From the IMG/VR virus record IMGVR_UViG_3300038701_001097, positions 1-29,135 of that record: a stretch of DNA of 29,135 nt; one strand, 5' to 3'. Of this stretch, positions 1 through 29,135 are shown piece by piece. The stretch's first letter is position 1, and each line of letters starts with the position of its first letter. Below the pieces are notes generated by a model. The model worked only from the letters and a program-made list of their open reading frames with translations. It was not told where the DNA came from and made no database searches. The position numbers were made by a program, and so were the translations under genes. This stretch comes from a virus.

Positions 1-2127
1 GAATTTGCGTAGGAACGGGCCAAACGACTTGGAAATTAATTCACTTTCCATCCAGTGGCAAGACGGTTCATTTCGCCGGAACATGGCTAATAATTCCTCA
101 ACAGTTCGATCTGTCTCCATGTTATCCCACACAAGATCCGGTAAAATCCAAATATTATCCTCTTCATCAATACCAACAGCGCCAACAACTGTCTTATCTC
201 GTTGTTGTTTTTCAGTAACAGCATGATCTGACGCACTATATATACGTAAATTAGATGGTAGCTCATCACGCTGATATGGGACGATCATTTCTTTCGTAAA
301 ATATATACCGTCATCAGGTGTCGGTGATCCCATGACCAGTGCAGAGAATGACCGAGGATCACCACGTTTCCACTGTGCAAAAAATTCCAATGATTTCTCT
401 TTAGGCCATAATGCTGTTGATGCGTCCTCACCGAACTGCTCAATCACCTTTTTATTCTTAGGTACACTCAGTTTTAAATCAAGCGCCTTAGCCAGTCTGT
501 CATCCTTGATAACACCTGGAATATTCATGAATTCCCAGTCATCGGATATACCTTTAAATCGTTTATTCCTATCTGGGTGTGTCGGATCACACAATCTTCC
601 AATGAGGTCATCCTCATTCCATCGCGTGTTATGGCTGACTAACCCATTAGCAATGAAGTTCTCAGTGTTTTCAACCTCAATATCAAAAACATCTTCTTCA
701 CCTTCAAAAACAATTTCATCAACTTCATCATCAGTAATCTTCAAGGTACTGAGCGGCTGACCGTAAAATTGAGACTGTATTTCTCTGTTTGACAAGCAGG
801 TTGCAGTCGTTGCAGAGCAATCCTCTGACTTTTTCTGTGTCGTGGCAGTGGTCAACGAGCAACTTTCCGTTCCATCTTGCTTTGTTGTTTTTAATTTTTT
901 CAGGGAATTGTTTACAGATTGCACAGACCCCTTTTTGCTCTTCAAACATTCTTTTATAATCTTCGGGTTCAATCCCATATCGGTGTCGCAAATGTGATCT
1001 TCTTCTGCTTTCTGAGTTGTGTGACGGGGGTCTGTGTCCATCTGCCCATCGTTTTTTACTGTAGTGTGAGTTGCACAGTCCTTTACACCTTGCAGGTTTG
1101 TCACATCCTTCAATTGTGCATTGTTTATCTCGCCATTTTCCCCAATGACCTTTCGGATAAACATCCCCTTTTTGATTTGATCCGTTCGCAGCCATTTTTC
1201 TTCTCCATTTTCACACACAAGAAACGGGTGTCTTGCATTTGCTCTAACAGAGATACCAGATTTCATCCTAATTGTAAATAAACAATCACGACCTTGATTT
1301 TTCCAGTTAAGAACTTTTGATGCTACAATTCTACCATTTTTGTATGACGCGACATCATCACCTGGTCTAACTTGGTCGAGTCTTTTCTCTTGTCCATCTG
1401 CCATGAGCACTGGTGTTTCTCCAACCATGCAATGAATAACACAAATTTTTGTTCTATTTGAAGCCCTTGAGTATGCAACCTTATAAAACCATGACCAGAT
1501 CTTCTCTAAGTGTCCCTCAGTGAACTCATCGTCATCCCCCTTGAATGGGTCATCAATGATGATATAATCCGCTGTACGGCCCGTAATTGTGCCTCCAACA
1601 CCAATGAAAAAGATCTTACCACCAGCTTTATTCTGCATAAAGGATTTAGATTTTGCATCAGCTTGAAATTCAACTTCAGGGAAAACTTGTCGGAACGTGG
1701 GTTTATCACGGATCATCTGACGAAATTCATGACCTAATTCATCCGCTCTTGTCTGATTGTACGTCACAACAAGGATGTTTTTCCTTGGGTTTTTCCCCCA
1801 AATCCACGACAATCCGAGTTGTGACAGATGAATTGTCTTTCCATGCTGCGGGGGAATTGATACGGCTACTCTTTTCGATTTACCAGCTTCAAACCTCTCA
1901 ACTATGTCACATAGCATTTTAGAGTGACCGGCGCGTTGGTATTCTGTTTTACGGGTATCATCGGGATCTTCAACATCCGGCATCATGAGATGGCAATAAT
2001 CCTGCATACTATCTCTACTTGACGCAATCAGGTACATGCGATGTGCAGTTTTGTGTTCTTCACTATCAACAACCGCTTTTGGTAATTTAGAAAAATCTAA
2101 TACTGGTATATTATCTAATTCGCTCAT
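1..2127 (-). CDS. Terminase large subunit (TerL), intein-interrupted, 3' end outside window
   Basis: This is the packaging motor: an N-terminal ATPase that drives DNA into the prohead and a C-terminal RNase H-like nuclease that cuts the concatemer. I translated the minus strand from the ATG at 2127 and the frame stays open for all 709 codons to the window edge, so the gene is 3'-partial. Walker A is PPQHGKT (residues 92-98) and Walker B is YIIIDDPF (Asp192/193). The coupling motif TRWNEDDLIGRL resumes after the intein. A nuclease-domain start, SASDHAVTEKQQRDKTVVG, follows near the left edge. Removing residues 233-500 joins KICVIH to TRWNEDDL, the usual uninterrupted TerL wording. The start codon overlaps the stop of the o-spanin gene (ATGA), so it is translationally coupled to the lysis cassette, as in T7 where Rz/Rz1 precede gene 19. 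Confidence 0.95.
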   Translation of the reverse strand, partial: MSELDNIPVLDFSKLPKAVVDSEEHKTAHRMYLIASSRDSMQDYCHLMMPDVEDPDDTRKTEYQRAGHSKMLCDIVERFEAGKSKRVAVSIPPQHGKTIHLSQLGLSWIWGKNPRKNILVVTYNQTRADELGHEFRQMIRDKPTFRQVFPEVEFQADAKSKSFMQNKAGGKIFFIGVGGTITGRTADYIIIDDPFKGDDDEFTEGHLEKIWSWFYKVAYSRASNRTKICVIHCMVGETPVLMADGQEKRLDQVRPGDDVASYKNGRIVASKVLNWKNQGRDCLFTIRMKSGISVRANARHPFLVCENGEEKWLRTDQIKKGMFIRKVIGENGEINNAQLKDVTNLQGVKDCATHTTVKNDGQMDTDPRHTTQKAEEDHICDTDMGLNPKIIKECLKSKKGSVQSVNNSLKKLKTTKQDGTESCSLTTATTQKKSEDCSATTATCLSNREIQSQFYGQPLSTLKITDDEVDEIVFEGEEDVFDIEVENTENFIANGLVSHNTRWNEDDLIGRLCDPTHPDRNKRFKGISDDWEFMNIPGVIKDDRLAKALDLKLSVPKNKKVIEQFGEDASTALWPKEKSLEFFAQWKRGDPRSFSALVMGSPTPDDGIYFTKEMIVPYQRDELPSNLRIYSASDHAVTEKQQRDKTVVGAVGIDEEDNIWILPDLVWDNMETDRTVEELLAMFRRNEPSCHWMESELISKSFGPFLRKF
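628..1431 (-). other. Intein inside TerL (268 residues, TerL 233-500)
   Basis: This is an in-frame self-splicing protein element. Block A is CMVGETPVLMADG, starting at Cys233. A block-B-like segment reads VRANARHPFLV. Block F/G reads VFDIEVENTENFIANGLVSHN and ends at Asn500, with penultimate His, and the +1 extein residue is Thr501. A Cys start, a terminal HN and a Thr +1 are all compatible with class 1 splicing. The block B position usually written TxxH is NxxH here. The insertion point is the TerL coupling motif beside the ATPase centre, a site where phage TerL inteins are known. The middle of the element (about residues 315-465) has no recognisable endonuclease in the intein frame; that stretch is a different gene read in another frame (731-1195). 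Confidence 0.93.
731..1195 (-). CDS. Endonuclease VII-type homing endonuclease nested out of frame in the intein
   Basis: A 154-residue protein is encoded wholly within the intein DNA, in the -1 frame relative to TerL. It starts with an N-terminal Cys-rich finger (CTIEGC then CKGLCNSHY). A recombination endonuclease VII domain follows: YGIEPEDYKRMFEEQ, CAIC, LLVDHCHDTEKVRGLLCNDCN. It has the paired CxxC zinc ligands and the DHCH active-site block, and ends with RSAAQYLEDY and a TGA stop. The ATG has its own ribosome-binding site, GGAG seven bases upstream (GGAGAAGAAAAATG), so it can be translated independently. Homing endonucleases of this family are usually in-frame intein domains or free-standing genes; an intact, separately startable gene overlapping an open intein frame is unusual. 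I infer a role in homing of the intein; no target was tested. Confidence 0.88.
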   Translation of the reverse strand: MAANGSNQKGDVYPKGHWGKWRDKQCTIEGCDKPARCKGLCNSHYSKKRWADGHRPPSHNSESRRRSHLRHRYGIEPEDYKRMFEEQKGVCAICKQFPEKIKNNKARWNGKLLVDHCHDTEKVRGLLCNDCNLLVKQRNTVSILRSAAQYLEDY

Positions 2128-2300
2128 CTACAATCTGGGTTTACTGGTTTCTCAGCACAGAGGCAATCAAATGTACGCAAACCCTCAATGGTGAGATGTG
2201 ATGGTTCAGTTATCAAGCAATAATCATTTAATACCGTATTTGTCTCGCAACTCGTCATCATGATCGTCGCTAGAACTAACATTATTAGCTTTTTTGACAT
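2124..2300 (-). CDS. Outer-membrane spanin lipoprotein (Rz1-like)
   Basis: A 58-residue protein is encoded out of frame inside the i-spanin gene and continues past its end. The N-terminus MSKKLIMLVLATIMMTSC is a lipoprotein signal peptide: Lys pair, hydrophobic core, and a lipobox ending MTSC with Cys18 as the acylation site. The mature part contains YCLITEPSHLT, resembling the short Cys and Pro-containing segment common in Rz1 proteins. Its stop overlaps the TerL start (ATGA). O-spanins pair with an inner-membrane spanin to fuse the inner and outer membranes in the last step of lysis. The nested arrangement matches lambda Rz/Rz1 and T7 18.5/18.7. It also implies a Gram-negative host. Confidence 0.82.
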   Translation of the reverse strand: MSKKLIMLVLATIMMTSCETNTVLNDYCLITEPSHLTIEGLRTFDCLCAEKPVNPDCR

Positions 2301-2430
2301 TTTCTAGTGCTTTTTCTGCATTATTTAATTTCTGTTCATTTTGACCTGTCATCATAATTTTACGGTAGACATAATAAAGTCCACCGATTAAACCGGACAA
2401 CAGGCCAAAAATGATGATTATATTAGTCAT
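2224..2430 (-). CDS. Probable inner-membrane spanin (Rz-like)
   Basis: A 68-residue protein. Residues about 3-22 form one transmembrane helix (IIIIFGLLSGLIGGLYYVY). A charged helical segment follows (LNNAEKALENVKKANN), then an acidic tail ending LRDKYGIK. One N-terminal anchor and a periplasmic coil is the i-spanin architecture, although this is much shorter than lambda or T7 Rz. The main support is context: an Rz1-type lipoprotein gene begins inside it in another frame. The start overlaps the stop of the preceding gene by 8 bases. It could instead be a small membrane protein unrelated to spanins. Confidence 0.65.
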   Translation of the reverse strand: MTNIIIIFGLLSGLIGGLYYVYRKIMMTGQNEQKLNNAEKALENVKKANNVSSSDDHDDELRDKYGIK

Positions 2431-2620
2431 TGAAACGCTTGTTATAGATCTCTTGTGTGATTGCTACACCGTTGGCATAACCTTCTTTAACACTCTCTAC
2501 AACACGCTCATACGCCTCTTTAGGGGTATCCACAGGATTACCACTATTTTCAACGTTAATTGCTGTACCGGTCAACAAGACGACAAGCAAAACGACTGGT
2601 GCGGGGGTAAATAATTTCAT
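2423..2620 (-). CDS. Small signal-anchored protein of the lysis cassette, unknown function
   Basis: A 65-residue protein beginning MKLFTPAPVVLLVVLLTGTA, a single hydrophobic segment that could be a signal peptide or membrane anchor. A soluble helix follows (TPKEAYERVVESVKEGYANGV). I chose the ATG at 2620 because it has GAAAGG upstream and lies directly after the holin stop; a longer reading from 2686 would run back through the holin gene. No family recognised. Its place between holin and spanins suggests a part in lysis, perhaps as antiholin or an extra periplasmic factor, but nothing in the sequence proves that. Confidence 0.6.
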   Translation of the reverse strand: MKLFTPAPVVLLVVLLTGTAINVENSGNPVDTPKEAYERVVESVKEGYANGVAITQEIYNKRFND

Positions 2621-2621
2621 T

Positions 2622-2789
2622 TTAAGAACCTTTCTTTTGTAAAACAGACCATACAATACCGATAAGAGTAACAACAGCTGCAACACCAGTTGTTATCTCA
2701 TCCTGTGTTGCAACACCGGATTGCACGAAAAACCCACCACCAAAAGTGAGGGCATGTCGGACAAAACCTAAAATTGATTCAATAGCCAT
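2622..2789 (-). CDS. Small holin (Pam3 gp28-like)
   Basis: A 55-residue membrane protein. It has an amphipathic N-terminus with FVRHALTFGGGF, a middle segment GVATQDEITTGVAAVV, and one strong transmembrane helix ending IGIVWSVLQKKGS. The pattern (R-H-x-L-T-x-G-G-G, then G-x-V-V-T-L-I-G-I-V-W-S and a basic tail) matches what I know of the small Pam3-gp28 holin family. A strong ribosome site AAAAAGGAG lies 7 bases before the ATG. It is immediately downstream of the endolysin. Holins form inner-membrane lesions that release the endolysin and time lysis. Confidence 0.75.
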   Translation of the reverse strand: MAIESILGFVRHALTFGGGFFVQSGVATQDEITTGVAAVVTLIGIVWSVLQKKGS

Positions 2790-2832
2790 GAACTTTCTCC
2801 TTTTTCAAGTTACAAATTGAACATAGCATAAA

Positions 2833-3357
2833 TTAAACGGTGTTGGAAACAACTTCTTTTTCAGAGATTTCTTGTTTCAGCGCAGCTTCGAAAGCTGCTA
2901 CGCGCTTAGGTGTTTGTTTCTTCCATAGGCTACGGTTGATGTTACGAATAACCTTTTGCAAGTTACCAACCTTTAGTGCGGCATACGTATTAGGCCACTT
3001 ACTAGGCCAATTTTCACCAAGCTGGAAGTTAACCGATGTGAGCGCAATTACAAAATCCTTCTCAAATTCACCGACCTCGATTGATTGTTCAATAGCAGCG
3101 TTAATGGCCCACGTGATGTCGTTTTTGAAAAAATCGTTTATCTGATTAATTGTAATTTTATCACCAATTTTTAGATTATCTTCTGGTTTAACAAGATGAC
3201 CAATACCCACAGTTGGAAATCCAAGACTATCCAGGTAAACCTCAAATTTCAAACCTTCTTCACTGATCATCTTCTTGCGAATATCGGAATAAACAGCCTC
3301 AAACATTATTTTCTTAGGGTCAATTGGGTGTTTTTTTGGTTTTAAGAAACACAACAT
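2833..3357 (-). CDS. Endolysin, T4-type lysozyme (GH24)
   Basis: A 174-residue muramidase that cleaves the glycan strands of peptidoglycan. The catalytic triad Glu34-(8)-Asp43-(5)-Thr49 is visible in EEGLKFEVYLDSLGFPTVGIGH and has exactly the spacing of T4 lysozyme E11/D20/T26. The C-terminal half holds the helical lysozyme lobe (VNFQLGENWPSKWPNTYAALK). No signal peptide or SAR anchor is obvious; the N-terminus is basic (MLCFLKPKKHPIDPKK), so release through the holin is likely. Its ATG overlaps the stop of the upstream membrane-protein gene (TAATG). Confidence 0.92.
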   Translation of the reverse strand: MLCFLKPKKHPIDPKKIMFEAVYSDIRKKMISEEGLKFEVYLDSLGFPTVGIGHLVKPEDNLKIGDKITINQINDFFKNDITWAINAAIEQSIEVGEFEKDFVIALTSVNFQLGENWPSKWPNTYAALKVGNLQKVIRNINRSLWKKQTPKRVAAFEAALKQEISEKEVVSNTV

Positions 3358-3665
3358 TATTTGTCTGCTTTTTCATTCATTTTTTCTAATATGCTGGCAT
3401 ACTGCATTGTTTGTGCTTTTTCTATAGCGTCAAGCTTGGTTAAAACCCTGTCAGTAAATAAACGCATGTCATCCTTCACCACATAGTTCTGTGAACAATA
3501 TAATTGGTGCTCACTCAAATCGTGGTCAAGCTGATTACACGCTTTTGTATTAGAGTTTATTTGCCTAAAAACCATATTAAACACCCACCCTGTTACAGCT
3601 GCCCCAACAGTTAAAAGCGCACCTATAGCACCAATTGCAATTTTTAAAACAAAATCTACTTCCAT
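3357..3665 (-). CDS. Membrane-anchored coiled-coil protein, unknown function
   Basis: A 102-residue protein with one N-terminal transmembrane helix (residues about 5-30, IAIGAIGALLTVGAAVTGWVF). A mostly helical polar domain follows, with two Cys in NTKACNQ and QLYCSQN, and a C-terminal coil (LTKLDAIEKAQTMQYASILEKMNEK). It sits between the tail fibre and endolysin with one-base overlaps on both sides, so it is co-translated with the lysis cassette. Similar one-helix proteins beside endolysins have been called holin-like or hemolysin-XhlA-like in other phages; I cannot choose between these. Confidence 0.7.
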   Translation of the reverse strand: MEVDFVLKIAIGAIGALLTVGAAVTGWVFNMVFRQINSNTKACNQLDHDLSEHQLYCSQNYVVKDDMRLFTDRVLTKLDAIEKAQTMQYASILEKMNEKADK

Positions 3666-5533
3666 TATGAATAACTTTCCACGATGACGACACCGCCTGC
3701 GCCCGCTCCACCGCTGGGTGAACCAGTACCGCCCGCACCTCCGCCCCCGACAGTCACCGTCTCGGTTGAGCCTATACCGCTTGTTATGTATTCAATAGCC
3801 GTTCCGCCACCACCGCCACCGGCGCAGCCTTCATTAGTACTGAAACTTCCACCACCACCGCCGCCGTAGTTATTACCATTATCTCCTGCGTCATTGGTAC
3901 CACTGGTATTACCACCACCACGACCGCCACCACCGTGTGTAGAGCTACCACCATTACCCGATAACGCGTCCGTCCCATCAGACCAAGAATTTGCACCATC
4001 TGATCCGGTCATGTTTAAGTCACCACCACTACCAGAGCCACCAGCCCCACCAACAGCCATTTCACCAGCATTTAATCGCCCCTCACCACCACCGACACCA
4101 CCGGTCGCGCTACAATGCGCCCCGAATGACGAAGTACCCCCAGTCGCGCCACTACCAGTCAATCCGCCACCGCCGCCACCGCCACCAACTACAGTTACCT
4201 TAACCGCATTCGTACCAACTGGTTTATTCCATGTACCGGAAGATGTGAAAACATCATATGATAATAATCCACCACCACTGCTACCAACTAAATCGACAAT
4301 ACCCTGAACAGTGTCTTTTTTCAAATTACCGCTATCTGACGTATCAGAATAAACAATTACATCATCCGCTGCTATTGCAACATCCGTTTGACCAGTAATA
4401 TCCGCGCTATCAAACGATTGATCAGGCACTAAATCAATAATCCCTTGAACCGTGTCCTGTTTTGTCGCGTCACTATCACTATCGTCAGAAAATAAAATCT
4501 TATCAGCTGTTGTAACCACACCACTTGGTGCTTGTGGAATTACACCATCAACAAGTAAAACATCCTCAATCTTTGCCCTACGATCGAGATTGCTATCATT
4601 CACATCCTGGAATAACAGATAATCATCCTTAACCGGTGTTGCGAGACTGTGTGTTGAAATATCTTCCAATACCGCAACAGATGTAAATGCGTAAATTTCG
4701 ACTACATCCGATGCTGATAAAGCCGTAATACCGGTAATACTCGTCCCGTTAGTGGCTGTGACATCTTGTGTTTCATTCACACCATTAATGAACACTTGCA
4801 CCTTACCAGCTGCATAGGCCAGAGTATTACCGTTATCATCAGCACCAGAAACACTGGTTTCACCACCGGTTGCCGTATAAACAAAAACAGGTAGACTTGT
4901 TGCACCAATAGCATCACCCCACGATGATCCTGTATAAACTTTCATTGAGTTATCAGTCGTATTCCAATACAGAGCACCGGCTGATAACGCATCACCATCA
5001 TTATCCACTGATGGATCGCTTGCTTTAGATCCTAAATAACGATCATCAAAGTCATCATACACCGCTTCAGCAGCGTCTTTAGCCGCTTCAGCAGCAGTTT
5101 GGGCCACTTCAGCAGCGTCTTTAGCCGCTTCAGCATCACTTGTAAAAACATCATAATTAGCAACCAAAACCCACTTACCAGCAGCTAAATCAGTCGCAAA
5201 AACACCCGATGTATGAGCAATATCACACCTGTACAACTTATTACTCTCAATAACGGTCTGATTAACCGTGTATACAGTGCCGTTCGCCCAAGCGGTTGGA
5301 CTTTCCAACCCAATCGTCAATTCAGTCGCTAAACTTTCCACTTTGACAATACCATTTGCCAGCGTTCCGTCACTTTTTTGAATTAAACCAAGATTTGTAA
5401 TAATTTCATCGGTTGTAAGTTCAAGGTTATTGAACTCAATTTCTATTTTATCAGCCGGTAGCGGTTTTGATGGGTTTGATGCCTGAAAAGCTGTGAAATC
5501 ATATGATAATTGATACCTGGTGGGCGATGCCAT
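3665..5533 (-). CDS. Tail fibre with C-terminal glycine-rich adhesin domain
   Basis: A 622-residue receptor-binding protein. Residues 1-115 resemble a T7-like virion-attachment domain (PTRYQLSYDFTAF). An Ala-rich coiled segment of repeated AAKDAAE units follows, then DDRYLGSKASDP and ALYWNTTDNSMKVYTGSSW, common in marine podovirus fibres. Next come two copies of a unit ending KDTVQGI(I/V)DLV. From about residue 425 there is a SYDVFTSSGTWNKP entry followed by about 190 residues dominated by Gly runs, with pairs such as GGGGGGGG and GGAGG, ending GGVVIVESYS. Gly-rich domains of this type fold as stacked polyglycine-II helices in known phage adhesins. The ribosome site is GAGGA before the ATG. 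The Gly-rich end is the likely host-range determinant. Confidence 0.85.
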   Translation of the reverse strand: MASPTRYQLSYDFTAFQASNPSKPLPADKIEIEFNNLELTTDEIITNLGLIQKSDGTLANGIVKVESLATELTIGLESPTAWANGTVYTVNQTVIESNKLYRCDIAHTSGVFATDLAAGKWVLVANYDVFTSDAEAAKDAAEVAQTAAEAAKDAAEAVYDDFDDRYLGSKASDPSVDNDGDALSAGALYWNTTDNSMKVYTGSSWGDAIGATSLPVFVYTATGGETSVSGADDNGNTLAYAAGKVQVFINGVNETQDVTATNGTSITGITALSASDVVEIYAFTSVAVLEDISTHSLATPVKDDYLLFQDVNDSNLDRRAKIEDVLLVDGVIPQAPSGVVTTADKILFSDDSDSDATKQDTVQGIIDLVPDQSFDSADITGQTDVAIAADDVIVYSDTSDSGNLKKDTVQGIVDLVGSSGGGLLSYDVFTSSGTWNKPVGTNAVKVTVVGGGGGGGGLTGSGATGGTSSFGAHCSATGGVGGGEGRLNAGEMAVGGAGGSGSGGDLNMTGSDGANSWSDGTDALSGNGGSSTHGGGGRGGGNTSGTNDAGDNGNNYGGGGGGSFSTNEGCAGGGGGGTAIEYITSGIGSTETVTVGGGGAGGTGSPSGGAGAGGVVIVESYS

Positions 5534-5968
5534 GGAAAAATCCTCATGAATTGTTAACCGTGGCGAGTGGTTTTCATCTGCCTGTAGCTATAAAGTTACT
5601 ATTTTCGGCCCGTTAATGCAAGTGTTTAGTGGAAAAGGGGTTGGTGGTCTGGATTTCTTACACACACTACCACTCGTGTATTCTATTGGTATCAGCAACC
5701 CCTTTAAAAGATCCCCTGCGTACAAAGCAGCGGCAGAGGACATATTATTTAGATTGAAACATGTCCTGTTGGGAATGTCCACATGAGTTTTTGAAATTTG
5801 CATATTTTTTTGAATTGGGGGGCAGGGGTTCTGGCGCAGCAGCTTGGGAGGGGGGTGGGGGGTCGGGATCACCTCATACACAAATCACCCTTGCACATGA
5901 TGCGCTTTACATATGTGCTATTCATTTGTCATATAATAATGTGATAATATCCATTACGGAAAACACGC
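5534..5968. other. Gene-poor gap between small terminase and tail fibre
   Basis: About 435 bases in which I see no convincing gene. A 97-codon minus-strand frame exists at 5588-5881, but its translation is Pro-rich and featureless and has no good start. The region holds a G-rich block (5817-5867), a copy of GGACATTCCC on the minus strand (5771-5780) that recurs at 6493 beside the early promoter, and a weak inverted repeat GCACAT/ATGTGC (5893-5918). A position beside the small terminase gene makes a packaging or regulatory site conceivable. Confidence 0.5.
5817..5867 (+). repeat. G-run cluster, predicted G-quadruplex
   Basis: Six G runs lie in 51 bases of otherwise AT-rich DNA: G6 (5817-5822), G4 (5825-5828), G3 (5846-5848), G6 (5850-5855), G6 (5857-5862) and G3 (5865-5867). 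The last four are separated by loops of only 1, 1 and 2 bases, the classical pattern for a stable intramolecular G-quadruplex. The G-rich strand is the plus strand, so RNA of the minus-strand operon would be C-rich there. Confidence 0.7.
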
Positions 5969-6427
5969 TTAATCGTGCATCATGTCTTCTAATTCTGATG
6001 GGGATTTATGCTCAATTACAAACCCATTTACAGGCTTACTTCTCTTTATAAGCTCTTTCTGTATCTCTGTCAAACGCCTCGCTAACTGCTCTTGTGTCAT
6101 GGTTGCCTCTGTATCACCTTCACCAACGGTTTGCGCCATGTCCTTGGCGTTATCAGCAAGCCATATAGATGCTTTTAATTGTGTTGCTTGGCTGCTATCT
6201 GGATTGTCCATAATATCGGCAATATTACGTAAAGCCTTTAAGCCTTTGATTTTGCTTTCTTTTTCAAACTGTTCAGAAATTATTGACAAAAAATCCGCGC
6301 TGTTTTGAATAGACATAACCAATGAAGCAGGGCAATCTAAATCTGTAGATATACGGTCGACGCTTTCACCATTTAACAGTAATTCAGCTATTTTCACTTT
6401 TAAATCTGTCTTTACTATATCATTCAT
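5969..6427 (-). CDS. Putative terminase small subunit
   Basis: A 152-residue, mostly helical protein. The N-terminus looks like a helix-turn-helix (IAELLLNGESVDRISTDLDCPASLV). A central helical region follows (GLKALRNIADIMDN, QATQLKASIWLADNAK), then a charged C-terminus ending SELEDMMHD. An HTH DNA-recognition domain, a helical oligomerisation region and about 150 residues fit small terminases, which select the packaging site and feed DNA to TerL. It opens the minus-strand tail-fibre/lysis/TerL operon, which supports the call. No invariant motif proves it. There is no normal Shine-Dalgarno, only GGGG three bases before the ATG. Confidence 0.55.
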   Translation of the reverse strand: MNDIVKTDLKVKIAELLLNGESVDRISTDLDCPASLVMSIQNSADFLSIISEQFEKESKIKGLKALRNIADIMDNPDSSQATQLKASIWLADNAKDMAQTVGEGDTEATMTQEQLARRLTEIQKELIKRSKPVNGFVIEHKSPSELEDMMHD

Positions 6428-6433
6428 AACCCC

Positions 6434-6462
6434 ACAATAGCGCAGAAAACTGCTAAAAACAA
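6434..6462 (-). promoter_or_regulatory. Weak candidate promoter for the small terminase operon
   Basis: On the minus strand, TTGTTT (6457-6462) and TATTGT (6434-6439) are 17 bases apart. Transcription would begin at about 6427, the ATG itself, giving a leaderless message. Both boxes are imperfect, so this is tentative. Confidence 0.25.
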
Positions 6463-6488
6463 ACTTTTTTCAAAAAACTTTCATTTTT

Positions 6489-6549
6489 TGTTGGACATTC
6501 CCCTCAAACTATGCGACTATAATAATATGAATGACGGGGTTTAACCCGT
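6489..6549 (+). promoter_or_regulatory. Early promoter region for the rightward small-gene block
   Basis: A perfect -10 hexamer TATAAT lies at 6518-6523. The best -35-like word TTGGAC (6491-6496) is 21 bases away, too far for a standard sigma-70 promoter, so an activator or a different -35 is implied. The word TGTTGGACATT (6489-6499) matches 9 of 11 positions of the TGTTGGAAATA element seen at other promoters of this phage. Just downstream an inverted repeat ACGGG/CCCGT (6534-6549) spans the probable start site and could be an operator. Confidence 0.5.
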
Positions 6550-6573
6550 AACAACTTGAAAGGACTTAATAAA

Positions 6574-6723
6574 ATGACGATCAACGTGTGGTTTAACAGT
6601 AAAACGAATGAGTACAATGTAAAGTATGGCGGTAAACACTATGTGCGCACCTCATACACCGCTGCAAAAGAATTGATTGATCAATTAATTCCGAACATGG
6701 TTGCAGTCACAAAATACGCTTAA
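6574..6723 (+). CDS. Small early protein, unknown function
   Basis: A 49-residue protein, first gene of the early block, with GAAAGGA before the ATG. The translation (NVWFNSKTNEYNVKYGGKHYV, then a helix AAKELIDQLI) looks like a small beta-hairpin plus helix. No family recognised. First-transcribed short genes of podoviruses often inhibit host functions; that is inference from position only. Confidence 0.6.
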   Translation: MTINVWFNSKTNEYNVKYGGKHYVRTSYTAAKELIDQLIPNMVAVTKYA

Positions 6724-6769
6724 ACAAAAGAAAAGGTTCACACTTGAGTGAAACGAAAGGATTAGAACA

Positions 6770-7087
6770 ATGAAATATGAAGATAGAGCAACATTTAACC
6801 CTAAAAAATATATGGTCTTTTATAAAGATGGTGGATTGTTTGAAACTGAAATGCATGACGCACAAAAAATCAAAGCAATGATGCAATGGCAGAAAAAAGG
6901 GGGATTTAATGAAAATAACTTCATCATTTGTCATTACGACTATATGAATGAAGAATTCTTCAATGAAGATGTGACCCTTGGTTATGATGATATTAACAGA
7001 GGTGTAATGAAAGAACGTGTTTTAACAAAGTTTAGAGCTGAGTTTTTCACAACAAAACTAACACAAATCATAAACGAAAAAGGATAA
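6770..7087 (+). CDS. Early protein, unknown function
   Basis: A 105-residue protein with a good ribosome site (GAAAGGATTAGAACA then ATG). It is rich in Phe, Tyr, Met and Lys (FNPKKYMVFYKDGG, NNFIICHYDYMNEEFF), with a helical C-terminus (RAEFFTTKLTQIINEKG). No signal peptide, no membrane helix, no known motif. The 46-base gap before it has no gene. Its codon use is AT-rich like its early neighbours. Confidence 0.65.
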   Translation: MKYEDRATFNPKKYMVFYKDGGLFETEMHDAQKIKAMMQWQKKGGFNENNFIICHYDYMNEEFFNEDVTLGYDDINRGVMKERVLTKFRAEFFTTKLTQIINEKG

Positions 7088-7093
7088 TCAATC

Positions 7094-7495
7094 ATGCGTG
7101 TATCATATACAAACAAAGATCAAAGATCAAAGTTTTGCCAGCCCTATAAATACTTGATAACGGGGCATGGTGGGACATCCAAAACAGCTTTCATCCACAC
7201 ACATGCTTTTAAACGCTGGTTACGTGAAAGAGGTTTAAACCTTGTGAAATCAGGCAAACAAGGTGCAAAAATCATAGGAGATTATTCACGTGTATATTGT
7301 AACCATAACAAGGCCGAATTCAATATAAAAGGTTTAAAAACAATGGTTTTAAGCAATGGTGATTATGTGCCTTGCATCATTAAAGACGGTGTTGAATATG
7401 TACACCATACAGGAATATGCACAAAAAAATGGGATCAAGAAAGCACACAAGAACGATTAAACGAACATAGAAAACTTCAAAAAAGATACGGATAG
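7094..7495 (+). CDS. Early protein, unknown function
   Basis: A 133-residue basic protein preceded by AAAAAGGATAATCAATC. An early segment YLITGHGGTSKTAFIHTHAF superficially recalls a P-loop (GHGGTSKT) but does not fit GxxxxGK[ST] and there is no Walker B, so I do not call an ATPase. The C-terminal half has His/Cys-containing stretches (YVHHTGICTKKW) and a charged helix (STQERLNEHRKLQKRYG). No family recognised. Confidence 0.65.
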   Translation: MRVSYTNKDQRSKFCQPYKYLITGHGGTSKTAFIHTHAFKRWLRERGLNLVKSGKQGAKIIGDYSRVYCNHNKAEFNIKGLKTMVLSNGDYVPCIIKDGVEYVHHTGICTKKWDQESTQERLNEHRKLQKRYG

Positions 7496-7505
7496 GATCA
7501 AAATC

Positions 7506-7709
7506 ATGAAAAACCAAGCATTATATAAAACACACTGTAAAACCTTCAAAATTGCCCAAAAAATAACGGGTGCGGGTTTTGTAACACAATCACCAAATCA
7601 CCCCTTTTTAGGTTTTAGATGCTTCCCACAATATAGGTCTGAGGCGGGGAAAGAATTAAGAAAGCAAGTTTTAAATCACATAATCCTTGTTGGTAGAAAA
7701 AACATTTAA
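7506..7709 (+). CDS. Small early protein, unknown function
   Basis: A 67-residue basic protein (pattern YKTHCKTFKIAQKITGAGFVTQS, later SEAGKELRKQVLNHIILVG). An alternating beta segment is followed by a helix. It is 10 bases after the previous gene. The ribosome site is weak (AGGATCAAAATC). Not recognised. Confidence 0.55.
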   Translation: MKNQALYKTHCKTFKIAQKITGAGFVTQSPNHPFLGFRCFPQYRSEAGKELRKQVLNHIILVGRKNI

Positions 7710-7724
7710 AGAAAGATTAATATC

Positions 7725-7952
7725 ATGTCAAAATTAAACACAAAACAACAATATCCAATTAAACACCCTAGCGCAGGCGTAAATGATGGGCGCTGGTCAA
7801 TCACAAAAGGGCATACAGGCAACTATAACAACATTGGACAACCTGATTACGTTGTAAGGTTCTGCGATGACTTTGTGAGTGCTCACACGCGCTATGATGA
7901 CGCAAAAGAAGCCGCGCAAGAGCATGCAGATAAACATTTCAACAACCTATAG
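7725..7952 (+). CDS. Small early protein, unknown function
   Basis: A 75-residue soluble protein with a beta-rich start (DGRWSITKGHTGNYNNIGQPDYVVRFCDDFV) and a C-terminal helix (YDDAKEAAQEHADKHFNNL). The beta strands plus a final helix containing AA-x-EHA look like a compact folded domain. AAAGAAAGATT lies upstream. No family recognised. Confidence 0.6.
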   Translation: MSKLNTKQQYPIKHPSAGVNDGRWSITKGHTGNYNNIGQPDYVVRFCDDFVSAHTRYDDAKEAAQEHADKHFNNL

Positions 7953-7973
7953 GAGATTAAAGAAGGTTAAACA

Positions 7974-8162
7974 ATGGATAAATATGGTAAAAACTATTAT
8001 CGCGGTAAAGGTCTTACTTTTGATTATACCAACGCAACCGCGACAAACTTTGATACAGGCGAAACGCATCACCTAAAAAACACCTTTGTCGATGCTGCCC
8101 GTATAAGAGCCTCTTATTTCGCTAACTGGGTAAATCGTGAACTATTTCCAACTAAGCACTAG
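7974..8162 (+). CDS. Small early protein, unknown function
   Basis: A 62-residue protein (GLTFDYTNATATNFDTGE, then helix VDAARIRASYFANWVNREL). Its beta-hairpin plus helix layout resembles its two neighbours. A ribosome site (GAAGG) precedes the ATG. No family recognised. The overlapping plus-strand frame 7879-8076 is a shadow. Confidence 0.55.
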   Translation: MDKYGKNYYRGKGLTFDYTNATATNFDTGETHHLKNTFVDAARIRASYFANWVNRELFPTKH

Positions 8163-8174
8163 AAAGATAAACCA

Positions 8175-8357
8175 ATGAAACAACAATTCATAATCCCTAT
8201 ACTATTAATATTCACATATTTCTGTGGTATTCAGTCCGGCTATATCATAGCCAAATATATTGAATATAAATATGCGCCAGTTCCAATGATCACACAAAGC
8301 GATTACAATGATCTAATGAATGACCTGAGCGGAACGAGAGGCATATATAATGATTAA
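8175..8357 (+). CDS. Small single-pass membrane protein, unknown function
   Basis: A 60-residue protein with an N-terminal transmembrane segment (residues about 4-26, FIIPILLIFTYFCGIQSGYII) and a short polar tail with Tyr and Asp (SDYNDLMNDLSGTRGIYND). It is the penultimate gene of the early block; its stop overlaps the start of a 25-residue hydrophobic peptide. A role at the host membrane is likely, but what it does is not visible. Confidence 0.55.
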   Translation: MKQQFIIPILLIFTYFCGIQSGYIIAKYIEYKYAPVPMITQSDYNDLMNDLSGTRGIYND

Positions 8358-8427
8358 AGCCTTGTTTAATATCCTATCAATGATCTACATGTTAAACATT
8401 ATTCTTTTGTTAACCAATTTGATCTAA
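8350..8427 (+). CDS. 25-residue hydrophobic micropeptide
   Basis: It starts ATGATT within the stop region of the preceding membrane-protein gene (8-base overlap). It encodes MIKALFNILSMIYMLNIILL plus five residues, nearly all hydrophobic, enough for one membrane helix. Short, so uncertain. The coupling to the previous gene and the position just before the terminator are the reasons to list it. Confidence 0.4.
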   Translation: MIKALFNILSMIYMLNIILLLTNLI

Positions 8428-8457
8428 ACTTAAAACTAATCCCCCACACACAACTAA

Positions 8458-8491
8458 ACACCCATGCATAAAAACATGGGTGTCTTTTTTT
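8458..8491 (+). terminator. Rho-independent terminator ending the early block
   Basis: A perfect 9-bp stem ACACCCATG (8458-8466) / CATGGGTGT (8475-8483) with an 8-base loop is followed by C and seven T (8485-8491). It closes the rightward early operon. The opposing minus-strand gene ends with its TAA on the T tract, so the hairpin may also end that transcript, though the T run on that side is poor. Confidence 0.88.
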
Positions 8492-8882
8492 AATTTAACA
8501 TCATCAATCTAAACCATTTTGGAAGGTGTGGATAATGAGAATATAAATGTTTTCCTATCGCAATATTATCCGCATGATTTTTATGATACGTTTTTAAAGT
8601 TTTCCGATCCGGTGGAATATATTCTTTTCCTGTCCATCTATAAATATATTCCTTTTTACCATTACTCCCCTTTTTTAATTCATCAGGCTTTAATGCTCTT
8701 TCAACATGTCCACTTATAATCAATCCTAACAATCTATCAGAAATAGATTTCCGTTTACTTCCAAAATAATTATTAACATCATCCACAATCAATTTATGCG
8801 TAAACCATTTAATTTTATTATCCGTCCCGTTGGGGCGCATAAATTCGATTATTCTCTCTTTTTGTGTTTTATATTTTTTCAT
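8490..8882 (-). CDS. Small basic protein downstream of the primase-helicase, possible winged-helix
   Basis: A 130-residue, strongly basic protein. The N-terminal half reads like a winged-helix/HTH (QKERIIEFMRP, FTHKLIVDDVNNYFGSKRKSISDRLLGLIISGHVER), followed by a Lys-rich wing-like KKGSNGKKEYIYRW and a His-rich tail (KNHADNIAIGKHLYSHYPHLP). DNA binding is plausible but no family is certain. It follows the primase-helicase gene in the same operon, with the palindrome and iteron-like words in the 69-base space between. A protein that binds those repeats would fit well, but this is inference. Confidence 0.6.
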   Translation of the reverse strand: MKKYKTQKERIIEFMRPNGTDNKIKWFTHKLIVDDVNNYFGSKRKSISDRLLGLIISGHVERALKPDELKKGSNGKKEYIYRWTGKEYIPPDRKTLKTYHKNHADNIAIGKHLYSHYPHLPKWFRLMMLN

Positions 8883-8904
8883 CTTTATTTCTCATTTTGA
8901 GTAC

Positions 8905-9148
8905 ATGGAACAATGGAACTTACCTATAGGTAAGTGTTCCATGTGTTCCATCTATGATACTTTTGGAACATTCTCATTGTTCCATGCTTGTTCCATCTGT
9001 TCCATCGTTTCGCTAAGTATTTGATATTTATCGCTAATTAACCCCTCGTGTCCCTCTGCCAAACTGTTCCATGCCCGTTCCATCGCAACTAAAACACCTC
9101 TTTTCGGGTGTTCCATCACCCCTATTGCAGAGAGGTCGTTTGTTCCAT
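8905..9148. repeat. Iteron-like array of TGTTCCAT (ATGGAACA)
   Basis: Nine exact 8-base copies lie within 244 bases. One is in ATGGAACA orientation (8905) and eight are TGTTCCAT (8935, 8944, 8978, 8989, 8998, 9065, 9109, 9141). One-base variants occur at 8913, 8963 and 9076. Chance would predict about 0.01 copies here. Most copies lie inside the 3' end of the primase-helicase gene, where they encode ME-x and similar (SETMEQMEQAW); the rest are in the gap after it. Clustered short direct repeats beside a RepA-type helicase gene recall plasmid iteron origins. Confidence 0.75.
8918..8935. promoter_or_regulatory. Perfect 18-bp palindrome flanked by iteron words
   Basis: ACTTACCTATAGGTAAGT is a perfect palindrome. 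Its flanks, TGGA on the left and GTTCCA on the right, extend the symmetry with a small offset. It lies between the two minus-strand genes and abuts inverted copies of the TGTTCCAT word on each side. A dimeric protein-binding site or origin element is more likely than a terminator, as no T tract follows on either strand. Confidence 0.7.
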
Positions 9149-11240
9149 TACATAATCCCAAAACCCCGTCACCATTATTCAAATCTCTAAACATTATTGC
9201 CTTTATTTGTTTCTCTGAAAACTTTCTTTTTCCACCTATCATGTCGGGGTTTACACCTAATTTTTGATAATAATAAATCGCTTTTAAAATATCCTTTTCA
9301 TTCTTTGTCATGTTATCAAAGATATTTGGAACGACATTTTCAAACTCTTGATCATCTTCTAAAACAACATGGCAAGTATCAATCGGATCATCATCTTCAT
9401 CTTTTCCAAGCTCAACAACATGTAATCCGAACCGGATAATTTTGTCGCTTTCACCTTCTCTTTGTTTTCGCGTCTTTATGTAACGGTTATAATTTTCGCC
9501 TTTCTTTTCGGACAGGACTTCGATTTCAGTGTCCGTGGCGGCTCTTAAAGAAGAATGGCCTCTTGCACCTGCGGCCTGATCTTTACCTGAGTGGTGGACG
9601 ATTAAAACGCCAACATCACCATAACGCTGGATGTATTTCATATTAGAGATATACATGCCCATATCTTCGGATGAGTTTTCGTTACCGCCTTCAAAGGTGG
9701 TTGCCAGTGTATCCACCACCACAAGACCCACTTCCATGCCATGGGCCGCTTCTAGGCGTTTTATTTCCTCTATAATAAGCTTTGCGTCTGTCTTATCTGT
9801 TGCGAAGTTTGGCGCGGCATCAATCACGTGGAAGGGCAATTTGTCTACACCTAAGCGTTTTCTGAGTGCCTTACCACGCTTACCGAATGATGCACCGGCT
9901 TCAGCAGCGATATAAACAACCATCATGTTACGCTTGTTCTTAGTGCCTTTGATCTTCGGTTTATATTTAAGCTTGCCCCAGTCCATACCTAAAGCAATGT
10001 GTCCTGCAATATCAGCCGCGACAAATGACTTACCAACGTTTGACTGCCCGTAACAGACCGATATAGCCTTATCATATAGGAAGTCCTTATAGATGGGGTT
10101 GCCACTATAACGCCAATCAAGCTCGTGCAGCGGTTTTGATCTAAACCTAGATGATTGATCAAGGTCAATGTCTAAAGGCTTACCTTGTTCACGTGCAGCT
10201 AAGATGGGATTGGTTTGTTTCTCTATCTGCTCGATATAATCCTGATCAAGGTCGTCGAAAGGATTTTCTGTGCGATTATAACAGCGGATAATCTCACGCG
10301 ATGTGAGGTCTTTATTCTTGCCATGCGCGAAGTGGTATAAGATGTGCGCGGTTTCCTGAAGTGAGAAATCAAGCCATTTCAATTCTTTGGTAAGTGTAAA
10401 ATCATATTCACTGCGGGATGGTTTCTCGATGAGGCCAAAATAAAGATCATGCAGCTTAGGGTTATTATTAAGATGTGCCTTAAACTTCTTCATCAATTGA
10501 TTCGGTATTGGTTTCCTGATATCCGGCATTGATAGATCAGTGCTTTCAAATTCATCGTCATTTTCTTTGACAAATGTCGGTGTGATGAATTTGGCGGGGT
10601 CTGGGTAACGTGTACCAGTTGGACTGGACGCATGTAAGACCTGTGCCATGGCTGGTTTGCGGTTTTTCTTTTTCTTTGTTGGCAGGTTTACCGTAAACGG
10701 TATCCGCATGATGCGGTCAATATTATGAACACGGTCAGTGTCATATTGATCTGCTAGGCCACGGCTGAGTGATTCGTAGTGGATGATGTCTTTGGTGGCT
10801 TCAATGGTTAATGGCTCATCAAGCAACCAGAATGCCTGAATACCACCACCGCTGTCTGTGATATAGGTTGGCGGGTGTGCAAGCTCGGTCTTCAGCTTAT
10901 CAGCAAAAACATGCAACCTGTCACGCTCCTCATTGAAGTCTTTATCCTTAGCCGGATCAGCATCAAGCCATACAGCAGACACTTTTTCTATGTCGGTTTT
11001 CTTTAGTTTATCGTCCGGTGCGTCCGGCCTCGGCTCGTTAACTGTGAAGTAAAGGTTCTGTGAATTGTTGTGTTGCTCTAAGAATTTAAGTAAATCAGCA
11101 TGCCCTACGGGTCGTGTAATCCCTGTTACTTTTCCCGATTGCGGATGAATGGCTACGAGGTTATGCGTACCTGTGTGGTTTCTAAAGTTGTTTAAGAATG
11201 ATAACGCTTTATTATTGTTTATTGAGATTATTTGTGACAT
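8952..11240 (-). CDS. Primase-helicase: AEP/PrimPol-like domain fused to RepA-type RecA-fold ATPase
   Basis: A 762-residue replication protein. Residues about 1-205 resemble archaeo-eukaryotic primase domains of the RepB/PrimPol type: WLDADP (91-96) as the metal-binding DxD, SGGGIQAFW (130-138), and DRIMRIPFTVNLPTKK (175-190). Residues about 385-640 form a RecA/RepA-like helicase: Walker A YGQSNVGKS (397-405), AAEAGASFGKR, Walker B GLVVVDTLA (Asp510), and a sensor-like LIVHHSGKDQAAGARGHSSLRAATD. The C-terminus is repetitive (SETMEQMEQAW), encoded by the iteron-like words. It should prime and unwind phage DNA, a role T7 gp4 fulfils with unrelated primase modules. It is transcribed divergently from the replication operon. 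The ATG at 11240 has AGG 7 bases upstream. Confidence 0.88.
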   Translation of the reverse strand: MSQIISINNNKALSFLNNFRNHTGTHNLVAIHPQSGKVTGITRPVGHADLLKFLEQHNNSQNLYFTVNEPRPDAPDDKLKKTDIEKVSAVWLDADPAKDKDFNEERDRLHVFADKLKTELAHPPTYITDSGGGIQAFWLLDEPLTIEATKDIIHYESLSRGLADQYDTDRVHNIDRIMRIPFTVNLPTKKKKNRKPAMAQVLHASSPTGTRYPDPAKFITPTFVKENDDEFESTDLSMPDIRKPIPNQLMKKFKAHLNNNPKLHDLYFGLIEKPSRSEYDFTLTKELKWLDFSLQETAHILYHFAHGKNKDLTSREIIRCYNRTENPFDDLDQDYIEQIEKQTNPILAAREQGKPLDIDLDQSSRFRSKPLHELDWRYSGNPIYKDFLYDKAISVCYGQSNVGKSFVAADIAGHIALGMDWGKLKYKPKIKGTKNKRNMMVVYIAAEAGASFGKRGKALRKRLGVDKLPFHVIDAAPNFATDKTDAKLIIEEIKRLEAAHGMEVGLVVVDTLATTFEGGNENSSEDMGMYISNMKYIQRYGDVGVLIVHHSGKDQAAGARGHSSLRAATDTEIEVLSEKKGENYNRYIKTRKQREGESDKIIRFGLHVVELGKDEDDDPIDTCHVVLEDDQEFENVVPNIFDNMTKNEKDILKAIYYYQKLGVNPDMIGGKRKFSEKQIKAIMFRDLNNGDGVLGLCNGTNDLSAIGVMEHPKRGVLVAMERAWNSLAEGHEGLISDKYQILSETMEQMEQAWNNENVPKVS

Positions 11241-11315
11241 ACTGAGCCTATCGTTAAGTTTTTCTCCTTGTTGAACACAAGAGCGTGATTTGCTTCCCCA
11301 TAAGTCGCGCTCTTT

Positions 11316-11345
11316 TTTATACGCCTATAGTACATTTCAGGTCAA
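11316..11345 (-). promoter_or_regulatory. Promoter of the primase-helicase gene
   Basis: On the minus strand, -35 TTGACC (11340-11345) and -10 TATAAA (11316-11321) are 18 bases apart, a good sigma-70-type pair. The start would be near 11309. A hairpin (GAGCGTGATT 11281-11290 pairing with AAGTCGCGCTC 11302-11312) spans the start site and could act as an operator or a 5' stem. The 11354 copy of TGTTGGAAATAA lies just upstream. Confidence 0.6.
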
Positions 11346-11353
11346 TGAAAATT

Positions 11354-11418
11354 TGTTGGAAATAAATCAACTTTTTTGTTGACTTACTGTTTTAGCTGTT
11401 TTAGGGTTATTTCCAACA
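11354..11418 (+). promoter_or_regulatory. Divergent control region with 12-bp inverted repeat
   Basis: TGTTGGAAATAA (11354-11365) and its exact reverse complement TTATTTCCAACA (11407-11418) flank a -35-like TTGACT (11379-11384). A weak -10 (TAGGGT, 11402-11407) is 17 bases downstream of it. This would drive the rightward replication operon. The repeat word recurs at 13423 and, at 11 of 12 bases, at 23731 on the minus strand, each time upstream of a -35 box. It is probably the binding site of a phage regulator. Confidence 0.6.
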
Positions 11419-11432
11419 GACAGGAGGTGAAG

Positions 11433-11606
11433 ATGCGTAGACGAGTTTTAACATCAAATTGCGGCGAGGTAACACTACGCGGTACACCACACCAGCTGGT
11501 GGAGAAGTATGAGGCGTTAGCCAGTGAAAACAACAACGATGAAACACAGCGTCAACAGTACCTGCAACATGCAGAGCATTATACACGGATGATTGGAGAT
11601 AAATAA
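11433..11606 (+). CDS. Mini DUF4167-domain protein
   Basis: A 57-residue protein that is essentially one DUF4167 domain: VTLRGTPHQLVEKYEALA, then QQYLQHAEHYTRMIGD. The RGT-x-x-Q-x-x-EKY and YLQHAEHY-x-R-x-I wording is that of DUF4167, a domain found in Alphaproteobacteria, usually at the N-terminus of larger host proteins. I chose the ATG at 11433 because of an excellent AGGAGG six bases upstream; an earlier ATG at 11376 has no ribosome site and reads through the promoter. It is the first gene of the rightward operon. Its function is unknown; it may imitate the host protein. Confidence 0.8.
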   Translation: MRRRVLTSNCGEVTLRGTPHQLVEKYEALASENNNDETQRQQYLQHAEHYTRMIGDK

Positions 11607-11968
11607 TGGATGATAAATTTTTATATTCTATGTTTTGCAGAAATGTCGGTTCTGGCCCGGTTGCTCGTTTCATGATGGAGAATTTCGGTCACGATAAATA
11701 CAATGAGTTGTATCCTTCACATAAGATAAAAACAGACAATTTTATGAAGGATATCTTAGGTCGCACTGATTCAAGAGACTTAGTTAGAGAAATGGTTGGT
11801 GGTACACACAAGCGTGAAGCTGAAACTCTCTATTGGACAACAGCAGATGTGACAGAGATGAATGATCTTGAAAACCAGATACAGAATGGGCGAATCACAA
11901 TGTTTGATATGAGTGCTCTGTGTTTACCCTTCGACGATGATATTAAAATAGCAAGAAGGGGTTGTTAA
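11606..11968 (+). CDS. Unknown protein
   Basis: A 120-residue soluble protein. The start overlaps the previous stop (TAATG), with GGAG 8 bases before. Features are a helical N-terminal half (FLYSMFCRNVGSGPVARFMMENFG) and a middle TDSRDLVREMVGGTHKREAETLYW. No recognised motif. It is probably co-translated with the DUF4167-like protein. Confidence 0.65.
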   Translation: MDDKFLYSMFCRNVGSGPVARFMMENFGHDKYNELYPSHKIKTDNFMKDILGRTDSRDLVREMVGGTHKREAETLYWTTADVTEMNDLENQIQNGRITMFDMSALCLPFDDDIKIARRGC

Positions 11969-11969
11969 T

Positions 11970-12062
11970 ATGATTAAAGGTTTGAGAACACGGCACATCA
12001 TATATCTCGATTATGACATGCTTAATGACGTAAACGACAACATGAAAGTGAGAATAGTATGA
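11970..12062 (+). CDS. 30-residue small protein
   Basis: The frame reads MIKGLRTRHIIYLDYDMLND plus ten residues, and its stop overlaps the start of the DUF3310 gene (ATGA). Tight spacing on both sides suggests it is translated. Composition is mixed polar with a short beta-like centre (HIIYLDYD). Function unknown. Confidence 0.4.
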   Translation: MIKGLRTRHIIYLDYDMLNDVNDNMKVRIV

Positions 12063-12286
12063 GTGAGAACAATGTTGACCACCCAAAACATTATGGTGGT
12101 GAAAACAACCCGTACGAGGTCATCAAGGTGATTGAAGCGTGGAACTTGGATAAAGACTTTAATCTGGGTAATGTCATCAAGTATGTTGCACGTGCTGATC
12201 ACAAGGGTAAAAACGTTGAAGACCTTGAGAAAGCGCGTTGGTATTTAGATCGTAAGATCAAACGGTTGAGGGGTGAAGTAGAATGA
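12059..12286 (+). CDS. DUF3310 protein
   Basis: A 75-residue protein matching the phage DUF3310 (SaV-like) pattern: VDHPKHYGG, NPYEVIKVIEAW, FNLGNVIKYVARADHKGK and EDLEKARWYLDRKI. These small proteins are common in phage replication operons of many host groups. Their biochemical role is not established; a link with nucleotide metabolism has been suggested because of their neighbours. Both ends overlap neighbours by four bases (ATGA). Confidence 0.9.
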   Translation: MSENNVDHPKHYGGENNPYEVIKVIEAWNLDKDFNLGNVIKYVARADHKGKNVEDLEKARWYLDRKIKRLRGEVE

Positions 12287-12615
12287 ACAGAAACCTAGAC
12301 AGAGAGAAAATCGCCCACCTACATATTAAGGAGGGGTTGTCATTTAACCAACTTGCTGAACGGTTCAGCATTACTAAAAACACAGTTGCCGGTATCGTTT
12401 TCCGGCATAAACAAAAACAGAAGGAGATCAAAGTGAGATACAGCACATATCGGAAAGAAAACAGCAATGAGATACACATCGTGGATCATTTACAGGGTAG
12501 TGTGTCGCGCTCAACAAACAATCACCCAGTAGCCATTGTCAAAGACATTGATCTGGCTGACAAGATTATTGCGATGCTTGAAGAAGACACCAAACAATAT
12601 TCGGTGATGGTATGA
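12283..12615 (+). CDS. HTH protein with GcrA-like DNA-recognition segment
   Basis: A 110-residue protein. Residues about 5-43 read REKIAHLHIKEGLSFNQLAERFSITKNTVAGIVFRH. This parallels the alphaproteobacterial cell-cycle regulator GcrA (L-x-x-L-x-x-x-GLS-x-x-QIA...TRNAVIGKVHR) and related Hin-type HTHs. The rest is unrelated to GcrA: a basic linker and a C-terminal VKDIDLADKIIAMLEEDTK helix. It is probably a DNA-binding regulator. Whether it acts on GcrA-type promoters or is only a generic HTH cannot be told from sequence. It overlaps both neighbours by four bases. Confidence 0.65.
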   Translation: MNRNLDREKIAHLHIKEGLSFNQLAERFSITKNTVAGIVFRHKQKQKEIKVRYSTYRKENSNEIHIVDHLQGSVSRSTNNHPVAIVKDIDLADKIIAMLEEDTKQYSVMV

Positions 12616-12878
12616 TTGATAAACACACACCTGGGCCTTGGAAAATAAGGCGCAACCAATCTACAAATAAACCATCTTTAGAAGTAGAATCGCGAATAGA
12701 TAGACAATCTATCTGCTTTTTAAGTAAAGGAGACTTGGGTTTATCAGACGCACAACTCATAAAATCCGCACCAGACCTTCAACAGGCCCTGCAATGGCTC
12801 TGTGAGGAGCTTGAGGACGTTTATGATGTACCTGAGTACGCTTTCAAGGCGTTACGCAATTCGAGGGGTGTTGAGTGA
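12612..12878 (+). CDS. TPGPW-type phage protein, unknown function
   Basis: An 88-residue protein with the signature of a widespread small phage family: HTPGPWK near the N-terminus, and DAQLIKSAPDLQQALQWL towards the C-terminus (usually written NARLIAAAPDLLEAL). Function unknown in the family. The start overlaps the HTH gene stop, and its stop overlaps the next start. Confidence 0.75.
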   Translation: MIDKHTPGPWKIRRNQSTNKPSLEVESRIDRQSICFLSKGDLGLSDAQLIKSAPDLQQALQWLCEELEDVYDVPEYAFKALRNSRGVE

Positions 12879-12958
12879 TGACTGAACAATACATATACGT
12901 AAACGGCTATGCCATGTTGGTGCGGTTTGATAACAGAGAAGGACAAGATGATGAGTGA
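12878..12958 (+). CDS. 26-residue small protein
   Basis: It starts at ATG overlapping the preceding TGA and reads MTEQYIYVNGYAMLVRFDNR plus six acidic/polar residues. Its stop lies within the start region of the next gene. Coupling on both sides is the only support. Unknown function. Confidence 0.35.
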   Translation: MTEQYIYVNGYAMLVRFDNREGQDDE

Positions 12959-13106
12959 TGAAATGCCGGAAGTTATATACACCATGCCAGAGCAAGTATC
13001 CAGCAGAGCGGGTACATATTGTGACGTGGATGACGGGGGTGTGAAGTATGTGCGTGCCGCCCCCCCTACAAGCAGCCGTGAAGGATTTGGCGGAAGCTAT
13101 GAATGA
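12948..13106 (+). CDS. Small phage protein, probably the N-terminal part of a frameshifted gene
   Basis: A 52-residue frame from ATG 12948 (AAGGAC upstream): MPEVIYTMPEQVSSRAG, GGVKYVRAA, then PPTSS and a low-quality end. Small phage proteins of this type normally run from the (K/E)YVRAD segment into a helical C-terminus. Here the helical continuation (LQAAVKDLAEAMNDYL) is present in the +1 frame, immediately after a run of seven C (13060-13066). Hence this is likely one gene split by a one-base event, or a +1 slippage site. Confidence 0.5.
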   Translation: MMSDEMPEVIYTMPEQVSSRAGTYCDVDDGGVKYVRAAPPTSSREGFGGSYE

Positions 13107-13212
13107 TTATCTGATGCGGGAAGTTTCCGGTCTTGCTATTGGTTCTGCACGTGAGCGTATGAAACAGGCCCTAACCACACATGCTGATATTATTAAGGAA
13201 AGAATGGACTAA
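13048..13212 (+). CDS. Helical small protein, probable C-terminal part of the frameshifted gene
   Basis: A 54-residue frame: MCVPP, LQAAVKDLAEAMNDYLMREV, GSARERMKQAL, ending IIKERMD. It is strongly helical. It overlaps the preceding frame by 59 bases; an internal ATG at 13099 would leave only an 8-base overlap and 37 residues. The helical wording continues naturally from GGVKYVRAA of the upstream frame if one base is skipped in the C run. The stop overlaps the next start (TAATG). Confidence 0.5.
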   Translation: MCVPPPLQAAVKDLAEAMNDYLMREVSGLAIGSARERMKQALTTHADIIKERMD

Positions 13213-13418
13213 TGAGTAATATATTAGATGAAAAATACAAACTAAAATCAGGTCAAATCAACTTTGAAAATGTTGATATTTCAGGTTCTTATGCCTGTGT
13301 CGTGATTAAGGATGGTAAATTTACGAACCTGACAAGGGATCTTCGTATGCAACTTGTTAAATTGCTGCAAGAGCACGATTGTAACCCACCTCAACCAAAA
13401 GTGGAGGATATGTTTTGA
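13212..13418 (+). CDS. Small protein with acidic xDMF tail, unknown function
   Basis: A 68-residue protein: KLKSGQINFENVDISGSYACVVIKDGKFTNLTRDLRMQLVKLLQ, ending PKVEDMF. The last residues resemble the acidic, Phe-terminated tail of the DUF2815 SSB-like protein of the same operon (DIDDMF). In single-stranded-DNA-binding proteins such tails recruit partner proteins. No family recognised. It is the last gene before the 13423 promoter. Confidence 0.6.
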   Translation: MSNILDEKYKLKSGQINFENVDISGSYACVVIKDGKFTNLTRDLRMQLVKLLQEHDCNPPQPKVEDMF

Positions 13419-13422
13419 ATTT

Positions 13423-13466
13423 TGTTGGAAATAAACATTGACTAAAAATTAGAATAGGGGTAGAAC
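13423..13466 (+). promoter_or_regulatory. Promoter of the small HTH repressor-like gene
   Basis: TGTTGGAAATAA (13423-13434) is followed by -35 TTGACT (13438-13443), a 17-base spacer and -10 TAGAAC (13461-13466). CCAACA (13466-13471) mirrors the TGTTGG half. The distance from the element to the -35 is the same as at the 23697-23741 promoter. The expected start is about 13473, the ATG of the next gene. Confidence 0.6.
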
Positions 13467-13472
13467 CAACAT

Positions 13473-13682
13473 ATGAAAGTACCAACACACAAAGAATTAG
13501 TAGATTACATTAATCGTCACCTGGATGATATTGATGAAAAGCCCTCAAGATTTGGTCGTCGCGTCTTAAACGATAGTGGTGCGATACCAAGATTGATCAG
13601 GGATGAGAAACCAACAGATCCGCAGTTATCGACGGTTATTAAGATTGTCGATGCTATAAAAATTGACAAGATGGGTTTATAA
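13473..13682 (+). CDS. Small Cro/repressor-like HTH protein
   Basis: A 69-residue protein. Residues 8-60 fit a lambda-repressor-like HTH: LVDYINRHLDDIDEKPSRFGRRVLNDSGAIPRLIRDEKPTDPQLSTVIKIVDAI. The S-x-FG-x-x-V-L-x-D recognition region and the P-x-x-x-T-V-x-K end are typical of short phage Cro-type proteins. There is no Shine-Dalgarno at useful distance (AGGGG is 12 bases off), and the predicted start of transcription falls on the ATG, so translation may be leaderless, as for lambda cI from PRM. It probably binds the TGTTGG elements or a related operator (inference). Confidence 0.65.
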   Translation: MKVPTHKELVDYINRHLDDIDEKPSRFGRRVLNDSGAIPRLIRDEKPTDPQLSTVIKIVDAIKIDKMGL

Positions 13683-13683
13683 A

Positions 13684-13851
13684 ATGTCTGACCCTAAAAG
13701 ACCAGCAAATGTGTACGATAGGTTTTGTAACGATTGTAGACGACCAATGATCGGCATAATGAAGTGTTCTGACGAAAGTACAAGCAAGGCACCAAGAACA
13801 CACTGTGTTGGTTGTGAAGAAAAAGGAATTAAAAATGCTACTAGCACTTGA
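13684..13851 (+). CDS. Small zinc-finger-like protein
   Basis: A 55-residue protein starting at ATG 13684, directly after the HTH gene. Two CxxC knuckles are present (FCNDC at 15-19 and CVGC near 44-47), with a further Cys and a His between them (KC, THC), so one zinc site is likely. An earlier ATG at 13663 would overlap the HTH gene. The stop lies inside the resolvase gene. Function unknown; such small ribbons often bind nucleic acid or RNA polymerase. Confidence 0.55.
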   Translation: MSDPKRPANVYDRFCNDCRRPMIGIMKCSDESTSKAPRTHCVGCEEKGIKNATST

Positions 13852-14290
13852 TTTAGGGACAAAGACGGGATGGGCGACCACATCAAACGGTAACGTTAAT
13901 AGTGGTGTACAGAAGTTTGCCAATGACCGTTTTTCCGGTGGTGGTATGCGTTATTTGAAGTTTGAAAAATGGTTGACTGAAATGCCTCAACCGGCCCAAG
14001 TGGTGTTTGAGGAAGTTCGTCGGCATCGTGGTACGGACGCAGCACATGTTTACGGTGGTCTTTTAGCCGTGTTGACAAAGTGGTGCGAATCAAACAGTAT
14101 TCCGTACCAAGGTGTTCCGGTAGGAACAATAAAGAAAAGCTTTACTGGTAACGGTAATGCAGGTAAGAATTTAATGATCACTGAAGCGAAAAAACGCGGC
14201 TATGATCCCGAAGACGACAATGAGGCTGACGCACTTGGCCTTCTTCATTACTGGCTTGATGAGGGAATTTTAATTAAATTGTGCGAATAA
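13835..14290 (+). CDS. RuvC-like Holliday junction resolvase
   Basis: A 151-residue nuclease of the RNase H fold. The N-terminal MLLALDLGTKTGWA carries the first catalytic Asp (Asp6), VVFEEVRRHRG gives the catalytic Glu, and DNEADALGLLHYW supplies the C-terminal acidic residues. Phage RuvC-like enzymes cut branched DNA formed during replication and before packaging. I chose the ATG at 13835 (AAAAGGAATT upstream); the frame from 13805 adds a non-homologous MLVVKKKELK. It overlaps the zinc-finger gene by 17 bases. Confidence 0.88.
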   Translation: MLLALDLGTKTGWATTSNGNVNSGVQKFANDRFSGGGMRYLKFEKWLTEMPQPAQVVFEEVRRHRGTDAAHVYGGLLAVLTKWCESNSIPYQGVPVGTIKKSFTGNGNAGKNLMITEAKKRGYDPEDDNEADALGLLHYWLDEGILIKLCE

Positions 14291-14344
14291 CTGACTAAAA
14301 CGACTTTACTGACTTAAACGACTTTACTGACTTAAACACTCAAA
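14291..14344 (+). repeat. 18-bp tandem repeat, three units
   Basis: CTGACTAAAACGACTTTA (14291-14308), CTGACTTAAACGACTTTA (14309-14326) and CTGACTTAAACACTCAAA (14327-14344) are contiguous units; the first two differ by one base and the third diverges at its end. They fill the space between the resolvase stop and the alpha-CTD/sigma-4 gene. No hairpin forms. Binding-site iteration for a regulator, possibly the adjacent gene's product, is a reasonable idea. Confidence 0.85.
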
Positions 14345-14360
14345 CGAAAGAAGAGATGAA

Positions 14361-15242
14361 ATGGAAAACCCAACACCCACAATTGATGTTCTGTTACCTG
14401 AAGATAAAGCTATCGCTAGAAAACTTTATGATTTTTGGGTCCTCGGTGGTTATAGCACCGAATATTTATCAGAAAAATACGATATTGACCATGATAGGGT
14501 CATACTGATGATACGATTTGCTCATATTGTTTTTAGACGAGCAATGAAAGATATGAAGAATTTAAAAACAGATTATGAGAATTTGGAATATGAAAGAAAT
14601 AATTACGCTGAGTTATATGACGGGTGTAAACATAGACTGGTAAAAGCTGAAAAAGAAATAGATGAAATGAAGAAAAAACTTCACAAGGTGATGTCAGACA
14701 ATAACGATATTAACCCTGTTTTGTTAAAAAGCATTTATGATTTTGAGTTCAGTGTTAGAACCTACAATTGTTTGAAAAACGATAACATGTGTTTGTTGGG
14801 TGATGTGGTTATTAAATCAGAATCTGATCTTTTAAGAATCCCGAATCTTGGTAGACGATCACTTAACGAAATTAAACAAGTCGTTGAGCAAAACGGTGTT
14901 TGGTTAGGCATGCAAATACCCGAATGGGAAGAATATAAAAGTAATATTGAACTTTACGATGATAATTTTGAATTCAAATCTAAAGAAAAACTTGTTAAGT
15001 ACGCCAATCAACATATTAATTCTGACATTTTTAATGAGCGTGAGCGAATAGCATTGACACACAACCTTGGTCTTACGATTGGTGATGTATCTTATGAACC
15101 TAAATCATACTCGGCAATTAGCAACCTCATCCCAAACGAAAATACAGGTGAATACAATTTGTCATCCACAAGAATTAGGCAAATTGTACTTAAAGCAATC
15201 AGGAAATTGAAGCGTAAGGTGAAGTCAAATGATGAAGCCTAG
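14361..15242 (+). CDS. Phage transcription factor: RNA polymerase alpha-CTD fused to a sigma region 4-like domain
   Basis: A 293-residue protein in three parts. Residues 10-65 form a helical HTH-like start (KLYDFWVLGGYSTEYLSEKY), followed by a coiled coil (about 66-112). Residues 119-190 match the C-terminal domain of RNA polymerase alpha: EFSVRTYNCLKNDN, PNLGRRSLNEIK, WLGMQIPEW. Counterparts of the E. coli DNA-contact residues R265, N268, C269, G296, K298, S299 and E302 are R133, N136, C137, G164, R166, S167 and E170. Residues 225-290 resemble sigma region 4: NERERIALTHNLGL, then STRIRQIVLKAIRKLKR (compare ERIRQIEAKALRKL). Such a fusion could bind UP elements and -35 regions and redirect host polymerase. 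Its end overlaps the next gene. Confidence 0.85.
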   Translation: MENPTPTIDVLLPEDKAIARKLYDFWVLGGYSTEYLSEKYDIDHDRVILMIRFAHIVFRRAMKDMKNLKTDYENLEYERNNYAELYDGCKHRLVKAEKEIDEMKKKLHKVMSDNNDINPVLLKSIYDFEFSVRTYNCLKNDNMCLLGDVVIKSESDLLRIPNLGRRSLNEIKQVVEQNGVWLGMQIPEWEEYKSNIELYDDNFEFKSKEKLVKYANQHINSDIFNERERIALTHNLGLTIGDVSYEPKSYSAISNLIPNENTGEYNLSSTRIRQIVLKAIRKLKRKVKSNDEA

Positions 15243-16503
15243 ACCATATCAAGAAATAGGAATTGATTTCCTTGCTGATCGGCAATTCGCATCCCTCTGG
15301 GATGAGCCAGGGCTTGGTAAGTCGTTTCAAACGCTTCAAGCCATCGGTAAATGCAGCTACAAAAACGTTCTCATCATCTGTCCGGCATCAGTACGCCTTG
15401 TGTGGGCTGTTGAATGTGACAAGGTTGGTTTTGACTGCAACATTGTACTCAGGAAAGATCAGATCGTTGGTGGCATTAATATCATATCGTACGATGGTGC
15501 TTCACGGTTTAAAGAGCAAATTATGTTGCATAACTGGGATCTGGTTGTTCTTGATGAAGAACACTATGTGAAGAACCCAAAGGCCAAACGCACCAAGGCA
15601 ATTTTTGGTGATAAAATGGATCGTAAAACAGGCATCGCATCTAAGACACATGCTATATGGGGTTTAACCGGAACACCAATGCCAAACAACCCATCAGAAT
15701 TATACCCGATGATACGGGCCAAATTCCCAGATGCCATTATGAAGCGTACGGGTGTTCCAATGACACAATGGGATTTCATAATGCGTTATTGTGTTACTTT
15801 TGATAATGGGTTTGGTTTACAGATTACAGGTGGTAAAAATTTAACCAAATTACGCGATGAATTACGTGGTCGTGTTTTGCGCCGTAAGAAGGAAGACGTT
15901 GCCAAAGACCTACCATCCATGAGTTATGAGATACTACCAGTTGAGGGTAATCTGAAAAGCATCCCTGAAGATGAACTGGTTAAGGTTCAAGAATGCTTGA
16001 AGTCATCAGAACCGCTTGAAGAATTGAAAAAACTTGGCACTCATGTTGCATCGCTTCGCAGATATACGGGTCTTGCCAAAGTTAAATCACTCATCAAATG
16101 GGTTGAGGAAGCTAATCACGATAAAATTGTCCTCTTTGCACAACACACAGCGGTCATTGATGAGCTACGTAAGATGGACGATACAGTTTACATTGATGGG
16201 ACATGTGACCCTGATCACAGGAAGAACGCTGTTGAGCAATTCCAAAACGGAGATGCAAAGCGTTTTATTGGACAAATACAGGCCGCTGGAACAGGTTTAA
16301 CCCTCACAGCCGCCCATACACTGGTTTTTGTTGAATACGACTGGACACCGGCTAATAACCGACAAGCGGCTGACCGCATCCACCGTATTGGACAAGAAAA
16401 CAACTGTTTGGTTTATTTCGCCACCGTACCAAACAGCATTGATGAAGACATCATGAAGGTGGTTAAAAGAAAGACCGAGACATACAAAGAACTAGGATTA
16501 TAA
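15229..16503 (+). CDS. SNF2-like superfamily 2 helicase
   Basis: A 424-residue DNA-dependent ATPase. Motif I is DEPGLGKS; motif Ia is LIICPASVRLVW. Motif II is LDEEHYVKNPKAKR (DEEH where DEAH/DEGH is usual), and motif III is LTGTPMPNNPSELY. Motif V is QAAGTGLTLTAAHTLVFVEYDWTPANNRQAADR, and motif VI is RIHRIGQ. The QAADRIHRIGQ ending is diagnostic of the SNF2 branch. Phage proteins of this type are thought to remodel replication forks or strip proteins from DNA. It starts 14 bases inside the upstream gene (ATGATG), so it is coupled to the alpha-CTD/sigma-4 protein. Confidence 0.93.
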   Translation: MMKPRPYQEIGIDFLADRQFASLWDEPGLGKSFQTLQAIGKCSYKNVLIICPASVRLVWAVECDKVGFDCNIVLRKDQIVGGINIISYDGASRFKEQIMLHNWDLVVLDEEHYVKNPKAKRTKAIFGDKMDRKTGIASKTHAIWGLTGTPMPNNPSELYPMIRAKFPDAIMKRTGVPMTQWDFIMRYCVTFDNGFGLQITGGKNLTKLRDELRGRVLRRKKEDVAKDLPSMSYEILPVEGNLKSIPEDELVKVQECLKSSEPLEELKKLGTHVASLRRYTGLAKVKSLIKWVEEANHDKIVLFAQHTAVIDELRKMDDTVYIDGTCDPDHRKNAVEQFQNGDAKRFIGQIQAAGTGLTLTAAHTLVFVEYDWTPANNRQAADRIHRIGQENNCLVYFATVPNSIDEDIMKVVKRKTETYKELGL

Positions 16504-16515
16504 AGGAGAAACAAT

Positions 16516-17118
16516 ATGCCTATTCAAATAGTAATTACCGGTGATCATGTAACAGATGCAATTGCTGAAATTCAGCAACTTGCTTCTGCGATCAACGGTC
16601 CAACAGAAGTGACACATACTGTGCAACTTCAAACTAACGAACCTGAAGCGACGAATGATGTTGCTGAACGGATTGAAAAGACCGAAGAAAAAGAAGCTAA
16701 TGAACTACCTGAAAAACTGACATATAAAGAGCAGGACGCTGTTGTTGAAGAAATGATTAATAATGGTTCCAAAGATGAGCGTTATGATCTTTTAACTAAA
16801 AAGCGTCAGAAAGCCGTTGACAATGTTCTTAATGAAGCAAACATCAATCGTGACGAACCTGAAGCTGAAGAAGATGTGTCAGATATGTTTGATGATGATG
16901 CGCCTGAAACACCTGCTACGATCACAGCTGATGATATTCGTACGATCATGAGTAAGGTCAGCACTGGTGAAGATGGTGCGGCTGATCAAGAGAAGCTTCT
17001 GGCTATCCGTGAAATCTTCACAAAGCACATCCCACAGGGTGAGGACATCAAGGTTGGAAACATCCCCGCTGATCTCTACGGGACGGTGCATGATGAAATC
17101 GCAGCACTTGGGGCATAA
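16516..17118 (+). CDS. Acidic protein of the replication operon, unknown function
   Basis: A 200-residue, very acidic protein with AAAGGAGAAA before the ATG. The start is beta-like (PIQIVITGDHVTDAIAEIQQLASAI). A charged, Glu-rich middle follows, then EAEEDVSDMFDDDAPETPA, and a C-terminal helical domain (ADDIRTIMSKVS, LLAIREIFTKHIPQGEDIK). The DVSDMF segment resembles the tail of the DUF2815 SSB-like protein, though here it is internal. The TITADDIRTIMS...HDEIAALG end recalls small domains in other phage replication-associated proteins. No confident family. Confidence 0.7.
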   Translation: MPIQIVITGDHVTDAIAEIQQLASAINGPTEVTHTVQLQTNEPEATNDVAERIEKTEEKEANELPEKLTYKEQDAVVEEMINNGSKDERYDLLTKKRQKAVDNVLNEANINRDEPEAEEDVSDMFDDDAPETPATITADDIRTIMSKVSTGEDGAADQEKLLAIREIFTKHIPQGEDIKVGNIPADLYGTVHDEIAALGA

Positions 17119-17120
17119 TC

Positions 17121-17279
17121 ATGACTGATGAGCAAAGAAAACTTATTGAACTAAATGCTGCACGAGTTGCCAGTGTCCTCACCGGAGTAGGCCCAGTCTA
17201 CAAGGGTAAGGTTATTGATGACAGAGGTGGTAAATGGAAAGTGTCATACGAGCTAATTGAGGTGAGTGATGACAGTTGA
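17121..17279 (+). CDS. Small protein, unknown function
   Basis: A 52-residue protein with a helical start (EQRKLIELNAARVASVLTG) and a beta-strand end (GKVIDDRGGKWKVSYELIEV). It begins two bases after the preceding stop and ends inside the next gene. No family recognised. Confidence 0.5.
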   Translation: MTDEQRKLIELNAARVASVLTGVGPVYKGKVIDDRGGKWKVSYELIEVSDDS

Positions 17280-17457
17280 TATTGACTTTGATCATATTGA
17301 CTACGATAGGGAAACCAAACACGCGCATCTCGTTATAATCGAGAGTGGTTTTGACGAGATCGCTGTTTGGCTACCCAAATCTCAGATCGAGATTGACGAC
17401 AAGAAGAACATAATAACGATGCCGGAATGGTTGGCAGAAGAGAAGGAATTGATATGA
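17269..17457 (+). CDS. Small acidic protein, unknown function
   Basis: A 62-residue beta-rich protein (IDYDRETKHAHLVIIESG, IAVWLPKSQIEIDDKKNIITMPEWLAEE). The ATG at 17269 follows a GTG that could also serve as start. It overlaps its neighbours by 11 and 4 bases. The pattern AVWLPKS-x-I-x-x-DDK...MPEWLAxEK is found in small phage replication-operon proteins; function unknown. Confidence 0.6.
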   Translation: MTVDIDFDHIDYDRETKHAHLVIIESGFDEIAVWLPKSQIEIDDKKNIITMPEWLAEEKELI

Positions 17458-17702
17458 GAGCGAATATATATGACACTTTAATGAGACAAGCACCAACAAC
17501 TGTTGATTTTTACATGGGTGAGTGCATTCAGAAACTTGAAGAAGCGGGTGTATCAAATCCCCTGCACAACTCACCGGAGCTACTAGGCAGAATGATTCAA
17601 GCATGCACCAATGACTATATTGCAGCCTGTATTGGTCAAAAGATAACTGAACTCAGCGAAACACTTGATGATATAAATGTTACTTACGAAAAGGTTGACT
17701 AA
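17454..17702 (+). CDS. Small helical protein, unknown function
   Basis: An 82-residue, mostly helical protein (TVDFYMGECIQKLEEAGV, LLGRMIQACTNDYIAACIGQKITELSETLDDI). The ATG at 17454 overlaps the previous stop (ATGA) and has AAGGAATT upstream, which is why I prefer it over an earlier start at 17427. No family recognised. It precedes the DUF2800 gene by two bases. Confidence 0.6.
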   Translation: MRANIYDTLMRQAPTTVDFYMGECIQKLEEAGVSNPLHNSPELLGRMIQACTNDYIAACIGQKITELSETLDDINVTYEKVD

Positions 17703-17704
17703 AA

Positions 17705-18856
17705 ATGAGCGCACATAGTTTAAATTCACCATCGTCGTTTTCACGCCGAATTGGATGTCCAGGCTCTGCAAACATGGAGAAGGATTTACCAAACAAATCA
17801 TCCCCGTATGCAGCAGAGGGTACAGCAGCACACGAACTTGCTGAAATGTGCCTGATCAAGGATCACGAACCGGCTGAATATGACGGTGAAGAGATTGTTG
17901 TTGATAAAGACGACACTGTGATGAAATTCACGGTCAATGCAGACATGATCGACGCTGTTAAAACACATGTTGATTATTGCCGCCAATATTTCGGTGATCA
18001 TATGACCGAACATAAATATCAACTGCCGTTCCTTGGTAAGGGTGAGAAGGGTACAGCTGACTTTACAGCACTTGATGATGGTATCCTACACGTAATCGAC
18101 TATAAACATGGTCGTGGTGTCCCTGTAGAGGCCACAGGTAACATCCAAGGACTTTGCTATGGTCTTGGTGCAGCAGAACACTTCAAAGGTAAGGAGTGGC
18201 ACACACTACGCATTACAATCGTACAACCACGCGCATATCATGCTGATGGGCCGATACGTTCATGGGATGTACCCAGAGATGAGCTTGCAGATTACATCAT
18301 CAATTTTGCGTTTTACGCGAAAGCGACACAAGATCCTAACGCACCTTTAAAGGTTGGTGACTGGTGTCGTTTCTGCAAAGCTAAACCAATTTGCCCACAA
18401 CAACTTAAAGAGGCTCAGGAGGTCATGGAAATGGATTTTAGTGATGAAACATCAAAACCAGTACCACTTAATTTCTTATCAGACGAACAAATCGCAGATC
18501 TGGTTTTAAATAAGATCAAGAACATCGAGCAATGGTGCCAGTCGGTCAAAGACTACGCACAAAGCAAGGCTGAAGCTGGTACACCAGTACCTGGCACTAA
18601 ATTGGTCGCTACACGCGCTGTACGCATCTTTAAAGATAAAGATAAGGCTGAACAAGTGTTATCGGCCCGTTACGGTGAGAAAGTTTATAACAAGAAGTTT
18701 ATGTCAGCGCCTCAAATTGAAAAGGCGATTGGTAAAAAAGAATTCGGTGAATATGCGAACATGGTTGATAAGGTTTCAACAGGTGTAACGCTTGTTCCTG
18801 AATCGGATAAACGTGAAAACGTGCGTCCGTCTGTTGAAGATGACTTTTCATCTTAA
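17705..18856 (+). CDS. DUF2800 protein: PD-(D/E)XK nuclease with Fe-S Cys set (Cas4/RecB-like)
   Basis: A 383-residue protein. The N-terminal IGCPGSANM carries Cys18. EGTAAHELAEMC is the first helix of RecB-family nucleases, GTADFTALDDGILHVIDYKHGRG is the metal-binding D...D-x-K core, and GNIQGLCYG is the following QxxxY-like helix. A Cys trio at 221, 224 and 230 (WCRFCKAKPIC) completes, with Cys18, the one-plus-three Cys pattern of 4Fe-4S Cas4/AddB nucleases. DUF2800 genes sit beside DUF2815 genes in many phages, as here, which suggests an exonuclease and single-strand-binding pair for recombination or replication. The protein ends VEDDFSS. Confidence 0.88.
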   Translation: MSAHSLNSPSSFSRRIGCPGSANMEKDLPNKSSPYAAEGTAAHELAEMCLIKDHEPAEYDGEEIVVDKDDTVMKFTVNADMIDAVKTHVDYCRQYFGDHMTEHKYQLPFLGKGEKGTADFTALDDGILHVIDYKHGRGVPVEATGNIQGLCYGLGAAEHFKGKEWHTLRITIVQPRAYHADGPIRSWDVPRDELADYIINFAFYAKATQDPNAPLKVGDWCRFCKAKPICPQQLKEAQEVMEMDFSDETSKPVPLNFLSDEQIADLVLNKIKNIEQWCQSVKDYAQSKAEAGTPVPGTKLVATRAVRIFKDKDKAEQVLSARYGEKVYNKKFMSAPQIEKAIGKKEFGEYANMVDKVSTGVTLVPESDKRENVRPSVEDDFSS

Positions 18857-18900
18857 TTACTTAATCTACTAACAAACGATTTATTGAAAGGACTGATAAA

Positions 18901-19521
18901 ATGACTGTAGATATGACTAAGTGCCAAGTTGCCAAATCTGGTAACATTATTTCACCAAAGGGGCGGCTTTCTTATGCTCAATACCTTATTGAGCCACAAG
19001 AGAACCAGAACGGTAAATTGAAATATAGTATTAACATCGTGCATCCACCAGGATCTGATTTCACTGAGCTTAAAAACAAAGCCGGTAAGATTGCTCTTGA
19101 GAAATGTGATGGTGATAAAACTCGTGCTAAGAACGCTGTAAACAAGCGTTTTCTTAACCCTAACGATCTTCCAGGTGGTGGTAAACCAATGGGTGAAGAG
19201 TTTGAAGGTTTCACACTAATTCGTGCATCTTCCGACTATAAGCCTAAATTTGCATACCCGAATGGTAAGGCAATCCCTGATGAAGAAATCAAGAACGAAC
19301 TTTATTCAGGCCGTTGGGCGCGTGTAACCTTGAACCCATACTGGTCGCCTAATAAGCAAAATCCAGGTGTTTTCTTTGGTTTACAGAACGTTCAATTGCT
19401 TGATCATGATGAAAATCTTGGTGTTGCAATTCCAAATGCAGAAGATGAATTTGAAGCTGTAGATGGTAGTGACGAAGGTGAAGCTGACGTGTCAGGTAGT
19501 GACATTGACGATATGTTTTAA
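18901..19521 (+). CDS. DUF2815 protein, probable single-stranded-DNA-binding protein
   Basis: A 206-residue protein with AAAGGACTGATAAA before the ATG. The DUF2815 core is visible: SPKGRLSYAQYLIEPQENQ, KYSINIVHP, RFLNPNDLPGGGKPMGEEFEGFTLIRASS, and SGRWARVTLNPYWSPNKQNPGVFFGLQNVQLL. The C-terminus is an acidic tail ending GSDIDDMF, like the acidic aromatic-ended tails of bacterial SSB (DDDIPF) and T7 gp2.5, which bind partner enzymes. With the DUF2800 nuclease just upstream this is very likely the phage SSB. It uses fewer AT-ending rare codons than the small genes around it, consistent with strong expression (impression only). Confidence 0.88.
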   Translation: MTVDMTKCQVAKSGNIISPKGRLSYAQYLIEPQENQNGKLKYSINIVHPPGSDFTELKNKAGKIALEKCDGDKTRAKNAVNKRFLNPNDLPGGGKPMGEEFEGFTLIRASSDYKPKFAYPNGKAIPDEEIKNELYSGRWARVTLNPYWSPNKQNPGVFFGLQNVQLLDHDENLGVAIPNAEDEFEAVDGSDEGEADVSGSDIDDMF

Positions 19522-19530
19522 CTGAGTACG

Positions 19531-19563
19531 GGGATTGCGTTTACCGCACGTTTTCGCAATCCC
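19531..19563 (+). other. Intergenic stem-loop after the SSB-like gene
   Basis: A perfect 9-bp stem GGGATTGCG (19531-19539) / CGCAATCCC (19555-19563) with a 15-base loop. It is followed by TTCTCACTC rather than a T run, so it is at most a weak terminator. It may protect the 3' end of the SSB message or set relative expression within the operon. Confidence 0.65.
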
Positions 19564-19586
19564 TTCTCACTCAAAAGGAGATAATT

Positions 19587-19823
19587 ATGGACGATACTAA
19601 ATTACTAAATGGTGCTAAAGAGATACCAATTTTGTTAAAATCAGAAGACCAGAAGCTCATTGTCACATTCAAACGTGATGATGCCGGTATGGGTCATGTA
19701 ACACTTGCATTCGATCCTGACATGGATAATGCGGTTACACCTGAACAAATCGCAGCAGCAAACGTTGCTACGCATATCTTGAACCTATTACAAAACACAG
19801 AAGGAGCAACACAAGATGAGTGA
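19587..19823 (+). CDS. Small protein, unknown function
   Basis: A 78-residue protein with AAAAGGAGATAATT before the ATG, a very strong ribosome site. It has two beta-like stretches (EIPILLKSEDQKLIVTFKRDD, GHVTLAFDPDMD) and a helix (PEQIAAANVATHILNLLQN). It overlaps the GapR-like gene by 8 bases. No family recognised. Confidence 0.65.
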   Translation: MDDTKLLNGAKEIPILLKSEDQKLIVTFKRDDAGMGHVTLAFDPDMDNAVTPEQIAAANVATHILNLLQNTEGATQDE

Positions 19824-20091
19824 TGATCTAATGCAGATCGGTGGTAACGCTGGTGCTAGACTCAAATCGTTTATTGAACGCATTGAGAACACACAGGAAG
19901 AAATCGACAATTTTAAAGAAGACCAGAAAGAAGTTTATGCTGAGGCCAAAAGTGTTGGTTTTGACGTAAAAATCATTCGCAAAGTGATCAAACGCCGTAA
20001 AATGGAACGTGATAAACGTCAGGAAGAAGACGATCTGCTTGAAATATATGAAAGCGCAGTTGAAAAAATGTTTAATGAAATGATGGAGTAG
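19816..20091 (+). CDS. gapR-like: GapR-like (DUF2312) nucleoid-associated protein
   Basis: A 91-residue helical protein. It matches the DUF2312/GapR family: ARLKSFIERIENTQEEIDNF, QKEVYAEAKSVGFDVKIIRKVIKRRKM, RDKRQEEDDLLEIYESAV. The EVYAEAK-x-x-GFDVK-x-(I/L)RK-x-(I/V) string is its signature. In Caulobacter GapR clamps overtwisted DNA ahead of forks and polymerases and supports topoisomerases. The Lys/Arg residues of the DNA-facing helices are kept (KIIRKVIKRRKMERDKR). A phage copy in the replication operon may support phage forks or compete with the host protein. The family is characteristic of Alphaproteobacteria, which supports the host assignment. A good ribosome site (AGAAGGAG) precedes it. 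Confidence 0.88.
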   Translation: MSDDLMQIGGNAGARLKSFIERIENTQEEIDNFKEDQKEVYAEAKSVGFDVKIIRKVIKRRKMERDKRQEEDDLLEIYESAVEKMFNEMME

Positions 20092-20094
20092 ACA

Positions 20095-20553
20095 ATGAGC
20101 GATATTGAGAAATGGATACCAACAAGAGAGTTTGTAGCAAATTATGGTTCAACAATCATTGATGACAGTAAGAACACAGAAGTAATACCACAAGAGAAGA
20201 ACGTACTCCAACGGGCCGATAAAATCGTCCAAGACCGTGGTGAAAGCTACGGCACACCATATGATGATTTCAGTCGCACAGCTAAGATGTGGTCAGTCAT
20301 CACTGGTGCGGAAATCACACCAGATATGATCCCGAAAATGATGATTTGCCTAAAATTGTCCCGTTTGGGTGAAACACCCGATCATCAGGATTCAATTGAT
20401 GATCTCGCAGGTTACACATGGTGTCTTGATGAAACAGTAAAAAAGATGAAAGAATTAAAATGCTCTACAGATCAAAACCCCACAAAGTCAACTTCGACGA
20501 CTTACCCAGATCTGTTGGATGGTTCGAGCAAGCGAATATTAGCGGAAGGATAG
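20095..20553 (+). CDS. DUF6378 protein
   Basis: A 152-residue protein. The DUF6378 core is at about 35-118: VLQRADKIVQDRGESYGTPYDDFSRTAKMWSVITG, ITPDMIPKMMICLKLSRLGETPDHQDSIDDLAGY. These phage proteins are of unknown function; the H-x-DS-x-x-D-x-AGY ending recalls the all-alpha NTP pyrophosphohydrolase (MazG-like) fold, but I do not see the full E-x-x-E set. The last about 30 residues (STDQNPTKSTSTTY) are low quality and overlap another gene by 94 bases, so the natural stop may have been lost. Confidence 0.8.
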   Translation: MSDIEKWIPTREFVANYGSTIIDDSKNTEVIPQEKNVLQRADKIVQDRGESYGTPYDDFSRTAKMWSVITGAEITPDMIPKMMICLKLSRLGETPDHQDSIDDLAGYTWCLDETVKKMKELKCSTDQNPTKSTSTTYPDLLDGSSKRILAEG

Positions 20554-20719
20554 CAGTAACCCTGATAAAGGTGAAGAGAACCGATACATTAGCATTTATT
20601 ACGCTGATGGTGGGTGTCGTAGAGCCAAACAGGGTGATTGGGTTTGCATCAATAAATCTGGTACAATCTTTCCACTCAGTAATAAGGAGTTTGAGGAAGG
20701 TTTTGAGCTAGATGAGTGA
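20460..20719 (+). pseudogene. Frameshifted small phage protein
   Basis: Two frames together give one ordinary protein. The first part starts at ATG 20460: MLYRSKPHKVNFDDLPRSVG, then WFEQANISG. The second lies one base back and starts near 20546: SNPDKGEENRYISIYYADGG, CRRAKQGDWVCINKSGTIFP, LSNKEFEEGFELDE and stop (20717-20719). The second part has no start codon of its own. The (R/K)YRSKP start and the GDW-V-x-I-x-x-x-G-x-x-x-P...F-E-x-x-(F/Y)E end belong to one widespread phage family. One missing A in GGAAGGA (about 20544-20550) would restore the frame. It may be a real mutation, a -1 slip, or a sequencing error. Confidence 0.65.
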
Positions 20720-20840
20720 TGATGAAGAAGAAAGCATGCCGGAAGGTTGCTATCGTCGTGAAGACGGTATTATTCAGTGTCCGACACGCACCTGTTATGG
20801 TTACGGATTTAATGATTGTGATGTGATTGATAAATTATGA
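20712..20840 (+). CDS. Small Cys-containing protein, unknown function
   Basis: A 42-residue protein (SDDEEESMPEGCYRREDGIIQ, then CPTRTCYGYGFNDCDVID) with four Cys at 13, 23, 28 and 36 that could bind zinc. The start overlaps the preceding stop, and its stop overlaps the deaminase start (ATGA). No family recognised. Confidence 0.5.
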   Translation: MSDDEEESMPEGCYRREDGIIQCPTRTCYGYGFNDCDVIDKL

Positions 20841-21142
20841 CATGTGCTAAGAAAAAAGTTAGATGCTTCATTGTTACAGAAGATGCAAAGAACATATTTT
20901 ACGGAACTAATCATTGCGATACTCCGGTTATGGTTTGTCCTCGTACAGAGGGTGAAGGATATGAGAAATGTAAGTCTATTTGTAATCAAAAAGGCCATGC
21001 TGAAGAAATGGCTCTTGCAGAGGCTGAAGGCTTCGATTTAACGGGTGCTACAGCGTATATTGAGGGTATTGGTCACTATTGTAAGTCATGCCAAATCAAG
21101 CTGTTTGCCGCTGGTGTAGAGAATTTAAGGTTGGTGAAATGA
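20837..21142 (+). CDS. Cytidine deaminase-like protein
   Basis: A 101-residue protein of the zinc-dependent deaminase fold. GHAEEMALAEAEG (HAE at 54-56) gives a zinc His and the proton-shuttle Glu. HYCKSCQIKLFAAGVENLRLV (Cys82, Cys85) gives the other two zinc ligands in the usual (P)CxxC helix. The Pro before the first Cys is replaced by Tyr, and the N-terminal sheet is short. It is likely a nucleotide or nucleic-acid deaminase feeding dNTP pools or editing; the substrate is uncertain because extra Cys (C27, C34, C45, C49) do not match classical dCMP deaminases. It overlaps both neighbours by four bases. Confidence 0.75.
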   Translation: MTCAKKKVRCFIVTEDAKNIFYGTNHCDTPVMVCPRTEGEGYEKCKSICNQKGHAEEMALAEAEGFDLTGATAYIEGIGHYCKSCQIKLFAAGVENLRLVK

Positions 21143-23238
21143 AAGATTTAATCTGGGACATCGAAACATACATTAACTGTTTCTCAATCACTTTTTTGAA
21201 CCCCAAAGACGGTAAGATTAAGGTGTTTGAGATGTCACCTTGGCGCAATGACTGGGATGAATTTCGTAAATTCACCCATAACTGCTCAAACGGTTTCACT
21301 CGATGGGTCGGTTTCAACAATTATGGTTTCGATTACCCTGTTGTGCATTTCATGCTTAGGAACTTTAAACTGGGTAAAACTGATGGTGAGAAGCTTGCAC
21401 GTATGGCACACCAGAAGGCAAATCGCATCATCCAAGCCGGAAAAGATGAGAAATTTGAACAAATGATATGGGACAATAACCAAATTGTACCTCAACTCGA
21501 TCTCTACAAAATCCACCATTTTGACAACGTTGCACGTGCTACATCATTGAAGGTTCTCGAATTCAACATGAGGTCGGAAACGATTGAAGATTTACCATAT
21601 GACCCCGCAAAACCTCTCACAGAAGCCGAGAAAAACAAGCTGATTGAATACAACATTCACGATGTTAAGGAGACATTTAAATTCTATAAAAAGTCAAAGG
21701 ATATGATTGATTTTCGTGAGGTTTTGACCAAAAAATATGACAAGAATTTCATGAACCATAATGACACCAAAATCGGTAAAGATTACTTCATCATGGAACT
21801 CGAAAAAGCCGGTGTCAGCTGTTACACATACGGTGATGAGGGTCGGAAACCAGTTCAGACGAAACGACCCATAATCCGCATCAATGATGTGATATTTCCT
21901 TATGTGAGGTTTAAAAGACCTGAATTTAACGCTGTTTTGGCGTGGCTTAGAAAACAGAAAATCAAGGAAACAAAAGGTGTTTTAACCGATATTGAAGATT
22001 TCCATGTTCTTGATGATTATGTGGATATTAACACTGTAAAATTTAAAAAAATGATGAAAACCGGCAGGTTACAATCGAAGACCGCAAAAACTTATAAATT
22101 TCCCGATCACCTTAAAACGACACCGGATAAGATCAATTATCTGCGGGAAACATATGAAAGGGTGACTATAACACACCTTCACTGCGTTGTACGTGGTTTC
22201 AGGTTCGATTTCGGTACTGGTGGTATCCATGGCTCAATTGAGGCTGTTGTCGTGTCTGAGAGCACCAGAAACGCCATTATCGACTATGATGTAACGTCAT
22301 TATACCCTCGAATTGGCATCGTTAATGAATTGTACCCTCAACACCTCACACAGCGTTTCTGTGTTATTTACAACCGATTATTTGAAGATAGGGTGTCACA
22401 CGCTAAAGGAACACCTGAGAATGCAATGCTGAAATTGGCATTGAATGGTGTCTACGGTGATTCAAACAACAAGTTTAGCCCCTTCTATGACCCTCAATAC
22501 ACGATGGCTATCACAATCAATGGTCAGCTGATGCTCTGCATGCTTGCAGAAGAGATGATGGAAGTGCCAGGTGTCAAACTCATTCAGATCAACACAGACG
22601 GTGTTACAATCGAAGTACCACGGAATCAGGTTGACGAGATTGAACAAATCAACAGGCGATGGGAAAAACTGACAAAACTCGACCTTGAACGGGCCGATTA
22701 CAAGCGCATGTTCATCCGTGATGTGAACAATTACATTGGTGAATATACGGACGGTAAATTAAAGCGTAAAGGCGCATATGAGTACGATATTGGGTGGCAC
22801 CAGAACCATTCATCCCTGTGTGTTCAAAAAGCTGTTGAGGCTCATCTGGTTGATGGTCACGATATCAGACAATTTCTTGAACACGGTGTTGATGATATTC
22901 ATGATTTCATGTTACGCCAAAAAGTACCGAGATCGTCCCGTTTGATGTGGGGTGGTCAGCAGATGCAGAATGTTACGCGGTATTACATAAGTGAAAAAGG
23001 TCAACCAATGGTGAAAATCATGCCACCAACCAAGGATCAGGTTAAGAAAGATCCTGATGCACCAGAACGACACTTTAAACAACATAAGAGAGACAACGAA
23101 ACTCAATGGCTCACTACACCGGTAAATAAGATGCCTGATGTGCTTCCAAACAAGATTGACTATGATTGGTACGTAAATGAGGCCAGAAAGCTTGTAGACC
23201 CCCTCTATGAAGGTTTATTAAGGAGTATGATGACATGA
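21139..23238 (+). CDS. Family B-type DNA polymerase with 3'-5' exonuclease
   Basis: A 699-residue replicative polymerase. Exo I is LIWDIETY (Asp7, Glu9), Exo II is VGFNNYGFDYPVVHF, and Exo III is EYNIHDVKET. Polymerase motif A is DYDVTSLYP (382-390), motif B is KLALNGVYGDSNNKF (432-446), and motif C is IQINTDGVTIEV with N485-T486-D487 instead of the usual DTD. The second Asp of DTD is the main metal ligand in known family B enzymes, so activity is expected. T7 and most related podoviruses use a family A polymerase, so this replication module is of a different origin. I chose the ATG at 21139, which overlaps the deaminase stop; the frame from 21088 repeats deaminase-overlapping sequence without homology. 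Confidence 0.92.
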   Translation: MKDLIWDIETYINCFSITFLNPKDGKIKVFEMSPWRNDWDEFRKFTHNCSNGFTRWVGFNNYGFDYPVVHFMLRNFKLGKTDGEKLARMAHQKANRIIQAGKDEKFEQMIWDNNQIVPQLDLYKIHHFDNVARATSLKVLEFNMRSETIEDLPYDPAKPLTEAEKNKLIEYNIHDVKETFKFYKKSKDMIDFREVLTKKYDKNFMNHNDTKIGKDYFIMELEKAGVSCYTYGDEGRKPVQTKRPIIRINDVIFPYVRFKRPEFNAVLAWLRKQKIKETKGVLTDIEDFHVLDDYVDINTVKFKKMMKTGRLQSKTAKTYKFPDHLKTTPDKINYLRETYERVTITHLHCVVRGFRFDFGTGGIHGSIEAVVVSESTRNAIIDYDVTSLYPRIGIVNELYPQHLTQRFCVIYNRLFEDRVSHAKGTPENAMLKLALNGVYGDSNNKFSPFYDPQYTMAITINGQLMLCMLAEEMMEVPGVKLIQINTDGVTIEVPRNQVDEIEQINRRWEKLTKLDLERADYKRMFIRDVNNYIGEYTDGKLKRKGAYEYDIGWHQNHSSLCVQKAVEAHLVDGHDIRQFLEHGVDDIHDFMLRQKVPRSSRLMWGGQQMQNVTRYYISEKGQPMVKIMPPTKDQVKKDPDAPERHFKQHKRDNETQWLTTPVNKMPDVLPNKIDYDWYVNEARKLVDPLYEGLLRSMMT

Positions 23239-23504
23239 TGAATAATATACTAGCTAAACACATAGAACGTAAATTTAGAAAAATTGAACAAGTGTTGGAT
23301 TGTTTAGAAAAGTCAACTGACGTTACTATTTTTTCTAAACAACAATTACTGTTGTTTGAGAACATAAAAACCGCCATGAGTTATGCAAACAATTTAGATA
23401 CATCTTATGGTGAATGGTCTAACATACAAACCAAATACAAACAGATGATGGAAAACTATCTGGTAATTATTTGTTTAAAATTTGAAAAATGGTCATCTAC
23501 TTAA
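23235..23504 (+). CDS. Small helical protein at the end of the replication operon
   Basis: An 89-residue, mostly helical protein (NNILAKHIERKFRKIEQVLDCLEKS, LLLFENIKTAMSYANN, WSNIQTKYKQMMENYLVIICL). Its start overlaps the polymerase stop. No family recognised. Its 3' end overlaps by 12 bases the end of the convergent HTH gene on the other strand. Confidence 0.6.
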   Translation: MMNNILAKHIERKFRKIEQVLDCLEKSTDVTIFSKQQLLLFENIKTAMSYANNLDTSYGEWSNIQTKYKQMMENYLVIICLKFEKWSST

Positions 23505-23666
23505 AATTTTCAATAATTTAAAACCAATTTGTTTTTTTGAGTAACGTGAATGACCACCTTTAGTGCGCCTTTCTGGTACAAAAGTACCTTTTTCACGCCA
23601 TCTTTCGACGGTGCGAACCTTAACACCGAATGTGTCAGCTACATCTTTGGTTGTGTACCAGTTCAT
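23493..23666 (-). CDS. MerR/excisionase-type HTH regulator
   Basis: A 57-residue protein consisting of one winged HTH of the HTH_17/excisionase type: YTTKDVADTFGVKVRTVERW, then REKGTFVPERRTKGGHSRYS and a short basic end. The T-x-x-x-VA-x-x-(F/L)GV-x-x-x-TV-x-RW helix pair and the G-H-x-R-(Y/F) wing are diagnostic. It may be a transcription switch between the convergent replication operon and the structural operon, or a Xis/Cox-like protein without a visible integrase. It has its own promoter (23697-23726) and a hairpin covering the ribosome site. Its end overlaps the replication operon's last gene, so antisense effects are possible. Confidence 0.85.
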   Translation of the reverse strand: MNWYTTKDVADTFGVKVRTVERWREKGTFVPERRTKGGHSRYSKKQIGFKLLKILSR

Positions 23667-23670
23667 TTTA

Positions 23671-23696
23671 ATCCTTATAAATCAACGTATAAGGAT
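23671..23696 (-). promoter_or_regulatory. 9-bp inverted repeat covering the HTH gene's ribosome-binding site
   Basis: ATCCTTATA (23671-23679) and TATAAGGAT (23688-23696) are exact inverted copies with an 8-base loop. On the minus-strand message the second arm holds AAGGAT, the Shine-Dalgarno 5 bases before the ATG. The repeat also begins at the predicted transcription start, so it can be an operator, an RNA hairpin blocking translation, or both. Confidence 0.7.
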
Positions 23697-23741
23697 ATGA
23701 TACCCGACATTATTATTGTTTGTCAATGGGTATTTCCAACA
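23697..23741 (-). promoter_or_regulatory. Promoter of the HTH regulator with upstream TGTTGGAAATA element
   Basis: On the minus strand, the order is TGTTGGAAATA (23731-23741), -35 TTGACA (23721-23726), an 18-base spacer and -10 TATCAT (23697-23702). The element and the -35 (TGTTGGAAATA-nn-CATTGAC) line up without gaps with the 13423 promoter. Best-formed promoter in the window. Confidence 0.75.
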
Positions 23742-23743
23742 AA

Positions 23744-26722
23744 TTATTCTTCGTCACGCCCTGTTTGTCGCGCACCTTCCGATACACCTAGTAATCTCAT
23801 TAATGTTTTATTGGCTTCTTTTGTTTCAAGTTTTCTAACCGGTGTTTCAAGCAGATATGCAGCCACTTCAGGGTCTAACATCGCACGTGAAAGCAATGCT
23901 TCGGCCCTTGCTGATGGTGGTGTGATACCGGTGTTTTTCAAACCAACTTTAGCACCGGCAATTTTACCACCAGCAGCCACAGCACCAATTTTAAAGGTCA
24001 TAATACTTCTCATTATACCCCAAACAGCATCGGAACGTTGTTTAGCCGCTGTATCAGAGCCTGTTGTGCCACGAAGCTGAAGATTGCCACGTGATTCCAT
24101 CACCTTCTGTATTCTGCGAAGTTTATTCATCTCATCCGGTGAGTAAACTTTAGCGAGAGCTTCACGGTTTTCCTTCATTGTTTTAGCAATACGATTGTAC
24201 AACAACGGGCCATCAGCAGCATCACCAACGGCTTTCACATTAACACCGCTAACATCATTGATTAGGTTTTCTGTAACAGCTCTCTTAAATCCTTCCTTGG
24301 CTGCTTTATTGTCACCAATCAACTTGTTGACCTCATCAATCTTCTTCAAACGATCTTTACCACCCAGAATGGTTTTAACGTATTTATCAGGATCTTCACC
24401 AATTAATGTACCAAGAACACCCTTATTAATACGTTGTTCAGTCAAGCGAACATTACCTTCCGCTTTCTTTAACTCTTCTGCAACATCTTTAATTTCGGCG
24501 ATAATTGCGTCATTTTTTGCCTCAGACGATCCTAATTTCTGCTGAAGATCTTCAAATTTTTTCTTCACTTCAGGGAATTGATCAAGTTGATCTGCTCTAT
24601 CAGCAATCCATTTATTAACTGTTCTGGGTGATGGTTTACCACCTAATTTAGACGCTAAATCAGCAGTCATATAACGCTCTACTGCATTCTGAGCAGCCTT
24701 CTGATCCGGTGCAACATCTACAATTCTAGCAAGATCAGCAGCAGCGTCTGGTGTACCACCTAAAAAGAATTGAGCTGTTTTAGCGGGATCTGCCCGTCCT
24801 GTACGTTCGATGTTGCGCTGAACCGTATCACGGTACTCTCGACCATAACCTTCACCAAAGAATGGTGCGTATTCTTCTCTGTAATATTTCTGTGCTTCAC
24901 CAAACTCAGCTGTATCATCAATCATTTTGTTGATGTCTTTTTTCAGTGTGCTGAGATTATCAACAAGGCTGAATTCACCCTGTTTACGTGCCTTACTGAT
25001 TGCTGACGAGATCTCACGACGAACCTCACTGACACTTTTCATGTCAATTTTACCACCAGTCTCAGTGACCGCTTTGACAGGTTTACCGGATGCATCAAGG
25101 ATCGACGTATCAGTTTCTGTTTTCTTAGGCATGAGTTTTTCAACTTTTTGCACAAAACCCTTTGGTAAACCTGTGTAATCAAGACCAAGCTCATTAACAT
25201 TATCCTGTACCGCTTTGACACTTTTTGCGATGGGTTCAACATCAGCCTCAACACCTTCAGCAGCCTCATCAAATGCTTCATTCTTGATCTTTGTACGCTC
25301 ACCAAGAGCACCTTCAGGGCCAATCTGATCATCAAGTGCTTTACTAGCTTCAGCCTCTCTACCACGCTGTGTGCGGATAGGATCGACCAACTCATCAGCT
25401 TCACGCTCAAGATTAAGTTTCTGTTGTTCTTTAGAGCGTAGATCCTGTTTAACTTTACCGGCCTGAACCTGTGCTTGTTCAATTTCAGCGTCTGCTACTT
25501 CTTTAGCCAGTCTTTGAGGTGCTGTGACATCAGCATTAGGATCACGCAATGATGCAGCTTCCTGTGACAACTCAGTGTTCATTAATTTATCACGCTCCAT
25601 ATACGGAACAGGGTCACGTGTACGCTCACTGACCTCAACAGACGCAAGACCGACATCATCAGATGCAGCACCGGTTGTCATTCTTGACATACCAGCCTCA
25701 TCAGTTGTTGCATTCATTTCACGAATGTTACGGGCCGCTAATTCAGGATCTGATGCTTTATCCTGCATCAACCCTGCTGAACGCTTAACAATACTGCTTT
25801 TCTCTTTCGTCCCATCGGGGAGTGTTCTTGTGCGTCTGAGTGGTAGATTATTGTCAACCATATCAACAATACCTGATCCTGTCTTTATCGCAGCATTCGT
25901 ACCTGTTGAGCCAACTTTACCACCAACTAATGCACCAGCAATCGGGTATGCAAGGCTTTCGATTAAGCCAGCATCCTCATTGTTTTCTGAAATTTGTTCA
26001 GCTTTACTCACACCATAACCAGCACCAGCACCGGCTGCTGTGTCAGTGATGACCTGTCTGACCGGTTGTGTCTCATATGGTGCTGTTACAGCTTTACCTA
26101 TTGCTGATTGTGCCTTACCTGCTCTTGAAGCAAGACCGATACTACCCATTCCAGCACCGGATGCAAAACGCAATGTATTATAGGCATCTTTATCTGATTG
26201 ATTAAGGTCGTCTTGCTGGATAACAGATCCACCTATTTGTTCTATCATCCTTGCAAAAGTTGATGCAATATCATCACTACCTAACGCTGGATTAGTGTTC
26301 ATGGGTAGTTTATCATCTCTGAATAAATTAACGACTTCACGAGCAGCATTTCCGGCTAAATTCAACATGTCCACAGGTGTTCCAGCTAAATCAGCAGCAC
26401 CACGACCAACAGCTTGTATAGCAAGCTGTAAACCGTCTGCATCGGTTGGAATTGGAATACCTGACCCAAAGAATTGAGGGCTAAAAACATTGTTATCAAG
26501 GGATGCTTGCTGTTCTCTAAATTCATCACCTTGTTCATACCATGGGATTTGACCATCATCTGTCACCAATGGTGCGCCTAACTCAGATCCTGGCATTGGG
26601 TTTTCTGGTGAAAATTGTGGTTCTTGGGGTTGTGCAGCAACAGGTGCAACCGTTTGATCAACGACTGGTGCATTCTGCCAAGAAGATTGTCCACCCACTA
26701 CGGGTGCGTCTTTCCATCCCAT
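23744..26722 (-). CDS. Large internal virion (DNA ejection) protein, gp16-like position
   Basis: A 992-residue structural protein, last of the ejection set. The N-terminus has two copies of a short unit (WKDAPVV and WQNAPVV), a feature of podovirus ejection proteins. A Gln/Pro-rich stretch, Gly/Ala-rich helices with weak membrane character (AGAGAGYGVSK, IAGALVGGKVG), and a very long charged coiled-coil region (about 390-790) follow. The end is a basic Gly/Ala helical region. By position after the gp14- and gp15-like genes it corresponds to T7 gp16, which spans the host envelope during DNA entry; I see no lytic transglycosylase motif in it. The start overlaps the stop of the previous gene. Confidence 0.72.
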   Translation of the reverse strand: MGWKDAPVVGGQSSWQNAPVVDQTVAPVAAQPQEPQFSPENPMPGSELGAPLVTDDGQIPWYEQGDEFREQQASLDNNVFSPQFFGSGIPIPTDADGLQLAIQAVGRGAADLAGTPVDMLNLAGNAAREVVNLFRDDKLPMNTNPALGSDDIASTFARMIEQIGGSVIQQDDLNQSDKDAYNTLRFASGAGMGSIGLASRAGKAQSAIGKAVTAPYETQPVRQVITDTAAGAGAGYGVSKAEQISENNEDAGLIESLAYPIAGALVGGKVGSTGTNAAIKTGSGIVDMVDNNLPLRRTRTLPDGTKEKSSIVKRSAGLMQDKASDPELAARNIREMNATTDEAGMSRMTTGAASDDVGLASVEVSERTRDPVPYMERDKLMNTELSQEAASLRDPNADVTAPQRLAKEVADAEIEQAQVQAGKVKQDLRSKEQQKLNLEREADELVDPIRTQRGREAEASKALDDQIGPEGALGERTKIKNEAFDEAAEGVEADVEPIAKSVKAVQDNVNELGLDYTGLPKGFVQKVEKLMPKKTETDTSILDASGKPVKAVTETGGKIDMKSVSEVRREISSAISKARKQGEFSLVDNLSTLKKDINKMIDDTAEFGEAQKYYREEYAPFFGEGYGREYRDTVQRNIERTGRADPAKTAQFFLGGTPDAAADLARIVDVAPDQKAAQNAVERYMTADLASKLGGKPSPRTVNKWIADRADQLDQFPEVKKKFEDLQQKLGSSEAKNDAIIAEIKDVAEELKKAEGNVRLTEQRINKGVLGTLIGEDPDKYVKTILGGKDRLKKIDEVNKLIGDNKAAKEGFKRAVTENLINDVSGVNVKAVGDAADGPLLYNRIAKTMKENREALAKVYSPDEMNKLRRIQKVMESRGNLQLRGTTGSDTAAKQRSDAVWGIMRSIMTFKIGAVAAGGKIAGAKVGLKNTGITPPSARAEALLSRAMLDPEVAAYLLETPVRKLETKEANKTLMRLLGVSEGARQTGRDEE

Positions 26723-28011
26723 TATGGTTTAATCCTTGTTGTTCCATCTGGTGCTACAAATTTTGTCCCTGATGGTAGGGCATTGTAATCATCATCTGAT
26801 TTAATTTGGACAGCAGGTGGTGGTTGACCAGATGCTGCACCGGTTACATTACCGCCGAGTGTGGTGTCAGTAACGGTTTCTCTACCACCCACAATGTTTT
26901 CAATAACACTTAACTTAGCCAAGTATTTGTCTTGGTGTGAAAACAAACTTCTGGGATTACCAACAATATTTCTGAAGTATTTAACATCCGCATCAGACAT
27001 GCCACGACCTTGCTGTTCCGCAAGGGCAGCAGCAGCTTGGAAAACAAGTAAATCAGATGCTGTTTGTAACGCATCAAGTGATGGGTCGTAAATACCAGGT
27101 AACAATGCCGGATTAATATTGTACTGTTGTGCCTTGATTTGAACATCATTAACAGCTTGATCAGCCTGTTCGTAACCAAATGATTGCGATACACCACCGA
27201 GTAACGCACCAGTGTCTTGTAGAACACCCTTAACCATGCCTGGAACACCAAAATTCAACGCATCCTCGCTGGCAAGCTGCCTGTTGTAATCTAACAATTG
27301 ACGTAACTTCGCATTTTCGACCTGCTGACCCTGTAATGAATTTATAGTGCTTTTCGACGGAGATAGTTTAGGTTGACCACCATCAAGTGAAATAACCGTC
27401 CCATCTGCTGTTTCAATGTATGAGCCACCACCCTCTTTGAATGGTGCTGCTGCGATCTGTTCATTGTTACCGTCAAAACGAATTTGACCAGGTGACAGAT
27501 TGTAACCAGGCATCATATTCTGATAACTGGTTGCTTTCTCATCAATTGCAAGCTGGCGCTGAATAGGATCATCAAAACGCATTGCATTAGCAGCACCAAT
27601 AGCATCACGAGAAGCTTCAACTTGATCAGGACTTAACCGTGGTGCAAAACTCTCAAACAAATTAGCAATCTCACCACTACGATCAGCTTGTGTAACAGGT
27701 ATCTGTGGGCCAACACTACCATCTGTTGGTACAGCGCCCTGAACCTGTGGTAACTCAGAAAAAGCATTAGCAAATTGATCAGCAAACTGGCTTTGTTTTT
27801 GTAGTTGACCTAGCTCAAAATCACGAGCACCCATCTGACCTTGAAGATTTTGCCTCTGTAATTCATCTGTCTGTAGGTTGGACTGCAACACTTGATTTTT
27901 TAATTGTTGTTGCTGAATTTCACCAGCACTAGGCTGGCTCATATAATGTTTATACAAAGCGCCTACTGCTTGATTGGCTGCATCAGCCCATGGATTATCT
28001 CTGTCTCTCAT
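26722..28011 (-). CDS. Internal virion protein, gp15-like position
   Basis: A 429-residue protein with a Gln-rich helical N-terminal third (GEIQQQQLKNQVLQSNLQTD, then LQRQNLQGQMGARDFELGQL). A mixed middle follows (APRLSPDQVEASRDAIGAAN), then a helical region with Ala-rich heptads (LLVFQAAAALAEQQGRG). The C-terminus reads DDYNALPSGTKFVAPDGTTRIKP; the LPSGT-x-(F/Y)-x-x-PDG-x-x-R-x-K ending is shared by many phage ejection proteins. It is coupled to both neighbours by one-base overlaps. Function is inferred from position and composition. Confidence 0.7.
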   Translation of the reverse strand: MRDRDNPWADAANQAVGALYKHYMSQPSAGEIQQQQLKNQVLQSNLQTDELQRQNLQGQMGARDFELGQLQKQSQFADQFANAFSELPQVQGAVPTDGSVGPQIPVTQADRSGEIANLFESFAPRLSPDQVEASRDAIGAANAMRFDDPIQRQLAIDEKATSYQNMMPGYNLSPGQIRFDGNNEQIAAAPFKEGGGSYIETADGTVISLDGGQPKLSPSKSTINSLQGQQVENAKLRQLLDYNRQLASEDALNFGVPGMVKGVLQDTGALLGGVSQSFGYEQADQAVNDVQIKAQQYNINPALLPGIYDPSLDALQTASDLLVFQAAAALAEQQGRGMSDADVKYFRNIVGNPRSLFSHQDKYLAKLSVIENIVGGRETVTDTTLGGNVTGAASGQPPPAVQIKSDDDYNALPSGTKFVAPDGTTRIKP

Positions 28012-28742
28012 TAAAACACCATCTGTGATCCGAACGCTGTCATTGGCGCTCCATTTTGAAATAAACCGTAACTTGTTACCGGCGCACCTGGCCCAATACC
28101 GCTGGCAGGTAATGCACCTTCGACTGTGTTACTAAACGCTCCACCACCCGCACCATACATGCCAAGAGCAGTACCACCTGCTTTTAATAGTTGAGGAAAC
28201 AAGGATGGTGCTTTATTAGCATTATTCGCAGCTTGCTGTAAATCAAGACTGAGAAGGTTCATATCACGACCAGCTGTATCTTGGATATTACCGAACGCAC
28301 GACTGAATTTATTGCGATCCAAACCTGAATCAAACAATGCACCACCATAACCTTTTAGACCAGCAAGATTACCAACATCTCTATCAGTTTCAGCAGTAGC
28401 CTCATCCGAAGCTCTCTGACGGGCCAACACCACGTTCTTAGGTGTAGATGATCTCAAACCAACGCTTGTGTCAGCTTGTGTCCTGTTATCACCAAATGCT
28501 TTAATGAATTTATCAGCTTCCACATCCTTTTGTTTATCAAATTCTTCACGACCTTGCTGTTCTGTAGAAGTTTTGAGTTGAGCACCGGCTTCATCAGCAT
28601 ATTGCTGTTGTCTGATCATGTTTTCTTCATAAGCGTTATTTTTAGCATTTTGTACACGTTTAGCATTTTTGTTTGCCTCTCGTGTCTCAAGAAACGTCCC
28701 ACCTGCTGATAGGGCTAAACCTGCTGATACTGGATCACACAT
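28011..28742 (-). CDS. Internal virion protein, T7 gp14-like
   Basis: A 243-residue protein with the typical gp14-family start (MCDPVSAGLALSAGGTF), a long polar helix rich in Asn, Gln and Ala (ANKNAKRVQNAKNNAYEENM), a middle SSTPKNVVLARQRASDEATA, and a Gly/Ala-rich C-terminus (LKAGGTALGMYGAGGGAF). T7 gp14 leaves the virion first and forms the outer-membrane part of the ejection channel. The start overlaps the gp13-like gene stop by 8 bases. Confidence 0.85.
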   Translation of the reverse strand: MCDPVSAGLALSAGGTFLETREANKNAKRVQNAKNNAYEENMIRQQQYADEAGAQLKTSTEQQGREEFDKQKDVEADKFIKAFGDNRTQADTSVGLRSSTPKNVVLARQRASDEATAETDRDVGNLAGLKGYGGALFDSGLDRNKFSRAFGNIQDTAGRDMNLLSLDLQQAANNANKAPSLFPQLLKAGGTALGMYGAGGGAFSNTVEGALPASGIGPGAPVTSYGLFQNGAPMTAFGSQMVF

Positions 28743-29135
28743 TATTTAAATCAAACCTATGAAAGGTCGCTCCTCTACTTCCGAACGGTTTGGCCTCATG
28801 TACTGTAAAACCTAACCACTCTATCCATTTTATTGATTTTTTGTTCTCCGAGTGTACAAAATTGAACAAATAATCATAACCGCTTATTACCTCACGAAAT
28901 ACGTCTTTACATCTGACTGCAAACATTTTCGTGTACTTATTAAATTCTTCAGTGGCTAACAGCCAGATAATACCTTTTCTTTCCTCATATGGTGTGACAC
29001 CAAACATGCACACCACCTTACCATTTACTTCCCAAACCTGTGAATTTTCTAAAAGATTGGGTGTCTCGTTAAGTGCATCTTCGATTGTTGAACCATCTAA
29101 CGCATCAACTTCTATTATATCCTCCTTTCGTGTCC
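28735..29135 (-). CDS. Internal virion protein, T7 gp13-like (GNAT fold), 5' end outside window
   Basis: The frame is open from the right edge to the stop at 28735, so only the C-terminal about 132 residues are present. RKEDIIEVDAL near the edge, WEVNGKVVCMFGVTPYEERK, GIIWLLATEEF and a final KWIEWLGFTVHEAKPFGSRG follow the layout of T7 gp13, an acetyltransferase-fold protein needed for correct virion core assembly. A GTG at 29016 would be an internal start and should not be used, because the homologous wording continues upstream of it. Confidence 0.82.
   Translation of the reverse strand, partial: TRKEDIIEVDALDGSTIEDALNETPNLLENSQVWEVNGKVVCMFGVTPYEERKGIIWLLATEEFNKYTKMFAVRCKDVFREVISGYDYLFNFVHSENKKSIKWIEWLGFTVHEAKPFGSRGATFHRFDLNNV

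What the first reader, a model, noticed from the sequence alone, without database searches (positions are those of the whole stretch)
731..1195. Homing endonuclease gene nested out of frame inside an open-frame intein
Seen: the TerL/intein frame stays open through the whole 155-codon endonuclease region, while an endonuclease VII-type protein with zinc knuckles, DHCH block, its own Shine-Dalgarno (GGAG) and its own stop is read in the -1 frame. With even base use a random frame would stay open across 155 codons less than about 0.1% of the time, so the double coding looks selected. Known: intein endonucleases are normally in-frame domains; out-of-frame endonuclease genes are known inside group I introns. 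Inferred: a free-standing endonuclease gene invaded a mini-intein, and the host frame was kept open so splicing survives.
Basis: partly seen in the sequence, partly recalled or inferred. Interest (0 to 1): 0.88.

Follow-up and report, generated by a model that had tools for sequence, protein, structure and literature searches.

The report
Endonuclease gene hidden inside phage intein
A phage DNA-packaging gene carries a self-splicing protein insert whose own DNA also encodes, in a shifted reading frame, a DNA-cutting enzyme that probably spreads the insert; the same two-in-one arrangement recurs in at least 170 distinct virus sequences.

Summary
TerL (minus strand, 2127-1) contains a complete 268-aa class-1-type intein (1431-628, C1...HN/T+1). 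A 154-aa Endonuclease VII protein (1195-731) is read inside it in the -1 frame. Ten 81-89% identical TerLs have the exact empty site. This is a widespread family, not a one-off: 172 distinct TerL inteins at the same C-motif site were collected. 170 carry the same nuclease, always in the same shifted frame; 168 of 169 tested start on an rTG overlapping one conserved Trp codon. In 47 divergent representatives, 140 intein-frame stops are expected and none is seen. The two proteins barely compete: the intein's conserved, foldable parts lie mostly outside the nuclease, and the nuclease region read as intein is predicted disordered. Six variants have lost part or all of the nuclease by frame-preserving deletions, like the decay known for inteins. 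Published work shows that the mycobacteriophage Chandler TerL intein, which I find carries the nested gene, splices in E. coli. Cleavage and nested-gene expression are untested. Out-of-frame HNH genes in a phage methylase are already published, and an unavailable 2025 preprint may cover this. Verdict: real, conserved and mobile; new variant of a known kind.

The parts
1..2127 (-). TerL (terminase large subunit, Terminase_6N type) carrying the intein; 3' end off the contig
   Evidence: ten intein-free relatives at 81-89% extein identity
628..1431 (-). Complete 268-aa intein: C1 ... H267 N268, +1 Thr; inserted in the TerL C-motif (KICVIH | TRWNEDD)
   Evidence: PF14890 E=1.6e-16; exact empty site; C1, H68, N268 and T+1 invariant in 90 of 90 distinct relatives, H267 in 84 of 90; AlphaFold Hint fold
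1138..1431 (-). N-terminal part of the splicing (Hint) domain, intein residues 1-98
   Evidence: pLDDT about 95 for residues 1-90 and 79 for 91-100; residues 1-78 conserved in 90 sequences
628..765 (-). C-terminal part of the splicing domain, intein residues 223-268
   Evidence: pLDDT 93-97 from residue 231; residues 235-268 the most conserved stretch
769..1137 (-). Intein residues 99-221: reading-frame shadow of the nuclease, predicted disordered
   Evidence: pLDDT below 50 throughout; low conservation in the intein frame
731..1195 (-). Nested out-of-frame Endonuclease VII-type homing endonuclease gene, 154 aa plus TGA
   Evidence: PF02945 E=2.7e-17; profile match to T4 EndoVII E=3e-8; AlphaFold mean pLDDT 87; D115 H116 N132 and zinc ligands invariant
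1193..1195 (-). Nested start codon; its TG is shared with the conserved Trp codon (TGG) of the intein
   Evidence: rTG-G in 168 of 169 distinct HEN-bearing inteins tested; 26 of 26 informative cases keep the purine
1203..1206 (-). GGAG, possible Shine-Dalgarno of the nested gene, 7-nt spacer
   Evidence: sequence; not stronger than expected from the intein's amino acids

Best explanation
This is a composite mobile element in a phage terminase gene: a class-1-type intein that splices itself out of TerL, with an Endonuclease VII-type homing endonuclease gene nested in its disordered linker in the -1 frame. The terminase mRNA is read in two ways. Ribosomes entering at the TerL start make the precursor, in which the nuclease region is a roughly 120-residue disordered loop between the two halves of the Hint fold; the intein splices and TerL is restored. 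Ribosomes starting at the nested ATG/GTG on the conserved Trp codon make the 154-aa nuclease as a separate protein. The nuclease cuts intein-free TerL genes at the conserved C-motif, and repair from the intein-bearing copy inserts the element. Shown here: both reading frames, exact empty sites, family-wide conservation of frame and start, stop avoidance, separate conserved regions, fold predictions, discordant spread, and HEN-decay variants. Shown by others: splicing of the Chandler relative. Inferred: internal initiation in vivo, DNA cleavage at the empty site, and homing.
For: Exact empty sites in 10 TerL relatives at 81-89% extein identity. 172 distinct inteins at the same site: 170 with the nuclease, all in the same offset, none with an intein-frame stop. 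In the 90-sequence set, 47 representatives under 65% HEN identity have 140 expected and 0 observed intein-frame stops, summed log10 P -78; the third forward frame is open in 0 of 90. Start codon rTGG in 168 of 169; at 26 sites where a pyrimidine was possible all 26 have a purine, log10 P -8.8 under uniform codon use. A HEN-frame stop lies within 5 codons upstream of the start in 45 of 90 and immediately before it in 7, so these cannot be read in from far upstream. Nuclease frame conserved with codon position 2 slowest and 3 fastest; at 54% HEN identity the shadow is 29% and the intein N and C parts 56% and 70% identical. AlphaFold: Hint domain high confidence, residues 99-221 below 50; nuclease mean 87. 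Catalytic and zinc residues invariant, and intein catalytic residues too except H267, 84 of 90. HEN deletions that keep the intein frame: L214, L283, L257, L241, L184, L163. Element 78-88% identical where exteins are 38%. Chandler gp6 intein contains the nested gene and splices in a reporter (PMC5050341).
Against: No direct evidence that the nested gene is translated, that it cuts DNA, or that it cuts the empty site. The SD-like sequence is not stronger than expected. Two contigs (L097, L242) break the intein frame by indels, possibly sequencing errors. The sequences are related, so the summed log P values overstate independence. Tests of tree conflict are mixed: the extein data reject one element clade (p-AU 0.023), but the four other tests gave p 0.05-0.5.
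Confidence: 0.85

Rival explanations
1. The nuclease is made as an intein-N/nuclease fusion by programmed -1 ribosomal frameshifting rather than by internal initiation.
For: The offset is always -1. L097 shows such a fusion created by an indel.
Against: The start codon is conserved in 168 of 169, and 26 of 26 free positions keep the purine. A HEN-frame stop sits immediately before the start in 7 of 90 and within 5 codons in 45 of 90. HEN residues 2-15 are poorly conserved. I did not scan for slippery sites.
Confidence: 0.07
2. The nuclease frame is a dead remnant kept only because the intein frame needs its codons.
For: Internally deleted HENs exist in otherwise intact inteins.
Against: Purifying selection is on the nuclease frame, not the intein frame, in the overlap. 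Eleven catalytic and zinc positions are invariant in 89 of 89 full-length sequences.
Confidence: 0.04
3. The intein frame is open only by chance or GC bias, and the TerL with this insert is non-functional.
For: The single-locus chance is up to 1.8%, and a 151-codon open run occurs elsewhere in the window.
Against: 0 of 172 have a stop, and inteins of the 90-sequence set span GC 0.36-0.65. Splicing residues are invariant except H267, 84 of 90. A homologous intein splices (PMC5050341).
Confidence: 0.01
4. The insert is removed at RNA level as a group I or other intron with an intron-encoded endonuclease.
For: Out-of-frame endonuclease ORFs are typical of group I introns (established knowledge).
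Against: No Rfam family at gathering threshold in the window. A complete, conserved intein splicing domain flanks the ORF. The reading frame is open throughout in 172 sequences.
Confidence: 0.01
5. The nested protein acts mainly as a recombination or packaging nuclease (a T4 EndoVII-like resolvase) rather than as a homing enzyme.
For: The family is Endonuclease VII. HNH proteins assist phage DNA packaging in other systems (cited in PMC11855218).
Against: It sits inside a mobile intein, has an added N-terminal Cys/His module, is missing from closely related intein-free phages at this site, and is lost by deletion in some inteins.
Confidence: 0.06

Closest known systems
TerL6-f inteins of cluster B3/B4 mycobacteriophages (Chandler gp6; Kelley et al. 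2016, PMC5050341)
   Same: Same TerL family, same C-motif insertion site, homologous intein. The nested Endonuclease VII ORF is present in Chandler, Phlyer, phi1_186018 and AlanGrant in the same frame. Splicing shown for Chandler.
   Different: The passages of the paper that I read mention no nested nuclease and link endonuclease activity only to TerL1-b and TerL1-c; the Chandler, Phlyer, phi1_186018 and AlanGrant records annotate only a terminase (Phlyer also its intein) there.
ShiLan domain and Pacc40 gp60 insertion: out-of-frame HNH endonucleases in phage DNA methylases (Arsenault et al. 2025, PMC11855218)
   Same: Out-of-frame endonuclease gene in an open-frame insertion of a phage gene, proposed to home.
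   Different: Those insertions have no detectable splicing domain and are thought to stay in the protein; here a complete intein removes the insertion. Its authors find no ribosome binding site and propose leaderless initiation at GTG.
Canonical large inteins with in-frame LAGLIDADG or HNH endonuclease domains
   Same: Endonuclease between the two halves of the splicing domain; homing cycle with loss to mini-inteins.
   Different: The nuclease is here a separate protein read from another frame.
Free-standing Endonuclease VII-type genes in phages, such as S-PM2 g49 next to psbA
   Same: Same Endonuclease VII core (44.6% over residues 73-154). My recollection is that this gene product (F-CphI) is a proven homing enzyme; not checked here.
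   Different: Free-standing gene, not nested; the match does not reach the N-terminal module of the nested family.
T4 endonuclease VII (gp49)
   Same: Zinc and His-Me finger core matched by profile; best Foldseek hit, though a weak one (E=0.004).
   Different: Junction resolvase with a different remainder of the protein; not a mobile element (established knowledge).

Membership tests
Class 1 intein | Intein splicing domain by profile and Hint fold | tested here: met
   PF14890 above cutoff; PDB profile hits to NpuDnaB and Ssp DnaB inteins; Foldseek TM 0.87 to NpuDnaB, target-normalised
Class 1 intein | Nucleophilic Cys/Ser at position 1, block B His, terminal Asn, C/S/T at +1 | tested here: met
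   C1, H68, N268, T+1 in 90 of 90; penultimate His in 84 of 90
Class 1 intein | Exact in-frame insertion relative to an intein-free gene | tested here: met
   KICVIH|TRWNEDD uninterrupted in close relatives
Class 1 intein | Protein splicing activity | not testable with these tools
   Shown by others for the homologous Chandler TerL6-f intein (PMC5050341); not for this one
Endonuclease VII / His-Me finger nucleases (PF02945) | Profile match and catalytic D-H ... N with CxxC/CxxC zinc site | tested here: met
   E=2.7e-17; residues invariant in 89 of 89 full-length sequences
Homing endonuclease | Site-specific cleavage of the insert-free allele | not testable with these tools
   Mobility is supported only indirectly: empty sites and discordant element/extein similarity
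Canonical intein-encoded endonuclease | Endonuclease is an in-frame domain of the intein | tested here: not met
   Offset 2 in 170 of 170 HEN-bearing inteins
ShiLan-type out-of-frame HNH insertion | Insertion without any splicing domain | tested here: not met
   Full splicing domain present
Group I intron | Conserved intron RNA structure | tested here: not met
   No Rfam match at gathering score

The most novel reading that the evidence does not exclude
A previously undescribed, phage-wide class of inteins in which protein splicing and homing are uncoupled: the homing enzyme is an internally initiated, separately folded Endonuclease VII protein encoded out of frame in the intein's disordered linker. 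The intein thereby keeps a small splicing protein while carrying a separate homing gene, and it is found in phages and prophages of hosts from Actinomycetota to Pseudomonadota and Chloroflexota.
Probability: 0.5. Interest if true: 0.82.

Novelty: new variant of a known kind. Interest (0 to 1): 0.7.

Why it matters
Intein biology generally takes splicing and endonuclease functions to share one reading frame, so that the nuclease must fold within, and be excised with, the intein. A large family that instead nests a separate endonuclease gene out of frame shows a second way to build a mobile intein. It makes the invasion step (a homing gene colonising an intein) open to study, and it gives a large natural data set on overlapping genes in which the functional cores are mostly kept apart. 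It also means that inteins catalogued without an endonuclease domain may hide one, and that public records of these terminases miss a gene.

Tried and rejected
Group I intron: no Rfam hit. Chance openness: not excluded at one locus, excluded by the family. SD conservation as evidence of translation: not above expectation. Single origin of the nested nuclease from a tree with six free-standing relatives: unresolved, long branches. Formal tree conflict between element and extein: mixed, so transfer rests mainly on the identity gap. Unnested ancestors: the HEN-lacking inteins found carry HEN remnants and look like deletions. Preprint 10.1101/2025.01.02.630785 not held, and no published version of it turned up. 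The S-PM2 g49 / F-CphI homing link is from memory.

Full report
WHAT IS THERE. The minus strand of the window begins with TerL (2127-1, cut by the contig end). Pfam finds Terminase_6N and a complete intein splicing domain in it. The intein is 268 residues (1431-628): it starts with Cys, ends His-Asn, and is followed by Thr. Ten intein-free relatives whose TerL exteins are 81-89% identical have the exact empty site, KICVIH|TRWNEDD in most of them. Inside it, 1195-731 encodes a 154-aa Endonuclease VII-type protein (PF02945, E=2.7e-17) in the -1 frame relative to TerL, with its own ATG and TGA.

IS IT MORE THAN CHANCE. For this locus alone the answer depends on the null. It is 5.9e-4 for uniform bases and 6.5e-4 from the window's other genes. 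It is 1.8% if the nuclease protein is fixed and only its codons are redrawn. Another gene in the window has a 151-codon open +1 stretch.

THE FAMILY. Searches with the nuclease and the intein found 429 and 457 related stretches in IMG/VR, of which the best 80 each were kept. From the loci retrieved I extracted 172 distinct inteins, all followed by T-[RWC]-W of the same terminase site. One of the 172 (662 residues, L300) is probably a join across two inteins. In 170 the nuclease is present and always in the same shifted frame; two are HEN-less. None of the 172 has a stop in the intein frame; they were picked as inteins whose two halves lie in one open frame, and the exceptions to that which I found are L097 and L242 (see below). 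In the motif set, 72 of 77 complete inteins carry a full nuclease, 3 a truncated one, and 2 none. The same arrangement is present but unannotated in isolated phages: Gordonia (Vividuovirus) and Mycobacterium cluster B3/B4 (Pipefishvirus, Coopervirus).

SELECTION ON BOTH FRAMES, BUT MOSTLY IN DIFFERENT PLACES. With nuclease proteins fixed, 47 representatives below 65% identity should show 140 intein-frame stops; they show 0 (summed log10 P -78; the sequences are related, so this is not a true probability). The third forward frame is never open (0 of 90). In the overlap, nuclease codon position 2 is slowest and position 3 fastest, and at 54% nuclease identity the same DNA read as intein is only 29% identical, while the intein's own N and C parts are 56% and 70%. 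AlphaFold folds intein residues 1-98 and 223-268 as a Hint domain of high confidence and leaves 99-221 disordered. The nuclease itself folds well (mean pLDDT 87) except its first residues. True double coding is thus limited to roughly the first 20 nuclease codons, where the intein's conserved Trp, Arg and Ile/Leu are kept and the nuclease is not, and about 9 codons at its end.

START OF THE NESTED GENE. In 168 of 169 distinct HEN-bearing inteins tested the nuclease starts on ATG or GTG whose TG comes from the conserved Trp codon (143 ATG, 25 GTG). In the 90-sequence set, 26 sites could have had a pyrimidine before TGG without changing the intein; all have a purine. A HEN-frame stop lies directly before the start in 7 of 90 and within five codons in 45. 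This favours internal initiation over frameshifting. The SD-like GGAG is present (1206-1203) but not stronger than the intein's amino acids impose.

MOBILITY AND DECAY. The element is far more similar than the terminases that carry it: for example, L026 and L033 have 38% identical exteins but 78% identical inteins and 88% identical nucleases. Nuclease and intein distances correlate with each other (r 0.67; their DNA overlaps, which raises this) better than either does with the extein (0.33-0.36). One formal test rejects an element clade in the extein data (p-AU 0.023); the others were not decisive. L214 and L283 are mini-inteins without a working nuclease; L257, L241, L184 and L163 have internal deletions of it. 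All keep the intein frame and retain nuclease remnants. This is the decay expected of a homing cycle. L097 and L242 break the intein frame by indels and may be sequencing errors.

MECHANISM AND WHAT IS INFERRED. TerL is translated through the element as one precursor; the Hint halves meet across a disordered loop, and splicing restores TerL. The nested start gives a free nuclease with D115-H116...N132, a CxxC/CxxC zinc site and an N-terminal CCCH module, all invariant, matching T4 endonuclease VII in sequence and, weakly, in fold. I infer that it cuts intein-free TerL genes and that repair copies the element. Splicing of a family member is published: Chandler gp6 (TerL6-f) spliced in E. coli (PMC5050341), and I find the nested ORF in that same intein. 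Cleavage by this nuclease and expression of the nested gene have not been tested in anything I could read.

PRIOR KNOWLEDGE AND NOVELTY. Out-of-frame HNH genes in open-frame phage insertions are published (ShiLan and Pacc40 methylases, PMC11855218), but there without any splicing domain. That paper cites a 2025 preprint on non-canonical actinobacteriophage inteins that is not in the library and may describe this family in actinophages. I therefore file it as a new variant of a known kind. What appears new here is the complete intein with a separately encoded, apparently internally started Endonuclease VII nuclease, and its breadth well beyond actinophages.

Noticed in passing
L097 (1600-2800), L242 reverse strand (1000-2000): Indels in or near the overlap break the TerL/intein frame; in L097 the intein N-part becomes fused in frame to the nuclease. 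Sequencing error or natural broken or split form.
   Followed up: partly
L300: TerL appears to carry two inteins, one at the Walker A motif (PPRHGK|) and one at the C-motif with the nested nuclease.
   Followed up: no
L075, L078, L169, L170, L173 and others (302-308 aa inteins): A subgroup has a longer nested nuclease (about 190 aa) with an additional N-terminal Cys-rich module.
   Followed up: no
L304 (Pectobacterium phage Jarilo): An Endonuclease VII gene sits between two CDS both annotated DNA polymerase I, suggesting an intron or a split gene.
   Followed up: no
window 23744-28011, minus: Two long ORFs (992 and 429 aa) have no PHROGs match; they lie next to an ORF with a weak internal virion protein match.
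   Followed up: no
L308 (Yersinia phage vB_YenP_WX2), 1279-1734: A gene annotated as protein kinase is an Endonuclease VII-type protein beside the gene annotated as the serine/threonine kinase; likely misannotation.
   Followed up: no
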